From Chitinophagaceae bacterium (GTDB lineage: Bacteria > Bacteroidota > Bacteroidia > Chitinophagales > Chitinophagaceae): 64,000 bases of DNA. Below, piece after piece: positions 1-64,000 of this stretch. The notes under the pieces were generated by a model, which saw only the letters and a program-made list of their open reading frames with translations, was not told where the DNA came from and ran no database searches. Each line of letters opens with the position of its first letter. The stretch's first letter is position 1. Made by a program: the position numbers and the translations under genes. Location of the stretch: NCBI GenBank assembly GCA_947374225.1, contig CANCAY010000008.1, forward strand, positions 1 to 64,000, in the 5' to 3' direction.

Positions 1-33
1 TTTCCCAGTAGCTTTTTTCCATATTAGTTATAT

Positions 34-900
34 TTATGCCACATCATGTCCTGTAGACGCAGCTAATAATTTATAAAAATTCTCTCTAGATAAATCTATT
101 TTCATTGACTCTTTTGCTTGTTGTATTCTCTCAAATTTTGTAGTTCCAATTACAGGAACAATACAAGCAGGATGTGCGTATAAAAACGCCAGTAATATTT
201 CATTAATACTACAATTATATTTTAATGAAAGTTCTTCTGCTGTAAATAGTATACGTAAATTTTGTTCCGTTTTTTCTGTAAACAACCCGTTGCCTAATGG
301 AGACCAGGATTGCGCTTCTACTTTTTCTAAAATACATTGATCCAGTATGCCGTCATTAAAAGCAGAAATATTAGTAACTGAGATTTCTACTTGATGGTGC
401 TCGATTGGTATATATTGCTTCAGTAAATTGACTTGACTAGTCGTAAAATTAGATACACCAAAGGTTTTAAGCTTTCCTTCTTTTTTTAAATCAGTTATAA
501 TTTCAGCTATTTCCACCGGATTCATTAATAAATCTGGTCTATGAATTAACAAGGTATCTAAATAGTCTGTATTGAAATTTTTCAAAGACTGCTCTACCGA
601 TTTTCTAATATGTTTTGAACTTGTATCATATGACTTTATCTCATGTGTTGGCCTATTGGGCGTTAACATATTGATGCCACATTTTGTAATAATTTTTATC
701 TTGGTTCTTAAGCTTGAATTATTTTTCAATACTTCTCCAAAATCAGCTTCTGTAGTATAGTGTCCATAAATATCTGCATGGTCAAAAGTGCTTAAACCAA
801 TATTCAAACATTGATCAATAATTGTCTCATATTGTTTGCTATTGAAGTTTTCACCCCAGATACCCCAACGCATACAACCTACTATAGGATTGTGTTTCAT
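34..900 (-). CDS. Aldo/keto reductase
   Basis: A 288-residue NAD(P)H-dependent oxidoreductase of the aldo/keto reductase superfamily (TIM barrel, cytoplasmic). The usual catalytic tetrad is readable: Asp and Tyr in DHADIYG near residue 40, Lys in IITKCG near 74, and His in LLIHRP near 120. GVSNF and the late VPVIGTTK segment are also typical, the latter contributing to the cofactor pocket. The layout resembles the E. coli YdhF subgroup, but the substrate cannot be told from sequence. A TAACTTTA element lies about 20 nt upstream of the ATG (919-926, minus strand) and may be its -7 box. The gene appears monocistronic. Confidence 0.9.
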   Translation of the reverse strand: MKHNPIVGCMRWGIWGENFNSKQYETIIDQCLNIGLSTFDHADIYGHYTTEADFGEVLKNNSSLRTKIKIITKCGINMLTPNRPTHEIKSYDTSSKHIRKSVEQSLKNFNTDYLDTLLIHRPDLLMNPVEIAEIITDLKKEGKLKTFGVSNFTTSQVNLLKQYIPIEHHQVEISVTNISAFNDGILDQCILEKVEAQSWSPLGNGLFTEKTEQNLRILFTAEELSLKYNCSINEILLAFLYAHPACIVPVIGTTKFERIQQAKESMKIDLSRENFYKLLAASTGHDVA

Positions 901-961
901 AAAGTTGTTATTTATGCCTAAAGTTATTCTTATTATAGTATCTATTTAAAATATTGGGCAT

Positions 962-991
962 AAAAAAACCCGACTAAAAATAGTCGGGTTT
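962..991 (-). terminator. Rho-independent terminator of the RRM gene
   Basis: An 11-bp perfect stem (966-976 with 981-991) around an AAAA loop. On the minus strand it is followed by a run of seven Ts. It lies just after the stop codon of the RRM protein gene. Confidence 0.85.
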
Positions 992-1009
992 GTATTGGAA
1001 CGAGGTTGA

Positions 1010-1405
1010 TTAATATCTGTTGTATTCACCACCACCATTACCACCACGATCACGGTTGTAACCGCCGCCAGTTCCGCCGCGATTAAATCCACCACCGCTA
1101 CCGCCGCGATTTCCACCACCAGCGCCATAAGGCTTCTTAGTGAATGTTCTTTCGCCTTCAGGACGTGGAGTTGATTCGTTTACTACGATGTTACGACCTA
1201 AGATTTCTGTGTCGTGAAGTTGACTGATTGCAGTACGAGCTTCGTCATCGTTAGCCATTTCAACAAAACCGAAACCTTTGCTTCTGTTGTTGTTAAATTT
1301 GTCTGTTACAATTTTTGCACTTGCTACTGATCCAAATGGAGTAAACAAGTTCTCAAGATCTTCGCTAGTCATGTTCCAGCTAAGATTTCCAACATAAATG
1401 TTCAT
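1010..1405 (-). CDS. RRM RNA-binding protein with Gly/Arg-rich tail
   Basis: A 131-residue single-RRM protein. Residues 1-80 form one RNA recognition motif with RNP2 (IYVGNLSW) at the N-terminus and RNP1 (KGFGFVEM) near residue 43. Residues 85-131 are a low-complexity tail of RGG/GGGYNR-type repeats. Such proteins resemble plant and cyanobacterial cold-inducible RNA-binding proteins and are common in Bacteroidota. The role is inferred to be RNA chaperone or post-transcriptional regulator. The 145-nt upstream spacer (1406-1550) is long for this window and could be a regulated 5' leader. A weak 5-bp CCCCA/TGGGG hairpin at about 1515-1527 is the only structure I see there. Confidence 0.93.
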   Translation of the reverse strand: MNIYVGNLSWNMTSEDLENLFTPFGSVASAKIVTDKFNNNRSKGFGFVEMANDDEARTAISQLHDTEILGRNIVVNESTPRPEGERTFTKKPYGAGGGNRGGSGGGFNRGGTGGGYNRDRGGNGGGEYNRY

Positions 1406-1550
1406 GTTCTTTAAAATTAAGTGATCTAAAAACTAATAGTTGCGACATTGCTTCCATTAGCGTTAACGAAGATAGTCATTAAAATAAGATTATCAACATT
1501 ATTATTTTAAATTTCCCCAAAATGGGGTGATTCGGCTTTGAAAACTAACA

Positions 1551-1584
1551 AAAAGCCCCTTCTGAGGGTTCAGAAAGGGCTTTT
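1551..1584 (-). terminator. Terminator of the rpsF-rpsR-rplI operon
   Basis: A long imperfect stem, AAAAGCCC...TTCTGA pairing with TCAGAA.GGGCTTTT, with one C/A mismatch and a GGGT loop. On the minus strand it ends in CTTTTTG. It sits about 48 nt after the rplI stop. Confidence 0.85.
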
Positions 1585-1631
1585 ATGGGTAGGTTTAGAA
1601 AATTAAACCTAAATATTGAATGCAGCTTTAA

Positions 1632-2081
1632 TTAAGCTTCAGCTCCAATTTCGATGTCAATTTCAGTTGTTTGACCATTACCAAAATCAATAGTTGCTTT
1701 GTAAGCACCTAATTCTTTGATATCGTCTGCAACTGAAATTCTTCTTCTATCAATCTCATATCCTTTTTGCTCACGAATTGCTTTCGTAACTTGTAAAGAT
1801 GTGATGCTACCAAAGATTCTGTTATTAGCACCAATCTTAGCAGTTAATTTAACTGGACCAGTGGTTAATACAGCGATAACTTTAGTGATCTCAGCTAACA
1901 TTGCAGCTTCTTTCTTTGCCTTAGCTTTTAAGCGCTCTTCCAATTGCTTTAAGTTAGATGGCGTTGCTTCAACTGCATGTTTAGTTGGGAATAAGAAGTT
2001 ACGAGCGTATCCGTTTTTCACAGTTACTAGTTCGTCTTTTCCACCTAAATTATCTACGTCTTTTACTAATATTATTTGCAT
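1632..2081 (-). CDS. rplI: Ribosomal protein bL9
   Basis: Large-subunit protein bL9, 149 residues, the usual length. The N-terminal domain (MQIILVKDVDNLGGKDELV, with the conserved GYARNFLFP) is followed by a long connecting helix and a C-terminal 23S rRNA-binding domain. The frame opens further upstream at 2114, but the ATG at 2081 gives the canonical bL9 N-terminus and is chosen. It is the third gene of the rpsF-rpsR-rplI operon, 109 nt downstream of rpsR. That spacer carries a strong hairpin. Confidence 0.97.
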   Translation of the reverse strand: MQIILVKDVDNLGGKDELVTVKNGYARNFLFPTKHAVEATPSNLKQLEERLKAKAKKEAAMLAEITKVIAVLTTGPVKLTAKIGANNRIFGSITSLQVTKAIREQKGYEIDRRRISVADDIKELGAYKATIDFGNGQTTEIDIEIGAEA

Positions 2082-2135
2082 AATTATTTTTTTAGTTCCC
2101 AAGAGCCCAGTCACAAATTTTATTTCATTACTGTC

Positions 2136-2165
2136 TCTCGCCTTGGTATTTATTGTACCGCGAGA
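2136..2165 (-). promoter_or_regulatory. Structured RNA hairpin in rpsR-rplI spacer
   Basis: A 6-bp outer stem (TCTCGC with GCGAGA), a 3-nt bulge on one side and a 4-bp inner stem (GGTA with TACC) around a 7-nt loop. No U-tract follows in the minus direction, so it is not a standard terminator. It would lie in the leader of rplI mRNA. A processing, attenuation or autoregulatory role is inference. Confidence 0.5.
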
Positions 2166-2190
2166 TTAGGGATGGTTTACTAATGTTGTT

Positions 2191-2454
2191 CTATTTCAAT
2201 AAATCTGTTACATAAGGTAACAAAGCCATTTGACGAGATTTTTTAACCGCGTCAGCTACTTTACGTTGGTATTTCAAAGAGTTACCGCTTAAACGACGAG
2301 GTAACATTTTACCTTGTTCGTTTATGAACTTCTTTAAAAACTCAACATCTTTGTAGTCTACATATTTGATACCGTACTTCTTAAAACGACAGAATTTCTT
2401 CTTAGGTTTTTCCTGTTTGATCGCTGTAAGGTATTTGATTTCATTCTTTGCCAT
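2191..2454 (-). CDS. rpsR: Ribosomal protein bS18
   Basis: Small-subunit protein bS18, 87 residues. The conserved core from [15 protein letters not shown] through the [24 protein letters not shown] segment matches the family. It binds 16S rRNA as a heterodimer with bS6. The gene begins 16 nt after rpsF in the same operon, the usual bacterial order. Confidence 0.97.
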
Positions 2455-2470
2455 GTTGGTAAAAATTTAA

Positions 2471-2824
2471 TTAAGCCTCAATTGCTTTGTGAACAGGGAA
2501 ACCGCCGTTTCTCTTAATATGGTTGTACTCAACTGCGTTTTTGTCAAGTCTTGTAATCATGTGACGCATGATTTGTTCATCACGTAAGAACTGAATTTTC
2601 AATTTTTCGTTGATTGTTGCAGGACCTGTGAATTCTAGTATCCAGTAGATACCAGTAGTTTTCTTATCGATAGGATAAGCAAGTGATTTTAAACCCCAAG
2701 GATTTGAGGCTACAGTATCTCCACCATTTTCTTTGATGAAGTCTTGGTATTTTTTCTGAGCAGATTTGAAATCTTCTTCAGATAATACCGGTGTAAAAAT
2801 CACCATTAATTCGTAATTGTTCAT
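2471..2824 (-). CDS. rpsF: Ribosomal protein bS6
   Basis: Small-subunit protein bS6, 117 residues, starting MNNYELMVIFTP. This start is chosen over the longer frame opening at 2869 because it gives the canonical bS6 N-terminus. The conserved LAYPIDKKTTGIYW and the RDEQIMRHMITRLDK segment are present. bS6 pairs with bS18 on the platform of the 30S subunit. It is the first gene of the rpsF-rpsR-rplI operon. The 96-nt leader (2825-2920) contains a 6-bp hairpin (2884-2889 with 2896-2901), which could belong to an S6:S18 autoregulatory leader. I do not see enough of that known motif to assert it. Confidence 0.96.
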   Translation of the reverse strand: MNNYELMVIFTPVLSEEDFKSAQKKYQDFIKENGGDTVASNPWGLKSLAYPIDKKTTGIYWILEFTGPATINEKLKIQFLRDEQIMRHMITRLDKNAVEYNHIKRNGGFPVHKAIEA

Positions 2825-2910
2825 TACTTGAATTTTTTGGTTAAATAATTGGTTTTTCCCAGTGGACACTCCTGTTACAGAATGAATCTGCCAAAACAGA
2901 TTTGGGATGG

Positions 2911-2918
2911 CGAAGGTA
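2911..2918 (-). promoter_or_regulatory. Possible -7 promoter element of the rpsF operon
   Basis: TACCTTCG on the minus strand, one mismatch from the Bacteroidota -7 consensus TAnnTTTG, placed about 90 nt before the bS6 ATG. No clear -33 box was identified. Confidence 0.3.
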
Positions 2919-2920
2919 GG

Positions 2921-4003
2921 CTAATTCAGTGGATTTCCGTCAGTTTTTAGGCTAAAAATCATAGCTACTGGGAAATGATCGCTAAAGCCTCCTCTGAATT
3001 CATTACCATCCCATGTTCTTTTGGGATATCCTTGGTACTTTCCATTCATTTCGATATGATCAAAATCCTTGTAAATAATTGATTTATAATACTTTAACTT
3101 ATTGCCTCCCTCGTTTTTAGACTCCTTATTGGATTTGAATAGGGGATTACTTATTAAAATCTGGTCAAACAAATGCCAGCTATCTCTAAAAGCTAGACTC
3201 CCTTCCCCTTTTTTAAATAAGTTGTAAAAAGGGTTCACTAAGGGAATGTTCTTAATACTCTTGTCCGTTGGGTTGTCATTAAAATCCCCCATCATGATAA
3301 TATTTGCCTTTGGATCGAGCGCCGTTATACTGTCAATTATGTTTTTACAAATTGTGGAGGCCCAGATCCTTTTTTGACTAGATTGTTTAAGGCCACCTCT
3401 TCTGCTTGGCCAGTGATTTATCAATAAGTGTACCCATGTTTCATACAAAGTTCCCTTTACATACAAAATATCCCTTGTGGGGAAGTCTTTTACATGTGCG
3501 TTAATTGATAAAGAAAATGGTTTGTATATATAAGGTTTAAAAATGGCAGGGTTGTAAATAAGTCCCACGTCAATGCCTCTTAAGTCTTTAGAGTCGAAAT
3601 GAATAATTTTATAATTGTACTTTTTTAATATGGGCGACTGCACTAAGTTTTCAAGTACCATTCTATTTTCAATTTCAGCCAAACCAAGCATTGCAATACC
3701 ATTACCATCGCCCAATAAGCCTAATTTATAAATAGTGTTGGCAATATTTTTATTTTTTTGTTGAAATCGCTGAGCGTTATACCCCTTGTCACTTTCAGGT
3801 GTAAAATCTTCGTCAATTACTTGTATTTGATTTATTGTGTCATAGAAATTTTCACAATTGTAAAAGCCTACTACTATTTTTTGGGCATAGAGGCTACTTT
3901 TCAGGGAAAGCAATAATAAAACAAACATAATTTTAGTTTTCCATTTCGTTGTCCATTTATTTTTCAATTTTGTTTTCCATTTCATATCCCATTTATTTTT
4001 CAT
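2921..4003 (-). CDS. Secreted endonuclease/exonuclease/phosphatase-family protein
   Basis: A 360-residue exported protein of the endonuclease/exonuclease/phosphatase (DNase I-like) fold. Readable motifs are GFYNCENFYDT near residue 47, GLAEIENR (metal-binding Glu), INHWPSRRGG (catalytic His), MMGDFNDNP (Asp-Asn pair) and the C-terminal SDHFPV (Asp-His). The signal peptide core is residues 26-41, ending at YAQ. An internal ATG at 3928 would start right at the hydrophobic core but lacks a positively charged n-region. The longer start is therefore kept, giving an unusual 25-residue Lys/Trp-rich n-region made of a 12-residue tandem repeat. It is divergent from a TonB-receptor/DUF5689 pair, with which such nucleases often co-occur. 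The substrate could be extracellular DNA or a phosphodiester. Confidence 0.85.
   Translation of the reverse strand: MKNKWDMKWKTKLKNKWTTKWKTKIMFVLLLLSLKSSLYAQKIVVGFYNCENFYDTINQIQVIDEDFTPESDKGYNAQRFQQKNKNIANTIYKLGLLGDGNGIAMLGLAEIENRMVLENLVQSPILKKYNYKIIHFDSKDLRGIDVGLIYNPAIFKPYIYKPFSLSINAHVKDFPTRDILYVKGTLYETWVHLLINHWPSRRGGLKQSSQKRIWASTICKNIIDSITALDPKANIIMMGDFNDNPTDKSIKNIPLVNPFYNLFKKGEGSLAFRDSWHLFDQILISNPLFKSNKESKNEGGNKLKYYKSIIYKDFDHIEMNGKYQGYPKRTWDGNEFRGGFSDHFPVAMIFSLKTDGNPLN
3929..4000 (-). repeat. Two-copy 36-bp tandem repeat coding KNKWxxKWKTK
   Basis: Two imperfect 36-bp copies (period confirmed by GTTTTCCATTTC at 3936 and 3972 on the plus strand). They encode residues 2-13 and 14-25 of the endonuclease-like protein, immediately before its signal-peptide core. 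Confidence 0.75.
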
Positions 4004-4126
4004 TGATTTTATACATTTTATTTCACTCAGTTTAGTGAATTACTAATTCGCAAATCAACGTATTTGCCGAAACATTTCGAATGCATTTTTATTTCAAATT
4101 GAGTGTTCAAAACTGGGATCCTTCCA

Positions 4127-6562
4127 ATGAAATATATAAAAGCCATTATAGTAATAGTATTCAATTTAAGTGTAGTTCCTATTTACGCACAATCGGAAAT
4201 GCAGTCCAATATTGACTTTCGTGAAAATATTCCAGCCGATACTAGTAGCTGGATGCCAACCTTACTAAATTCGGGGCATTCTGTAATTTATCAGCTATCT
4301 AGTTTTGCAGGTTATCCATTTGGGTGGACTCCAAGAGGACAACAGTATGGGACAACCACCTATATAAACGGTATTAATTGGCAGTCTAAAAATGCAGGAT
4401 GGAATTCGGCCATGACTTATTCCGGCTTATATAAATTATTTAGGCAGGAAGATTTTTCAGAACAATACGGGTATGTTCAAAAAGGGGTTGCATCGGAATC
4501 GGCTGCGAATTATTTATCCAGTTCTGCAATTCCATTTAGGAAATCAATTCAATATGGGATAAGGTTTTCAAGTAATTTCCAAGTAAGCGAGAATTTTATC
4601 AATTACAGTTCTGGAAAGATTAAGCAACACTGGTATATACATTCCTTGATAGTTTTTCAGAATAGCACTTTGGGTGTCTTGCCTATTGGGTATAAAAAAT
4701 TGAATGGAGCTGCTGTCAGTATTGATAAATCATTAAAGCAGGGTCAGAAATTTGGAATCTCTTTTTGGTGGAATCTATCTAGTCAAGGGCGTCAATCACC
4801 TGCTGTAACGGAGGCTTTTTTATTATCAGGGAATAGTAATTATAATCCTAATTGGGGATGGTTTCATGGTATTGCAATGTATCCTAGTACGAAAGAAAAC
4901 AATGTTCCGGTTGCATTGGTTCATTATGACAAGCAATGGAAGGATCGTGTATTTTTCAATGTTAGCATAGGATATGCTTGGGGTTTTCAAAAAAAATCTC
5001 AATTGGATTGGACACAAACCAAAGACCCGCGTCCAGATTATTATAAATATTTGCCATCCTATAGTAAGGACAGTCTGTTGCAAAAGTCATGGACTAGCTG
5101 GCTATTATTGAACCCTAATAAATTGCAGGTTGACTTTGACGAGCTAGAGCAAATTAATAAATCAAGTGCAAGTGGAAGGTCGTATTATATAATTAATTCA
5201 ACAGTTATAAGAAGTACTTTGTTTAGAGTGGCGTCCAATTTGCAACATTTCTATAATGCACATTGGTCTTGGGATATACATACTAGCATAGCAATGGACA
5301 AGTCACATTATTACAGCCAGTTGAGAAATTTACTCGGCGGAAAGTTTTATTATAATTACAATAGCTGGGTTAATGACGATGGCGTCTCCAATAGTTTTGA
5401 AAATAATATTTCAAATCCAAATCAAAAAATTACACAAGGAGCTATTTGGGGACCCAATTATTGGATCACAAATTTCAGCGCTTCCATTAGTGCACAAGTA
5501 AAATTGCAAGAACCTCGTTATGAATCAAGTTTCAGTTTAATAAGCAACAATGATCAGTTTATGAGAGAGGGGGTAAACAAAAACGGCTTATTTCCTCGCC
5601 AATCTTTTGGACCATCTTCTGTCGTAAACTTCAATTCAATTGGCATTAAATATACTTACTTGTATAAGTGGTCGGGAAGACTTTATTTAAGATCAAGTTT
5701 TTTTAAAATGCCAGAGACTTTAAACGCAGCTGCTATTTATATTGATCCCAGTATGCAAGATCAATTAGCTTCATTTATTTTACCTGCAAGTAAACAAGGA
5801 GTTGATTTTTCAATCATATATCATGGTGTGCCTGAAAAACTGCAATTGAATTTTTATTTGCAAAAAAACACAGGGCAGTATGGGCATACTTTATTTTATC
5901 ATGATTATTATAACGCTTTTGTATATGGCTTATATGGACAAATGGACTCGGAATTCAAAGGGATGGAATGCTCATTTGAAACGGATTTATTTTCAATGAT
6001 TCAATTACAAGCAACTAGTACTATTGGTAAATATTCGGTGCTCAATAACCCTATCTACGAAATCAAACTCTTAAACGACTTGTACAAAGTGGAGTCTGGC
6101 GTCTTGCAAATAAAAGGCCTGCCAGCTGCTACTAGTCCTGAAATGGTAGAAGCTATTTCGCTCCGATTTCAACCAAATTACGCACTTCAAATTGGACTAA
6201 CAGCTGTATATGCAATTAATAGGTTTGTGGACTATGATTATTTCAGGCGATCAGCAAAATTGCTTAATCAGCTTAAGGACATTGCAACGCAACATTCCAT
6301 TCTTCGAGTTTCAAAAGCGCCTAATCAATTAGTCGTAAATGCATTTCTAGCCAAGTCCTTTAATATTAGGTTATCAAATGCTTTATTGCAAGTTCGATCA
6401 AGTTTGAGTATTAGAAATTGTTTTAATCAACATATTCCAGTGCTAAGTTTTGAGCAGTCCAGGTTTGACTATATTAATTACAACCCTAGCAAGTTTCCCA
6501 TAAAATATTTATATGACCAAGGACTTATTTACGCACTTGGTATTCAATTTCAAATTCAATAA
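4127..6562 (+). CDS. TonB-dependent-receptor-like outer-membrane beta-barrel
   Basis: An 811-residue exported protein, with signal peptide MKYIKAIIVIVFNLS...PIYAQ at residues 1-22. The ATG at 4127 is preferred over 4103 because it starts this signal peptide. The body alternates aromatic/polar strands typical of an outer-membrane barrel, and the last strand ends LGIQFQIQ. The N-terminal region is very short for a plug. Only a remnant such as GTTTYINGINWQ near residue 80 resembles the plug's NG-containing loop, and there is no carboxypeptidase-like domain or clear TonB box. It is followed after 4 nt by a DUF5689 lipoprotein and faces a divergent endonuclease gene. I infer an uptake or export barrel for a nuclease-related substrate. 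Confidence 0.75.
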   Translation: MKYIKAIIVIVFNLSVVPIYAQSEMQSNIDFRENIPADTSSWMPTLLNSGHSVIYQLSSFAGYPFGWTPRGQQYGTTTYINGINWQSKNAGWNSAMTYSGLYKLFRQEDFSEQYGYVQKGVASESAANYLSSSAIPFRKSIQYGIRFSSNFQVSENFINYSSGKIKQHWYIHSLIVFQNSTLGVLPIGYKKLNGAAVSIDKSLKQGQKFGISFWWNLSSQGRQSPAVTEAFLLSGNSNYNPNWGWFHGIAMYPSTKENNVPVALVHYDKQWKDRVFFNVSIGYAWGFQKKSQLDWTQTKDPRPDYYKYLPSYSKDSLLQKSWTSWLLLNPNKLQVDFDELEQINKSSASGRSYYIINSTVIRSTLFRVASNLQHFYNAHWSWDIHTSIAMDKSHYYSQLRNLLGGKFYYNYNSWVNDDGVSNSFENNISNPNQKITQGAIWGPNYWITNFSASISAQVKLQEPRYESSFSLISNNDQFMREGVNKNGLFPRQSFGPSSVVNFNSIGIKYTYLYKWSGRLYLRSSFFKMPETLNAAAIYIDPSMQDQLASFILPASKQGVDFSIIYHGVPEKLQLNFYLQKNTGQYGHTLFYHDYYNAFVYGLYGQMDSEFKGMECSFETDLFSMIQLQATSTIGKYSVLNNPIYEIKLLNDLYKVESGVLQIKGLPAATSPEMVEAISLRFQPNYALQIGLTAVYAINRFVDYDYFRRSAKLLNQLKDIATQHSILRVSKAPNQLVVNAFLAKSFNIRLSNALLQVRSSLSIRNCFNQHIPVLSFEQSRFDYINYNPSKFPIKYLYDQGLIYALGIQFQIQ

Positions 6563-6566
6563 TTAT

Positions 6567-7412
6567 ATGAAAAAAAATCAGTCACAATCAATTATTTTAG
6601 GCTTGAGTTTTGTCTCCACTTTCATTTTCATGTCGGCTTGCCTCAAGCAGAATTCTTATTCCGCACCCTATCAAGGAACGTCTACTGATTCCATTATGAC
6701 CATAAAAGCGCTAAGAAGGTTGCATGTCATGGGTTCTATGGAAGCCATAACAAAGAGTTATGTAATAGAAGCGGTGGTAGTAGCAAATGACGAATCAGAT
6801 AATTTATATAAAACAATTTCAATTCAAGATAGTACTGGAGGCATTATGCTATTGTTAGACGCAACCAGTATTTATCAAACTTATCCTATTGGAACACTAT
6901 TAAGACTTCGTGTTCAAGATTTAATATTGTCCGATTATAGAAGAATGGTACAATTAGTAGCAGCGGTGGATACTAGTTCTGGTTCTGTCTCAACTGCTGG
7001 TATTCCTGCTCCAATGTTCTCGAAACATATTACAGTATTAAAAGAGAACGTCAAAGTTTTACCACTCAATGTAAGTTATAAAAACCTGTCAGATACCCTG
7101 CAGGGGAGACTTATAAAAGTCAACAATGTAGAGTTTGCTTCTGCCGATACGAGTCAAACGTTTTCCGATAAAAAAAATAAGATTGGTGCTAGTAGGGCAG
7201 TTAAATTTTGCGTTGGAGGGACTATTTATTTAAGAACTAGTGGGTATGCCAATTTTGCGGGTATTAAGTTGCCGTCGGGTAATGGAGAAATTGTGGGTGT
7301 TTACTCTGTTTTTAATAGTGAAAAACAAATTTTCATAAGAGACACAAGTGACATTTTGTTAAAGGGTAAACGCTGTACAGGAGCGGCCTGGCTGCAAAAT
7401 TTACCTCATTAG
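6567..7412 (+). CDS. DUF5689-type lipoprotein (OB-fold)
   Basis: A 281-residue lipoprotein. The signal sequence ends in a lipobox near residue 23 (FMSACLKQ), giving a lipidated Cys. The start at 6567 is chosen because it opens this signal; the frame extends upstream inside the preceding gene. Two OB-fold-like segments follow: EAVVVANDESDNLYKTISIQD near residue 60, and LQGRLIKVNNVEF near 175 with a later GVYSVFNSEKQIFIRD. This matches the DUF5689 family, usually found beside TonB receptors and endonucleases in Bacteroidota. It probably sits at the cell surface as a partner of the upstream barrel. The ligand is unknown. Confidence 0.75.
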   Translation: MKKNQSQSIILGLSFVSTFIFMSACLKQNSYSAPYQGTSTDSIMTIKALRRLHVMGSMEAITKSYVIEAVVVANDESDNLYKTISIQDSTGGIMLLLDATSIYQTYPIGTLLRLRVQDLILSDYRRMVQLVAAVDTSSGSVSTAGIPAPMFSKHITVLKENVKVLPLNVSYKNLSDTLQGRLIKVNNVEFASADTSQTFSDKKNKIGASRAVKFCVGGTIYLRTSGYANFAGIKLPSGNGEIVGVYSVFNSEKQIFIRDTSDILLKGKRCTGAAWLQNLPH

Positions 7413-7499
7413 TCCTTATTAGCCTGTATTTGTTGACAGTCTGGCAGCCTATAGACTTTTGGTATTTAATTTGCCATAGTATCACTAAAAGACATCCAT

Positions 7500-9380
7500 A
7501 TGCAAAAAGGTCAAATACGTGTTCAGACGGAGAACATTTTTCCCATCATTAAGAAATTCCTTTATAGTGACCACGAGATTTTTTTACGTGAGTTAGTGAG
7601 TAACGCAGTTGATGCGGCTCAGAAATTGAAAACCTTACATGGTAAAGGGGAAGCTAAGGGCGATCTTGGTCAATTACGTATTGACGTGGTATTAGATGCT
7701 AAGGAAAAAACTATTTCCATTAAGGATAACGGTATTGGAATGTCAGCAGAAGAAGTTGATAAATATATTAACCAATTGGCATTTAGTGGTGCGGAAGAGT
7801 TTGTTACTAAGTACAAAGAAGCGAGTGTAATTGGTCATTTCGGACTTGGTTTTTATAGCGCATTCATGGTGAGTGATAAAGTAGACATCTATAGTAAGAG
7901 CCATACAGGTGCTCCTGGTGTTTTCTGGAGTTGCGATGGTAGTACTGAATACGAATTATACGAGGTTGATTATAGTGACCGAGGTTCTAAAATGGTACTT
8001 CATATCAACGAAGAGAGTGCAGAGTTTTTAGACGCTAATCGTATCAAAGGAATTTTAGAACGTTTTTGTAAGTTCTTGCCAATTGCTATTTATTTCACAG
8101 ACGCCAACGCGGTAAAAGCGGAAAGTAAAACTGCAGATGATAGTGAAGCTGTATCAGAAGCGGAAGCAGAAAAGTCTATCAACAATACCAATCCATTATG
8201 GGTTCGTAAGCCAGCCGATTTAACTAAAGAAGACTATATCAGTTTCTATAAAGAATTGTATCCTTTTGGAGAAACTCCATTATTCTGGATTCATTTAAAT
8301 GTGGACTATCCGTTTAACTTGACCGGTATATTATACTTCCCTAAAATCAAACAAAGTTTTGAGATTCAGAAAGACAAGATCCAATTATACTGCAATCAGG
8401 TATTTGTTACTGACGAAGTAAAAGATATTGTACCAGAATTCTTAATGTTATTACATGGTGTTATTGATAGCCCAGACATTCCTTTAAACGTGAGTCGTAG
8501 CTATTTACAAGGCGATCCAAACGTTAAAAAAATCAATGCGCATATTACTAAAAAAGTTGCGGACAAATTAGAAGAGATCTTCAATACAGAACGTGCTTCT
8601 TTTGAAGAAAAATGGGAGAGTCTTGGTTTGTTTGTAAAATACGGAATGATCACTGACGACAAGTTCTTAGAGAAGGGAAATAAGTTTTTAATTCTAGAGG
8701 ACGCGGCATCAAAAGGCAAATTCTATACATTGGATGAGTATAAATCTGCAACAGAAGCAACGCAGAAAAACAAGGAAGGCAAGCATGTTTTATTATATAC
8801 TACTAATACGATACAGCAAGACGCTTTTATTCAGGCTGCTGCAGGTAAAGGCTATAAAGTGGTGAAATTAGAAACAATGGTAGACGCTGCTTTTATCAAT
8901 AACGTTGAGATGAAGTGGGAGGGTGTTCAGTTTGTTCGCGTGGATGCGGATGTGGTAGATAACTTAATTGACAAGCAAGAAAATGTGGATTCAATTTTGT
9001 CTAAGGACGAAGTGGATCAAGCAATTAAATTATTTGAGTTTCAGGTTCCGGAAATAACTTTAACGGTAGACGTTAAAGGATTAAGTAAGGACGCAGCACC
9101 AGTCATTGCAACTCGCCCCGAGTTTATGCGTCGTATGAAGGACATGGCAAGTATGGGTGGCAGCGGTATGACTGCTTTTTATGCTCAAATGCCAGACGAG
9201 GTTAATTTAACTATTAATGGTAATCACCCTATATATCAATCTTTATTAAAAGAGTCTGATATTGATAAGCAACAAAAACAAGCTCGAAATTTAGCAGACT
9301 TAGCTTTGTTGTCACAGGGCTTATTGAATGGTGCAGAGTTAACCAATTTTATAAATAGAAGCGTTGATTTATTAAAATAG
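7500..9380 (+). CDS. htpG: Chaperone protein HtpG (Hsp90)
   Basis: A 626-residue Hsp90-family ATPase chaperone, full length. The N-terminal GHKL domain shows FLRELVSNAVDA (catalytic Glu31, Asn35), DNGIGM near residue 76 and GHFGLGFYSAFMV near 120. The middle domain includes the conserved NVSRSYLQGD, and the C-terminal dimerisation domain contains MKDMASMGG. An acidic linker rich in Glu/Ala/Ser lies near residues 205-225. The gene stands alone and ends at a bidirectional terminator shared with recJ. Confidence 0.97.
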   Translation: MQKGQIRVQTENIFPIIKKFLYSDHEIFLRELVSNAVDAAQKLKTLHGKGEAKGDLGQLRIDVVLDAKEKTISIKDNGIGMSAEEVDKYINQLAFSGAEEFVTKYKEASVIGHFGLGFYSAFMVSDKVDIYSKSHTGAPGVFWSCDGSTEYELYEVDYSDRGSKMVLHINEESAEFLDANRIKGILERFCKFLPIAIYFTDANAVKAESKTADDSEAVSEAEAEKSINNTNPLWVRKPADLTKEDYISFYKELYPFGETPLFWIHLNVDYPFNLTGILYFPKIKQSFEIQKDKIQLYCNQVFVTDEVKDIVPEFLMLLHGVIDSPDIPLNVSRSYLQGDPNVKKINAHITKKVADKLEEIFNTERASFEEKWESLGLFVKYGMITDDKFLEKGNKFLILEDAASKGKFYTLDEYKSATEATQKNKEGKHVLLYTTNTIQQDAFIQAAAGKGYKVVKLETMVDAAFINNVEMKWEGVQFVRVDADVVDNLIDKQENVDSILSKDEVDQAIKLFEFQVPEITLTVDVKGLSKDAAPVIATRPEFMRRMKDMASMGGSGMTAFYAQMPDEVNLTINGNHPIYQSLLKESDIDKQQKQARNLADLALLSQGLLNGAELTNFINRSVDLLK

Positions 9381-9439
9381 GACCATTGTTCATTTGGGTA
9401 TGATTACCCACTTGTTTAAAAAAATAAAAAGCGTTAAGC

Positions 9440-9472
9440 AAAAAAAGCGACCTAATTAAGGTCGCTTTTTTT
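9440..9472. terminator. Bidirectional terminator between htpG and recJ
   Basis: The stem AAAAAAGCGACCT/AAGGTCGCTTTTTT has A and T runs on both sides, so it can work on either strand. The recJ stop codon (9452-9454) lies inside the hairpin, so the last recJ codons are part of the terminator. Confidence 0.9.
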
Positions 9473-11155
9473 GATATCTATAACTTGCATTTGAACGGTC
9501 TGTGTTCCCTGCCACTCATTTAATTGTAATTGAAACACTAGGTCGAATGGTTCGCCAGACTTAATTAGGTCTATATGTTGTGGCATATTGTATCCAATAC
9601 CTTTTACTGTATTTTTCCCTTGTGTCACATTGAAACTGATATGTGCGTCTTTTACTAATTTGGTATAACCATTATCATAAACCTTTTGTGCTAAAAATAT
9701 TGGACGCATATTGTCGGGGCCAAATGGTTCCATTTGAGAGATGATCTGATAAAAATTCATACTGATATTATCCAAAGGGAGCAATGCATTTATAGCGATC
9801 TCCGGAGTCAATTGTTCCTCTGTAATACGTTCGGCAACAGCAATTTCAAATGCGGCTTTAAAGTCTTCCAATTTATCTACTGCCATTGTCATTCCTGCTG
9901 CAGCGAAGTGCCCGCCATAGCCAAGTAAATGCGATCTGCATGCATGTAGTGCCTCATATAAATTAAAACCTAAAACACTGCGCGCGCTCCCTGCAACAAT
10001 GTCACCACTTTGTGTAAGTACAATGGTTGGCTTATAATGTTTTTCAATTAATCGACTTGCTACAATTCCAACTACCCCTTTATGCCAATGTGATTGAAAA
10101 ACCACATTCGATTTTCTATGTATATGGGTGGGGTCCATTTCTATTTGCGCCAACGCTTCTTCTGTAATACTGGTGTCTGCTTCACGGCGATCTAAATTAT
10201 CTTGTTGTAATAAAGAAGCAATTGCCATAGCACTCTGATAGTCCGGTTCAATAAATAATTGCACTGCTTTTTTAGCATCGTCCATTCTCCCTGCAGCATT
10301 AATTCTTGGAGCTACAGCAAAAACCAAGTTGCTAATTTTCATTGGAGGAACTTGCTTCGCTAATTCCATTAAAGCCTTGATTCCAAAACTAGGATCCTCA
10401 TTTACTTTTTGGATTCCAAAAAATGCCAAAGTTCTATTTTCGTCAACAACAGGTACAATGTCGGCAGCAATAGCAGTAGCGACTAGGTCTAGATACCTCA
10501 AATAAGTTTCAGCTGGCAAGTTGTGCACTTGCGCCAAAGCGGTTATTAATTTAAATACCACTCCGCACCCGCATAACTCTTTGAATGGGTAGGTGCAGTC
10601 TACTTGTTTGGCATTTAATATCGCCACTGCAGGTGGTAAAATAAGATCTGGTAAATGGTGATCGCAAATAATAAAATCTATTCCTAATTCCTTGGCATAG
10701 GCAATAAGGTCTATGGACTTAATGCCACAGTCAACGGATATGATTAAATCAATACCAATTTCTTTTGCATAATCTATACCAATCTTGGAGATGCCGTATC
10801 CTTCCTTGTATCGGTGTGGGATATAATAGTCAATATGCGGAGACAGTTGTTTTAAAAACTGGTATAAAGTAGCAACAGATGTTGTTCCGTCTACGTCGTA
10901 ATCTCCAAAAACCAATATTTTCTCTTGTTTCTCAAAAGCGATTTCAATTCTATCTACTGCCTTTTTCATGTCTTTCATCAACCAAGGATCATGTAAATGA
11001 TCTAAGCTTGGTCGAAAGAACTTTTTAGCAGCATCAAAATCGTCAATGCCTCTTTGAACTAATAACTCACAAAGGATTGGGTGAATTTTTAGTACGTCTT
11101 GCAGTACTTGCACTTTAGCCGGATTGGCTTTAAGTATATTCCACCTTTTTTCCAT
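9452..11155 (-). CDS. recJ: Single-stranded-DNA-specific exonuclease RecJ
   Basis: A 567-residue DHH/DHHA1-family 5'-3' ssDNA exonuclease for recombination and mismatch/base-excision repair. Visible motifs are FGDYDVDGTTSVA near residue 82, ISVDCG near 140, the DHH signature CDHHLPD near 160, and the DHHA1 motif region GYGGHFAAAGMT near 410. A C-terminal OB-fold region follows. Length is normal for the family. The ATG overlaps the stop of the upstream prenyltransferase gene by 1 nt (TAATG), indicating translational coupling. Confidence 0.95.
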   Translation of the reverse strand: MEKRWNILKANPAKVQVLQDVLKIHPILCELLVQRGIDDFDAAKKFFRPSLDHLHDPWLMKDMKKAVDRIEIAFEKQEKILVFGDYDVDGTTSVATLYQFLKQLSPHIDYYIPHRYKEGYGISKIGIDYAKEIGIDLIISVDCGIKSIDLIAYAKELGIDFIICDHHLPDLILPPAVAILNAKQVDCTYPFKELCGCGVVFKLITALAQVHNLPAETYLRYLDLVATAIAADIVPVVDENRTLAFFGIQKVNEDPSFGIKALMELAKQVPPMKISNLVFAVAPRINAAGRMDDAKKAVQLFIEPDYQSAMAIASLLQQDNLDRREADTSITEEALAQIEMDPTHIHRKSNVVFQSHWHKGVVGIVASRLIEKHYKPTIVLTQSGDIVAGSARSVLGFNLYEALHACRSHLLGYGGHFAAAGMTMAVDKLEDFKAAFEIAVAERITEEQLTPEIAINALLPLDNISMNFYQIISQMEPFGPDNMRPIFLAQKVYDNGYTKLVKDAHISFNVTQGKNTVKGIGYNMPQHIDLIKSGEPFDLVFQLQLNEWQGTQTVQMQVIDIKKSDLN

Positions 11156-12117
11156 TAAAATTGACGGTCGGTTGTGTATCTCACTAATTCTTCTAGCGCT
11201 TCTCTAGCAGGGGATGGTGGAAATGAGTTTAAAATTAATAAGGCATTGTCACGGTACTCCAACATTTTTTGATTTGCGTATTCAATACCTCCATATGCCT
11301 TAACATTGTCTATTACAAACTTCACTTTTTCCTTGTCATTATTATTGTTCTTGACAATATAAATAATTTGTTTCTTAAGTGAAGAAGGTACTTTTTGTAA
11401 AATATGAATTAGTGGAAGGGTTAATTTTTTTTCCTTGATATCATTCCCGGTTGGCTTGCCAATTTTAGCATCGCCATAATCGAACAAGTCGTCTTTTATT
11501 TGAAATGCCATACCAACCTGTTCTCCAAAGTCTTTCATCTTTTGTATAACAGATTCGTCTTGAGTGACAGAAGCAGCACCTGCAGCACAGCTAGAAGCTA
11601 GTAAGCTTGCTGTTTTCCCGTTTATAATTTCGTAATACACAGATTCGTCGAAATTCAAGTTCCTCGTCTTTTCTATTTGCAATAATTCACCCTCGCTCAT
11701 TTTTTTTACAGCAGAAGATAAAATTGTTAAAATAGTAAAGTCTTTATTCTCTAAAGAAAGCAATAATCCTTTTGACAGTAAATAGTCTCCTACTAATACA
11801 GCGATTTTATTTTTCCATAACGCATTAATTGAAAAGAAACCTCTTCTTTCAATGGAGTCGTCTACGACATCGTCGTGAACCAAAGTTGCAGTGTGTAATA
11901 ATTCAACTAGTGAAGCAGCTCTATAAGAAGCATCTGTAATTTCTCCATGTAGTTTTGCGGACAATAAAATAAACATAGGTCGCATTTGCTTGCCTTTGCG
12001 CTTTACTATGTATTGCATGATACGGTCAAGTAATGCCACACGGCTCTTTACGGCCTCTTTGAAGCTTACCTCAAAAAGGTCTAATTCTTTTCCTATAACT
12101 TTTCTTGCTAATTCCAT
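11155..12117 (-). CDS. Polyprenyl diphosphate synthase
   Basis: A 320-residue trans-isoprenyl diphosphate synthase. Both aspartate-rich motifs are intact: LVHDDVVDDS (FARM) near residue 83 and IKDDLFDYGD (SARM) near 211, with the RPMF and GKxT motifs (NGKTASL). It condenses isopentenyl diphosphate onto allylic primers to make the side chain of menaquinone, or an octaprenyl/heptaprenyl diphosphate. Chain length cannot be read from sequence. It is upstream of recJ with a 1-nt overlap. The more downstream ispH supplies the same pathway. Confidence 0.9.
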   Translation of the reverse strand: MELARKVIGKELDLFEVSFKEAVKSRVALLDRIMQYIVKRKGKQMRPMFILLSAKLHGEITDASYRAASLVELLHTATLVHDDVVDDSIERRGFFSINALWKNKIAVLVGDYLLSKGLLLSLENKDFTILTILSSAVKKMSEGELLQIEKTRNLNFDESVYYEIINGKTASLLASSCAAGAASVTQDESVIQKMKDFGEQVGMAFQIKDDLFDYGDAKIGKPTGNDIKEKKLTLPLIHILQKVPSSLKKQIIYIVKNNNNDKEKVKFVIDNVKAYGGIEYANQKMLEYRDNALLILNSFPPSPAREALEELVRYTTDRQF

Positions 12118-12176
12118 TGGGGACTGTAATTTATATTGAATTGTTATAAGTTCTACTTTTTTTTATATGATTCAAA

Positions 12177-12839
12177 TTAGTCATTCAGCATATTAAAATG
12201 AAGTGCTCCAAAATTTTGCAATGAAGTTAATTTCAAGTCGGCTGCACCCCATTTTTCAGATTTCACTTGTTCTGCAGAAGGAACCACCACACAGGTCATT
12301 CTAGCAGATTTCGCTGCTAACATGCCATAAAAAGAATCTTCGAAACAGATACATTCAAGTGGGTTGACATGCAAACCTGCTGCACAATCCAAATATACTT
12401 GCGGATGTGGCTTGGCATGCAATAAATGTTGCGCAGAACAACTAGATTGGATATAACTTCTAATCCCCAGTTTGTCTTTTATCCACTCTATTAAAAGGGC
12501 AGGAGAGGAAGTAGCTAAACCAATTTTAAAATCTCTTTGTAAGAAAAATTGAAAAATATGTTCTACCCCTGGCATTAAAGTAGCTTCTTTGTCAATAAGG
12601 TCAAGTGCTAGTGTAATTATTTTTTGTTCTGCTCTTTCAAATTCAGTATGAGGTACTTTATTTGAGTGCAACCAATGCGCTACAAATTCTTTTGATCTTA
12701 GTCCAGTAGTGATAGCATATTGATCGTCGGTGAGTTGAATTCCGTATTGACGGAAAATTTCAGTTGCAGCTTTGTTCCATAATGGCTCACTGTTGATTAA
12801 TAAGCCATCTATATCGAAAATAACGGCAGATTTCTTCAT
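12177..12839 (-). CDS. HAD-superfamily sugar-phosphate phosphatase/mutase
   Basis: A 220-residue haloacid-dehalogenase family hydrolase with a cap inserted after motif I. Motif I is FDIDGLLINSEPLW (nucleophile Asp9, acid/base Asp11), motif II LATSSP near residue 112, the motif III Lys is in HAKPHP, and motif IV is CFEDSFYG near 178. The sequence most resembles the HxpB/YniC (2-deoxyglucose-6-phosphatase, hexitol phosphatase) and beta-phosphoglucomutase branch. The physiological substrate is not determinable. The divergent neighbour is the acyltransferase gene. Confidence 0.85.
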   Translation of the reverse strand: MKKSAVIFDIDGLLINSEPLWNKAATEIFRQYGIQLTDDQYAITTGLRSKEFVAHWLHSNKVPHTEFERAEQKIITLALDLIDKEATLMPGVEHIFQFFLQRDFKIGLATSSPALLIEWIKDKLGIRSYIQSSCSAQHLLHAKPHPQVYLDCAAGLHVNPLECICFEDSFYGMLAAKSARMTCVVVPSAEQVKSEKWGAADLKLTSLQNFGALHFNMLND

Positions 12840-12927
12840 TGTTTAAAGATACTATTTGTTAGTTAAAGAGGGGCATTCTGATACATATTTATGTGTTATA
12901 TTGCACTCGTAACTAACAAGCGTACTA

Positions 12928-13698
12928 ATGAGTTTAATGGATCGACTAAAGCGAATTAAAATATTTCGTTCTATTATATATGGTATTGTAGGCTTATTCT
13001 CTTATCCTGGCATTGCATTGTTTAATAGAATTGTAATTGAGGGTACAGAGAACTTAGAGAATTTGCCCAAAAAGAATGTTTTATTTGTAAGCAATCATCA
13101 AACTTATTTTGGCGACGTGATTGCTTTTGTTCATATTTTTTGTGCTGTGAAATGGGGGAAGTATAATAAACTTGGAATACCCTATTACCTACTAAACCCT
13201 TTTACTAATGTTTATTTTGTAGCTGCAGAAGAAACCATGAATAGTAACTGGTTAACTCGCTTATTTAAGTTAGGGGGTGCATTGACAGTAAAAAGAACTT
13301 GGAGGGCAGAAGGTCAGGATGTACAAAGACAAAGAGATGAATTTGATACGCAAAAAATAGATTCCGCATTATCAAAAAGCTGGGTGATTACTTTCCCCCA
13401 AGGAACTACCAAGCCTTTTGCGCCAGGTAGAAAAGGGACTGCACATATTATTAAGAACAACAAGCCAATTGTAGTGCCAGTAGTTATAAATGGCTTTTGG
13501 AGAGCTTTTACAAAGCAGGGGCTAACATTTAAAAAAGTAGGGACACCATTGACAGTGCGATTCAAAGCGCCTTTAGTAATTGACTATGATGCTTCTGTAG
13601 AAGTCATTTTAGATCAAATAATGAATGCGATTGAACAAAGTAAGGAATACATGTTAAAGGGTAGACACCATGTAGAAGCAGCTGCTAAACTTCCGTAA
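12928..13698 (+). CDS. 1-acyl-sn-glycerol-3-phosphate acyltransferase-like protein
   Basis: A 256-residue PlsC-family acyltransferase, probably membrane-associated through an N-terminal hydrophobic segment (residues 12-30). The block I variant is NHQTYFGDV (His near 57) in place of HxxxxD, with the substrate-binding block III FPQGTTKPF near 153 in place of FPEGTR. These are conservative variants seen in a Bacteroidota subgroup. The likely role is acyl transfer in phospholipid or aminolipid synthesis. The last 14 nt overlap the 3' end of the convergent thioesterase gene. Confidence 0.82.
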   Translation: MSLMDRLKRIKIFRSIIYGIVGLFSYPGIALFNRIVIEGTENLENLPKKNVLFVSNHQTYFGDVIAFVHIFCAVKWGKYNKLGIPYYLLNPFTNVYFVAAEETMNSNWLTRLFKLGGALTVKRTWRAEGQDVQRQRDEFDTQKIDSALSKSWVITFPQGTTKPFAPGRKGTAHIIKNNKPIVVPVVINGFWRAFTKQGLTFKKVGTPLTVRFKAPLVIDYDASVEVILDQIMNAIEQSKEYMLKGRHHVEAAAKLP

Positions 13699-14200
13699 AT
13701 AGCGCCTTCAATTCAGTTGCATCATTCGGCTTCATTTTGCCAGCTAATACCAGTCTTAATTGCCTTCTTCTTAATGCGGTAAGAAAGATTTTCTTTTCGT
13801 GATCTGATTCTGGAATAATTTCTGGAACTTTTTTTGGTTTCTTGTATTCATCCAAAGCAACAAAGGTAAAAAAAGCTTCATTGCTTAGCACTCTAGTTTG
13901 GTCAATCATATTTTGATTCCAAACTTTTAAATGAATCTCCATGGAAGTGGTAAAAGCTCTTGTAACAATGGCTTCTATGCAAATAACATTGCCTAGTTTA
14001 ATAGGCGTTTTAAAACTAATATTGTCTACAGAGGCGGTCATACAAGCCGAATTGCAATGCTTGGAAGCGGACAAATAAGCGGCAATGTCCATCCAGTACA
14101 TTAGTTTACCTCCCATTAAATCTCCAAAGGTATTCGTGTCATTGGGTAATACCAATTCGTTCATTGTTGTAAAAGAATCAATTGCTTTTCTAGCTTCCAT
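13685..14200 (-). CDS. Acyl-CoA thioesterase, hotdog fold
   Basis: A 171-residue hotdog-fold thioesterase of the YciA/BFIT-like acyl-CoA hydrolase family. The conserved PNDTNTFGDLMGGKLMYWMD segment near residue 20 carries the catalytic Asn/Asp region, followed by SVDNISFKTPIKLGN. The start at 14200 is used because it gives the standard N-terminus; the frame runs upstream to 14245. It hydrolyses acyl-CoA thioesters in the cytoplasm, and chain preference is unknown. The 3' end overlaps the convergent plsC-like gene by 14 nt. It lies 32 nt downstream of the epimerase gene on the same strand. Confidence 0.88.
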   Translation of the reverse strand: MEARKAIDSFTTMNELVLPNDTNTFGDLMGGKLMYWMDIAAYLSASKHCNSACMTASVDNISFKTPIKLGNVICIEAIVTRAFTTSMEIHLKVWNQNMIDQTRVLSNEAFFTFVALDEYKKPKKVPEIIPESDHEKKIFLTALRRRQLRLVLAGKMKPNDATELKALFTEV

Positions 14201-14232
14201 AATTGCAGTTTGTAAATTAAAGATACAAATTG

Positions 14233-15330
14233 TTATACAACACAAGATTCCAATTTGGAAAGGTAAGCTGGGTCTACAGTTGCGCCTATTCCAGGTGCGT
14301 CACATATGGACAAATGCATTCCATTAAATTGAACGCCGCCAATTACGGGGTCTACAGTATGGCCCAATAAACAGGTGTCCATGTCGTAATATTTTACATT
14401 GTCATGAGCCATTGCAAAGTGCATTTTAGCACTTAATGCCAGACGACTTTCTAACATCCCACCCATCATACATGGAATTTGATTGGCTTTTGCAATAGCA
14501 TGAATTTTTATTGCTTCATTTATGCCACCACTTTTTGAGAATTTAATATTAATTGCATGACATGCTTTTTGTGCCATCAACTTACGTGCGTCATGATGTG
14601 TAAATACAGATTCGTCGGCCATGATGGCAATTGGGGAAGCTGCGCAAAGCGCAGGTAAAGCATCGTCATAATATTTGTGCATTGGTTGCTCGCAAAATTG
14701 AATATTAAATGTAGACAAAGCTGTTAAAACAGGCAAAGCGTCTTCTGGTGTCCAACCTTGATTGGCGTCAATTCTTAAAATGATATCATTCCCTATTGCG
14801 GTCCTTATTTGTTTAATTCTTTCTATATCCTCCGATGGCTTTTTCCCGAGTTTCACTTTAATCATTTTGACCCCTTTTGCAACAAATTCTATAGCTTGCT
14901 CTGCCATTTTTTCTGGGCTATCAATGCCAATAGTCAAGTCAGATTCAATTGGTTTAGCAGTGCCACCTAAAAAAGCATATAGTGGCTTATTGGCTGCTTG
15001 CGCTGCAATATCATACAAAGCCAAGTCGAATGCGCTTTTGGCAGTATAATTGCCCGCTATAATATAATCCAGTTCCTTAAGTCGAGCGTCTATTTCTAAT
15101 GGATTCTTGCCCTTCCAAAAAGCTGCAAAATCCTTGGCTAAATTATAACAGCTCAATTGTGTTTCTCCAACAATCATTGGGAATGCAGAACATTCGCCCC
15201 AGCCAATAATGGATTCGTCGGTATGAATTTTTATCAAAACGTTTTGAGCAAATTGCATGGTACCCGTGGCAATTGTAAATGGAACCATTGGGATTTTATA
15301 CAAGAAGATCTCTGTCTTTATTATTTTCAT
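14233..15330 (-). CDS. L-Ala-D/L-Glu-type dipeptide epimerase (enolase superfamily)
   Basis: A 365-residue member of the muconate-lactonising/enolase superfamily. The acid/base Lys is in IKVKLGK near residue 162. Metal ligands lie in ILRIDANQGW (Asp), FCEQPM (Glu) and IMADES (Asp), and the second Lys is in NIKFSKSGG near 265. This set is typical of dipeptide epimerases (AEE) that interconvert L-Ala-D-Glu and L-Ala-L-Glu from murein peptides. The exact dipeptide specificity is inferred only. It is probably co-transcribed with the following thioesterase gene. Confidence 0.85.
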   Translation of the reverse strand: MKIIKTEIFLYKIPMVPFTIATGTMQFAQNVLIKIHTDESIIGWGECSAFPMIVGETQLSCYNLAKDFAAFWKGKNPLEIDARLKELDYIIAGNYTAKSAFDLALYDIAAQAANKPLYAFLGGTAKPIESDLTIGIDSPEKMAEQAIEFVAKGVKMIKVKLGKKPSEDIERIKQIRTAIGNDIILRIDANQGWTPEDALPVLTALSTFNIQFCEQPMHKYYDDALPALCAASPIAIMADESVFTHHDARKLMAQKACHAINIKFSKSGGINEAIKIHAIAKANQIPCMMGGMLESRLALSAKMHFAMAHDNVKYYDMDTCLLGHTVDPVIGGVQFNGMHLSICDAPGIGATVDPAYLSKLESCVV

Positions 15331-15418
15331 AAGGAGTCATTTAAGACATAAATATACTTGTAGATCCTTTGGTTTTCAATATTTTGTACCGATATTTGAT
15401 AAACGAACCCACGTTAGT

Positions 15419-16612
15419 ATGAATTTATCTTTTGACAACACCCAAGCTGCATTTGCGTACAAGTCTGACTCAGATTTAAAAAAAGCAAAGTTTTTATTTA
15501 CAGTAATTCAAAGTCCATTAATTGTATCGATAGCTACAAAATTGACGCCTGCTTTAATGAATTCCGGCTTACCTATAAATGGAATAATTCGTAATACTAT
15601 TTTCAAGCAATTTGTGGGTGGTGAAACTTTAGAAGATTCTGCAAGAGTCACTAAACAATTAGGTTCTTATGGGGTGCAAGTGATTTTAGATTATGGTGTT
15701 GAAGCAAAAGAAGGTGACGATAATTTCGATAGTGTAACTGAAAATATTATTGAGGCAATTGATTTTGCGGCTACTCAAAATAATGTCCCCTATGTAAGTG
15801 TAAAAATCACAGGTGTGGCTAGTCTTATTTTGTTAGAACATTTGAACGAAGCACCTAGATTAAGAAGTGGTATTCACGACAGTGAGTCGGAAAATAAAGC
15901 ATGGGATAATGTTAGAGAAAGAATGTTTGCAATTTGTGAAGTAGCAAATGAAAAAGGGATAGGCGTTTTAATAGATGCAGAAGAAACTTGGATACAAGAT
16001 CCTATTGATCGTTTGGCGATAGAGCTTATGGGAGTCTACAATAAAGAGAAAGCGGTTGTTTATAATACTTATCAATTATACAGAAACGACAGGTTGCGTT
16101 TTTTACAACTATCACATGGTATTGCAAAAGAAGCTGGCTTTGTTTTAGGAGCAAAATTAGTAAGAGGCGCGTATATGGAAAAAGAAAGAGAGCGTGCACA
16201 AAAAAATGGATACCCTTCTCCCATTCATGAGGACAAAATTGCAACAGACAAGGATTATGATGCAGCAGCTTTATACTGCATTCAAAATATAGACACTATT
16301 TCATTATTACTTGCTTCTCATAATGAAGAAAGCAACATGAAAATTATTGATGAAATGGCTAAAATGGGAATGCCTAATAACCATGCAAGAGTTCATTTTT
16401 CACAGTTATTTGGGATGAGTGATCAAATTAGTTTCAATATGGCAACAGCAGGTTTCAATGTGAGCAAGTATTTACCTTTTGGACCAATAAAGGAAGTGAT
16501 TCCTTATTTAATGAGAAGGGCAGAGGAGAATTCAAGTGTCAACGGTCAAACTAACAGGGAATTGCTTTTAATTAGGAAGGAATTAGCTCGCCGAAAAGAC
16601 AAAAAAAAATGA
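15419..16612 (+). CDS. Proline dehydrogenase
   Basis: A 397-residue monofunctional FAD-dependent proline dehydrogenase (first step of proline to glutamate). The barrel shows KLVRGAYMEKER near residue 300, the conserved SHNEES motif and the FAD/substrate-binding YLPFGP...PYLMRRAEEN motif near the C-terminus, with the two Args that hold the proline carboxylate. The start at 15419 (MNLSFDNTQAAF) is chosen; the open frame extends 162 nt further into the divergent epimerase gene. No P5C dehydrogenase gene is adjacent. Confidence 0.93.
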   Translation: MNLSFDNTQAAFAYKSDSDLKKAKFLFTVIQSPLIVSIATKLTPALMNSGLPINGIIRNTIFKQFVGGETLEDSARVTKQLGSYGVQVILDYGVEAKEGDDNFDSVTENIIEAIDFAATQNNVPYVSVKITGVASLILLEHLNEAPRLRSGIHDSESENKAWDNVRERMFAICEVANEKGIGVLIDAEETWIQDPIDRLAIELMGVYNKEKAVVYNTYQLYRNDRLRFLQLSHGIAKEAGFVLGAKLVRGAYMEKERERAQKNGYPSPIHEDKIATDKDYDAAALYCIQNIDTISLLLASHNEESNMKIIDEMAKMGMPNNHARVHFSQLFGMSDQISFNMATAGFNVSKYLPFGPIKEVIPYLMRRAEENSSVNGQTNRELLLIRKELARRKDKKK

Positions 16613-16644
16613 ATCAATAAGTTGTAATCGTTGTAAATTGCAGC

Positions 16645-17439
16645 ATGCAACAATACTTGACTTTATTACAACATGTTCTAGATAACGGAACTCAAAAGAC
16701 TGATAGAACAGGCACAGGTACCAAAAGTTGTTTTGGGTATCAAATGCGATTTAATTTACAAGAGGGCTTCCCTTTAGTAACTACCAAAAAAGTACATTTA
16801 AAAAGTATCATTTACGAACTCTTATGGTTTTTAAATGGAGACACGAATATAAAATATCTTAAAGACAATGGGGTTCGTATATGGGACGAGTGGGCAGACG
16901 AAAATGGCGATTTAGGTCCCGTATATGGTAAACAATGGAGAAGTTGGGAGGGTGCAAATGGTGTTGTGGTGGATCAAATTACAGAATTGATTGAGCAAAT
17001 TAAAAAAACACCAGACAGTAGAAGACTTATTGTGAGTGCATGGAATGTAGGGGATTTGTCAAAGATGGCATTGATGCCTTGTCATAATATGTTTCAGTTT
17101 TATGTAGCTGACGGAAAATTAAGTTGTCAGTTGTACCAAAGAAGTGCGGACGTGTTTTTAGGAGTGCCATTTAATATTGCTTCTTATGCATTATTAACTA
17201 TGATGATTGCACAGGTTTGTGGATTAGCGTATGGCGACTTTGTACATAGCTTTGGCGATGTACATTTATATAACAATCATTTTGATCAAGCGCATTTACA
17301 ATTGTCTAGAACCCCATTTCATTTACCAACAATGAAAATCAATCCAGCAGTAAAGGACATTTTCTCTTTTAAATTCGAAGATTTTACTTTAGAAAATTAT
17401 GAATCACATCCTGGTATTAAGGCTCCAGTAGCAGTATAA
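16645..17439 (+). CDS. thyA: Thymidylate synthase
   Basis: A 264-residue ThyA, the same length as the E. coli enzyme. The catalytic cysteine is in [12 protein letters not shown] near residue 146. DRTGTGT near 21, RRLIVSAWN and [17 protein letters not shown] are also present. It makes dTMP from dUMP with methylenetetrahydrofolate. The product dihydrofolate is recycled by the folA gene 11 nt downstream, so the two form a standard thyA-folA operon. Confidence 0.98.
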
Positions 17440-17450
17440 AAAAACAAAGC

Positions 17451-17942
17451 ATGAAAATAAGTTTAGTGGTTGCGGCGTCGGACAATAATGCTATTGGAAA
17501 AGACAATCAATTACTTTGGCATTTGCCAAAGGATATGCGCTTTTTTAAAAATACAACTTGGGGCTTACCCATTTTGATGGGGAGAAAAACCTTTGAATCT
17601 CTAGGAAGCAAAACTTTACCAGGAAGAGTCAATTTAATTTTAAGCAATCAAGATAATATTACTTTAAATGGCGCTACACTAGTGAAAACTATGGAAGCAG
17701 CTATTGCGATTGCAGCTAAACAAGATTATAAAGAGTTAATGATTATAGGTGGCGGGCAAGTGTACGAGATGGCACTGCCATTTGCGTCAACTGTATATCT
17801 GACCAGAGTACATACACATATTGAAGGTGACACTTATTTTCCGGAACTAGGTAAGGAATGGGTTAAGACCAATTCCGAATCCCATGAGGCGGACCAAAAA
17901 CATGCATTCCCTTTTGAGGTAGAACGTTGGGAAAGAAAATAA
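17451..17942 (+). CDS. folA: Dihydrofolate reductase
   Basis: A 163-residue NADPH-dependent dihydrofolate reductase. Motifs are NNAIGKDNQLLWHLPKDM (substrate-pocket Asp near residue 28), MGRKTFESLG near 44, PGRVNLILS and the cofactor loop IIGGGQVYEMALP near 100. It restores tetrahydrofolate after ThyA. It is followed after 4 nt by a methyltransferase gene, probably in the same operon. Confidence 0.97.
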   Translation: MKISLVVAASDNNAIGKDNQLLWHLPKDMRFFKNTTWGLPILMGRKTFESLGSKTLPGRVNLILSNQDNITLNGATLVKTMEAAIAIAAKQDYKELMIIGGGQVYEMALPFASTVYLTRVHTHIEGDTYFPELGKEWVKTNSESHEADQKHAFPFEVERWERK

Positions 17943-17946
17943 TTAT

Positions 17947-18744
17947 ATGTACAGCACATTAACCCTTATAAAAAAATACGTAGAGTATTATACAAAAGCT
18001 TCTAATAGTAAAGGTCATGGGGTACATTCCCCATTCGTGTATCAATTTATTCGCGAAGTACTTTTAAATAAACAGGAACATGCCGCTACAGCAGCAATTG
18101 AAAGTAGAAGAGCAACCTTGCTTAGTAACAAAAATGTGATTGAAGTTTGGGATAGAGGAGCGGGGTCAAGACAGATTGATAAAAAGTTTCGGCCTATACA
18201 AAAAATCGCCTCTAGTTCTTTAAAGCCTAAAAAATACGGTCAGTTATTACATCGCATTATTGCTTATTTCAATCCCGCTAATGTAATAGAAATGGGAACT
18301 TCATTAGGAGTCACTACTTGTTATATTGCATCAGCTGTAAATGACAAGCCAGTAATAACAATGGAAGGGGCTCCAACTATTGCCGCTATTGCGAGACAAC
18401 AATTTGAGGAATTGGGAATTAAAAATATTCAGATTGTGGAAGGTGATTTTGATAATACATTGCCAACGGTATTAGCCAATCTAGACAAGGTTGGGCTTGC
18501 TTATATTGACGGGAACCATAAATATATTCCTACTATTCAATATTTTCATGATTTATTGGCAAAGTCAAACGAGGATACTGTTTTTATATTTGATGATATT
18601 CATTGGAGTGCTGAAATGGAAAAAGCTTGGGAGCAAATTAAAGCACATCCTTCTGTTACCTTAACTATTGATTTATTTTATATTGGCCTTGTATTTTTGA
18701 GAAAAGAAAACCAAGAAAAAGAGCACTTCATAATTCGTTATTAA
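17947..18744 (+). CDS. Class I SAM-dependent methyltransferase
   Basis: A 265-residue Rossmann-fold methyltransferase, O-methyltransferase-like. The SAM motif I is VIEMGTSLGVTTCYIA near residue 117, with MEGAPT (motif II acid), LAYIDGNHKY near 180 and FIFDDIHWS near 218. The N-terminal 100 residues (GHGVHSPFVYQFIRE) recur in a Bacteroidota-specific family of unknown target. It lies in the thyA-folA operon, which may be incidental. The substrate is not known. Confidence 0.75.
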   Translation: MYSTLTLIKKYVEYYTKASNSKGHGVHSPFVYQFIREVLLNKQEHAATAAIESRRATLLSNKNVIEVWDRGAGSRQIDKKFRPIQKIASSSLKPKKYGQLLHRIIAYFNPANVIEMGTSLGVTTCYIASAVNDKPVITMEGAPTIAAIARQQFEELGIKNIQIVEGDFDNTLPTVLANLDKVGLAYIDGNHKYIPTIQYFHDLLAKSNEDTVFIFDDIHWSAEMEKAWEQIKAHPSVTLTIDLFYIGLVFLRKENQEKEHFIIRY

Positions 18745-18753
18745 TTTTTTTAT

Positions 18754-20115
18754 TTGCTACCTGAAATTTTCATACAATCCTTACAAGGCCTTCCTGGTTT
18801 CGACGAAGCTGCATTTAAACATGTACATGAAACAGGCACCCAAATAACTTCATTGCGAATAAATGATTTTAAGCCTATTCCAATAGCAGCTCATCCATTC
18901 CTGGGAACTACTGAATTAATTCCATGGTGCCCAGCAGGTCGTTATTTAAAAGAAAGACCTTCTTTTGTCCTAGATCCATTATGGCATGCCGGGGCTTATT
19001 ATGTACAGGAAGCAAGTAGTATGTTATTGCATCATGCGCTCAGTCAAATTATACCTAATCCCGGTCCTCATAAAGTATTGGATTTATGTGCGGCACCCGG
19101 AGGTAAGTCAACATTAGTTGCCAATTATTTTAAACAAGGATTGGTTGTAGCGAATGAAACTATAAAATCCAGAAATCATATTTTGGTTGAGAATATTACT
19201 AAATGGGGAGCAGACCATGTAGTAGTAACACAAAACGATCCAGCACATTTTAAATCCTTGCCACAGTTTTTTGACGTGATGCTAGTAGACGCACCCTGCA
19301 GTGGCAGTGGCTTATTCAGAAAGGACCCTTCTGCTATTGAGGAATGGAGCTTGGACAATGTGCAACATTGTAGTGTGAGACAAGCAAGAATTTTGGAAGA
19401 TAGTATTGTAACGCTGAAAGAAGGCGGTTACTTGATATATGCAACTTGTTCTTATTCCTATGACGAAGATGAAAAAATAATGGATCATATTGCTGCTATG
19501 CCGGGCATGATTAACATTCCTATAGAAATGCCTGCAGCATGGGGAGTAGAAGCCTGTTATAGTGAAAAAGCAAAAGCCAAGGGATTTAGAGCTTATCCCA
19601 ATAAAGTAAAAGGGGAGGGTTTTTTTATAACAGTTTTTCAAAAAGAAACAGCGCAGTCTTCAGGATATCCTGTTGATGATTTTAAGTTTACGAGTTTAAC
19701 TAAGAACGACTTGCTTTCCATGCAGTCTATCTTTGAGTTGCCAGCAAACTATTTTTATCTAACACATCAAAATATAATTATCGCAATACCTGAACATTTT
19801 AAACAGGATATTCAAACGGTATTGAGCCATTTGTATGTTAGGAAAATGGGTTTAGCAATTGGAGAGATAAAAGGGAAAGATTTAATACCTGCACATGCGC
19901 TTGCGATGAGTGACTGGAATAATTTGCCCTATCAAAGCACGGAGGTAGATTTGGCAACAGCCTTACAGTATTTAAGAAGAGCAGACTTGCATTTGCCAGA
20001 AGGGAAGGGTTGGCATGCGCTCACTTACCTAAATATCAGGCTAGGTTGGGTTAAATTATTACCGAATAGATCGAATAATTACTATCCAAATGAATGGAGG
20101 ATACTGAATTACTAG
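18754..20115 (+). CDS. rRNA cytosine-C5 methyltransferase, RsmF/NOL1-NOP2-Sun family
   Basis: A 453-residue RNA m5C methyltransferase. SAM-binding motif LDLCAAPGGKST is near residue 110, the catalytic motif IV Cys in DAPCSGSGLF near 175, and the second Cys in YATCSYSYDEDE near 230. A C-terminal PUA-like region follows, as in RsmF, which modifies C1407 of 16S rRNA. The open frame has no ATG near the expected N-terminus. A stop lies 12 nt upstream in frame, so translation must start at the TTG at 18754 or a rarer codon. It is 9 nt after the preceding methyltransferase gene. Confidence 0.88.
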   Translation: MLPEIFIQSLQGLPGFDEAAFKHVHETGTQITSLRINDFKPIPIAAHPFLGTTELIPWCPAGRYLKERPSFVLDPLWHAGAYYVQEASSMLLHHALSQIIPNPGPHKVLDLCAAPGGKSTLVANYFKQGLVVANETIKSRNHILVENITKWGADHVVVTQNDPAHFKSLPQFFDVMLVDAPCSGSGLFRKDPSAIEEWSLDNVQHCSVRQARILEDSIVTLKEGGYLIYATCSYSYDEDEKIMDHIAAMPGMINIPIEMPAAWGVEACYSEKAKAKGFRAYPNKVKGEGFFITVFQKETAQSSGYPVDDFKFTSLTKNDLLSMQSIFELPANYFYLTHQNIIIAIPEHFKQDIQTVLSHLYVRKMGLAIGEIKGKDLIPAHALAMSDWNNLPYQSTEVDLATALQYLRRADLHLPEGKGWHALTYLNIRLGWVKLLPNRSNNYYPNEWRILNY

Positions 20116-20177
20116 CACTTGTATATTACATTATATTATAATGAAAATTTTAAAGTTTTCTTTGCACTTGATTTTTG

Positions 20178-20185
20178 TAACTTTG
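20178..20185 (+). promoter_or_regulatory. -7 promoter element TAACTTTG, DPBB gene
   Basis: A perfect match to the Bacteroidota TAnnTTTG -7 box ending only 4 nt before the ATG at 20190. This predicts a leaderless or near-leaderless mRNA. The -33 box is weak. Confidence 0.55.
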
Positions 20186-20189
20186 TACC

Positions 20190-20855
20190 ATGTTTAAAAA
20201 ATGGATTTTATTGTTATTATGTGTTGTGGGCATCTTGGCTCAGGATACAGCGTTTGCTGCAAAGAAGAAGCAAGTGAAGTCAGGGACACATCAAAAATCT
20301 AAAACAGTTCATAAATCAGGAGCTAGTAAAAAAACAACTTCTTCAAATAGGTCTAAAAAAAATAGCCATGGGAAGAAGTCTAGAATTCATGGTAAAAAAA
20401 ATAGAAAGGGGCATGCTTATTCAAAATCGTATGAGGGGGAAAAAATAAATAGAGCAGCGCCATTAGAAATGATTGCTCAAAATCAGGAGAAAAAAAGAGC
20501 AAGCGATAGCGCCCATAAATTAGTATTCGTAAATGCAAATAAGGACGAGGAAGGATATTTTGCAAGCTTGTTCTCTCATCAAAAAAAAGCTACTAGTTTT
20601 CAAACCTTGGAAGGTACTGCAGCGGTATTTAAAAGTGTAAGTGGTTGGGAAGATAAAAAATTCTATATCCTTACAAATGAATTACCTGTTGGTACTTTAG
20701 TACGCATAACTACTCCAGATCTTAAAAGTATCTGTGCTAAAGTAATAAGTGCATTGCCAGATGTAAGTGCAAATATTAAGTATCGTTTAAATGATGCAGC
20801 TGCGGCTATTTTAGGCATTACCAATAAGACTTTCCCTATTTCTGTAACCTATTAA
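20190..20855 (+). CDS. Exported RlpA-like double-psi beta-barrel protein
   Basis: A 221-residue secreted protein. The signal peptide covers residues 1-24 (ending AFAA). Residues 25-75 are an extremely basic Lys/Ser/His/Gly tract, likely a wall- or DNA-binding linker. The C-terminal 80 residues fit a double-psi beta-barrel as in RlpA: LEGTAAVFK, LPVGTLVRITTPDLKS and the closing DAAAAILGI. The RlpA-type DRGPF and DLS acidic residues are missing (ALPDVSA and RLND instead), so lytic transglycosylase activity looks unlikely. It is followed 8 nt later by the rhodanese-thioredoxin gene. Confidence 0.72.
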   Translation: MFKKWILLLLCVVGILAQDTAFAAKKKQVKSGTHQKSKTVHKSGASKKTTSSNRSKKNSHGKKSRIHGKKNRKGHAYSKSYEGEKINRAAPLEMIAQNQEKKRASDSAHKLVFVNANKDEEGYFASLFSHQKKATSFQTLEGTAAVFKSVSGWEDKKFYILTNELPVGTLVRITTPDLKSICAKVISALPDVSANIKYRLNDAAAAILGITNKTFPISVTY

Positions 20856-20863
20856 TTGGATCT

Positions 20864-21580
20864 ATGAAATGTAAATTTTTTGCCTGCCTACTAAGTTTGG
20901 CAGTATTCTTTGTTAGCTGCGCACAGCCAAATGCGAACAGCAGTCAAGCAGCTCCATTGACTTTGCCTGCTGCTGCATTTAAAGACGCTATCCAAAAGCC
21001 AGGAGTTCAAATATTGGACGTTAGAACGGCTGGAGAATATGCTGGAGGGCATTTACAAAATGCGTTACAAGCCAATTGGACAGATCAAAAAGAATTCAAA
21101 GACAGAACACAGCATCTAGATAAAAAAGCTACTGTGTATGTGTATTGTCAAGCTGGCGGAAGAAGCGCTGCAGCTCAATCTTATTTAATTGAACAAGGCT
21201 ATAATGTAGTTAATTTGGAAGGCGGCATGAGTAATTGGAAAATGAACGGATTGCCAGTTGAGGGCAATGCAAATGCGGTACAAATGCGTGTCGACGATTT
21301 TGATAAAGTAATTTCAACTCATGATTTAGTATTGGTTGATATAGGTGCAACATGGTGCCCACCTTGTAGAAAAATGTTGCCTACCGTGGATAAAATAAAA
21401 GCAGACCAAGGATCAAAACTATATTTCTTAGCAGTGGATGGCGGAGTAGATATGGACGTAATGAAACATGTGCAATTTGAAGTGCTACCTACTTTTATTA
21501 TTTACAAAAAGGGTAAAGAAGTATGGAGAAAAACAGGCATAGTAGAAGCAGCAGAATTCAATAAAATATTAGCTAATTAA
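20864..21580 (+). CDS. Rhodanese-thioredoxin fusion lipoprotein
   Basis: A 238-residue periplasmic lipoprotein. The signal sequence ends in a lipobox (FFVSCAQ, Cys19). The rhodanese domain (residues 35-130) has LDVRTAGEYAGGH and the active loop CQAGGRS. The thioredoxin domain (residues 135-238) has the WCPPCRKM redox motif near 167 and the cis-Pro segment EVLPTFIIYK. The fusion suggests coupled sulfur or persulfide transfer and thiol reduction at the envelope. The partner is unknown. It is probably co-transcribed with the DPBB gene. Confidence 0.88.
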   Translation: MKCKFFACLLSLAVFFVSCAQPNANSSQAAPLTLPAAAFKDAIQKPGVQILDVRTAGEYAGGHLQNALQANWTDQKEFKDRTQHLDKKATVYVYCQAGGRSAAAQSYLIEQGYNVVNLEGGMSNWKMNGLPVEGNANAVQMRVDDFDKVISTHDLVLVDIGATWCPPCRKMLPTVDKIKADQGSKLYFLAVDGGVDMDVMKHVQFEVLPTFIIYKKGKEVWRKTGIVEAAEFNKILAN

Positions 21581-21623
21581 ATCCATTTTAATTTAAAGTA
21601 TTATTGAAACTAATTTAGTTGAA

Positions 21624-22547
21624 TTAAGATTTTCTATAGCCTCTTAAGAAGTCAACAATAGGCATTCTTTTTTTTCCTTCCCATTGAATATCTTCCAATA
21701 ATAGATAACCATTGTTGCATGCGAATTTTGCGATAGTCTTGCCGTCTGTTATAAAGGTTCCAGCAGGTTCTGTTGGGTTTTCTTTTTCAATGCGCGTGGT
21801 AAATAATTTAACAATCTTGCCTTCTACCTTAGTGATAGCGCCTGGGAAGGGTGCAAGCCCTCTCACCATATTGTGAATTTTCTCAACAGGTTCATTCCAA
21901 TTTATTTCGCTGTCTTTTGTATATATTTTTGGAGCATGCTTAATAATAGAGTCGTCGTTTTGAGGAACTGCTTTAATATTATTATCAATTAAGCCATTTA
22001 AAGTTTTCACTAATAATTTGGCACCAACTTCCATCATAATATCATGCAGTGCTCCTGCTGTCATGTTTTCTGTAATTGGAATTCGGTCCTGTAGTAAAAT
22101 ATCACCTGTATCTATTGCATGTTGCAATTGAAAAGTGGTTACCCCTGTTTCTTTCTCTCCATTCATAATGGCCCAATTAATAGGTGCCGCACCTCTGTAT
22201 TGTGGCAATAAAGATCCGTGTACATTTAGGGTGCCCATTGGAGGGAATGACCATATTTTTTCCGGTAACATTCTAAAAGCCACCACTACTTGTAAGTCGG
22301 GTTTCCAGCTTGATAAAGCATCGAAAAATTCGGGAGATTTTAATTTCTCCGGTTGTAAAAGCGGTAGGTTGTTGGCTATAGCAAATTGTTTTACAGCACT
22401 TTGCTGCAATTGCATGCCTCTTCCGCCTGGCTTGTCTGGTGCAGTGACAACGCCAACTACGTTCATTTTGGCGTCTAATAATGCTTTTAAAGACGCTACC
22501 GCAAATGCGGGGGTTCCCATAAATACAATTCGAGGTGACTGATTCAT
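21624..22547 (-). CDS. fmt: Methionyl-tRNA formyltransferase
   Basis: A 307-residue enzyme that formylates initiator Met-tRNA using 10-formyl-tetrahydrofolate. Motifs are VFMGTPAFAV at residue 8, APDKPGGRGM near 36 (RNA-binding loop), NVHGSLLPQYRGAAPINWAI near 108 (catalytic Asn/His) and the following GVTTFQL and DTGDIL. The C-terminal OB fold begins near residue 205. Length is normal. The minus-strand TAACTTTA at 22552-22559 sits 4 nt before the ATG and may be its -7 box. Confidence 0.96.
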   Translation of the reverse strand: MNQSPRIVFMGTPAFAVASLKALLDAKMNVVGVVTAPDKPGGRGMQLQQSAVKQFAIANNLPLLQPEKLKSPEFFDALSSWKPDLQVVVAFRMLPEKIWSFPPMGTLNVHGSLLPQYRGAAPINWAIMNGEKETGVTTFQLQHAIDTGDILLQDRIPITENMTAGALHDIMMEVGAKLLVKTLNGLIDNNIKAVPQNDDSIIKHAPKIYTKDSEINWNEPVEKIHNMVRGLAPFPGAITKVEGKIVKLFTTRIEKENPTEPAGTFITDGKTIAKFACNNGYLLLEDIQWEGKKRMPIVDFLRGYRKS

Positions 22548-22571
22548 GGTGTAAAGTTAATCAGAATTATG

Positions 22572-22579
22572 TACTTTTG
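22572..22579 (+). promoter_or_regulatory. -7 promoter element TACTTTTG, FKBP gene
   Basis: A perfect TAnnTTTG match 38 nt before the ATG at 22618, in the divergent spacer with fmt. Confidence 0.5.
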
Positions 22580-22617
22580 CCCTTTGCACCCTAGGTGCTT
22601 TATTTAAAAAATACAAT

Positions 22618-23070
22618 ATGCAACAAGTAAAAAATGGTGATACCATTCAAGTGCATTATCACGGTACTTTAACTAGTGGTGAAACATTTGATTCTTCAAC
22701 AGGAAGAGCTCCTCTAGAATTCGAAGTGGGCGCAGGTATGGTAATTCCTGGTTTTGATAATGGCGTTTTAGGAATGACAGTAGGAGAGAAAAAAACAATT
22801 AATATTCCTTTTGCAGAAGCTTATGGACCAAAACAACCAGAGATGATTGTGGAATTCCCTAAGACTCAGTTTCCTCCAGACTTAAACCCTGAAATCGGAA
22901 TGGCATTAACTATGAACAATGGTCAAGGTCAACAATTTCAAGTAATAGTTGTGGAAGTAAAAGAGGAAGTGGTAGTATTAGATGCTAACCACGCATTAGC
23001 AGGTCAAGATTTAACTTTTGCTTTAGAATTAGTAAACATTGAATCTAAGTCTTCTATTATAATGCCTTAA
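22618..23070 (+). CDS. FKBP-type peptidyl-prolyl isomerase, SlyD-like
   Basis: A 150-residue prolyl isomerase with the SlyD architecture. The FKBP half (VHYHGTLTSGETFDSS, GAGMVIPGFDNGVLGM) is interrupted by an insert-in-flap chaperone domain from about residue 68, then closes with LDANHALAGQDLTF. It lacks the His-rich metal-binding tail of E. coli SlyD. It assists folding in the cytoplasm. It stands alone and ends with a strong terminator. Confidence 0.92.
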   Translation: MQQVKNGDTIQVHYHGTLTSGETFDSSTGRAPLEFEVGAGMVIPGFDNGVLGMTVGEKKTINIPFAEAYGPKQPEMIVEFPKTQFPPDLNPEIGMALTMNNGQGQQFQVIVVEVKEEVVVLDANHALAGQDLTFALELVNIESKSSIIMP

Positions 23071-23090
23071 TTGCCGATTATAATATTTAC

Positions 23091-23122
23091 AAGGCGTTCC
23101 GATTATTTGGGACGCCTTTTTT
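23091..23122 (+). terminator. Rho-independent terminator of the FKBP gene
   Basis: A 10-bp stem, AAGGCGTTCC with GGGACGCCTT (one G-U pair), an 8-nt loop and a tract of eight or more Ts. Confidence 0.92.
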
Positions 23123-23146
23123 TTACCTTCACTTCAAATTTACAAG

Positions 23147-24388
23147 ATGGCACTCGATAATTTGAATGTGACGGAAAGGTTTATGAAGTATGTACAAATA
23201 GATACTCAAAGTGATCCCAATAGTACCAGTTTCCCTTCTACCAACAAGCAGAAAGATTTATTAGCACTTTTAGTAATTGAATTACAAGCAATGGGAGTGC
23301 AAGACGCTGCTATGAATGAGCATGGGTATGTTATGGCAACTATTCCAGCTACTATTCCCACTGCTGTTCCTGTGATTTGTTTTTGTGCGCATGTGGACAC
23401 AGCGCCAGATTGTAGTGGTACCAATGTCAAACCAATATTGCATACTAATTATAATGGAGCGCCAATTGTTTTACCAGAAGATCCAAGCCAGGTAATAACA
23501 GTAGACCAATATCCTTATTTGAAAAATTTTATTGGAGCTAATATAATTACTGCTTCCGGTAATACATTATTGGGCGCAGACGATAAAGCTGGAGTAACTA
23601 TTATTATGGAATTGGTGGCTTACTTAATGAAGCATCCTGAATTGGCTCATGGAACCATTAAAATATTATTTACACCGGACGAAGAAGTTGGAAGAGGTAC
23701 AGATTTGTTAGATATCAAAAAATTAGGAGCCGATTTTGGATACACTTTAGATGGCGGAGAATTAGGCAGTTTTGAAATGGAAACATTTAGCGCAGACTAT
23801 TTAACCTTATATATTGAGGGCGTCATTGCGCATCCTGGAACGGCAAAGGGAGTTATGCAAAATGCAATTAAAATTGCCGGAGATATTATTGCAGCTTTAC
23901 CTAAAGACAAATGGTGTCCAGAAAAAACAGAGGGCAGGGAAGGGTTTGTGCACCCCAATCATATTGAAGGGGGAGCGGAGTTCGCGCATATTGAATTTTT
24001 GTTAAGAGATTTTGATACCGCAGAATTAAAAATTAGTGCGGATAAATTATTGGCCATAGCAAAAAAAGTAATCGACCAAAATGAGGACTATAATAGAGCG
24101 TCAGTAAGGATGGAAGTGAAAGAACAGTATAGAAATATGCGAAGTATTCTTGATCAAAATCCAATGGTGGTTGAAAAAGCGATTGCTGCGTATAAAAAAG
24201 CAGGGTTGGATCCAATTATTACCCCAATTAGAGGGGGGACTGACGGAAGTAGATTGAGCTTTATGGGCTTGCCCACTCCCAATGTATTCACTGGTATGCA
24301 AGCAATTCATAGCAGGCATGAATGGATAGCAGTGTCTGATATGGAAAAATCGGTAGAAGTGATATTAAATATTGCTTTGGTGGACTAA
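23147..24388 (+). CDS. pepT: Peptidase T (tripeptidase)
   Basis: A 413-residue M20-family zinc aminotripeptidase. Metal ligands and catalytic residues are visible in FCAHVDTAPD (His, near residue 82), LGADDKAG (bridging Asp), TPDEEVGRGTD (catalytic Glu-Glu), LDGGELGSFE (Asp) and the late IHSRHEW (His). PIRGGTDGSRLS, the PepT substrate-carboxylate motif, is near 370. It releases N-terminal residues from tripeptides in the cytoplasm. Length matches PepT. Confidence 0.96.
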   Translation: MALDNLNVTERFMKYVQIDTQSDPNSTSFPSTNKQKDLLALLVIELQAMGVQDAAMNEHGYVMATIPATIPTAVPVICFCAHVDTAPDCSGTNVKPILHTNYNGAPIVLPEDPSQVITVDQYPYLKNFIGANIITASGNTLLGADDKAGVTIIMELVAYLMKHPELAHGTIKILFTPDEEVGRGTDLLDIKKLGADFGYTLDGGELGSFEMETFSADYLTLYIEGVIAHPGTAKGVMQNAIKIAGDIIAALPKDKWCPEKTEGREGFVHPNHIEGGAEFAHIEFLLRDFDTAELKISADKLLAIAKKVIDQNEDYNRASVRMEVKEQYRNMRSILDQNPMVVEKAIAAYKKAGLDPIITPIRGGTDGSRLSFMGLPTPNVFTGMQAIHSRHEWIAVSDMEKSVEVILNIALVD

Positions 24389-24468
24389 TATTTTAACAAA
24401 TTCATAGTTATTCACATGCGTCCATTATTAGACAAAACCGATTAACTTTAAACCATAAATTATACACT

Positions 24469-25119
24469 ATGTTGTTTTTGTTACAAGTAGCTGATACTCA
24501 AATTTCTTTAATAAGTTTATTACAAAAGGGTGGATGGATTATGTATCCATTGTATGCTTTATTGGTAATTGCGATATATGTCTTTATTGAACGTTTTATT
24601 GCTATCAAAAAAGCAGGTACCATTGACCCGCAGTTCATGTTGATTATTCGTGACAATATTATTGCGGGGAATGTAAGTGCTGCAAAATCACTTGCAAAAA
24701 ACACGTTGAATCCGGTGGCTAAAATGATTGAGAAAGGTATTATGAGAATTGGTAAGCCTTTGGATGCAATAGAGAAGAGCATGGAAAACGTAGGTAAGCT
24801 AGAAATGTATTCCATGGAGCGTAACTTGAATATATTATCATTGGTTGCAGGCATTGCGCCAATGTTTGGATTCTTAGGAACCATTGTAGGAATGGTTCAA
24901 TTGTTTTATGGTATTGCATCAACTGGAGAATATACTTTAAATACAATTGCTGGAGGAATCTATACTAAGATGATAACTTCTGCAACAGGATTAATTATAG
25001 GATTGATTGCTTATGTTGGACATAATTATTTGTCAACACAAATTGACAAAACTGCGAATAAAATGGAAACAGCAAGTGCTGATTTCTTAGACATTTTACA
25101 AGAACCTACACATTCATAA
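24469..25119 (+). CDS. ExbB/TolQ-type proton channel protein
   Basis: A 216-residue inner-membrane protein of the MotA/TolQ/ExbB family. Three membrane helices can be seen, near residues 20-42, 118-145 and 168-190, the last two flanking the conserved GMVQLFYGIAS and ITSATGLIIGL segments that line the proton path. It forms a pmf-driven motor with the ExbD protein 3 nt downstream, energising TonB or Tol. No TonB gene is present locally. The window's TonB-like barrel could be a client. Confidence 0.92.
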   Translation: MLFLLQVADTQISLISLLQKGGWIMYPLYALLVIAIYVFIERFIAIKKAGTIDPQFMLIIRDNIIAGNVSAAKSLAKNTLNPVAKMIEKGIMRIGKPLDAIEKSMENVGKLEMYSMERNLNILSLVAGIAPMFGFLGTIVGMVQLFYGIASTGEYTLNTIAGGIYTKMITSATGLIIGLIAYVGHNYLSTQIDKTANKMETASADFLDILQEPTHS

Positions 25120-25122
25120 TAA

Positions 25123-25521
25123 ATGAATTTAAGAAATAGATTAAGACATCAGCCTGAAGTGCATACAGGAGCATTGAATGATATTTTATTCATATTATTA
25201 TTGTTCTTCCTTATTGTTTCTACATTAGCGAATCCGAATGTGATTAAGGTATCTAATCCTAAGTCTGCAAGTGACACAAAAGCAAAACAAACCGTTGTAG
25301 TGACTATCGACAAGGATCAGCATTTATTTATTGGATCAACGCCTGTAAGTATTGATTCTTTGCAAGGACAATTAAAAACCTTTTTGGATAAGGAAACTGA
25401 CAAGCCCTCTGTAGTTATCAACGGTGATAGTGTTGCTAATTTAGGCGTAACTATTCATGTTATGCAAATTGTAAAACAGTTAGGTGCAACACCTGTTGTG
25501 GCAGTAGATCCCTCGCATTAA
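25123..25521 (+). CDS. ExbD/TolR-type biopolymer transport protein
   Basis: A 132-residue protein with one membrane helix (residues 18-38) carrying the Asp needed for proton coupling (ALNDILFILLLFFLIVST). A periplasmic domain follows (VTIDKDQHLFIG, ending in the valine-rich PVVAVDPS). It is translationally close to the ExbB gene and has the same function. It converges on prmC with only a 4-nt gap. Confidence 0.92.
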   Translation: MNLRNRLRHQPEVHTGALNDILFILLLFFLIVSTLANPNVIKVSNPKSASDTKAKQTVVVTIDKDQHLFIGSTPVSIDSLQGQLKTFLDKETDKPSVVINGDSVANLGVTIHVMQIVKQLGATPVVAVDPSH

Positions 25522-25525
25522 CATA

Positions 25526-26383
25526 CTAATTACTAGTCTTAAGACTTGCTCTAAGCATTCTGTCTTTGCCATACATGTCTTGGCGTATTTCAGCATGGTA
25601 GCCCATTTCGTCAAATAAAGCAAGTATGGCTTTTCTTTGATCATGATGTATTTCAAAAAATAATTGTCCTTTAGGAGCTAAATATTTCTCGCCTAATCTG
25701 CCTATTGCCTTATAAAAAATTAATGGATCTTCATTGGTTACAAAAAGCGCAATGGAAGGCTCATATTTTTTAACCTGTACTTGCATATTTGCGGTTTCTC
25801 TAAATGGAATATAGGGAGGGTTACTAACTATGATGTCATAACTAAGCGGTAATGAATTCGATTTTAATATATCTTCTTGAATCCATTCAATATCAGCATT
25901 CAATATTTCGGCATTTTTTTTGGCAACTTCCAATGCGGCTTCGCTAATATCTAAAGCTGTTACAGTGCAGCTAGGTAACAATCTTTTTAATGAAATGGCA
26001 ATACATCCTGATCCTGTTCCAATATCTATTATTTGCATGGGCTTTTGAATAATATTTGCATATTCAATTACCCAGTCTACTAATTCTTCTGTTTCTGGTC
26101 TTGGAATTAAAACGCTTTTATTTACTAAGAACTCATTTCCCATAAACCAGGTCTTGCCTAAAATATATTGAATCGGTTTTCCTGTAATCAATTCGTCTGC
26201 AAGTTCATTTATGGTTATAACATGAGTTTCTTCAATTTCATCATTCTTTCGCATAGCTTGTTTAAGGGTATCCCATCCTGTAACATGTTCAATTAGCATG
26301 GCTATTATACTATTCAGTTCAATAGGTTCATAGGTATCTGCTAACTTATGCTTTAACGTTTGTTTGATTTCAAGTAAACTCAT
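25526..26383 (-). CDS. prmC: Release factor glutamine methyltransferase PrmC
   Basis: A 285-residue SAM-dependent methyltransferase that modifies the Gln of the GGQ motif in RF1/RF2. The N-terminal helical domain precedes the fold. SAM motif I is IDIGTGSGCIAI near residue 122, and the diagnostic NPPY tetrapeptide is in IVSNPPYIPF near 187. PRPETEELVDW near 98 is also typical. Confidence 0.95.
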   Translation of the reverse strand: MSLLEIKQTLKHKLADTYEPIELNSIIAMLIEHVTGWDTLKQAMRKNDEIEETHVITINELADELITGKPIQYILGKTWFMGNEFLVNKSVLIPRPETEELVDWVIEYANIIQKPMQIIDIGTGSGCIAISLKRLLPSCTVTALDISEAALEVAKKNAEILNADIEWIQEDILKSNSLPLSYDIIVSNPPYIPFRETANMQVQVKKYEPSIALFVTNEDPLIFYKAIGRLGEKYLAPKGQLFFEIHHDQRKAILALFDEMGYHAEIRQDMYGKDRMLRASLKTSN

Positions 26384-26417
26384 ACTGCAATGTTACAAAT
26401 CATTGCGCATTATGAAT

Positions 26418-26425
26418 TAGCTTTG
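26418..26425 (+). promoter_or_regulatory. -7 promoter element TAGCTTTG, YigZ gene
   Basis: A perfect TAnnTTTG match, 10 nt before the ATG at 26436. It predicts a very short leader. Confidence 0.5.
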
Positions 26426-26435
26426 CGAGGATATT

Positions 26436-27047
26436 ATGGATCCTTTTTATTATTCTACGATTGAGCAGCCTGCCATGGCTGAATTTAAAGACAGGGGCAG
26501 TAAGTTTTTCGCTTATAGTTTCCCCGTGACTTCTATAGAAGCTGCTAAGAAAACACTTGCTCAATTAAAAAAGGAACACCCTAAGGCCGTGCATCATTGT
26601 TTAGCGTATAGAATTGGAGTGGATGGAGCCACTTTTAGAGTGTCTGACGACGGTGAGCCGTCGGGTTCCGCAGGGCGTCCAATTTTGGGCCAAATTGACA
26701 GTAAGCAGTTGACAAATATAATGGTAGTGGTAGTGCGATATTTTGGAGGTACTTTATTAGGGGTGCCTGGATTAATTAATGCCTATAAAACTGCTACTTC
26801 TTTAGCATTACAATTATCGCCAATCATTCAGAAAGCAGTTGAAATTGCGTATGAAATTAATTTTGACTACCATCAAATGAATGAAGTGATGATGATTATC
26901 AAGCAGTATAATTGTTCTGTAGTAGCACAATCTGCACAGCTATTTGTGGAACTTAAAGTAGGCATTCCTAAAAATAGACTAGAAGAAGTTTTAAATAAAT
27001 TGAATGATATGCAAGGCGTAACTTATAAAACCACTTTAATAGTTTAG
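26436..27047 (+). CDS. YigZ/IMPACT family protein
   Basis: A 203-residue protein of the YigZ (UPF0029/IMPACT) family. The N-terminal domain carries the family signature around residues 25-110: DRGSKFFAY, HHCLAYRIG, DDGEPSGSAGRPIL and VVVVRYFGGTLLGVPGL. The C-terminal 65 residues are an RF3/EF-G domain V-like fold. IMPACT relatives act in translation stress responses, but the bacterial function is not settled. Ordinary length. Confidence 0.9.
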   Translation: MDPFYYSTIEQPAMAEFKDRGSKFFAYSFPVTSIEAAKKTLAQLKKEHPKAVHHCLAYRIGVDGATFRVSDDGEPSGSAGRPILGQIDSKQLTNIMVVVVRYFGGTLLGVPGLINAYKTATSLALQLSPIIQKAVEIAYEINFDYHQMNEVMMIIKQYNCSVVAQSAQLFVELKVGIPKNRLEEVLNKLNDMQGVTYKTTLIV

Positions 27048-27061
27048 TGCCGATTAATTTT

Positions 27062-27907
27062 TTAGTACTTGTAAAAACCTTCACCAGTTTTAATTCCTAA
27101 TTTACCCGCTTCAACCATTTGAACCAATAAATTTGCTGGAGCATATTTGGTATTATCAAAGCCATCTTTCATAATATCCAATATATTCTTACATACATCA
27201 AGTCCAATATAGTCCGCTAGTTGCAATGGTCCCATAGGGTGCGCCATTCCCAATTTCATGATCTGATCAATAGTTGCAGCATCACTTACCCCTTCTGACA
27301 ACGCAATAATAGCTTCATTAATCATGGGCATTAAAATTCTATTGGCAATAAAGCCAGGGAAGTCTTTTACAACACATGGGATTTTGTTTATAGCGTCTGT
27401 TAATTTAACAATAGTTTCAGTAGTCGCAGTGCTTGTTTGATTGCCGTTTATAATTTCAACCAATTTCATAACAGGTACTGGGTTCATAAAATGCATGCCG
27501 ATTACTTTGTCAGGGCGTTTTGTGACTGCACCTAATTGTGTAATACTAATAGAAGAAGTGTTGCTTGCTAGAATGCAATTAGCGGGAGCGTATTGGTCTA
27601 TAGAAATGAAAATTTTCTTTTTAATCTCACTGTTCTCTGTAGCGGCTTCTATTACTAGGTCGGCATTTTCAACTCCTAGCGCTATACTTTCAAAAACACT
27701 AATATTATTTAAAGTACTTATTTTATTAGCCTCGTCAATACTGCCCTTGCTTATTTGACGATCTAAATTTTTCTGAATTGTTTGTAATGCTTTCTCTAAT
27801 GCGGCTTTCTGTGTATCAATTAAATTAACCTTATACCCTTTTTGCGCAAATACATGTGCAATGCCATTTCCCATTGTTCCTGCGCCAATCACTGCTATAA
27901 GATTCAT
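27062..27907 (-). CDS. 3-hydroxyacyl-CoA (3-hydroxybutyryl-CoA) dehydrogenase
   Basis: A 281-residue NAD(P)-dependent dehydrogenase of beta-oxidation or butanoate metabolism. The Rossmann motif GAGTMGNGIAHVFAQKG starts at residue 8. The catalytic His is in GMHFMNPVPVMKLVEI near residue 138 and the C-terminal helical dimerisation domain contains GPLQLADYIGLD. The start at 27907 is used; the frame extends upstream into the preceding gene. Its ATG is 1 nt from the stop of the upstream CDS, so they are probably co-transcribed. Confidence 0.93.
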   Translation of the reverse strand: MNLIAVIGAGTMGNGIAHVFAQKGYKVNLIDTQKAALEKALQTIQKNLDRQISKGSIDEANKISTLNNISVFESIALGVENADLVIEAATENSEIKKKIFISIDQYAPANCILASNTSSISITQLGAVTKRPDKVIGMHFMNPVPVMKLVEIINGNQTSTATTETIVKLTDAINKIPCVVKDFPGFIANRILMPMINEAIIALSEGVSDAATIDQIMKLGMAHPMGPLQLADYIGLDVCKNILDIMKDGFDNTKYAPANLLVQMVEAGKLGIKTGEGFYKY

Positions 27908-27908
27908 T

Positions 27909-28577
27909 TTAATTATTTTTTTTTGATTTGTAATCCCCACGTTTCCACGAATTAATAAAACTTCTCCAAGCACTCGGGTTTAAAATATTCATAGGAGGTA
28001 ATTGTCCAGAATAATAATACTTTGAAGCTTGTTGATTTAGAGAAGCGTTAACAGCTTCTTTGCCATCATATGGTAAACTTGAAAGAATGATTCTTTTTTG
28101 ACTCATGCTCGTGTTTTTACGAGCTGTTTCATACATATCGTCGTCCACTTTTGCATTGGCAAAGTCACGCTCAAATTGAGCTCTTGTTGGCCTAGGTTTT
28201 AATATGGTAGCAGGTAAGAAATTGGTATCGTTCACCATTAATTGAATCACGCTATATTGATTGCCTTCTAAGTTTTCAGGTATTTGGATTACTCTGTCTT
28301 TGAATCCAACACATGAAAATGTAATGCGTTCTCCTTTATTCACTGCTATTGAAAAAACACCGTCATTATTGGTAATGGTACCTCTGCCTTTGTTCTTCAC
28401 CACAATACTAGCATAGGGGATGGCTTTTAAGCTGTCGGCTGTCATGATAACGCCAAACAATTGTACTACAGAATCTCTATATACATTTGGGGCATTAGTG
28501 GTCACTTGTGCAAATAACTGTGTACTTGACATTGATAAGTATAAACAAATAAAACCTCCTATTAATTGCTTTTTCAT
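27909..28577 (-). CDS. Exported carboxypeptidase-regulatory-like domain protein
   Basis: A 222-residue secreted or periplasmic protein with a signal peptide at residues 1-23 (ending LFAQ). Residues 38-115 form a CarboxypepD_reg-like (CNA-B/transthyretin-like) beta sandwich: LFGVIMTADSLKAIPYASIVVKN..., NNDGVFSIAV and ITFSCVGFKDR. The C-terminal half is without recognisable domains. Stand-alone versions are common in Bacteroidota, with unknown role. The minus-strand TAATTTTG at 28585-28592, 7 nt before the ATG, fits a -7 box. Confidence 0.78.
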   Translation of the reverse strand: MKKQLIGGFICLYLSMSSTQLFAQVTTNAPNVYRDSVVQLFGVIMTADSLKAIPYASIVVKNKGRGTITNNDGVFSIAVNKGERITFSCVGFKDRVIQIPENLEGNQYSVIQLMVNDTNFLPATILKPRPTRAQFERDFANAKVDDDMYETARKNTSMSQKRIILSSLPYDGKEAVNASLNQQASKYYYSGQLPPMNILNPSAWRSFINSWKRGDYKSKKNN

Positions 28578-28668
28578 GTTATTACAAAATTAAGTACCAA
28601 AGACTAAAAAAACGAAGATAAAACGCATAATCCTTGATTTATTTGGACAAAATAAGCTCAATGAGCGT

Positions 28669-28676
28669 TAACTTTG
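28669..28676 (+). promoter_or_regulatory. -7 promoter element TAACTTTG, Mrp gene
   Basis: A perfect TAnnTTTG match with a TTTG at 28642-28645 as a candidate -33 box, 23 nt upstream. The leader to the ATG at 28711 is about 30 nt and contains a 5-codon ATG...TAA mini-ORF at 28679-28696. Confidence 0.55.
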
Positions 28677-28710
28677 CCATGCTTCAATTTATTTAACAAA
28701 AACTTCCAAA

Positions 28711-29802
28711 ATGACAGAGGTAGAAATCCTAAAAGCGCTTAGTAATGTGCAAGAACCAGATTTAGGCAAAGACTTAGTGACATTGAATATGATCAAGGAC
28801 GTGAAGATTGACGGAGACGAAGTTAGTTTTACAATTGTTTTAACTACACCTGCATGTCCAATGAAGGACTTGATGAAAAATGCTTCAGAAAATGCGATCA
28901 AATTATTAGTGAATAAGGCGGCGAAAGTGTCAGTTAATTTTACCTCCAATACTACAAGTTTAAGAAAGGACGAAAAAACGGTATTGTCTAAAGTTAAAAA
29001 TATAATAGCGGTAGTAAGTGGGAAAGGTGGAGTAGGTAAAAGTACGGTGTCTGCAAATTTAGCATTAGCATTAGCTGCAGGTGGTGCAAAAGTGGGTTTA
29101 ATGGACGCGGATATTTATGGGCCAAGTGTGCCAATTATGTTTGGAGTAAGAGGTCAACGACCTTTGATGAAAGACGCTAATGGAGAAGGCATTATTTTGC
29201 CACTAGAGAAATATGGGATTAGATTAATGAGTATTGGTTTATTAGTAGACGAAAAAGATGCGGTTGTTTGGAGAGGACCAATGGCAAGTAGCGCTATTAG
29301 ACAATTCATTACAGACGTTGATTGGGATGAGTTAGATTATTTAGTAATTGATATGCCGCCAGGTACGGGAGATATTCATTTAACAATTATGCAAACTGTT
29401 CCTGTAACTGGCGTGGTAATTGTAACCACTCCTCAAACAGTGGCTTTGGCAGACGCTAAGAAGGCCATTGCTATGTTTGGGCAAGCAAATGTAAATGTAC
29501 CAATTATTGGTTTGATTGAAAATATGGCTTATTTCACACCTGCAGAATTGCCAGAGAATAAATATTACTTGTTTGGAAAAGACGGGGGCAAGCATTTAGC
29601 AGACGAATATGATTTACCTTTTCTAGGTCAAATACCATTAATTCAATCTATTAGAGAAGGTGGAGATGTAGGGGTGCCAGCGATGGTAGGTGAGGATAGC
29701 ATTACTAAGGAAGCATTTACAACAGTGGTTTCCAATGCTGTGAGACAAATTGCGATTCGTAATGCGAATCTTCCTAAAACACAAACAATTAATGTAGGGT
29801 AG
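28711..29802 (+). CDS. Mrp/ApbC-type iron-sulfur carrier P-loop ATPase
   Basis: A 363-residue Mrp/NBP35 family protein. Residues 1-85 are a MIP18/DUF59 domain with Cys in TPACPMKDLM. The ATPase domain has the deviant Walker A motif SGKGGVGKSTVSANLA near residue 108, MDADIYGPSVP and IDMPPGTGDIHL. The CxxC normally found in the C-terminal part of the carrier is absent (ENMAYFTPAELPEN), apparently typical for this phylum. The family has a role in Fe-S cluster assembly. It is followed 2 nt later by cmk. Confidence 0.88.
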   Translation: MTEVEILKALSNVQEPDLGKDLVTLNMIKDVKIDGDEVSFTIVLTTPACPMKDLMKNASENAIKLLVNKAAKVSVNFTSNTTSLRKDEKTVLSKVKNIIAVVSGKGGVGKSTVSANLALALAAGGAKVGLMDADIYGPSVPIMFGVRGQRPLMKDANGEGIILPLEKYGIRLMSIGLLVDEKDAVVWRGPMASSAIRQFITDVDWDELDYLVIDMPPGTGDIHLTIMQTVPVTGVVIVTTPQTVALADAKKAIAMFGQANVNVPIIGLIENMAYFTPAELPENKYYLFGKDGGKHLADEYDLPFLGQIPLIQSIREGGDVGVPAMVGEDSITKEAFTTVVSNAVRQIAIRNANLPKTQTINVG

Positions 29803-29804
29803 TC

Positions 29805-30482
29805 ATGTCGAAAAAAATTATAATTGCAATTGATGGATTTTCTTCTTGCGGGAAAAGCACTTTAGCTAAGGCTTTGGCTACTGAATTGTCTTATGTTTTT
29901 ATAGATACCGGTGCCATGTATCGAGCCATTGCTTTATACTTTTTAAGAAATAGTATTGACTTCAATAATGAGGAAGCAATTGAAAAAGCATTGACACAAA
30001 TAAAGTTGCATTTTCAATTTAATCCAAGTACAGGAAAAAGTGACATGTACTTAAATAATGAAAATGTAGAACAAGCAATACGTGAAATGTATGTAAGCTC
30101 CAAAGTGAGTGAAGTGGCTGCTTTGGCTGCCGTGAGAGATTTTGCTGTGGCTCAACAACAAGCCATGGGAGCGTCGAAAGGTATTGTAATGGATGGTCGT
30201 GATATTGGAACAGTTGTATTCCCAAATGCAGAATTAAAGATATTTGTTACTGCAGATCCTGCTATAAGAACAGAAAGAAGGTATTTGGAATTAGCCGCAA
30301 AAGATCCTAATATTAGCAAAGAATCAGTTTCTGAAAACTTAGCACATAGAGATTTGATTGATAGCACTCGTGAACATAGCCCTTTAAGACAAGCTGAAGA
30401 TGCAGTAGTATTAGACAATACGAATATGAATCAGGCAGAACAATTTGAACTGGCTTTGCAATGGGCTAAAGCATTAATTTAG
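29805..30482 (+). CDS. cmk: Cytidylate kinase
   Basis: A 225-residue (d)CMP kinase. The P-loop is IDGFSSCGKSTLAKAL at residue 8, then DTGAMYRAIAL near 35, MDGRDIGTVVFP near 126 and the lid region RTERRYLEL. DLIDSTREHSPL is also characteristic. It makes CDP/dCDP from CMP/dCMP. It is co-transcribed with the mrp-like gene, and its last 9 nt overlap the convergent ispH gene. Confidence 0.95.
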   Translation: MSKKIIIAIDGFSSCGKSTLAKALATELSYVFIDTGAMYRAIALYFLRNSIDFNNEEAIEKALTQIKLHFQFNPSTGKSDMYLNNENVEQAIREMYVSSKVSEVAALAAVRDFAVAQQQAMGASKGIVMDGRDIGTVVFPNAELKIFVTADPAIRTERRYLELAAKDPNISKESVSENLAHRDLIDSTREHSPLRQAEDAVVLDNTNMNQAEQFELALQWAKALI

Positions 30483-31706
30483 TTCAGATTCCCATTTTTC
30501 AGTTAGTTGTTCTAAGCTGTCTTCTACTTTATAAAAGGAAGCTATTTTGTAAATCACTTCTTCTACAACCGCATCCGGACAGCTAGCACCACTTGTCATG
30601 AGTATCGTAACAGGCGAAGTGTTTGGTAAGTAATTGTCTACTATTTCTGATTGTTTGTCCTTCCAATTCGTTTTTTGTATTTGATATTGGTTGAAAATTT
30701 TACTAGCGTCATCAATAAAATAAGTAGGTAATTTCTGCTCGCATAGTTCCACTAAGTGTGAGCTATTGCTACTATTTTTCCCGCCCATAACTATGGCCAA
30801 ATCTGCGGGTGTTTCTAATAGTCCTAAAACTGCAGACTGATTGTCGTTCGTAGCATAACAAAGCGTATCACGGGTATCCGCAAAGTGTTCGCTTAAATTT
30901 TCGGCTCCGTATTTAGCAATGATAATTTTCTTTAAATAATCTGAGATAGCTTGCGTGTCTGTTGCCAACTGCGTAGTTTGATTAACCACTCCAATTTTTT
31001 GTAAGTGTGTAGCAGGATCAAAATTTGGAGAAAATCTTCCTTTGAATAAAACTTCAAAATCCGTTAATGGCAAATCACCAGCAATTATTTTACCTAACAA
31101 TATAGTTTCGTCCATGTCGTTCAGGACTACTGTTGGTGTATTGGAAGCAGCATGTGAAAAAGTAGCTCTAGTTTCTTCATGCTTAGGCTTGCCATGTATA
31201 ATAATGGAGTATCCTTTCTTTGCAATTTGCTCACTTCTATTCCAAACCTTCTCTACAAAAGGGCAGGTGGTATTGTACTTTTGAATATTAATACCCTTTG
31301 CTTGTATTTCTGCTTCTAATTCTAAGGTAGTTCCAAAAGCAGGGATCATTACTACGTCATCTGAATTTAGTGTGCTCAATGGAATTATTTCGTTGCCATT
31401 TGTGTCATGTAAAAATCGAACTCCCTTTTTAGTAAGGTCAGCATTTACTTGAGGGTTATGAATCATTTCGCTCAATAAAAAAATACGCTTCCCCTCATTT
31501 TCTTCAATAGTTTTGTATGCAATATTTATCGCATTTTCCACCCCGTAGCAAAAACCAAAATGTCTTGCAAGGTATATTTTTATTGGGCCTAGGTCCAATA
31601 AAGTAGGTGTAAAATCCTTCTTTAGTTTATCATTTTCCTTTCGCTTAAGTTTAATAGCGGTAATTAATCTACTTCTATAACCAGCAGGGACTTCGAAATG
31701 TTTCAT
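30474..31706 (-). CDS. ispH: 4-hydroxy-3-methylbut-2-enyl diphosphate reductase
   Basis: A 410-residue [4Fe-4S] enzyme that ends the MEP isoprenoid pathway. The three cluster cysteines are in FGFCYGVENAI, NTTCPFVEKVW and TSGASCPDAVVEEV, and GGKNSSNS is also present. The start at 31706 is preferred over 31736. Length is about 100 residues more than E. coli IspH, with an N-terminal extension and a middle insertion, seen in Bacteroidota relatives. Its products feed the polyprenyl synthase at 11155. The 3' end overlaps cmk by 9 nt. Confidence 0.94.
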   Translation of the reverse strand: MKHFEVPAGYRSRLITAIKLKRKENDKLKKDFTPTLLDLGPIKIYLARHFGFCYGVENAINIAYKTIEENEGKRIFLLSEMIHNPQVNADLTKKGVRFLHDTNGNEIIPLSTLNSDDVVMIPAFGTTLELEAEIQAKGINIQKYNTTCPFVEKVWNRSEQIAKKGYSIIIHGKPKHEETRATFSHAASNTPTVVLNDMDETILLGKIIAGDLPLTDFEVLFKGRFSPNFDPATHLQKIGVVNQTTQLATDTQAISDYLKKIIIAKYGAENLSEHFADTRDTLCYATNDNQSAVLGLLETPADLAIVMGGKNSSNSSHLVELCEQKLPTYFIDDASKIFNQYQIQKTNWKDKQSEIVDNYLPNTSPVTILMTSGASCPDAVVEEVIYKIASFYKVEDSLEQLTEKWESELN

Positions 31707-31733
31707 CGGGTGATATTTATTGAGTAACAAAGG

Positions 31734-31741
31734 CAAAAGTA
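31734..31741 (-). promoter_or_regulatory. -7 promoter element TACTTTTG, ispH
   Basis: On the minus strand, a perfect TAnnTTTG match 27 nt before the ispH ATG. It is within 45 bp of the divergent ABC-F promoter. Confidence 0.5.
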
Positions 31742-31784
31742 CATAGTTTATTGTATAAATATGCAGTTAGTAGGCTGTGTAACT

Positions 31785-31792
31785 TATCTTTG
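31785..31792 (+). promoter_or_regulatory. -7 promoter element TATCTTTG, ABC-F gene
   Basis: A perfect TAnnTTTG match ending 4 nt before the ATG at 31797. It predicts a leaderless transcript. Confidence 0.5.
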
Positions 31793-31796
31793 CGCC

Positions 31797-33725
31797 ATGC
31801 ATTATGTATCTGTAGAAAATTTGACAAAAAGTTACGGTATTACGCCGCTGTTTAAAGGCATTAGTTTTAATATTAACGAAGGGGACCGTATTGCCTTGGT
31901 TGCAAGGAATGGGGTGGGTAAAAGTACCCTTTTGCGTATTCTTTCTGGAACTGAAGTCCCCGATTCGGGAACTGCGAAATTGCACAAAGACGTTCATTTG
32001 GTATTGTTCGAACAAGACCCAAAGTTTATCGAAACAGCCTCTGTTACACAGAACTTATTTAATCAGGCGCATCCCATAATGAAAGCGATTAGTAATTATG
32101 AGATGGCAATGGAAACGGAAGACGAGAATTTGATTACAGATGCCATTATGGAGATGGAAGAGAATAATGCATGGGATTTTGAATCTAAGGTAAAAACCAT
32201 TTTAACGCAGTTAAATATTCATCATTTAGAACAGCCCGTTTCAAAATTAAGTGGAGGCCAACGTAAGCGAGTTTCATTAGCAAAAACTTTGATTCAAATT
32301 GGGTTTGAACCCAAGCATGTTTTATTGTTAATGGATGAGCCTACAAACCATTTAGATTTAAATATGATTGAGTGGTTGGAGAATTATTTAATGCAAGAAA
32401 AAGTAACACTATTACTTGTGTCGCATGACAGGTATTTCTTAGAGTCGGTAACAGACGAAATTTGGGAATTAGAAAGAGAGAATTTATATACCTATAAAGG
32501 AGACTACGAGAATTACTTAGAGAAAAAAGCAGCGAGAATTGAATCCGAATTAGCAAGCATAGACAAAGCTAAAAATACATTTAGAAAAGAATTGGAATGG
32601 ATGCGTAAGCAACCCAAAGCAAGAACCACTAAGAGCAAGAGCAGACAGGATAATTTTTATGAAGTTGAAGCAAAAGCCAAGCAAAAAATTGATGAGAGTA
32701 ATTTGCAATTGGACATGAAGATGACGCGCTTAGGAGGAAAAATTATTGAAGCGAAGAAAGTATATAAGTCTTATGGAGATTTAGTGGTGTTAAAAGGGTT
32801 TGACTATACGTTTAGTAAAGGAGAGCGTATTGGTATTGTAGGTAAAAATGGAGTAGGTAAGTCTACTTTCTTGCAAATATTACAAGGAATCACGGAGCCT
32901 GATAGCGGTAAAATTAATGTAGGAGAAACAATTGTTTTTGGTCACTTCTCGCAAGAGGGCTTGACCTATAAAAAAGACATGCGTGTGATTGAATATTTAA
33001 AGACATTCGCGGAGAACTTTCCATTGGCAAGTGGGGGCTCTTTAAGTGCCACTCAGTTTCTGGAATTGTTCTTGTTCACGCCAGACAAACAGTATACTTA
33101 TTTAAGTGCGTTAAGTGGCGGAGAGAAGAAGCGTTTACAATTATTAACTATATTATTTAAGAACCCTAATTTCTTAATTTTGGATGAGCCTACCAATGAC
33201 TTGGATTTGCCAACATTAGCAGTGCTTGAACAGTTCTTGATTGATTTTGCAGGTTGCGTATTACTAGTATCGCATGATAGATATTTTATGGATAAATTAG
33301 TAGACCACTTATTCATTTTTGAAGGAGAGGGTGTTATAAGAGATTATCCTGGAAACTATACACAGTTTAGAATTCTAGAAAAGTCTAAAGCCAGCTTAAG
33401 TTCTGTAAGCTCTGACATTACTACGCAGCAATCACACGAAGCGCCTTCAGTTAAGGAAACAAAAGAAGCTGCAGTAGTGGTTGAAAAAATAGTAGCCCCG
33501 GCAAAGCCTGCTGAAAAAATGACTTATAAAGAGAAGTTGGAATTAGAAACACTTAACAAGTCAATGCCTGAATTAGAGGCCAAAAAGGAAAAATTAACCG
33601 AGGCTTTAAATAATCCAAATTTAAAGTACAACGAGATCACAGACTTAAGTGATCAATTGGGAAATTTAAATTCGGAGTTGGAAGCAGCGGAATTAAGATG
33701 GTTGGAGTTAAGTGAGAAGCAATAG
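31797..33725 (+). CDS. ABC-F family ATPase (Uup/YdiF-type)
   Basis: A 642-residue soluble protein with two ABC ATPase domains and no membrane segments. Walker A is ARNGVGKST near residue 38 and GKNGVGKST near 352. The ABC signatures are SKLSGGQRKR and SALSGGEKKR. Walker B is LLMDEPTNHLDL and LILDEPTNDLDL. The linker between them is charged, and a C-terminal coiled coil (after a Lys/Glu/Ala-rich linker, about residues 575-642) resembles Uup. ABC-F proteins act on the ribosome. The start at 31797 is used; an upstream in-frame ATG at 31761 precedes the promoter element. Confidence 0.92.
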   Translation: MHYVSVENLTKSYGITPLFKGISFNINEGDRIALVARNGVGKSTLLRILSGTEVPDSGTAKLHKDVHLVLFEQDPKFIETASVTQNLFNQAHPIMKAISNYEMAMETEDENLITDAIMEMEENNAWDFESKVKTILTQLNIHHLEQPVSKLSGGQRKRVSLAKTLIQIGFEPKHVLLLMDEPTNHLDLNMIEWLENYLMQEKVTLLLVSHDRYFLESVTDEIWELERENLYTYKGDYENYLEKKAARIESELASIDKAKNTFRKELEWMRKQPKARTTKSKSRQDNFYEVEAKAKQKIDESNLQLDMKMTRLGGKIIEAKKVYKSYGDLVVLKGFDYTFSKGERIGIVGKNGVGKSTFLQILQGITEPDSGKINVGETIVFGHFSQEGLTYKKDMRVIEYLKTFAENFPLASGGSLSATQFLELFLFTPDKQYTYLSALSGGEKKRLQLLTILFKNPNFLILDEPTNDLDLPTLAVLEQFLIDFAGCVLLVSHDRYFMDKLVDHLFIFEGEGVIRDYPGNYTQFRILEKSKASLSSVSSDITTQQSHEAPSVKETKEAAVVVEKIVAPAKPAEKMTYKEKLELETLNKSMPELEAKKEKLTEALNNPNLKYNEITDLSDQLGNLNSELEAAELRWLELSEKQ

Positions 33726-33735
33726 TATAAGGTTA

Positions 33736-33772
33736 AAATGAGGCCTAAGTGCCATTTAAATGAGGCCTAAGT
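33736..33772. repeat. 15-bp direct repeat upstream of XRE gene
   Basis: AAATGAGGCCTAAGT occurs twice, at 33736-33750 and 33758-33772 (22-bp period, about two helical turns). Each copy contains the palindrome AGGCCT. The repeats lie about 95-130 bp before an XRE-type regulator gene. Confidence 0.7.
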
Positions 33773-33813
33773 ATTAGTAAGCGTAGAAAATTAGTATATA
33801 AATTAGTTTAAGA

Positions 33814-33837
33814 TTTAAAAATGCCCCCGTTTTTAAA
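33814..33837. promoter_or_regulatory. Inverted repeat in XRE-gene leader
   Basis: Perfect 8-nt arms TTTAAAAA/TTTTTAAA flank the spacer TGCCCCCG. It is a candidate operator or RNA hairpin 28 nt before the ATG at 33866. No TAnnTTTG box was found in this spacer. Confidence 0.35.
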
Positions 33838-33865
33838 CTCGATTTCCTAATTAAAACTAATAACT

Positions 33866-34294
33866 ATGAAACCAATCGAGCGCATTGCAATGTATTTGCA
33901 TTTTAAGTCCATTACACCCCATGCTTTTGAAAAGAAAATCAAGTTATCCAATGGTTATTTTTCCAAGCAATTTAGAAACAAGGGTTCTGTGGGCTCTGAT
34001 ATCTTAATTAAGATACATGAGCTTTACAAAGACATTGACATTATGTGGGTACTCACAGGGGAAGGCCAAATGATAAAAGACCAGTCTGACTCCGTTAATC
34101 ATAGTACGCCATCTCAGGTTGACGAGTTCTCTTACAAGTATGAAACAGATAGTAAAAAATTTAAAAACCTGGAAGATGATTTAGAAAAATTAAATACGGT
34201 GGTAAAGGACAAAGAAAAAATTATTTCACTTTACGAATTCATGATTAATAATAATAGTAGCGCAGGTCAGAGTCAAGCTGCTAGTGCGATTTAA
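33866..34294 (+). CDS. XRE-type HTH protein, prophage CI-like
   Basis: A 142-residue protein. Residues 1-70 resemble CI/XRE-type helix-turn-helix proteins of Bacteroidota (RIAMYLHFKSITPHAFEK, then LSNGYFSKQFRNKGSVGSDIL, then MWVLTGEGQM). Residues 85-125 are a charged predicted coiled coil (KKFKNLEDDLEKLNTVVKDKEK), probably for dimerisation. The target is unknown. It is monocistronic, preceded by a direct repeat and an inverted repeat and followed by a terminator. No phage genes are nearby. Confidence 0.75.
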   Translation: MKPIERIAMYLHFKSITPHAFEKKIKLSNGYFSKQFRNKGSVGSDILIKIHELYKDIDIMWVLTGEGQMIKDQSDSVNHSTPSQVDEFSYKYETDSKKFKNLEDDLEKLNTVVKDKEKIISLYEFMINNNSSAGQSQAASAI

Positions 34295-34296
34295 AT

Positions 34297-34338
34297 AAGA
34301 AAGCCTCCCAGTCTTAGGACGAAGGGAGGCTTTCTTTT
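34297..34338. terminator. Bidirectional terminator between XRE gene and gcvP
   Basis: A 13-bp stem, AAGAAAGCCTCCC with GGGAGGCTTTCTT, around a 14-nt loop. T-rich flanks lie on both strands. It can serve the XRE gene (+) and gcvP (-). Confidence 0.88.
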
Positions 34339-34393
34339 ATAAGTGTTATTTAGTAGCTATAACTAGCTTTTTCTAAACTAAAAGTTGTGTAAA

Positions 34394-37243
34394 CTAAGCA
34401 TAAGACGAAACTGGCTCACAAGTACAAATTAAGTTTCTATCACCGTGTGTATTATTTACTCTTGCAACACTTGGCCAGAATTTATTTAATTGCACATAAG
34501 ACAATGGGAATCCTGCTTTTTGTCTTGAGTACTTATGGTCCCAAGCGTCAGCACAGATTACTTGTTGTGTGTGAGGTGCATTTTTCAATGGGTTGTCAGT
34601 TTTGTCCAAGTCTCCTTTTTCTATAGCAATGATTTCGTCGTGAATAGCTAACAAAGCATCACAGAAACGATCTAATTCAGCTTTGTCTTCGCTTTCTGTT
34701 GGCTCAATCATAAATGTTCCCGGAACAGGAAAGCTCATGGTTGGTGCGTGGAAGCCATAGTCAATCAAACGTTTTGCAACATCCTCTGCTTCTATACCTG
34801 CGCTCACTTTAAATGGTCTCAAGTCAATTATAAATTCGTGTGCGCAAGTGCCATTTTTACCAGCATACAAAATTGGATAAACTTTTTCTAATCTAGACTT
34901 CATGTAATTCGCATTCATGATGGCATATGAAGTAGATAAAGTCAAACCTTTAGCACCTAACATTTTGATATAAGCGTAGCTTATCAATAAGATACTAGCA
35001 GATCCCATTGGGGCAGCACTTACTGCATTTGCGTCGTTGCCATTAAAATCATGTCCTGGTAAGAATGGAGCAAGCTTATCGTTTACACAAATTGGGCCCA
35101 TGCCAGGTCCGCCACCACCGTGAGGTATAGCGAATGTTTTATGTAAGTTTAAGTGACAAACGTCTGCACCGATATTCCCAGGGCTAGTCAAACCTACTTG
35201 TGCATTCATATTCGCACCGTCCATATAAACTAAACCACCAAAGTCATGAATAGTCTGACAGATATCGATAATGGTTTCTTCAAATACACCATGTGTTGAA
35301 GGGTAAGTTACCATTAAAGCACCCAAATTGTCTTTATGTAATTCCGCTTTTGCTTTAAGGTCTGCAACATCAATATTACCTGCAGTATCACAAGCAACTA
35401 CCACCACTTTAAATCCTGCCATTACAGCACTAGCGGGGTTAGTACCATGTGCACTAATTGGAATTAATACAATATTACGATGTGCTTCATTGCGAGTATG
35501 GTGATAAGAACGAATAGTTAATAGTCCCGCATATTCTCCTTGTGCACCACTATTAGGTTGTAAACTACATGCAGTAAAGCCAGTAGTTTCACATAAGTAA
35601 GCACTAAGTTCTTTTGCTATTTCTTGATAACCCAATGTTTGATTTGCTGGTGCAAATGGATGTAATCCACCAAAGCTTGCCCAGCTCACAGGGATCATTT
35701 CAGTTGCCGCATTTAATTTCATGGTACAACTACCTAAACTAATCATACTAGTGTTCAAAGAAAGGTCTTTGTTTTCTAGAGATTTAATATAGCGCATCAT
35801 TTGTGTTTCACTATGATGTGTATTAAATACTGGGTGTGATAGGTAAGTAGAAGTTCGAACTAGATTAGTTGGAACAGTTATATTTTTAATAGCAGCGTTT
35901 AAAGCAGTTGCTTTTTTGCTAGTCAATTTTTCAAATAAAGCTACTATTGCTTGTACGTCATGAGCGGAACTTGTTTCATCAATTGTGATGCTTACTGTTC
36001 CGTCTTTTGCATAGTTGAAATTAATATCCGACGCTGATGCTAATTGATATAATGCAGTTGCGTCAAAACCTTTAATATGCAAAGTGTCAAAATAAAATTC
36101 GTTCACTTGCTCAATGCCTAAAGATTTTAATTGTTGATCCAGGCTTTGTGCTAATGCGTGAATACTACTAGCAATTTTCTTTAAACCTACAGGGCCATGG
36201 TATACCGCATACATCGCTGCCATATTAGCTAGTAAAGCTTGTGCAGTACAAATATTAGAAGTTGCTTTTTCTCTCTTAATATGTTGTTCTCTTGTTTGCA
36301 AAGCCATTCTCAATGCACGGTTGCCTTGTGCGTCAATGCTTACGCCAATTAATCTTCCTGGCATTCCTCTTTTAAATTCATCCTTGGTTGCAAAATAAGC
36401 GGCATGTGGTCCGCCAAATCCCATTGGAACTCCGAATCTTTGTGTATTACCAACGGCAACGTCTGCATTTAATTCAGCTGGGCTTTTAAGTAATGTTAAA
36501 GCTAAGATATCAGCTACTAAAATTACATAACCACCTGCTTGATGCACTTGTTCAATAAAAGCAGTGTAGTCTTGGATAGAGCCAGTAGCGTTTGGATATT
36601 GAATGATAGCACCAAAGAAACTGCCATCAATTGAAGTGGTTTTATAATCACCTTCTACTAATTCAATTCCAATTGGATTAGCTCTTGTATGTAATACCGA
36701 TTTTGTTTGTGCAAAAATAGATTGGTCTACAAATAATTTAGTTTGTGTAGCAACCTCGGTTTTGTTTGCATGATTATATATCATAGCCATCGCTTCTGCA
36801 GCAGCAGTTGCTTCGTCCAACAAAGAAGCGTTTGCAATTGCCATACCAGTTAAGTCGGTCACCATTGTTTGATAGTTTAATAAACTTTCCAAACGACCTT
36901 GTGCGATTTCTGCTTGGTATGGAGTATACTGAGTGTACCAGCCTGGGTTTTCGAAAATATTTCTAAGTATTACACTTGGCGTAATAGTTCCGTAGTAACC
37001 TTGGCCAATGTAATTTTTTGCAACAATGTTTTTTGATCCAATAGCTTGTAATGATTGTAACATTTCAAACTCAGTCAATCCCTCTGGGATATTCATTGGC
37101 TTTTTTAAACGAATAGATGCAGGTACGGTTTTCTCAATTAACTCGTCAAGGCTTTTAACGCCAATGGCAGCTAACATAGTTTGGGTATCTGCCTCATTTG
37201 GGCCAATATGTCTTTGTATAAATTCCGCTTCGCTCTTATTCAT
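34394..37243 (-). CDS. gcvP: Glycine dehydrogenase (decarboxylating), P protein
   Basis: A 949-residue full-length single-chain PLP enzyme of the glycine cleavage system. The PLP-binding Lys is in [16 protein letters not shown] near residue 697. N-terminal [10 protein letters not shown] and [11 protein letters not shown] also match. It decarboxylates glycine and passes the aminomethyl group to GcvH. The gcvT and gcvH genes are not adjacent. Confidence 0.97.
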
Positions 37244-37277
37244 TTTCGACTGTATTGAAATTGTTTAAAAATTGGCA

Positions 37278-37285
37278 CAAAGATA
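37278..37285 (-). promoter_or_regulatory. -7 promoter element TATCTTTG, gcvP
   Basis: On the minus strand, a perfect TAnnTTTG match 34 nt before the gcvP ATG. I found no glycine riboswitch: the leader is only about 30 nt. Confidence 0.5.
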
Positions 37286-37343
37286 ATCAATTATAAGTCC
37301 TCCCGGGGAACAATCAAAGCAAGGACTAATCAATGGGGAAAGC

Positions 37344-37374
37344 TTGTGGAAGAGTTTTAAAAGGTTTACATTTG
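37344..37374 (+). promoter_or_regulatory. Promoter of the Cys-cluster gene
   Basis: TTG at 37344-37346 and TACATTTG at 37367-37374, with 20 nt between, match the Bacteroidota -33/-7 pattern. The position supports the ATG at 37384 over the upstream ATG at 37333. Confidence 0.55.
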
Positions 37375-37383
37375 TATCCTATT

Positions 37384-37869
37384 ATGGAGCCATCTATTGA
37401 ACAATTTTACGAGCAACCAGCACCTGAGATCCTTAAAAAGTTTCAAAACTTCTTAAAAAGGGTAGACAAACGCACTATTTTAAAGCAATTGCCTGTAATG
37501 CATGAAGCTGCTTTTGAGAAAATCAGCTGTTTAGAATGCGCTAGATGTTGTAAAACATACTCTCCTCGATTCAAAATGCCCGATATCAAGAGAATTAGTA
37601 AGGTGGTGGGGATGAAAGAAACGGCTTTTATAGACACTTATTTGTCCATGGACAGCGAAGGGGACTATGTTACTAAGCAAAGACCCTGTCCTTTTCTAGG
37701 GAATGACAATGCCTGCAGTATTTACGATCACCGCCCTTCTGATTGTGAAAGATTTCCTTATACAGACGAAGACGTATTTTTTAAACGTCCTGCGATTACA
37801 TTAAAAAATGCAGAATTTTGTCCAGCAGTACATTCTGTAATAGTTGATTTATTAGCAGAGAATAAATAG
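37384..37869 (+). CDS. YkgJ-family zinc/iron-chelating Cys-cluster protein
   Basis: A 161-residue protein of the YkgJ (UPF0153) family. The Cys cluster is CLECARCCKTYSP near residue 50, then RPCPFL, CSIYDHRPSDCERFPY and CPAV. Together these could bind Zn2+ or an Fe-S cluster. The function is not established. The start at 37384 is chosen because a promoter box lies just before it. It is convergent with the MFS transporter. Confidence 0.82.
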   Translation: MEPSIEQFYEQPAPEILKKFQNFLKRVDKRTILKQLPVMHEAAFEKISCLECARCCKTYSPRFKMPDIKRISKVVGMKETAFIDTYLSMDSEGDYVTKQRPCPFLGNDNACSIYDHRPSDCERFPYTDEDVFFKRPAITLKNAEFCPAVHSVIVDLLAENK

Positions 37870-37898
37870 TACCCCTTTTTGAATGTTTTGAACTTCTA

Positions 37899-39152
37899 TT
37901 AGTATTCCATCTTTCTTAAAGCCGGTGCTTTAAACCAAGTAGTGGTAACTACTAGGATGGTCATTATACCCCCAAATACCACCGACGGAACAACTCCAAG
38001 TGCTTTAGCTGCCAAGCCACTCTCAAATTGACCAAGTTCATTGCTACTATTAATAAACATGGAGTTCACACTCATGACTCTTCCACGCATATGACTTGGC
38101 GTTTTAAGTTGCACAATGGTTCCGCGTACAATCATACTAAATCCGTCCAATATGCCACTCAATACTAAAGCAGTAAAGGATACCCAGAAAGTGGTAGAAA
38201 GTGCAAATACAATAATACAGACTCCAAATCCAGCAACAGCTAGTAATAATTTTTTCCCTTGACCACTATGCACTGGGAAAACGGTAATGATAAATATGAT
38301 AATAATGGCGCCTATATCGGAAGCCGCATTTAACCATCCAAAGCCAATAGGGCCTGCTTTTAAAATATCCTTTGCAAACACAGGGATCATAGCAACAGCG
38401 CCTCCGAATAATACGGCGAATAAATCCAGTGATAAAGCCCCAAATACCTCTTTGGTTTGTACTACAAATCGAATTCCTTCTTTTACACTTTCTAATGTTT
38501 TCTGATCACTCACTTGAGCATGAGGAGGCTTAGGATGTATTTTTGCAATAAAAAAATAACCAATAAAAACAAGTGCTACTACAATAATAAGTGATCCGTT
38601 GTTGCCAAATCCGGCAATAAAAAAACCAACAGCAGCGTGGCCGATAACGGAAGCACTAAGCCAAATACCCTGACTCCAGGTGGTTGCATTTTGCAATAAA
38701 TTTTTTGGTATCATGTCACCCACAATAGTCCCAAACATAGGACCCGTAAAAGCTCTAATTATACCAGTACAAAAAATGATAAAATAAATACAAATTGCAA
38801 TCTGCAAATTGGAAAACTTACTAGTGCTAATGGAAGTAGAAAGGAATAATAAAGTTAAAGCACATACCCAGTATAAAATAACGCCTTTGAGTAACATTTT
38901 TCTTTTTTCGCTTATGTCAATGACATGCCCAGCGTAAAGTGCTAATGAAACAGCAGGTATTACTTCCGCTAAACCAATCAATCCAATGGCGAAAGGTTCG
39001 TTAGTTAATTCGTAAATCCACCAGCCCACCAAAGTTCCCATCATTCTTAGTCCCATAATAAACAAAAAGCGACCAATCATCAAGTTTTTAAATTCGGCAA
39101 CTTTTAATGCGCCAAATGGGTCCTTGATTTGTTTAGTGTGACTTGCTTCCAT
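37899..39152 (-). CDS. MFS transporter (MFS_3/EntS-like)
   Basis: A 417-residue inner-membrane protein with about 12 predicted membrane helices. Motifs such as AGHVIDISEKRKMLL near residue 75 fit motif A of the major facilitator family. The overall pattern resembles the EntS-type exporters (MFS_3). The substrate is unknown. It starts a minus-strand cluster with the kinase gene 5 nt upstream, with folK further upstream. Confidence 0.8.
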   Translation of the reverse strand: MEASHTKQIKDPFGALKVAEFKNLMIGRFLFIMGLRMMGTLVGWWIYELTNEPFAIGLIGLAEVIPAVSLALYAGHVIDISEKRKMLLKGVILYWVCALTLLFLSTSISTSKFSNLQIAICIYFIIFCTGIIRAFTGPMFGTIVGDMIPKNLLQNATTWSQGIWLSASVIGHAAVGFFIAGFGNNGSLIIVVALVFIGYFFIAKIHPKPPHAQVSDQKTLESVKEGIRFVVQTKEVFGALSLDLFAVLFGGAVAMIPVFAKDILKAGPIGFGWLNAASDIGAIIIIFIITVFPVHSGQGKKLLLAVAGFGVCIIVFALSTTFWVSFTALVLSGILDGFSMIVRGTIVQLKTPSHMRGRVMSVNSMFINSSNELGQFESGLAAKALGVVPSVVFGGIMTILVVTTTWFKAPALRKMEY

Positions 39153-39157
39153 AGGTA

Positions 39158-39790
39158 TTAGGGTAAGTTGAAATAATGTTGACCTTCTTCAAGGTCTTTG
39201 TCTAAAGCGTCTATAATAACTTTAAAATGTGCTTCATTGTATAAGAAATCAGCATTACTAGCGTCTACGAAAATGGTTTTTACATTATGCTGTTTTATAT
39301 AGCTAGTGTAGGTTTCCTGTATTCTAAATAAATATTCGTCGGGGATAGATTGTTCAAATTTGCGATTGCGTTTTTTGATATTATTCTGCAATCTGTTTAC
39401 TGGCGCATGTAGATAAATTAAAATATCAGGAGGCGTAAGTTGTTGGCAGAATACATCAAACATTTTTTGATATAATCTAAACTCTTCTTCTGGCAAATTT
39501 GCTTTAGCAAACAATAAGCATTTAGTAAACATATAATCGGAAACAGTAACTTCTTGAAAAAGGTCACCTGTTTTAACTAAATCCTGTTGTTGTTTAAATC
39601 GTTCAGCTAAAAAAAACAATTCCAATGGGAATGCGTATTGTTTAGGATTTTCGTAAAATTTAGTCAAAAATGGATTCTCTGCAAATTCCTCCAAAACCGT
39701 TTTGGCATTAAAATGCTGTGCTAATAAATGCGTAAGTGTTGTCTTGCCTGCTCCAATATTCCCCTCGATTGCTATAAAATGATGCTTCAT
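39158..39790 (-). CDS. Deoxynucleoside kinase
   Basis: A 210-residue P-loop kinase of the dNK/dGK-dAK family. The P-loop is IEGNIGAGKTTLTHL at residue 7, EEFAENPFL near 36, the substrate-site motif TVSDYMFTK near 84, and the lid RNRKFEQSIPDEYL near 142. It salvages deoxynucleosides. The preference (dA, dG or dC) cannot be told. It lies in a cluster with folK and the MFS gene. Confidence 0.9.
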   Translation of the reverse strand: MKHHFIAIEGNIGAGKTTLTHLLAQHFNAKTVLEEFAENPFLTKFYENPKQYAFPLELFFLAERFKQQQDLVKTGDLFQEVTVSDYMFTKCLLFAKANLPEEEFRLYQKMFDVFCQQLTPPDILIYLHAPVNRLQNNIKKRNRKFEQSIPDEYLFRIQETYTSYIKQHNVKTIFVDASNADFLYNEAHFKVIIDALDKDLEEGQHYFNLP

Positions 39791-39831
39791 GTTTTTCTAA
39801 TACTGAAGGTCAAATATAAGTTTTGGGCTGC

Positions 39832-40320
39832 TTATATATCGATTTTTTTATACACAGTAGCTATATCCTTGCATTCGCTTAATAATTCACTATTTGATTT
39901 ATTGAAAACAGGATGAATGAATGTAGGAGCGATCTCTGTTAAAGGGGTCAAGACAAAATTTCTTTCTGCCATACTTGCATGGGGGACAGTTAAATTCGCA
40001 TTGTTAATAATTTCGTCATTGAAATATATAATATCGATATCTATCGTTCTTGGCCCTAAATGAATTGTTCTAGTGCGACCCAAATCCAATTCAATAGTTA
40101 ATAAAGTAGATAGCAAATTGGAAGCGTTCATACTTGTCTCTAAGCATAATGCTTGATTAAAAAACGCAGGTTGATCCTTAAATCCCCAAGCTTCCGTTTC
40201 ATAAATGGCGGATTGACTTAGAATATTTCCGCAATGCAATACAATTGCTTTTTTAGCATGCTCCAGATTTGCCAGTCGGTCGCTCATATTGCCGCCTATC
40301 AGTAGGTATGCTTTATTCAT
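39832..40320 (-). CDS. folK: HPPK, folate biosynthesis kinase
   Basis: A 162-residue 2-amino-4-hydroxy-6-hydroxymethyldihydropteridine pyrophosphokinase. Visible are LIGGNMSDRLANL near the N-terminus, ETEAWGFKDQPAFFNQAL near 42, and the signature GPRTIDIDIIYFND near residue 92 (Mg-binding Asp-x-Asp). It makes the pterin pyrophosphate for folate. The same pathway product is used by ThyA/FolA at 16.6-17.9 kb. Confidence 0.95.
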   Translation of the reverse strand: MNKAYLLIGGNMSDRLANLEHAKKAIVLHCGNILSQSAIYETEAWGFKDQPAFFNQALCLETSMNASNLLSTLLTIELDLGRTRTIHLGPRTIDIDIIYFNDEIINNANLTVPHASMAERNFVLTPLTEIAPTFIHPVFNKSNSELLSECKDIATVYKKIDI

Positions 40321-40421
40321 AGATGTATTCTAAAATTGGCACAAATATCCATAATTTTACAGCGTTACCCTATTTTACGAGCATCTATTTGTAATTAAGT
40401 ATTCAAACAATTTATTTTAGC

Positions 40422-42179
40422 ATGAAAACATTCTTCAAGTCTTTTTTAGCAAGCCTTTTGGCTTTAATAATATTTACTTTTCTAGGAATCCTAATTATTG
40501 TAGGTATTGCCGCTTCTTTTTCCAAAGACGAGCCTAAAACAATTGCGTCTAATTCAGTTTTAGTACTAGATATTGCAGAAACTTTTCAAGAACAAAGCAA
40601 GTCGGATCCATTGTCGGAAATCATGAGCAAGAAAAAAGGGAAAACACCTAGCCTTTCAGAATTAGTGAACCTAATTCGATACGCAAAAAATGATTCTGCT
40701 ATTAAAGGTATTTATATAAAGTGTCAACAAAATCCAAATGGATACGCGGCGTCTGAAGAAATTAGAAAAGCAATAATAGACTTTAAAACTTCCAATAAAT
40801 TTGTAATTGCTTACGGTGAAACGATTACACAAAAAGGCTATATGATTGGGAATGCTGCAAATTTAATTTACACGCATCCTCAAGGTGGTATTGAGTGGAA
40901 AGGGTTTAGTTACGAATCCATGTTTTTAAAAGGGCTTTTGGATAAATTAGAAATACAACCACAAATATTTTATGCAGGTAAATTTAAAAGTGCCACTGAG
41001 CCATTTAGATTTACGCAAATGTCTGAAGCGAATAAGTTACAGACCAGTGTTTGGATGGGAGGCATTTATAATGATTTTATTCAAAATACAGCAACGAGCA
41101 GAAACAGTTCAGTTGATACTTTGAAATATATTGCGGATGAGGGTAAAGTGCAAACAGCTTACGATGCAGTTAAATATAACTTGGTAGACGGTTTAATGTA
41201 TGATGATCAGGTTAAAAAAATTATTGCTAAAAAAGTGCATATTTTAAAAGAGGATAAAATTGCGTTTGTAGGAGTGAATGATTATGCGACTACTGTTGCC
41301 ATTAGAGGGACTGGCTCTGGTAAAATTGCCGTTGTGTATGCAGATGGAGACATTGTAATGGGTAAGAATCAAAAATCTTCTATTGCAAGTGACGATTTTA
41401 GGGCTTTATTGCAAAAAGTTAGAGCAGACGAGTCTATAAAAGCGGTGGTAATAAGAGTGAATTCCCCAGGTGGAAGTTCTTTAGCAAGTGATATTATTTG
41501 GAGAGAGATAGACTTAATTAAAAAAGATAAACCAGTAGTGGTGAGCATGGGAGATTATGCTGCATCTGGTGGTTATTATATTTCTTGTGGCGCGGATTCT
41601 ATTTTCGCTAATGCTAATACAATTACAGGATCTATTGGTGTATTTTCTGTTATCCCCAATATTCAAGGGTTTATGAAGAATAAATTGGGCATCACATTTG
41701 ACGGGGTTAAAACAGGCAAATATGCAGACGGGCCTTCTGCAACAAGACCATTAAATGCAACAGAACAAAGATTTATGCAGGCTAGTGTAGACAGCGTTTA
41801 TTATGCGTTTAAATCGAGAGTGGCACAAGGCAGACACAAGTCTGTTGAATATATTGATTCCATTGCGCAAGGTAGAGTTTGGACAGGCTCAGATGCAATT
41901 AAAGTAGGTTTAGTGGACAGAATAGGAACATTAAATGACGCGATAGCTTCTGCCGCTAAAATGGCTCATTTAAAAGGCTTTGCTATTAAATCTTTGCCTG
42001 AGAGCAAATCCTTCTTAGAGTCATTCTTAGACGATTTTCAAAATGACGTAAAAATGAAGGCTATAAGTCAAGAAATTGGAGCCGATCAATGGCAGTTATT
42101 ACAACAAATGAAATCGATTCATCAAATGATGGGGGAACCGCAATCTCGTTTACCTATCTTTGTAGTGAATCACCCTTAA
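40422..42179 (+). CDS. sppA: Signal peptide peptidase SppA, 67K type
   Basis: A 585-residue membrane-bound S49 serine protease that degrades cleaved signal peptides. One N-terminal helix (residues 10-33) anchors it. Two homologous domains follow. The catalytic Lys is in AGKFKSATEPF near residue 190 and the Ser in NTITGSIGVFSV near 405. YAASGGYYIS is also conserved. The C-terminal half includes GRVWTGSDAIKVGLVD. It appears to head a + strand cluster with the ABC permease. Confidence 0.93.
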   Translation: MKTFFKSFLASLLALIIFTFLGILIIVGIAASFSKDEPKTIASNSVLVLDIAETFQEQSKSDPLSEIMSKKKGKTPSLSELVNLIRYAKNDSAIKGIYIKCQQNPNGYAASEEIRKAIIDFKTSNKFVIAYGETITQKGYMIGNAANLIYTHPQGGIEWKGFSYESMFLKGLLDKLEIQPQIFYAGKFKSATEPFRFTQMSEANKLQTSVWMGGIYNDFIQNTATSRNSSVDTLKYIADEGKVQTAYDAVKYNLVDGLMYDDQVKKIIAKKVHILKEDKIAFVGVNDYATTVAIRGTGSGKIAVVYADGDIVMGKNQKSSIASDDFRALLQKVRADESIKAVVIRVNSPGGSSLASDIIWREIDLIKKDKPVVVSMGDYAASGGYYISCGADSIFANANTITGSIGVFSVIPNIQGFMKNKLGITFDGVKTGKYADGPSATRPLNATEQRFMQASVDSVYYAFKSRVAQGRHKSVEYIDSIAQGRVWTGSDAIKVGLVDRIGTLNDAIASAAKMAHLKGFAIKSLPESKSFLESFLDDFQNDVKMKAISQEIGADQWQLLQQMKSIHQMMGEPQSRLPIFVVNHP

Positions 42180-42186
42180 GTTATAT

Positions 42187-43290
42187 ATGTCAAATTATCG
42201 TCAATGGAATGCTATGTTAGCTATAACCAAAGCTAGCTTGCGTTCAATATTCAGAAGTCCTTCCGCTGTTATATTTAGTATTGCGTTCCCATTAATTTTC
42301 ATACTCGTGTTTGGATTTATGAGTAGTGGTGGGAATGTTTCTGTGAATGTATCTATGGATCCCAACTCTGACACGTCGAATCCTATTTATACAAGTATTA
42401 CAAAAATCCCAGGCTTAAAATTCATTAAAGGCGACACTAGTAAAATTAATAGTGAATTATCAAAGGGTAGAATTACGGCGCTTATACAAATCCAAGCAAC
42501 AGGAAAGCCAGGTTCACCTTATGTTATAAATTTGACAAGTTCTGCTGCAGCAAATCCGCAAAACATTCAATTAATACAAACCATTCTAGGATCTGTAATA
42601 AGTAAGATGAATCAGACAGCATTCAAGGATATGCCTTCCATTGCAACGGTTAACAATACGATTCGTCAAGTACCCGGAAGAACTTATCGTACAATAGATT
42701 TCATATTACCAGGCCAACTTGGTTTTTCATTGTTAAGTGCAGGTGTATTTGGTGTCGCATTTTTATTCTTTAATTTAAGACAGCAATTAGTTTTAAAAAG
42801 ATTTTACGCAACACCAATAAGAAGACTGTATATCATTTTAGGAGAAGCATTAAGTAGAGTCATTTTTCAATTAATCACTGCAATCATCATAATAGGTATT
42901 GGCCACTTTGCATTTAAGTTTACGCTGGTTCATGGTTTATTGACTTTTGTTAATATCATGGCATTAAGCTTTATTGCATTAATTCTATTTATGGGCTTTG
43001 GTTTTATTGTGAGTGGAATGGCGAAAAATGAAAGTACCATACCTCCATTAGCCAATTTAATTACGCTTCCTCAATTTTTATTAGCAGGTACGTTTTTTTC
43101 GATAGACAATTTCCCAACTTGGATGCAGCCATTATGTAAAATTTTGCCATTGACGCATTTCAACAATGCAATGCGAAATATTTCATTTGAAGGTGCTAGT
43201 TTATTAGATTGCGGTTCGGATATTACAGTGCTATTAATTTGGACTGTATTAGTATATGCAGTTGCGTATAAAATTTTTAAATGGGAATAA
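42187..43290 (+). CDS. ABC-2 type transporter permease without adjacent ATPase
   Basis: A 367-residue integral membrane protein with about six helices: one near residues 28-45, a periplasmic domain to about 170, then five more. The ABC-2 motif GQLGFSLLSAGVFGVAF is near 180 and the late NLITLPQFLLAGTFFSIDNFPTWMQ is typical. The family exports lipids, polysaccharides or drugs using a separate ATPase, which is not beside it. It is close to sppA (7-nt gap) and abuts the next gene with no gap. Confidence 0.82.
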   Translation: MSNYRQWNAMLAITKASLRSIFRSPSAVIFSIAFPLIFILVFGFMSSGGNVSVNVSMDPNSDTSNPIYTSITKIPGLKFIKGDTSKINSELSKGRITALIQIQATGKPGSPYVINLTSSAAANPQNIQLIQTILGSVISKMNQTAFKDMPSIATVNNTIRQVPGRTYRTIDFILPGQLGFSLLSAGVFGVAFLFFNLRQQLVLKRFYATPIRRLYIILGEALSRVIFQLITAIIIIGIGHFAFKFTLVHGLLTFVNIMALSFIALILFMGFGFIVSGMAKNESTIPPLANLITLPQFLLAGTFFSIDNFPTWMQPLCKILPLTHFNNAMRNISFEGASLLDCGSDITVLLIWTVLVYAVAYKIFKWE

Positions 43291-43800
43291 ATGAAATTAG
43301 TAAGATTTATAATTATTAGTGTTTTGGTATTAAGTGTGATAGTAACTGCTATTTCTAGTTTGTTCCCTTCAACCGTAATTGTATCAAGGGCAACGGAAAT
43401 AACTACAAACCCTCAAAACATTGCATATTACGTGAGTGATTTAAATCATTGGAATGCATGGATGTCTGAATGGAAAGAAAACAAAGTAACATTTAAAGGC
43501 AGTACTGCTTTTATAGGAACGCAAACAATTAAGCCAATTAGTAAATCAGATAGCTCAGCAATTTTCGAATGGGTTGCTACAGGACAGGCTCCATATACGG
43601 TTCAGATTGAGTGGATTCCCTTAAAAAAAGGCGAATATGTAATTCATTGGTCTTTTGAACAACATGTAAATTGGTATCCATGGGAAAAATTCCAAACACT
43701 CTTGAATGAAAAATTATTAGGAGCCAAAATGGAAATTGAATTAGCTAATTTAAAAGAAGCTATAATTAATAAGCAAAATGTGGTTACTCCTGCTCCTTAA
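43291..43800 (+). CDS. Membrane-anchored SRPBCC-family protein
   Basis: A 169-residue protein. Residues 6-28 are one membrane helix or uncleaved signal. The rest fits a START/SRPBCC ligand-binding fold: EITTNPQNIAYYVSDLNHWNAW..., then IEWIPLKKGEYVIHWSFEQH, then a C-terminal long helix. It begins immediately after the permease stop (TAA-ATG). Its last 17 nt overlap the convergent queG gene. The ligand is unknown. Confidence 0.75.
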   Translation: MKLVRFIIISVLVLSVIVTAISSLFPSTVIVSRATEITTNPQNIAYYVSDLNHWNAWMSEWKENKVTFKGSTAFIGTQTIKPISKSDSSAIFEWVATGQAPYTVQIEWIPLKKGEYVIHWSFEQHVNWYPWEKFQTLLNEKLLGAKMEIELANLKEAIINKQNVVTPAP

Positions 43801-44710
43801 GATATTGAATATTTCGTTGAATCCCACTTAGTTTTGATCTTAGAATAGGAGACTTTTTAAACCTAGCTTTAAAAGTAGTTTCTTCAATCTGCATCCAATC
43901 GTCTGCATTCATTTGCAATAAACCATTCAGTGGTTTAAAATGAGATTCATTATTGGCTTTACTAAATCTATTCCAAGGACATACGTCCTGACATACGTCA
44001 CAACCAAAAGCCCATTCCTTATAAGGTCTGTCGTTTTCTATAACTGCTTTCTTTAATTCTATGGTTAAATAGCTAATGCAATGGTTGGCTTCGATTGTTT
44101 TATCTGGAAGAATAGCTTGTGTAGGACATGCGTCTACGCATTTAGTACATTCACCACAATAATCTTTTGCAATGGGGTCGTCATAAACTAAGTCAAGGTC
44201 TACAATTAATGTTGCAATAAAAAAGAAGGAGCCAGATTGCGGTCTAATTAGATTTCCGTTTTTCCCAATCCAACCGGCACCAGATAGTTTTGCCCAAGAC
44301 CTTTCTAATACAGGAGCAGAATCTACAAAGCCTCGACCTTCAATGGGTCCAATCATAGCTTTGGCGGTATCTAAAAATTCAAATAGTTTTTGTCGAATTA
44401 CTTCGTGGTAATCTTCTCCATAGGCATACTTTGCAATTTTAGGATAACCTGCTTCCTGTTGCACTGAAGGGTAATAATTCTTCAAAAAAGTAATTACAGA
44501 TTTTGCGCCGGGTACTAATTTTCTAGGGTCCGTTCTTAAATCAAAATGATTTTCCATGTAAGACATTTCTCCATGATAACCTTTATTGATCCATGCTTCT
44601 AGTCGTTTTGCGTCCTCGGTTAATTCTTTTGCCTTTGCTATGCCACAATACTCAAACCCCATTTGTTGGGCCAGCTCTTTTATAAATACGGTATTTGAAT
44701 ATTCGTTCAC
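43784..44710 (-). CDS. queG: Epoxyqueuosine reductase QueG
   Basis: A 308-residue cobalamin-dependent enzyme with two [4Fe-4S] clusters. The cluster ligands are in CGECTKCVDACPTQAI near residue 185 and CDVCQDVCPWN near 235. The N-terminal domain contains YGEDYHEVIRQKL and the catalytic region RGFVDSAPVLERSWA (Asp near 133). It converts epoxyqueuosine to queuosine in tRNA. The 3' end overlaps the SRPBCC gene by 17 nt. Confidence 0.95.
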   Translation of the reverse strand: MNEYSNTVFIKELAQQMGFEYCGIAKAKELTEDAKRLEAWINKGYHGEMSYMENHFDLRTDPRKLVPGAKSVITFLKNYYPSVQQEAGYPKIAKYAYGEDYHEVIRQKLFEFLDTAKAMIGPIEGRGFVDSAPVLERSWAKLSGAGWIGKNGNLIRPQSGSFFFIATLIVDLDLVYDDPIAKDYCGECTKCVDACPTQAILPDKTIEANHCISYLTIELKKAVIENDRPYKEWAFGCDVCQDVCPWNRFSKANNESHFKPLNGLLQMNADDWMQIEETTFKARFKKSPILRSKLSGIQRNIQYLKEQE

Positions 44711-44844
44711 GCTGTAAAAATAGCAGAAAAACCTTGTAGAGACTGACTTTTGTTCCGATTTGCCACAATAAACAAGACATAATAACTTAAATCATAGATT
44801 GGCGCTTGTTTTGCGCATACCTTACTATACATAAACAATTAATT

Positions 44845-47448
44845 ATGAATTTAAACCAATACACTATAAAAGCGCAGGAAGCAATTCAAGCAGCGCAGCA
44901 ATTTGCTTATAACAATACGAATGCGTCTATTGAAACAGCGCATGTATTGAAAGCAATATTATTGGACAAGGATAGTTCGACAGAATTTCTATTGAAAAAA
45001 AACAATGTTAATCCTGTATTAATTCTACAAAAAGTAGAAGAGTTAATAAACACATTAGCAAAACAACAAACGGGAGAACCAGCTTCAAATTTAAGTAGAG
45101 ACTTAAACAGTGTTTTATTAAAGTCAAATGCAGCATTAAAAATATTTGGTGACGAGTATGTAACAGTAGAACATATTTTAATTGCTATTCTACAAGTGAA
45201 CGACGCCTCCGGTAAAATATTAAAAGACGCTGGATTAACTGAGAAAGGGTTGACCACGGCGATTAAAGAATTAAGAAAAGGAGAAACAGTAAATTCTGCA
45301 ACACAGGAGACACAATTTCAAGCTTTGTCTAAATATGCAAAGAACTTAAACGAGTTAGCTAATAAAGGCAAATTGGATCCTGTAATTGGACGTGATGAAG
45401 AAATTCGTCGCACATTGCATATTCTTTCTAGAAGAAGCAAAAATAATCCAATTTTAGTGGGAGAGCCAGGAGTAGGTAAGACGGCTATTGCAGAAGGTTT
45501 AGCTATGAGAATTGTAAATGGCGATGTGCCAGACAATTTAAAAAGCAAAGTTATTTATGCATTAGACATGGGACTTTTAATTGCGGGTGCAAAGTATAAA
45601 GGCGAGTTTGAAGAAAGATTAAAAGGGGTGGTAAAGGAAGTAGCGACTAGTGACGGAGAAGTGATATTATTTATTGACGAGATTCATACATTAGTAGGTG
45701 CTGGTGGAGGGGAAGGGGCTATGGATGCCGCTAATATTTTAAAACCTGCATTGGCTAGAGGTGAATTAAGAGCAATTGGTGCGACTACTTTAGCGGAGTA
45801 TCAAAAGTTTTTTGAGAAAGACAAAGCTTTAGAGCGTCGTTTTCAAAAAGTAATGATTGACGAGCCTTCAAAAGAAGATGCAATTTCTATTTTAAGAGGT
45901 TTAAAAGAAAGATACGAAACGCATCACCATGTGCGCATCAAAGACGAAGCTATTATTGCTGCAGTTGAATTATCGACCAGGTATATAACAGATCGTTTCC
46001 TGCCTGACAAGGCGATTGATTTAATTGACGAGAGTGCTGCTAAGTTGCGTTTAGAAATGAATTCAATGCCGGAGGAGTTGGATACTTTAATGAGGCAGAT
46101 CCGTCAATTAGAAATCGAAAGAGAAGCCATTAAGAGAGAGGACAATCCGGAGCAATTAAAATCATTGAATATTGACATTAGTAATTTAACTGTGCAACAG
46201 GATACTTTAAAAGCTAAATGGTCTCAGGAAAAAGAAATTGTAGACAAAGTACAAAAAGCCAAGTCCGACATTGAAAAATTAAAACAGGAAGCGGAAGTTG
46301 CTGAACGTAATGGAGATTATGGAAAAGTAGCTGAAATTAGATATGGCAAATTAAAAGAAGAAGAAACCAATTTGGAAAATTGTACTAAGCAATTGCAAGA
46401 ATTGGGAGAAAGTGGAAAAAGATTAATGAAGGAGGAAGTTGATGCGGAGGATATTGCGGAAAATGTAGCCAAGGCAACTGGTATACCGGTGAGTAAGATG
46501 TTACAATCAGATAGAGAAAAATTATTGCATCTAGAAGATGAATTACACAAGCGTGTAATTGGTCAGGAAGAAGCTATAACAGCAGTATCGGATGCCATAA
46601 GAAGAAGCAGGGCAGGATTGCAGGATCCTAAAAAGCCAATTGGTTCCTTTATATTTTTAGGAACTACTGGTGTAGGTAAAACCGAATTGGCAAAAGCGTT
46701 GGCAAATTATTTGTTTGACGACGATGCTATGATGACCCGCATTGACATGAGTGAGTATCAAGAAAAACATTCCGTGTCTCGTTTAGTAGGAGCGCCTCCA
46801 GGATATGTTGGATATGATGAAGGTGGTCAATTAACCGAAGCGGTAAGAAGAAAACCTTATAGTGTTGTATTGTTAGATGAAATTGAAAAAGCGCATCCGG
46901 ATGTATGGAATATTTTATTGCAAGTTTTAGATGACGGACATTTGACCGACAACAAAGGAAGAACGGTTAATTTCAAGAATACGATTGTGATAATGACTAG
47001 TAATATAGGTAGTCATATTATTCAAGAAACATTCGAAGGAGTAACTGACAAAAACTTGGAAGAGAAAGTGGAACAGTCTAAGACAGAGGTAATGACATTG
47101 TTAAAGCAAACAATAAGACCAGAATTTTTGAATAGAGTGGATGAGATTATTATGTTCTCTCCATTATTACAAAAACAAATGGCGGCCATTGTCAAAATTC
47201 AATTAGGTAATTTGAAAAAGCTAGTAGCTGAAAACGGTATGCAAATTGAGTTTAGTGATTATTTAGTGGACTACCTGTCTGACCAAGGATTCGATATGCA
47301 ATTTGGGGCAAGGCCATTAAAAAGATTAATTCAAAAGCTAGTTGTGAACGAACTAAGTAAAAAGATCTTAAGTGGTGAAATTGACAAGACCAAGAAGGTT
47401 TTAATAGACATATTTGACGGATTGATCGTTTTTAGAAACGAAGCATAA
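44845..47448 (+). CDS. clpB: ATP-dependent disaggregase ClpB
   Basis: An 867-residue Hsp100 chaperone. The N-terminal repeat domain is residues 1-150. AAA-1 Walker A is [13 protein letters not shown] near 205, followed by a long coiled-coil middle domain (about 400-530) that marks ClpB. AAA-2 Walker A is [14 protein letters not shown] near 605, with the conserved [18 protein letters not shown] pore loop. The start at 44845 is used over the upstream 44806. A GCGC-N7-GCGC inverted repeat lies about 30 nt before the start. No CIRCE element was found. It ends at a strong terminator. Confidence 0.96.
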
Positions 47449-47467
47449 GAAGAATTAAGCGAATCTT

Positions 47468-47503
47468 AAGCCCCAGTACTTAAAAAGTATTGGGGCTTTT
47501 TGT
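47468..47503 (+). terminator. Rho-independent terminator of clpB
   Basis: A 14-bp stem, AAGCCCC plus AGTACTT with AAGTATT plus GGGGCTT (one G-U pair), a 3-nt loop and a TTTTTG tract. It lies directly before the next gene's candidate promoter. Confidence 0.93.
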
Positions 47504-47517
47504 ATATTTACGGCACT

Positions 47518-48747
47518 ATGGCAAACGACAGAAAAGCAGCAGTTGGTTTTATTTTTTTTACATTGGTAATTGACATTGTTGGTTTAGGAATTATTATACC
47601 AGTAGTGCCTCAGCTTATTAAAGGCTTAATTCACACAGACGATATAAGTAAGGTTTCTTTATATGGAGGCTGGCTTACATTTTTATATGCAACCATGCAG
47701 TTTTTATTTGCACCAATGATTGGTAGTTTGAGTGACAAGTATGGTAGAAGGCCGGTGCTTTTATTTTCTTTATTAGGGTTTGGATTAGATTATTTATTCC
47801 TTGCATTTGCGCCAAGCATTTTTTGGCTATTTATAGGCAGAACTATTTCTGGAATCACAGGAGCGAGTGTTACAACTGCTTCCGCATATATGGCCGACAT
47901 TAGTGACGAAACCAATCGTGCAAAAAACTTTGGAATGATTGGTGCTGCTTTTGGAATTGGATTTATTATTGGTCCAATGCTGGGAGGTTTTTTAGGAGAG
48001 ATAGGACCAAGAATCCCTTTTTTAGTAGCAGCGGGCTTAGCACTGTGTAATGCCTTGTATGGCTATTTTGTTTTACCTGAATCTTTAGCGCCGGAAAACA
48101 GAAGAGATTTTAATATAAAAAGATCCAATCCTTTAAGCTCCCTTTTTCATTTAAGAAAATATCCTGCCGTGTCCGGATTAATCTTTTCTCTATTATTTAT
48201 ATACTTAGGAAGTCATGCAGTTCAAAGCAATTGGAGTTATGCAAATATTGAAAAGTTTCATTGGACACCTAAGATGATTGGGTTTTCTTTAGGCATGGTG
48301 GGCTTGTTGGTAGGGATTGTTCAAGGAGTATTGATTAGATATATTAATCCAAAACTAGGCAATGAAAAAAGCGTTTATTTAGGGATTGCTTTATATGCAT
48401 TAGGTTTATTATTATTTGCATTTGCAAGTTCCACTTGGATGATGTTTGTATTTTTAATTCCTTATTGTTTGGGAGGTATTTCTGGCCCGGCTTTACAGTC
48501 ACTAATTTCAGTTCATGTACCTAAAAATGAACAAGGCGAATTACAAGGATCTCTAACTAGTATAATGAGTGTTACGTCCATTGTGGGTCCCTTAATTATG
48601 ACTAGTTTGTTTGCTTATTTCACCAAGCCGTCTAATCCTATCTATTTTCCAGGATCTTCCTTTTTATTGGGGGCTGTATTTATGGTAATTAGTGCAGTGA
48701 TTGCCTATTTCGTATTAAGGACAGAAACTGAGCAAATAAAGGCATAG
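47518..48747 (+). CDS. TetA-like MFS drug:H+ antiporter
   Basis: A 409-residue, 12-helix transporter. Motif A is GSLSDKYGRRPVLL near residue 65, and motif C-like SGITGASVTTASAYMADISD and GFIIGPMLGGFLGEIG follow, as in TetA-type tetracycline antiporters. The substrate here is unverified; it may be a general drug or metabolite exporter. The start at 47518 is used. TATATTTA at 47503-47510 could be its -7 box, overlapping the clpB terminator's T-tract. Confidence 0.85.
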   Translation: MANDRKAAVGFIFFTLVIDIVGLGIIIPVVPQLIKGLIHTDDISKVSLYGGWLTFLYATMQFLFAPMIGSLSDKYGRRPVLLFSLLGFGLDYLFLAFAPSIFWLFIGRTISGITGASVTTASAYMADISDETNRAKNFGMIGAAFGIGFIIGPMLGGFLGEIGPRIPFLVAAGLALCNALYGYFVLPESLAPENRRDFNIKRSNPLSSLFHLRKYPAVSGLIFSLLFIYLGSHAVQSNWSYANIEKFHWTPKMIGFSLGMVGLLVGIVQGVLIRYINPKLGNEKSVYLGIALYALGLLLFAFASSTWMMFVFLIPYCLGGISGPALQSLISVHVPKNEQGELQGSLTSIMSVTSIVGPLIMTSLFAYFTKPSNPIYFPGSSFLLGAVFMVISAVIAYFVLRTETEQIKA

Positions 48748-48763
48748 AGTCCCTTTCTGTTGT

Positions 48764-48771
48764 TATATTTG
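48764..48771 (+). promoter_or_regulatory. -7 promoter element TATATTTG, purine phosphorylase gene
   Basis: A perfect TAnnTTTG match about 22 nt before the ATG at 48794. A clear -33 box was not identified. Confidence 0.5.
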
Positions 48772-48793
48772 TGCCTTAAATCAAGGACTTTAT

Positions 48794-49618
48794 ATGACAG
48801 CATTAATGACACAATTACAAGAGACTGCTAAGTTTATTCAATCTAAAATTCAAGATACTGCACAAACTGCTATTATTTTAGGTAGTGGTTTGGGAAATTT
48901 GGCTACCAAAATCCAAGCAGACTTTGAAATCGCTTACACTGAAATTCCTAATTTCCCGGTTAGTACTGTACAAGGGCATAAAGGCCGCTTAATTCTAGGC
49001 ACTTTGAATGGTAAGAAAGTATGGGTAATGGAGGGGCGTTTCCATTTTTATGAAGGTTATACACCAGAACAAGTTGCTTTCCCAGTTCGTGTTTTGAAAT
49101 TATTAGGCGTGCAAAATTTATTGTTATCAAATGCGGCAGGTGGCGTTCATCCTGATTATGGAGTTGGAGATTTGATGATTATTAAAGATCATATTAGTTT
49201 ATTTACCATCAATCCATTGATTGGTAAAAATGAAGATAGTTTAGGCACCCGTTTCCCAGACATGAGTGAGCCCTATGCACAAGACTTTATTGACAAAGCA
49301 AAAGCAATTGCAGCAGCACATCAAATTAAAGTGCATGAAGGTGTTTATGTTGGAGTAACAGGTCCTACATTTGAAACTAGAGCAGAATATAGATTGATTA
49401 AAGCGGTTGGTGGGGATGTGGTTGGAATGAGTACAGTACAAGAAACAATTGCTGCAGTTCATTGCGGGATGAAAGTATTTGCAATAAGTGTGGTGACGGA
49501 CTTGGGTATTCGTGAAGACAACAATGTAATTACGCATCAAGAAGTTTTAGAAGCAGCCAATGCAGCGGAACCTAAATTGACTTTGATTATTGGAGATTTA
49601 GTAAAAGCTATTGCATAA
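48794..49618 (+). CDS. Purine-nucleoside phosphorylase (PNP/MTAP family)
   Basis: A 274-residue trimeric-type PNP. Phosphate-site GSGLGNLA near residue 31, MEGRFHFYEGY near 80, LLSNAAGGVH near 110 and the purine-binding VTGPTFETRAEYR near 188, with GMSTVQETIAA following. It splits inosine or guanosine to base and ribose-1-phosphate. The next gene, a porin, starts 5 nt after the stop and is probably co-transcribed. Confidence 0.94.
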   Translation: MTALMTQLQETAKFIQSKIQDTAQTAIILGSGLGNLATKIQADFEIAYTEIPNFPVSTVQGHKGRLILGTLNGKKVWVMEGRFHFYEGYTPEQVAFPVRVLKLLGVQNLLLSNAAGGVHPDYGVGDLMIIKDHISLFTINPLIGKNEDSLGTRFPDMSEPYAQDFIDKAKAIAAAHQIKVHEGVYVGVTGPTFETRAEYRLIKAVGGDVVGMSTVQETIAAVHCGMKVFAISVVTDLGIREDNNVITHQEVLEAANAAEPKLTLIIGDLVKAIA

Positions 49619-49623
49619 TAAAC

Positions 49624-51636
49624 ATGTTCTTTAAACGCATCATATTAGGTACCTTTTTGATTTGTCTTTTACATTTAAATGTAATTGCGCAAATGAATTC
49701 CGGTGGGTTTAATAAAATGCCAAGAAGCAGTGGCTCAGGTTATGGATCAAAAGGTGCCGTAACGGATTCTTTACAAAAAAGAGATAAAAATGCGGATTCT
49801 ATTACCATATTCTACAAATTGTATAATAGCAATGAAATAAAAAAACTAGATACTAGTGTAAATGATTTTTTTGTTCATTTTCCTTTTAATTACACAAGCT
49901 ATAATTTAGGAAATTTAGGTACTGCAAGTAAATCCTATTTATTTACACCCATATTACAATCTGGATGGGATGCAGGTTTTCATGCTTATGACAATTACAA
50001 GTATACTATAAATGAAACTCCAATATACCAAACAACGAGGCCATTTACAGAACTCGGGTATTTATTAGGTGGGAAAGGGGAGCAGCTAATTGAAATAAAG
50101 CATACGCAAAACAGAAAGCAACAATTAAATTTTTCTTTTGAATATCGTTTTAGTAATTCGCCAGGTAATTTAAAAAACCAAAATGCGAATTTTAATAACA
50201 TGCGTATTACGGCACATTTTCAATCCAAAAGAAAACGATATGAAAGCTATTTTGTGATGCTAACCAATAAAATGGCTTCGTCAGAAAATGGAGGTTTGGT
50301 TAATGCTAATTTATTAGACAGCTTGGCGTTGAATAATCCTTATGAATTAGAAACAAGACTTGGACAAAGTAGTGCATCATTTAGAAACCCTTTTAATACT
50401 AGTATTTCAACTGGTTCCATTTATCAGGCAAATAGTTTTATCTGGAAACAATCATACGATATTGGTCAAAAAGATTCTGTAGTTAAAGACACCGTGACTA
50501 CTTACATGTTTTATCCTAGATTGCGTTTTCAAAACGAGATAAAATATGAGTCAAGTCAATTTTTATTTCAGGACGCAGCACCCGATGCTACTAAGTATTC
50601 AAACTACTTTGGCTATCAAGGATTGTCGGACTTAACCATTAAGTTTAAAGACAATTGGAATATTTTCACGAATGACTTTAGCTTATTAAGCTATCCGCAG
50701 AAGAGCAATAGTAATCAATATTTACAGTTGGGGGTTGGATATATGAACTTGTCGTCTCAGTTTATTACTTCTCCTTCTTGGTCTAACAATGACTTGTATG
50801 GTTTTGGTGTTTATAAGAACAAAACAAAAAATCAGGTTTGGGATATGTCATTGTCGGGAAAATTATTTTTCACTGGGTATCATGCAGGGGACTATAATGC
50901 GAGTGCTTTTATTTCTAAAATGTTAAATAGTAAAGGGACTTATTTGAAACTTGGTTTTATCAATAATAATCGAACGCCTTCATCCAATTTCATGGGTATT
51001 ACCGACTTTCCGATATATGCACTTTCTGGCATTAAAAAGGAAAATATAATTCAAGTGAACGGGGCAGTAGGTAATATTGGAGCACAATGGAAACTAGCAT
51101 TAGACTATCAGCTGATAAATAATTATCAATATTTTAGTACGGGCTATCAGTCAAATGTGTATGGCAATGCCATAAGTTATATTAGAGGGCAGGTGCAAAA
51201 TAAGATCAAATTAAGCACTCACTGGAATTGGTATAATGAAATACAATTACAAGTGGTTGATCAAACTGCTCCTATTCATGTGCCCTTAATTTTGACAAGA
51301 CAAAGATTGGCATTTGAGGGAGTTTTTTACAAGAATTTGAATCTGTCAACTGGATTAGAATTAATATACCATACTGAATTCAAGGCGGACCAGTATATGC
51401 CATTAAATGGCCAGTTTTATACCCAAAATGAGTATACAGTTAGCAATAGGCCTACAGCCAATGCATTCCTGCATTTCATGATTAAGCGCTTTAAAGCATA
51501 TATCAGAGTAGAGAACCTGAATACCTTATTGCCAACTAGCACAACTGCTGGGAATCATTATAATTTCTACGCTCAAAATTACCCTGGTACAGGCACTTGG
51601 ATAAGGGTTGGAATTTGGTGGAATTTCATTAATTAG
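49624..51636 (+). CDS. Porin_10-like outer-membrane protein
   Basis: A 670-residue exported barrel, with signal peptide at residues 1-22 (ending VIAQ). Strand-like aromatic/polar alternation runs throughout, closing with RVGIWWNFIN. The N-terminal segment FVHFPFNYTSYNLGNLGTAS and YLLGGKGEQLIEIKHTQNR are characteristic of the Bacteroidota putative-porin family (Porin_10). A Gly/Ser-rich stretch follows the signal (about residues 25-45). It probably admits small solutes. Its link to the upstream nucleoside phosphorylase suggests possible nucleoside uptake (inference). Confidence 0.78.
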   Translation: MFFKRIILGTFLICLLHLNVIAQMNSGGFNKMPRSSGSGYGSKGAVTDSLQKRDKNADSITIFYKLYNSNEIKKLDTSVNDFFVHFPFNYTSYNLGNLGTASKSYLFTPILQSGWDAGFHAYDNYKYTINETPIYQTTRPFTELGYLLGGKGEQLIEIKHTQNRKQQLNFSFEYRFSNSPGNLKNQNANFNNMRITAHFQSKRKRYESYFVMLTNKMASSENGGLVNANLLDSLALNNPYELETRLGQSSASFRNPFNTSISTGSIYQANSFIWKQSYDIGQKDSVVKDTVTTYMFYPRLRFQNEIKYESSQFLFQDAAPDATKYSNYFGYQGLSDLTIKFKDNWNIFTNDFSLLSYPQKSNSNQYLQLGVGYMNLSSQFITSPSWSNNDLYGFGVYKNKTKNQVWDMSLSGKLFFTGYHAGDYNASAFISKMLNSKGTYLKLGFINNNRTPSSNFMGITDFPIYALSGIKKENIIQVNGAVGNIGAQWKLALDYQLINNYQYFSTGYQSNVYGNAISYIRGQVQNKIKLSTHWNWYNEIQLQVVDQTAPIHVPLILTRQRLAFEGVFYKNLNLSTGLELIYHTEFKADQYMPLNGQFYTQNEYTVSNRPTANAFLHFMIKRFKAYIRVENLNTLLPTSTTAGNHYNFYAQNYPGTGTWIRVGIWWNFIN

Positions 51637-51699
51637 ATAAAGTTGCTTTGGTATTTTGGGGTTTTAAACATTCTTTATATATTTTAACATTACTTATTC

Positions 51700-51727
51700 T
51701 TGGTATTCAAAATAGATACTAACTTTG
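51700..51727 (+). promoter_or_regulatory. Promoter of the metal locus
   Basis: TTG at 51700-51702 (-33) and TAACTTTG at 51720-51727 (-7) are separated by 17 nt. The ATG at 51733 lies 5 nt downstream, predicting an almost leaderless mRNA. Confidence 0.6.
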
Positions 51728-51732
51728 TAGTA

Positions 51733-52098
51733 ATGAAACGTCTATTTGCTTTATTAATGGCTGTAATGTATACGATTTCCAGCATTGGAATGACCGTATC
51801 TACACACTATTGTGCAGGCAAAGCAATGACATGCAAATGTGCAAAACCTAAAGCCGGCAAGAAAGACCATTGTTGTAAAGACACTGTTACTTATCTAAAA
51901 AGCCAAGAAGCACATCAGTTTCAGGAGGCAGGAGATTTTAAAAAACAACAGGCAATTTCAATTGCATTGCCAGTGTCTTTTTATCAGTTAGCGGACTGTA
52001 AGACTTTTCAAAATTCACAATGCGCTAATTTCAATACCGCGGCTTCTGTTTTAAATGGACCGCCACTCTACGAGCTTTTTTGTGTTTATAGAGTCTGA
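51733..52098 (+). CDS. HYC_CC_PP family protein
   Basis: A 121-residue exported protein, with signal peptide residues 1-22 (MKRLFALLMAVMYTISSIGMT...). The motif HYC (THYCAGK), a CKCxxxxxGKKDHCCKD segment with two adjacent Cys and a PP near the C-terminus (GPPLYEL) define the HYC_CC_PP family, which is seen near copper and heavy-metal genes in Bacteroidota. The Cys/His set suggests metal binding. It is the first gene of the metal locus. Confidence 0.8.
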   Translation: MKRLFALLMAVMYTISSIGMTVSTHYCAGKAMTCKCAKPKAGKKDHCCKDTVTYLKSQEAHQFQEAGDFKKQQAISIALPVSFYQLADCKTFQNSQCANFNTAASVLNGPPLYELFCVYRV

Positions 52099-52202
52099 TA
52101 CAAAAACTATTTTGTAGCGGAATTTGATTAGTATTTTACTAGTTTAGCGCCTCCGCGATTTTCATTTTTCTCATTATTTATTATTCTTATTATTCCGATT
52201 AG

Positions 52203-52223
52203 TTGACTTTTTAATTAAGTCAA
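52203..52223. promoter_or_regulatory. Inverted repeat upstream of the HMA gene
   Basis: TTGACTT and AAGTCAA arms flank a 7-nt AT-rich spacer, 23 bp before the ATG at 52246. It is a candidate operator for a metal-responsive repressor. No regulator gene is adjacent. Confidence 0.4.
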
Positions 52224-52245
52224 ATTAGTCATCAAAAATTATATT

Positions 52246-52725
52246 ATGAAACGTTTATTTATATCATTCGTGATTATTTTATTAGTGTCAATTACTGCAA
52301 TGGCTCAAACAACTACAAGTATCAAAGTGGCAGGTAATTGCGGCATGTGCAAGAAGAATATTGAAACAGCGGCAAAGGCGGCAGGTGCTAGTTCTGCAGC
52401 ATGGGATAAAACAACTAAAGTTTTATCATTAGGATTCGATGCTGCAGTAACTTCTACCGACAAAATTGAAGCAGCTATTGCAGGTGCAGGTTATGATACA
52501 GAGCACCAAACTGCTAGTAAAGAAGCTTACAATAAGTTGGATGAGTGTTGTCAATACGACAGAGCTACCAAAACTGCAATGACTGATTCAAAAGACATGT
52601 CTTGCTGCAAAGACGGAGCATGTGCTAATAAAGGCAAAGACTGTTGCAAGAAAGCCATGACTTCTGCAAAGAAAGGCATGTCTGCTTCTTGTTGTAAAGA
52701 TGCTTCTTGCTGCAAGAAAGCATAA
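52246..52725 (+). CDS. Exported HMA-domain protein with Cys-rich tail
   Basis: A 159-residue periplasmic protein with a signal peptide (residues 1-20, ending AMAQ). Residues 22-90 are a heavy-metal-associated (ferredoxin-like) domain with a CxxC-type site in GNCGMCKKN. After a short linker (KLDECCQYD), the last 50 residues hold repeated Cys-Cys pairs (SCCKD, DCCKK, SCCKD, SCCKK) separated by Lys. This resembles a metallothionein-like sink fused to a chaperone. About 13 Cys in the mature protein. Confidence 0.85.
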   Translation: MKRLFISFVIILLVSITAMAQTTTSIKVAGNCGMCKKNIETAAKAAGASSAAWDKTTKVLSLGFDAAVTSTDKIEAAIAGAGYDTEHQTASKEAYNKLDECCQYDRATKTAMTDSKDMSCCKDGACANKGKDCCKKAMTSAKKGMSASCCKDASCCKKA

Positions 52726-52752
52726 GCTTTAAAATTAAATAACTACCTATTG

Positions 52753-52779
52753 ATCCGCGTACTTTTTTAGTGCGCGGAT
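52753..52779 (+). other. GC-rich hairpin between the two HMA genes
   Basis: An 11-bp imperfect stem (ATCCGCGTACT pairing with AGTGCGCGGAT, one G-U) around a T-rich loop. It is not followed by a T-tract, so it may be a weak terminator or an RNA-processing site dividing expression of the two genes. Confidence 0.4.
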
Positions 52780-52799
52780 ATTGGGTTTAAAAACTTGAA

Positions 52800-53252
52800 A
52801 TGAAAACAAAATTTATATTTTTATTGGTTTTAATAATAGCTGGCTTTCAGCTAAAAGCGCAGATTAAAACGGCTGAAATTGAAGCTAGTGGCTTGACCTG
52901 TTCTATGTGTTCAAAAGCTATTTTCAAAGCCTTGGGCAAAGTCTCATTTGTGGATACAGTAAAAGTGAATATTGAAACATCTACTTATATACTTGAATTT
53001 AAGAAAGATGAAAAAGTGCAAATAGAAGCATTAAGAGATGCTGTGTATGATGCTGGATTTGCGATTGCTAAAATGGCAATAGTGATTGATATCCCTCAAA
53101 AGTTAGCAGTCGAAGATGCAACCGTTGAAGCTTTTGGCTATCAGTTTAAATGGCAATTAATAGGCAATAAACCAATAGCTGCACCTCAAAAAGTATTTAT
53201 AATGAATAAAGATATTCAGCCATTGAATGGGTTATATCTACTTAATTTTTAA
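52800..53252 (+). CDS. Exported HMA-domain protein
   Basis: A 150-residue periplasmic protein with a signal peptide (residues 1-20, ending LKAQ). Residues 22-92 form a heavy-metal-associated domain with metal site LTCSMCSKA. The remaining 58 residues have no recognised fold and end YLLNF. It probably binds Cu+ or similar ions and passes them to the efflux system. It is 2 nt before the next gene, so co-transcribed. Confidence 0.82.
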   Translation: MKTKFIFLLVLIIAGFQLKAQIKTAEIEASGLTCSMCSKAIFKALGKVSFVDTVKVNIETSTYILEFKKDEKVQIEALRDAVYDAGFAIAKMAIVIDIPQKLAVEDATVEAFGYQFKWQLIGNKPIAAPQKVFIMNKDIQPLNGLYLLNF

Positions 53253-53254
53253 TT

Positions 53255-54058
53255 ATGCTAAATACAACAATTCGTATAAAGCCGGTAATACTCATCTGCA
53301 GCCTATTCTTTTTTGGAACATTCACTTTACAAGCACAGGAATTGTATGTATTTAGTGAACCTGCAAGTGTCATGCCGGCCAGGTCTATAATTGTGAAGCA
53401 ATCTTTTCAGCAAATGGAAGGAGTACATCCGCAACAAAATTATAATACTCAAATAGAGTTTAGTTTAAATAAAAAATGGATGGCACATTTTGGTACTAAT
53501 TACAAATCGACTGATTTTTATACCCAGTATCGTTTTTATTCTTCCGATGCTTTACATGAGCATACAAGATTGGCTGGTTATTTTAAAGCAGTTGCTTCTG
53601 GTAATAATCCGGCTGAGCAAGCGATACTATTGGATGGCCAACAAAAATTGATGGGTGCTGGTTTTATTGTAACTCGTTTGCAACATAAATGGGCAAGTTC
53701 ATTAACAATAGGTTGGTTGCATAGATATACTGGGAATACAAATTTCCCCAATGATGCATTTCAGTATTCTTTGTCCAATGGCTTGCTTTTATATCCAATT
53801 AAGTATAAAAACTACAATCAAACCAATGTCAATTTCTACATTGAAATTTTAGGTCAGAAATTAACCCAAAATAAAGCTCATTTTTTAGACATAGCCCCTG
53901 CCGTTCAATTTATATTCAATAGTCAGGCAAAACTGAATCTAGGCTATCGATTGCCTATATGGGACACAATGCAGCGTAATTCTAGTAGAAGTTATTACAT
54001 GAGTCTGGACTATTTGTTTTTTAATGCCTTGCCTAGGTCCAAAAGAGTTAAAAAATAA
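53255..54058 (+). CDS. Exported outer-membrane-type protein of the metal locus
   Basis: A 267-residue protein of no recognised family. A signal peptide (residues 1-30, ending LQAQ) is followed by alternating aromatic/polar strands such as WMAHFGTNYKSTDFYTQYRF and KLNLGYRLPI, suggesting a small outer-membrane beta-barrel. It starts 2 nt after the HMA gene and ends just before the small unknown gene, so it belongs to the metal operon. It may bind or channel the metal at the outer membrane (inference). Confidence 0.7.
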   Translation: MLNTTIRIKPVILICSLFFFGTFTLQAQELYVFSEPASVMPARSIIVKQSFQQMEGVHPQQNYNTQIEFSLNKKWMAHFGTNYKSTDFYTQYRFYSSDALHEHTRLAGYFKAVASGNNPAEQAILLDGQQKLMGAGFIVTRLQHKWASSLTIGWLHRYTGNTNFPNDAFQYSLSNGLLLYPIKYKNYNQTNVNFYIEILGQKLTQNKAHFLDIAPAVQFIFNSQAKLNLGYRLPIWDTMQRNSSRSYYMSLDYLFFNALPRSKRVKK

Positions 54059-54071
54059 GTAACTTTAGGGG

Positions 54072-54455
54072 GTGAGGAAATTTGTAACCATACTTTTGAC
54101 ATCTCTATACCTATTAGGTGCTACAGAAGCATATCAGTTACTCAAAGTGCCCCATTTATTTGCGCATTATAAAACACATCAACAAATAAAGAAAGGATTA
54201 AGTTTTTCTGAGTTTATTGACATGCATTATTTTACGAATCAAACCTACGACAGAGATTATCAACAGGATATGCAACTTCCTTTTAAATCGTCTAATCGTA
54301 CTGTTTCACTTTTGAACTTTGTAAGTTTATTTGCACCAAAGCAAGTTACTATTCCGGTGTTAAGTTTCACGAATAATAAAAACTATATCATATTCGACGA
54401 CGAGAAGCATTCCTCTAATGCACTCAAGAATATCTTTCAGCCCCCGCGAGCTTAG
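54072..54455 (+). CDS. Unknown small exported protein of the metal locus
   Basis: A 127-residue protein that I do not recognise. The GTG at 54072 starts a hydrophobic N-terminal segment (residues 1-20, VTILLTSLYLLGATEA), a possible signal peptide. The rest is polar with FAHYKTHQQIKKGLSFSEFIDMHYF. TAACTTTA at 54060-54067, just before the start, may be a weak -7 box. It lies between the outer-membrane protein and the CzcA-TolC fusion, which suggests a metal-related function. Confidence 0.6.
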   Translation: MRKFVTILLTSLYLLGATEAYQLLKVPHLFAHYKTHQQIKKGLSFSEFIDMHYFTNQTYDRDYQQDMQLPFKSSNRTVSLLNFVSLFAPKQVTIPVLSFTNNKNYIIFDDEKHSSNALKNIFQPPRA

Positions 54456-54521
54456 TTATCTCTTTTATTTTATTGCATACTAGCTATGCCATTTTTCATT
54501 TTTTTTGAATAAGAAATATTT

Positions 54522-57500
54522 ATGTTAAACAAAATCATAGCGTATTCTATCAAGAATAAGCTAATTGTAGGGTTATTCGTTGTTTCGCTTTTAGGCTGGG
54601 GTATTTTTGAAGTCACTAGACTTCCTATTGACGCCGTGCCAGATATTACTGACAATCAGGTTCAGGTTATTACAGTCTCACCTTCCTTAGGGGCCACTGA
54701 CATTGAACGACTAGTTACTTTTCCTATTGAACAAGCTTGTAGTAGTATACCTGGCACCAAACAAATCAGAAGTTTTTCTCGTTTTGGATTGTCCTTAATT
54801 ACCATTGTGTTTAATGACAATATTGATATTTATTGGGCAAGACAACAAATTAGTGAAAAGCTACAAAGAGTGCAACAGGACATACCAGCGGGCACTGGTA
54901 ATCCTGAATTAGCACCTGTATCTACAGGCTTGGGTGAAATTTATCAATATGTAGTGAGACCGTTGAAAGGCTATGAAGGAAAGTATGATGTAATGCAATT
55001 AAGAACTATCCAGGATTGGATCGTTAGACGTCAATTAATTGGAACTCCAGGTGTTGCAGAAGTTGCCAGCTTTGGTGGAAAATTAAAGCAGTATGAAATT
55101 GCGGTAAAGCAGGATCAACTTAAAGCATATGGATTAACTATATCTGATATTTTTAAAGCATTAGAAAGTAATAACCAAAATACAGGAGGCGCGTATATTG
55201 AAAAAGGGCCAACTGTATTATATATAAGAACGGAAGGACTAACTGCGTCCCTAGATGATATTGGAAAAATTGTGGTAAAGCAAGTTAGTGGTGGGGCTCC
55301 CCTGTTAATTAGTGATTTAGCTAAAGTACAATATGGTTCTGCCATTAGATACGGCGCGATGACTTTCAATGACGAAGGAGAAGTTGCAGGTGCGGTGGTT
55401 ATGATGCTGAAAGGTGAAAACGCTTCTGCAGTAGTGAAGCGTGTAAAAGAAAGAATGGCAGAAATTCAAAAAATGTTGCCAGAGGGAGTCGTTATTGAGC
55501 CTTTTTTAGACAGAACTAAAATGGTAAACAATGCTATTAAAACAGTGGAGACCAATTTATTGGAGGGAGCATTAATTGTAATTTTTGTTTTAGTATTTTT
55601 CTTAGGAAATCTACGTGCAGGATTGATTGTTGCTTCTGTTATTCCATTGGCCATGTTATTTGCTGTAATCTTAATGAACCTATTTGGAGTAGGTGGTAAT
55701 TTAATGTCACTTGGAGCTATCGATTTTGGATTAATAGTGGATGGGTCCGTAATTGTAATTGAAGCAATTCTGCATAGGTTCGCGCATTCAAAACATTTTA
55801 GGTCATTGACGTCTATTGATCAGGAGCAGATGGACGAAGAAGTTGGTAAGTCAACAGGTGCCATGATTAAGTCGGCTGTATTTAGTCAGATCATTATTCT
55901 AATAGTGTACTTACCTATTTTATCTTTGCAAGGGATTGAAGGGAAAATGTTCAAACCAATGGCGTATACTATTGCTTTTGCCATTTTTGGAGCATTCTTA
56001 TTGTCAATTACCTATGTACCAATGATGGCTGCTTTGGTTTTGAAAAAGAAATTAAATCATAAGCAGAACTTGACGGATAGGTTAATGAAATGGATAGAAA
56101 CCAAGTATCAACCAATTTTAAATAAGGTATTAGGAATTCCAAAGACAGTGATAGTTTCAACTGTGGTGTTGTTTTCGGTTGCAGTTATTTTGCTTTTAAA
56201 TATGGGTGGTGAATTTATCCCTCAATTGGAAGAAGGTGATTTTGCGGTAGAGACAAGAGTTCTCACAGGAAGCAATTTGAATAATACAATTGAGTCTACC
56301 CAAAAAGCGTCTAAATTACTATTAAAGAATTTCCCAGAAATTCAGAAGATCGTTACTAAAATAGGTAGTGCTGAAATTCCGACCGACCCTATGCCTTTTG
56401 AAGCTGGGGATATGATGGTAATCTTAAAAGATAAAAAAGAGTGGACATCCGCCAAGTCCTTTAGTGAGCTGAGTATGAAAATGACTAAGGTATTGGAACA
56501 GGTTCCAGGTATAACTGTAGGATTTCAGTTTCCTGTTCAAATGAGATTTAATGAATTAATGACAGGCGCTAGGCAGGACGTGGTTTGTAAGATTTTTGGA
56601 GAGAACTTAGATTCTTTAACAAAGTATGCGGGACAGTTAAATAGTATTATTAAAACAGTAGACGGAGCCGTAAATATTTATGAAGAGAAAGTAACCGGGA
56701 TGCCACAGGTAGTGATAAAATATAACCGCGAGGGAATGTCTAAATACGGATTAAATGTAGCGGATATAAATAAAGTAGTGAATGCTGCTTTTGCAGGTCA
56801 AATTGCAGGACAAGTGTATGAGGAAGAGAAAAGGTTTGATATGGTAGTACGCTTAGACGGTGAATCAAGAAAAAACATTTCTGATATTCAAAATCTGTTT
56901 ATTAATACATCGCAGGGAATACAGATACCATTATCCTATGTAGCTAATATTGAAGAGGTAGAAGGGGTGAATCAAATACAAAGAGAAAATACAAAACGCC
57001 GAATTATTGTTGGTTTTAATGTAAATGGCAGAGATGTACAAACTATCATGGGAGAATTACAACAAAAAATTGGAAAAAATTTGAATTTGCAAAAAGGGTA
57101 TACAATTGTTTACGGAGGATCATTTGAAAACATGACCGCTGCAAAACAAAGGTTAAGTATCGTAGTGCCAATTGCATTATTCTTAATTTTCTTATTGCTC
57201 TATTTTGCATTTGGTTCCGTAAAGCAAGGATTGCTAATTTATACTGCAATACCATTGTCTGCAATGGGTGGAATTTTTGCATTGTCTTTAAGAAGTATGC
57301 CTTTTAGTATATCTGCAGGGGTAGGATTTATTGCCTTGTTTGGAGTAGCTGTTTTGAACGGGATTTTATTAGTGTCTGAATTTAACAGACTTAAAGCAGA
57401 AGGTTGGCATGACGTAAAAAGAATTGTTATACATGCAACTAAGTCAAAATTAAGAGCAGTATTAATGACAGCATTGGTTCCTGCTTTGGGTTTTATACCT

Positions 57501-58886
57501 ATGGCAATAAGTACGGGGGCCGGAGGAGAAGTTCAAAAGCCATTGGCAACAGTTGTTATTGGTGGACTAATTATTTCAACTATGCTTACCTTATTTGTAC
57601 TTCCCGTTTTATACATATTATTTGAAACTGGATCAAGTTATTTAAAAATGAATAAAAAACTTCCTATTGCAATTTTAGCTTTATTGTTATTGCAACAAAG
57701 TGCTTTTGCACAAGAAAAAATCAGCATCAATGCTGCCATAGATAGTGCAATTAAAAATAATGCATCAATAAAGGCTTCTAATGAGCAAGTGAATTATTTT
57801 AAAGCGCTTAAAAAAACCAGCTTTGATATCGACAGAACAGTAATAGACTTTGGATATGGTAAATTAAATGGGTTTCAGGATGACAATAGGTATGCTATTT
57901 CTCAAAGTATTCAATTCCCTACTGTTTATAAAAATCAAGGAGCTATTGCAAAGTCAAATATTGTAATAAGCGAACTTACTAAAGTCCAAAAAGAAATAGA
58001 ATTAAGAGCTACTATTAGAAAGCACTTTTACCAGTTATTGGTACTTCAAAGCAAAAGAAAGTTATTGTTAGAAGCAGATAGTATTTATACAGCTTTCGCC
58101 ATAAAAGCAAGACAGCGATTTACTGCAGGTAACACAGATGTACTTGAAAAAATTACAGCAGAGAATCAATTGGTTCAAATTAGTAACCAATTACAGTCTT
58201 TAAATGCAGGGTATGAGATTTTAAACAATCAATTTAATGTATTGTTAAATTGCACTAAATCTTACGAGCCTTTTGATGCAAAAATTGCGATGTCAATTGC
58301 TTCCATTCCGGATTTATTAGTGGTAAGTGAAACTCCTTTGTTAAAAATTCAAGAAAAGAATATTACAAGAGCTACGCAGCAAGTACAATTAGAGAAAAGC
58401 AAATTGCTACCTACTTTTAATTTTGGCTACAATTCATCTACCGTTATAGGCTGGCAAACTACCACTCAAAATAATGAGCGATACTATGGTGCTGGTCACC
58501 GTTTTGCCTCTGTCAATATGGGAATGACGATTCCGATATTTGCAACTGCTCAAAGAGCTAGAATTGCAGCCAATGACGTATTGATAAAACAGAATAAGCT
58601 AGAACAAACAGCCATGTTGCAACAGTTGAGTGCAAACTTGTCAGATGCTATAATTATTTATGCGCAACATAAAAAGTTAGTAGAAAATTATCAAACTAAT
58701 ATTTTACCTAATGCTAATATCTTATTGAAAGCTGCTGCTGACAAATTAAATGCAGGTGAAATAGGATACTTAGAATGGGTAATGATTGTAAATCAAGCTA
58801 TTCAAATTAGAAGTGAATATTTTGGGTATGTGCAGCTATTAAATGAGTCTGCTATAGAAATAGAAAAAATAAGTTCGAATAAATAA
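54522..58886 (+). CDS. CzcA/CusA-family metal efflux RND pump fused to TolC-like protein
   Basis: A 1454-residue fusion. Residues 1-1040 are a CzcA/CusA heavy-metal RND inner-membrane pump: N-terminal helix, LPIDAVPDITDNQVQV near residue 35, proton-relay residues in GAIDFGLIVDGSVIVIEA near 400 (Asp, Asp, Glu), and the last helices near 1015-1040. Residues 1043-1454 are TolC/CzcC-like (coiled coil and strands) and begin with MNKKLPIAILALLLLQQSAFAQ-type sequence, a complete signal peptide. Export of Cu/Zn/Co/Ni-type ions is likely, but the ion is not decidable. Fusions of this kind are known in Bacteroidota. The adaptor gene follows 9 nt later. Confidence 0.93.
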   Translation: MLNKIIAYSIKNKLIVGLFVVSLLGWGIFEVTRLPIDAVPDITDNQVQVITVSPSLGATDIERLVTFPIEQACSSIPGTKQIRSFSRFGLSLITIVFNDNIDIYWARQQISEKLQRVQQDIPAGTGNPELAPVSTGLGEIYQYVVRPLKGYEGKYDVMQLRTIQDWIVRRQLIGTPGVAEVASFGGKLKQYEIAVKQDQLKAYGLTISDIFKALESNNQNTGGAYIEKGPTVLYIRTEGLTASLDDIGKIVVKQVSGGAPLLISDLAKVQYGSAIRYGAMTFNDEGEVAGAVVMMLKGENASAVVKRVKERMAEIQKMLPEGVVIEPFLDRTKMVNNAIKTVETNLLEGALIVIFVLVFFLGNLRAGLIVASVIPLAMLFAVILMNLFGVGGNLMSLGAIDFGLIVDGSVIVIEAILHRFAHSKHFRSLTSIDQEQMDEEVGKSTGAMIKSAVFSQIIILIVYLPILSLQGIEGKMFKPMAYTIAFAIFGAFLLSITYVPMMAALVLKKKLNHKQNLTDRLMKWIETKYQPILNKVLGIPKTVIVSTVVLFSVAVILLLNMGGEFIPQLEEGDFAVETRVLTGSNLNNTIESTQKASKLLLKNFPEIQKIVTKIGSAEIPTDPMPFEAGDMMVILKDKKEWTSAKSFSELSMKMTKVLEQVPGITVGFQFPVQMRFNELMTGARQDVVCKIFGENLDSLTKYAGQLNSIIKTVDGAVNIYEEKVTGMPQVVIKYNREGMSKYGLNVADINKVVNAAFAGQIAGQVYEEEKRFDMVVRLDGESRKNISDIQNLFINTSQGIQIPLSYVANIEEVEGVNQIQRENTKRRIIVGFNVNGRDVQTIMGELQQKIGKNLNLQKGYTIVYGGSFENMTAAKQRLSIVVPIALFLIFLLLYFAFGSVKQGLLIYTAIPLSAMGGIFALSLRSMPFSISAGVGFIALFGVAVLNGILLVSEFNRLKAEGWHDVKRIVIHATKSKLRAVLMTALVPALGFIPMAISTGAGGEVQKPLATVVIGGLIISTMLTLFVLPVLYILFETGSSYLKMNKKLPIAILALLLLQQSAFAQEKISINAAIDSAIKNNASIKASNEQVNYFKALKKTSFDIDRTVIDFGYGKLNGFQDDNRYAISQSIQFPTVYKNQGAIAKSNIVISELTKVQKEIELRATIRKHFYQLLVLQSKRKLLLEADSIYTAFAIKARQRFTAGNTDVLEKITAENQLVQISNQLQSLNAGYEILNNQFNVLLNCTKSYEPFDAKIAMSIASIPDLLVVSETPLLKIQEKNITRATQQVQLEKSKLLPTFNFGYNSSTVIGWQTTTQNNERYYGAGHRFASVNMGMTIPIFATAQRARIAANDVLIKQNKLEQTAMLQQLSANLSDAIIIYAQHKKLVENYQTNILPNANILLKAAADKLNAGEIGYLEWVMIVNQAIQIRSEYFGYVQLLNESAIEIEKISSNK

Positions 58887-58901
58887 AGAAAAAATATGTT
58901 T

Positions 58902-60041
58902 ATGAAAATTAATCAAATAATAGTATCGGCATTCTGCAGTTTCTTATTTGCATGTACAAGTAGTCCTAAGGCAACTAGTACTGTTAACAATGAAGTAAAA
59001 GATACTACACAAAATGAGATTGTCAAATTGACCCCAGCGCAATTGACTAATGCGAATGTTGAAATTGGAACAGTTACAAAAACACCAATGCATAAAGTAT
59101 TAAAAGTAAGTGGCTTAATTGACGTACCACCTACAAATATTGTTTCAGTAAGTGTGCCAATGGGAGGGTATTTGAAAAAGTCTGAATTGATTCCAGGAAC
59201 TTCAGTAAAAAAAGGCGCTGTTTTAGCCATATTAGAAGATCCTGCCTATATAGAGTTGCAACAAGCTTATTTGACTGCCAAAAGTAAATTGGAGTATGTA
59301 GAAGCCGATTATAATAGACAAAAATTACTTAATGAAACTAAGGCGGTGAGCGATAAAGTGTTTCAACTAGCAAAAAATGACTTTGAAAGCCAAAAAGTAC
59401 TAGTAAAGTCATTGAGTGAAAAATTAAAACTTATTGGATTAAATCCTACTAGTTTAAACGAGAACAATATTTCAAGAGCTATTCCTTTATATGCCCCAAT
59501 TAGTGGTTATATAACAAAAGTGAATGTTAATATGGGTAAGTATGTTAGCCCTACAGATGTGATATTTGAAATTATAGATCCCAGTGATTTGCATTTAAGA
59601 TTAATCGTTTTTGAAAATGACGCGTCGAATTTAAAAGTGGGTAATAAAGTAAGTTTCTATACCAATAATAAAGTAGCTCAGAAATATAGTGCTAAAGTGA
59701 TTGTAATTACGCCAAACATAAATGAAGAAAGAGCAACAGAAGTGCATTGTCATATGCAGGAAGGCATTAAAAATTTATACCCAGGTACATTTGCAAATGC
59801 TGAAATTGAATTAGATAATGCGATTGTAAATGCATTACCCGAAAATGCTGTAATTACTTGGGAGAACAAGCCCCATGTATTTGTAAAATTATCCAAAGAT
59901 AGTTTCAAGTTGATTCCTGTCGAAATTGGAGTAACAACAAATGGCCTTGTTGAAATTAAAACAGATCTAGGGGTACAAGAAATCGTAACTAAGAATGCTT
60001 ATACCTTACTTATGAAATTGAAAAATAGTTCAGGAGAATAG
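58902..60041 (+). CDS. RND efflux periplasmic adaptor lipoprotein (CzcB/CusB-like)
   Basis: A 379-residue membrane-fusion protein. The N-terminal signal ends in a lipobox (FLFACTSS, Cys near residue 18). The barrel-sandwich half starts with LIDVPPTNIVSVSVPMGGYLKK, then a helical hairpin with LQQAYLTAKSKLEYVEADYNRQK, then the second half IPLYAPISGYITKVNVNMGKYV. Beta-barrel and membrane-proximal domains close the chain. It bridges the inner-membrane pump and its TolC partner. The ATG at 58902 is preferred; 58896 is an alternative. Confidence 0.92.
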   Translation: MKINQIIVSAFCSFLFACTSSPKATSTVNNEVKDTTQNEIVKLTPAQLTNANVEIGTVTKTPMHKVLKVSGLIDVPPTNIVSVSVPMGGYLKKSELIPGTSVKKGAVLAILEDPAYIELQQAYLTAKSKLEYVEADYNRQKLLNETKAVSDKVFQLAKNDFESQKVLVKSLSEKLKLIGLNPTSLNENNISRAIPLYAPISGYITKVNVNMGKYVSPTDVIFEIIDPSDLHLRLIVFENDASNLKVGNKVSFYTNNKVAQKYSAKVIVITPNINEERATEVHCHMQEGIKNLYPGTFANAEIELDNAIVNALPENAVITWENKPHVFVKLSKDSFKLIPVEIGVTTNGLVEIKTDLGVQEIVTKNAYTLLMKLKNSSGE

Positions 60042-60084
60042 TTGAAATAGTTTATTCAAGTAATAGCGTATATTATTACTGCTT

Positions 60085-61281
60085 TTAAAATTTTTCAAAA
60101 TACGCCAAACTGCCACCTACCCAGGTGGCAGTTTGGTTATAATTAACTCCAATCATTTTCCCTTTACTAAGTCTTGTCAAGTTGTTTACGGCAATATATT
60201 TTCCTTTAGCTGCATCCCAAAAATAGAAAAGTCTAATTTCTGCTTTAGCATTCCCTGTTGGCGTTTCAATAACAGGCGCATATTGGACTTTCTCTTGAAT
60301 GATCCAATGCTCAGGATACTTTATAGCATCAATATCCCCGTCTTGGATATCAATTATTACACCTTGACCAGCAAAAGAAAATAAAGGCTTGATGACATAT
60401 CCAGATAAGTCTTTAGGGATCTCGGTGATTTTGTTTAGAAACTGGGTAAATGGAACAGACTCCTGTTTCAGAAAAGGAATACAGTATTTACTAATTCTAA
60501 AAAAATGATGAGGGTGCGTGACCCATTCAACGTTAGTTGCTTGTTTTATTAAAGCGCCTTTCGCTTGAATTGCAGGACTTTGCTTTTCTAATTCGTCTAT
60601 TACAACTCTATTATAAATACGTTCAATTTTGTGTTTAATTCCGTCTCTAATATAATATAGGTTGCCGTCTTCTAGTATTAATTCAGTAATGCATACAATT
60701 GGCAAACTAATTAGCTTGTCAGTAAAGTAAAAATCGACTTTTGTTTTTTGTTGATGCGGAAGAATTTCTAATAAAATAGTATGTTTATTTTGATTGCCCT
60801 TAATCATTAGTTCTAAATGTTTGATATAGTCGGCTCTGGTATATCCATTTAAATAGCAGCTAAAATTTTCGGGAATATCAAAAACAGATTGAATTGCGTC
60901 GTCTTGTAATACTTCAAACCCAAATAGGGAAGGGAACCCTTGAAGTTCTATTAGTTTTGGTATAATATTATTGTTATTGTCAATAGCAATGGCAAAGTCC
61001 ATTACTATACAATTGGGATGACTTGTTTCATTTGGGGTGATTGCATTTTCGGGAATTGCATGTTCTGTCAGAACTTTAAATTGAGGCGATAATAATTGAC
61101 TACAAATGGAATCACCTGCTGCTAATAGTTTTTTGGTAAAATCAATACCAACGAAAATGGGAGTTTCTGCAATTCTAAATTGTATGCTATCAGGAATGGC
61201 ATTTTCTATGAATGACAAATAGCTTTCATACTTGGCTTGGGTAAAGGAGTTGTTGAATGTTTTTCTTAAATCAGGAATCAT
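60085..61281 (-). CDS. ATP-grasp domain protein, unrecognised family
   Basis: A 398-residue cytoplasmic protein that I cannot assign to a named family. The C-terminal third fits an ATP-grasp fold: a nucleotide-loop GYVIKPLFSFAGQGV near residue 294 with a Lys at 298, the hinge WIIQEKV near 326, AEIRLFYF near 347 and NNLTRLSKG near 366 (metal/phosphate Asn and Arg). The N-terminal two-thirds would bind the acceptor. It is the last of three minus-strand genes. Its ATG overlaps the stop of the amidotransferase gene by 4 nt. A perfect 14-bp inverted repeat lies at its 3' end. A role as glutamine-fed ligase is inferred. Confidence 0.7.
   Translation of the reverse strand: MIPDLRKTFNNSFTQAKYESYLSFIENAIPDSIQFRIAETPIFVGIDFTKKLLAAGDSICSQLLSPQFKVLTEHAIPENAITPNETSHPNCIVMDFAIAIDNNNNIIPKLIELQGFPSLFGFEVLQDDAIQSVFDIPENFSCYLNGYTRADYIKHLELMIKGNQNKHTILLEILPHQQKTKVDFYFTDKLISLPIVCITELILEDGNLYYIRDGIKHKIERIYNRVVIDELEKQSPAIQAKGALIKQATNVEWVTHPHHFFRISKYCIPFLKQESVPFTQFLNKITEIPKDLSGYVIKPLFSFAGQGVIIDIQDGDIDAIKYPEHWIIQEKVQYAPVIETPTGNAKAEIRLFYFWDAAKGKYIAVNNLTRLSKGKMIGVNYNQTATWVGGSLAYFEKF
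60105..60136. repeat. Perfect 14-bp inverted repeat inside coding 3' end
   Basis: Perfect 14-bp arms around a 4-nt ACCC loop, lying within the last 18 codons of the ATP-grasp gene (residues around NQTATWVGGSLA). It could act as a terminator-like barrier for the convergent adaptor gene. No clear T-tract follows on either strand. Confidence 0.7.
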
Positions 61282-62063
61282 CCTTTTAATGCTTTATCAA
61301 GAAAATTAGGAATAAAATTGGAGAACGTATTAGTCGTTTTGCTAGTATCTGCTAATTTCATCATAATTTTCTCCCACTTTGCGATGCCAAATTCTTCCGT
61401 GATGGAGGCTTTGGTTTCGGGGTCATTAAAATAAGTCAATAAAATAGTACTCTCTCCTTCGGGATGAAATTGAACACCATATATATATTCATTGAATTTA
61501 ACAGCCATAATTGCACGTTCTAATGGTATGTCAGGTCTTATTTTTTCTAAAGCTAAAATTTGTGCACCCATTTCCGCTATTGCATTGTCATTAGGTTCGG
61601 TAATTTGATAGTATCTACTTTCTAGTGCGTAGAATGGGTCGCCTAAATTATGGAATAGACTGTCCTCAATAATTGGGTGTACTGGAAGAATACCAATTTG
61701 CCTAGACTTTCTTAATGAAATTTTGCCAATTTCAAAATGTCTACACGCCATTTGAAAGCTATGACAAATTAAGAATACCCATTTCTTTCTATTCATTATA
61801 GCTTCCAGCCATTGCGTATAAGCAGTATCCCATTCGCTATCTTTAGAGTCTACAGGAGAACCGGGCCCTCCGGTAGAAATATAAACATCGTAACTAAAAT
61901 CTGGGATTTGAGTCTGCACGCGTACATTATAGACGTTAATGACAAGGGATAACTTGTTCTTATTGGCCCAAATATTCAGCACTTCTAAAATACAGGTCAT
62001 TCCTAAATTAGGACTGCCGTCATACATATCAAGTATTGCAACTTTAAAGGGGGAAGATTGCAT
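61278..62063 (-). CDS. Class I glutamine amidotransferase
   Basis: A 261-residue type-1 GATase-like protein. The oxyanion region is ISTGGPGSP near residue 62, the nucleophile Cys100 is in FLICHSFQMA and His200-Pro-Glu202 is in GVQFHPEGES, so the Cys-His-Glu triad is intact. It resembles the GuaA N-terminal domain in pattern but has no synthetase domain. It would release ammonia from glutamine. It overlaps both neighbours (1 nt with the M42 gene, 4 nt with the ATP-grasp gene), the best sign that it feeds the ATP-grasp protein. Confidence 0.85.
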   Translation of the reverse strand: MQSSPFKVAILDMYDGSPNLGMTCILEVLNIWANKNKLSLVINVYNVRVQTQIPDFSYDVYISTGGPGSPVDSKDSEWDTAYTQWLEAIMNRKKWVFLICHSFQMACRHFEIGKISLRKSRQIGILPVHPIIEDSLFHNLGDPFYALESRYYQITEPNDNAIAEMGAQILALEKIRPDIPLERAIMAVKFNEYIYGVQFHPEGESTILLTYFNDPETKASITEEFGIAKWEKIMMKLADTSKTTNTFSNFIPNFLDKALKG

Positions 62064-63190
62064 TATAAATAACTTAAGTTAGTCTTAGGTGTTAAGTTTA
62101 AAAGCGTCTCATACATTAGCTCAATAGTATCTGCAATATCTTTCTTGTGAATCATTTCCACTGTTGTGTGCATGTATCTTAATGGAATTGAAATTAATAC
62201 CGATGGACAACCATCATTTGCATAAGCGAAACTATCAGTATCAGTTCCGGTACTTCTACTAAGTGTTCTAAATTGTACGGGTATTTTTTTATTCTTAGCA
62301 GTTTCTTCTACAATTGCCAAAAGCTTATTGTGAATTGCAGGCGCATACGCTAAAGAAGGACCTTTGCCACATAAAATATCACCTTCAATGGCTTTATTAA
62401 TCATAGGGGTATGTGTGTCATGTGTAACGTCTGTTACAATAGCAATATTAGGTTTAATACGACGTGCTATCATTTCAGCACCTCTTAATCCAATTTCTTC
62501 TTGAACAGCATTCACAATATATAAACCAAATGGAAGTTTCTTTTTATTCTCTTTTAAAAGCCTAGCAACTTCTGCTATCATAAATCCGCCAATACGATTG
62601 TCAAAAGCACGACCAATAATAAAATCATGCGCTAGTTCTTCAAATCCATCCGTATAGGTAACCACGGCGCCAATATGAATACCTAGTGCTTCAACTTCTT
62701 TTTTAGTTCTTGCTCCGCAGTCTAAAGTAAGATTATCCACTTTTGGTTGTGGTTCTTTTTGTTCCGGGTTGCTCATTCTAGTATGAATAGCAGGCCATCC
62801 AAATACTGCTTTAACTGGTCCTTTTTTCCCATGAATCCAAACTCGCATACTAGGCGCAATTTGATGATCCACGCCTCCATTTCTTTTTAAATGAATAAGT
62901 CCTTGGTCATTGATATAATTTACGAACCAACTAATTTCGTCAGCATGCGCTTCAATGACAACTTTAAATGCAGCATCAGGATTTATAACACCTACTGCAG
63001 TTCCATAAGGATCTGTAAAAGTGGTGTCAACATATTTCGTCAAATAGTTTAACCAAATTTTTTGTCCACTAGTTTCAAATCCAACAGGAGAAGGATTGTT
63101 GATATAAGTTTTTAAAAACTCATAAGACCCTGGGTTTATAAATGCTTTTTTACTAGTTCCACTTGATTTTTTTGAAGCTGCTTTTGCCAT
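62063..63190 (-). CDS. M42-family metallo-aminopeptidase
   Basis: A 375-residue M42 (glutamyl aminopeptidase/tetrahedral aminopeptidase-like) enzyme. Zinc ligands are His82 (AHADE), Asp197 (FDNRIG), Glu232 (QEEIG), Asp254 (VTDVTHDT) and His341 (MHTTVE). Glu231 is the general base. A basic N-terminal stretch (residues 1-16, rich in Lys/Ser) precedes the fold. It is the first gene of the operon; its stop overlaps the GATase start by 1 nt. The role with the two partners is unknown. Confidence 0.92.
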   Translation of the reverse strand: MAKAASKKSSGTSKKAFINPGSYEFLKTYINNPSPVGFETSGQKIWLNYLTKYVDTTFTDPYGTAVGVINPDAAFKVVIEAHADEISWFVNYINDQGLIHLKRNGGVDHQIAPSMRVWIHGKKGPVKAVFGWPAIHTRMSNPEQKEPQPKVDNLTLDCGARTKKEVEALGIHIGAVVTYTDGFEELAHDFIIGRAFDNRIGGFMIAEVARLLKENKKKLPFGLYIVNAVQEEIGLRGAEMIARRIKPNIAIVTDVTHDTHTPMINKAIEGDILCGKGPSLAYAPAIHNKLLAIVEETAKNKKIPVQFRTLSRSTGTDTDSFAYANDGCPSVLISIPLRYMHTTVEMIHKKDIADTIELMYETLLNLTPKTNLSYL

Positions 63191-63258
63191 AATAAAGGAT
63201 TGAATTATTCTATTGCAAGATAGTACTAATTGCTTTTATTTATAGCCAGATAAATACC

Positions 63259-63266
63259 TACTTTTG
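63259..63266 (+). promoter_or_regulatory. -7 promoter element TACTTTTG, LuxE-like gene
   Basis: A perfect TAnnTTTG match 27 nt before the ATG at 63294, in the divergent spacer with the M42 gene. No clear -33 box was identified. Confidence 0.5.
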
Positions 63267-63293
63267 TACTTATATCTTATATAGTAATAACCA

Positions 63294-64000
63294 ATGATTC
63301 AAGCTCCCTTTGAAATAGAAAAATTATGGAATCTGAGTACAGATCAGTTCTTGGCGTTAAGTAAAACCCTGTTTAATTGGCAGGCTACACATAACAAAGT
63401 CTATAAAGAATGGGTTAAATTATCCTCAGGAGGGATAGATAACCCAAATGCACTAACCCAGATCCCGTTTTTGCCCATTTCTTTTTTTAAAACACATGAT
63501 GTGTTGGTAGGAGAAAAGCCAGAATTGTATTTTGAAAGTAGTGGGACTACAATGGACGTAGTGAGTAAACATTGGGTAGCCGAACCCACTATCTATGAAC
63601 AAAGTTTCAATCATTGTTTTAATTTATTTTATGGCAATCCTGCTGACTATTGTGTAATTGGATTATTACCCTCTTATTTAGAGAGACAGCATTCCTCCTT
63701 AGTGTATATGGTGGAGCATTTAATCAAACAATCCGGACATGCACAAAGTGGATTTTATTTAAATGATTTCGAACAATTGAGTACTAACTTAAAAGTACTA
63801 GAAGCGAATAATCAAAAGACCATTTTAATTGGTGTAAGTTTTGCCTTAATAGATTTTGCAGACGCTTACCCACAACAATTAAAAAACACTATTGTGATGG
63901 AGACTGGTGGGATGAAAGGGAGAAGAGAAGAGATGATAAAATCTGAATTACATGCTTATTTAAAGGAGCGATTAGGGGTTTCACAAATTCATTCTGAATA
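63294..64000 (+). CDS. LuxE-like acyl-protein synthetase (partial at window end)
   Basis: The frame runs open from the ATG at 63294 to the window edge (about 235 residues), so the C-terminus is missing. It resembles the LuxE/PaaK-type acyl-protein synthetase family of Bacteroidota. FLPISFFKTHDV is near residue 60, YFESSGTT near 80 (AMP-binding Ser/Thr-rich loop) and the conserved METGGMKGRREEM near 203. Such enzymes activate an acyl group as an adenylate and pass it to a protein or thiol. Its acceptor is unknown. It is divergent from the M42 operon. Confidence 0.82.
   Translation, partial: MIQAPFEIEKLWNLSTDQFLALSKTLFNWQATHNKVYKEWVKLSSGGIDNPNALTQIPFLPISFFKTHDVLVGEKPELYFESSGTTMDVVSKHWVAEPTIYEQSFNHCFNLFYGNPADYCVIGLLPSYLERQHSSLVYMVEHLIKQSGHAQSGFYLNDFEQLSTNLKVLEANNQKTILIGVSFALIDFADAYPQQLKNTIVMETGGMKGRREEMIKSELHAYLKERLGVSQIHSE

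Follow-up and report, generated by a model that had tools for sequence, protein, structure and literature searches.

A class I glutamine amidotransferase-fold protein (GAT) and an ATP-grasp ligase (ATPG), encoded side by side in the 64,000-nucleotide stretch of Chitinophagaceae DNA analysed here (the window), share one pattern of retention and loss across many Bacteroidota. They therefore probably act in one pathway, as yet uncharacterised, that handles a small peptide-like molecule. Together with the genes that accompany them in relatives, the two constitute an uncharacterised amidoligase gene set. Our leading interpretation, to which we assign a probability of roughly 0.4, is that GAT and ATPG each contribute to a single enzymatic step, as a glutamine-fed amide ligase, within an amidoligase pathway conserved in Bacteroidota.

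The locus had been described in the initial annotation as three overlapping minus-strand genes, and our analysis recovers the same open reading frames and both junctions. At the M42/GAT junction (minus strand, TATAATGCAA) one base is common to the TAA of M42 and the ATG of GAT, and at the GAT/ATPG junction (minus strand, AGGATGATT) the ATG of ATPG and the TGA of GAT share 4 nt. In the two nearest relatives of the window locus (L072 and L073), M42 is 96-97%, GAT 88-91% and ATPG 81-84% identical to the window's proteins, with dN/dS values of 0.02, 0.06-0.08 and 0.08-0.09, respectively. The third relative, L077, retains the M42/GAT overlap with GAT and ATPG separated by a few bases; silent sites of GAT and ATPG are saturated in the dN/dS comparison with this locus. 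The kept overlaps, the identities and the low dN/dS together show that the three reading frames are real genes under purifying selection; they are probably co-translated.

Table 1 Features of the three-gene locus, in window positions
Feature	Position	Strand	Description
ATPG (ATP-grasp ligase)	60085..61281	-	398 aa, predicted permuted glutathione-synthetase/YgiC/GspS fold
GAT (class I glutamine amidotransferase-fold protein)	61278..62063	-	261 aa, triad C100/H200/E202, helical C-terminal part
M42 aminopeptidase	62063..63190	-	375 aa, operon partner limited to one lineage
TAATG, M42/GAT stop/start overlap, one base (62063 shared)	62061..62065	-	kept in L072, L073, L077
ATGA, GAT/ATPG stop/start overlap, four bases	61278..61281	-	kept in L072, L073, not L077

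The record holding L072 is titled Comamonas sp., yet its ATPG is 84% identical to that of the window, and it is probably a mislabelled metagenome bin. Divergent from M42, a gene at 63294-63998 (+), labelled LuxE-like by eye, runs off the window; a congener locus (L032) carries a 51% identical copy, also divergent to M42. Elsewhere in the window, a 1454-aa reading frame at 54522-58886 (+) looks by eye like an in-frame union of a heavy-metal RND efflux pump with a TolC-like outer-membrane part.

That GAT and ATPG belong together, as first proposed from the window itself, is upheld by their distribution. Among 149 genomes of the order, ATPG gave 51 raw and 49 strong matches and GAT 52 and 49, and the two strong sets are the same 49 genomes, unlinked cases included. 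The corresponding Fisher value, 1.5e-40, overstates independence because neighbouring genomes share ancestry; each of four families (f1, f12, f14 and f18) has genomes with and without the pair. In a sample of 395 genomes of the phylum, ATPG and GAT occur in the same 48 members of the class (counting the order), and outside the class 21 genomes have both, 45 ATPG only and 17 GAT only. The genes are commonly linked, GAT lying on the same strand within 1.5 kb upstream of ATPG in 64 of the 80 named loci, 6 of which have less than 2.5 kb of upstream sequence. Of another 20 relatives, 13 have GAT on the same strand upstream of ATPG, one has it close by on the opposite strand and six lack it within ~7 kb; the two are unlinked in several genomes (for example G047, G107 and G068). 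Strong ATPG matches occur in 114 of the 395 phylum genomes, 45 of them without a strong GAT match; GAT is therefore not always needed, which weighs against a joint amide ligase.

ATPG had been read from sequence as an ATP-grasp protein of no known family; the fold stands, and the lack of kin does not. Structure prediction and Foldseek, the check suggested at the time, gave a confident model in which a permuted ATP-grasp fold spans the whole chain, matching yeast glutathione synthetase with an E-value of 2.9e-14. In sequence comparison, a first scan of genome contigs with the single protein as query retrieved no relative, the protein alone matched no PDB sequence (E up to 10), and against Pfam nothing exceeded its cut-off, the only hit being ATPgrasp_ST (E 0.0086, 15.7 bits against 31.4). 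CP_ATPgrasp_2 matches 33 of the 75 aligned ATPG members (E up to 1, best 2e-6), a subset that does not include the window protein. The ATPG profile found only three matches in the PDB (E 0.15-0.23), YgiC among them, and hhalign paired it with YgiC/YjfC/Gss at 50% probability and an E-value of 1.6e-4, in an alignment limited to the 48 columns surrounding the KP loop. On the predicted structure, we place ATPG as a divergent member of the superfamily of permuted ATP-grasps, GSP_synth and eukaryotic-type glutathione synthetases.

Its nearest characterised relatives differ from it in several respects. ATPG members conserve D95, E112-x-Q114 and a KPLFSFAGQGV loop (K298-V308). In structural alignments, the YgiC/YjfC peptide-spermidine ligases and GSP_synth are 11-14% identical to ATPG, in which the RxD arginine before D95 is replaced and the ExN asparagine has become glutamine. 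The arginine and glutamate of the YgiC KPxxxREG loop are phenylalanine and alanine in ATPG, a loss that counts against amide ligation; GspS itself has RCG there. Eukaryotic-type glutathione and homoglutathione synthetases have the permuted fold in common with ATPG at ~10-12% identity, but ATPG is bacterial and, unlike these enzymes, YgiC/YjfC and GSP_synth, has a GATase partner.

GAT scores 33.7 bits against PF00117 (cut-off 22.8), and its catalytic triad, annotated as intact, indeed shows no variation across the 59 aligned members (C100, H200 and E202). It falls below the cut-off for the GatD-type family PF07685, GATase_3 (12.8 bits against 27), and as a single protein has no match among PDB sequences (E up to 0.01). 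In Foldseek and VIA comparisons one of its best structural matches is a plant (Arabidopsis) gamma-glutamyl peptidase 1, GGP1, which by Z (22.5) ranks above the glutaminase subunits with known synthases: the GMP synthase subunit (20.0), anthranilate synthase (19.8) and carbamoyl-phosphate synthase (17.9-18.1), all of them shorter matches. GGP1 removes gamma-Glu from glutathione conjugates. This order of likeness is awkward for an ammonia donor and supports a different reading, only slightly less probable than the amide ligase, in which GAT is a gamma-glutamyl peptidase of the GGP1 or PuuD type that removes a gamma-glutamyl group or degrades the product. GCS2 or another ligase would then add the gamma-glutamyl group, ATPG would join an amine or amino acid to the other end, and M29- or M42-type peptidases could replace GAT.

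Partner exchanges outside the class bear on both readings. We searched 80 genomes there (17 with GAT only, 45 with ATPG only and 18 with both) and found a second permuted ATP-grasp, strong in 16 of the 17 GAT-only genomes, in none of the 18 with both and in one of the 45 with ATPG only (G277, 366 bits). One member scores 37.3 bits against PF14403 (cut-off 32), and the gene was read as preceding GAT in 7 of 12 fetched GAT-only loci, and lies beside it in some others. Kinship of the two permuted ATP-grasp families rests on Pfam and motifs, because hhalign between them gives a probability of 1.7% (E 0.03, 128 columns). GAT is thus nearly always found with a permuted ATP-grasp (85 of 86 genomes), and ATPG can manage without GAT. 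Such an asymmetry fits a glutaminase subunit, and also a gamma-glutamyl peptidase acting on substrate or product.

An M29-type protein (55.8 bits for one member, cut-off 27) is present at more than 500 bits in 8 of the 45 ATPG-only genomes; the remaining 35 searched genomes have none. Among 20 fetched ATPG-only loci, it lies between GCS2 and ATPG in four, in the position that GAT occupies elsewhere, which suits a hydrolase role better than ammonia supply, and two have GCS2 directly before ATPG, an arrangement less easily squared with amide ligation. Together, the M29-type exchange and the GGP1-like fold favour GAT as a peptidase. Beside ATPG stands a sodium-solute symporter gene in four of the 20 loci and an amidohydrolase in three; seven have none of these four neighbours. 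The symporter gene adjoins ATPG in L193-L195 and L197 (f49 genomes); the reading frame of ATPG in L193 continues across it without a stop (867 aa) and may represent a fusion.

Ahead of the pair, relatives may carry esterases (PF00756), an R2K-like ATP-grasp (PF18299 at E 0.0035 and NCBIfam RimK family at 35.9 bits, both under cut-off) and a GCS2 ligase (carboxylate-amine ligase NF010039, 547 bits against 371). The GCS2 enzyme parallels the glutamate-cysteine ligase of the glutathione pathway, and its presence in the set also speaks for the gamma-glutamyl peptidase reading. The complete order occurs in Chitinophaga fulva and in two Mucilaginibacter loci. Genome-wide, strong matches in the order sample follow the pair: of the 49 pair genomes, 47 have the R2K-like gene, 32 have GCS2 and 46 have the first esterase or a paralogue of it, against two, one and one, respectively, of the other genomes. 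Outside the class, the R2K-like gene was found in 75 of the 80 searched genomes. Near ATPG these genes are scarcer, with GCS2 or R2K-like within reach in only 11 of the 80 named loci, and R2K-like in 10 and GCS2 in five of the 20 further relatives; elsewhere in the window's family the two sit together at another genome location. The window's own genome carries GCS2 (G000:C5:73471-74550, 508 bits against 371) and, at 92% completeness, gave no R2K-like match; this and the 11 of 80 loci count against the amide-ligase reading. A long branch (0.65) leads to the window's clade in the ATPG tree (10 rows), and of the three end branches flagged as long, two lie within this clade (L084, 1.77; L079, 1.14). 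Given these branches and the missing R2K-like match, the role of the pair may have changed in this clade.

For the glutamine-fed ligase, we infer the chemistry, the substrate, the transfer of ammonia and the part of M42 as follows. In the full gene set, the GCS2 carboxylate-amine ligase and the R2K-like ATP-grasp would build a small gamma-glutamyl or peptide-like acid, whose carboxylate ATPG would convert with ATP to an acyl phosphate; GAT would hydrolyse glutamine and deliver ammonia to the ATPG reaction, yielding a terminal amide; and esterases or peptidases (M42 here, M29-type elsewhere) would trim substrate, product or by-products. From the ATPG fold we expect an acyl phosphate on a carboxylate that is then passed to an amine, and ammonia from glutamine would be the simplest nucleophile where GAT is present, although relatives of the fold take amines (glycine, spermidine) and not channelled ammonia. 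A fuller formulation, which we advance tentatively and incline to doubt, is a new glutamine-dependent amide synthetase: a circularly permuted ATP-grasp of the glutathione-synthetase fold would receive its ammonia from a class I GATase, two distantly related permuted ATP-grasps would each work with this GATase family, and across Bacteroidota the product would be a gamma-glutamyl or peptide metabolite in amidated form, serving as an osmolyte or redox peptide.

The place of M42 is narrower than had been supposed. It scores 256 bits against PF05343 (cut-off 23.2), and the zinc site described as intact is present as metal-ligand motifs at H82, D197, E231/E232, D254 and H341. As a general partner of the pair M42 is rejected, a close M42 (at least 250 bits) being equally common with and without it in the order sample (36 of 49 pair genomes against 72 of 100 others). 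What survives of the suggested pathway link is the three-gene order of one Sediminibacterium-type branch: M42 adjoins the pair in 28 of the 80 named loci, clustered on the ATPG tree (3 changes against 23 in shuffles). The adjacency may have a single origin, and within that branch M42, GAT and ATPG form a stable operon. An operon of convenience, with M42 a housekeeping aminopeptidase and with GAT and ATPG catalysing different reactions of one pathway and forming no joint enzyme, agrees with the even spread of M42, with the unlinked pairs of several genomes and with the separate occurrence of GAT and ATPG outside the class, but seems unlikely against the identical strong-match sets in order and class, both overlaps kept despite divergence in L072 and L073, and the clustering of M42 adjacency.

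Class I GATases work with separate ATP-using ligases in CarA/CarB and in MurT-GatD; their ligases, a large double ATP-grasp in the case of CarB and a Mur ligase in that of MurT, are not permuted ATP-grasps like ATPG. The likeness to carbamoyl-phosphate synthase drawn in the initial annotation accordingly falls away, since ATPG, a 398-aa permuted ATP-grasp of glutathione-synthetase type, is unlike its large chain. The osmolyte operon for NAGGN (asnO, ngg and M42; PMC8070244) comprises the asparagine synthase AsnO, of asparagine-synthase type, the GNAT-family protein Ngg and a glutamyl aminopeptidase, and so likewise places an amide-forming enzyme, a peptide-forming enzyme and an M42 in one operon. 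It offers a working analogy for the three genes of the window and is not related to them: membership is rejected, as the window's M42 reaches 45.2 bits against the 397.75 of TIGR03106 and GAT has the class I GATase fold, not the AsnO type. Anti-phage defence was rejected on a PADLOC search without matches (six proteins, E up to 0.01), and plasmid-borne spread on a tblastn search with ATPG of 72,556 plasmid records, also without matches (E up to 1e-3).

Iyer et al. reportedly surveyed amidoligase neighbourhoods in 2009, in which ATP-grasp and other amide ligases are linked with peptidases. Among the papers listed in our searches of open-access literature, a body that excludes this survey, none names the gene set or pairs a permuted ATP-grasp with a class I GATase; an earlier description of the neighbourhood, for example in the survey, is possible. 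The fold families are already known, and it is their combination that appears new. The bacterial hosts of the gene set, to our knowledge, mostly lack glutathione, and its wide spread, with strong ATPG matches in 114 of 395 phylum genomes, predicts a small amide-bonded metabolite in them. The clean co-occurrence, together with a second ATP-grasp or an M29-type protein replacing one partner, leads to testable predictions on the roles of the enzymes, and the partnership of a GATase with a permuted ATP-grasp, if true, would extend the known routes to peptide amides.
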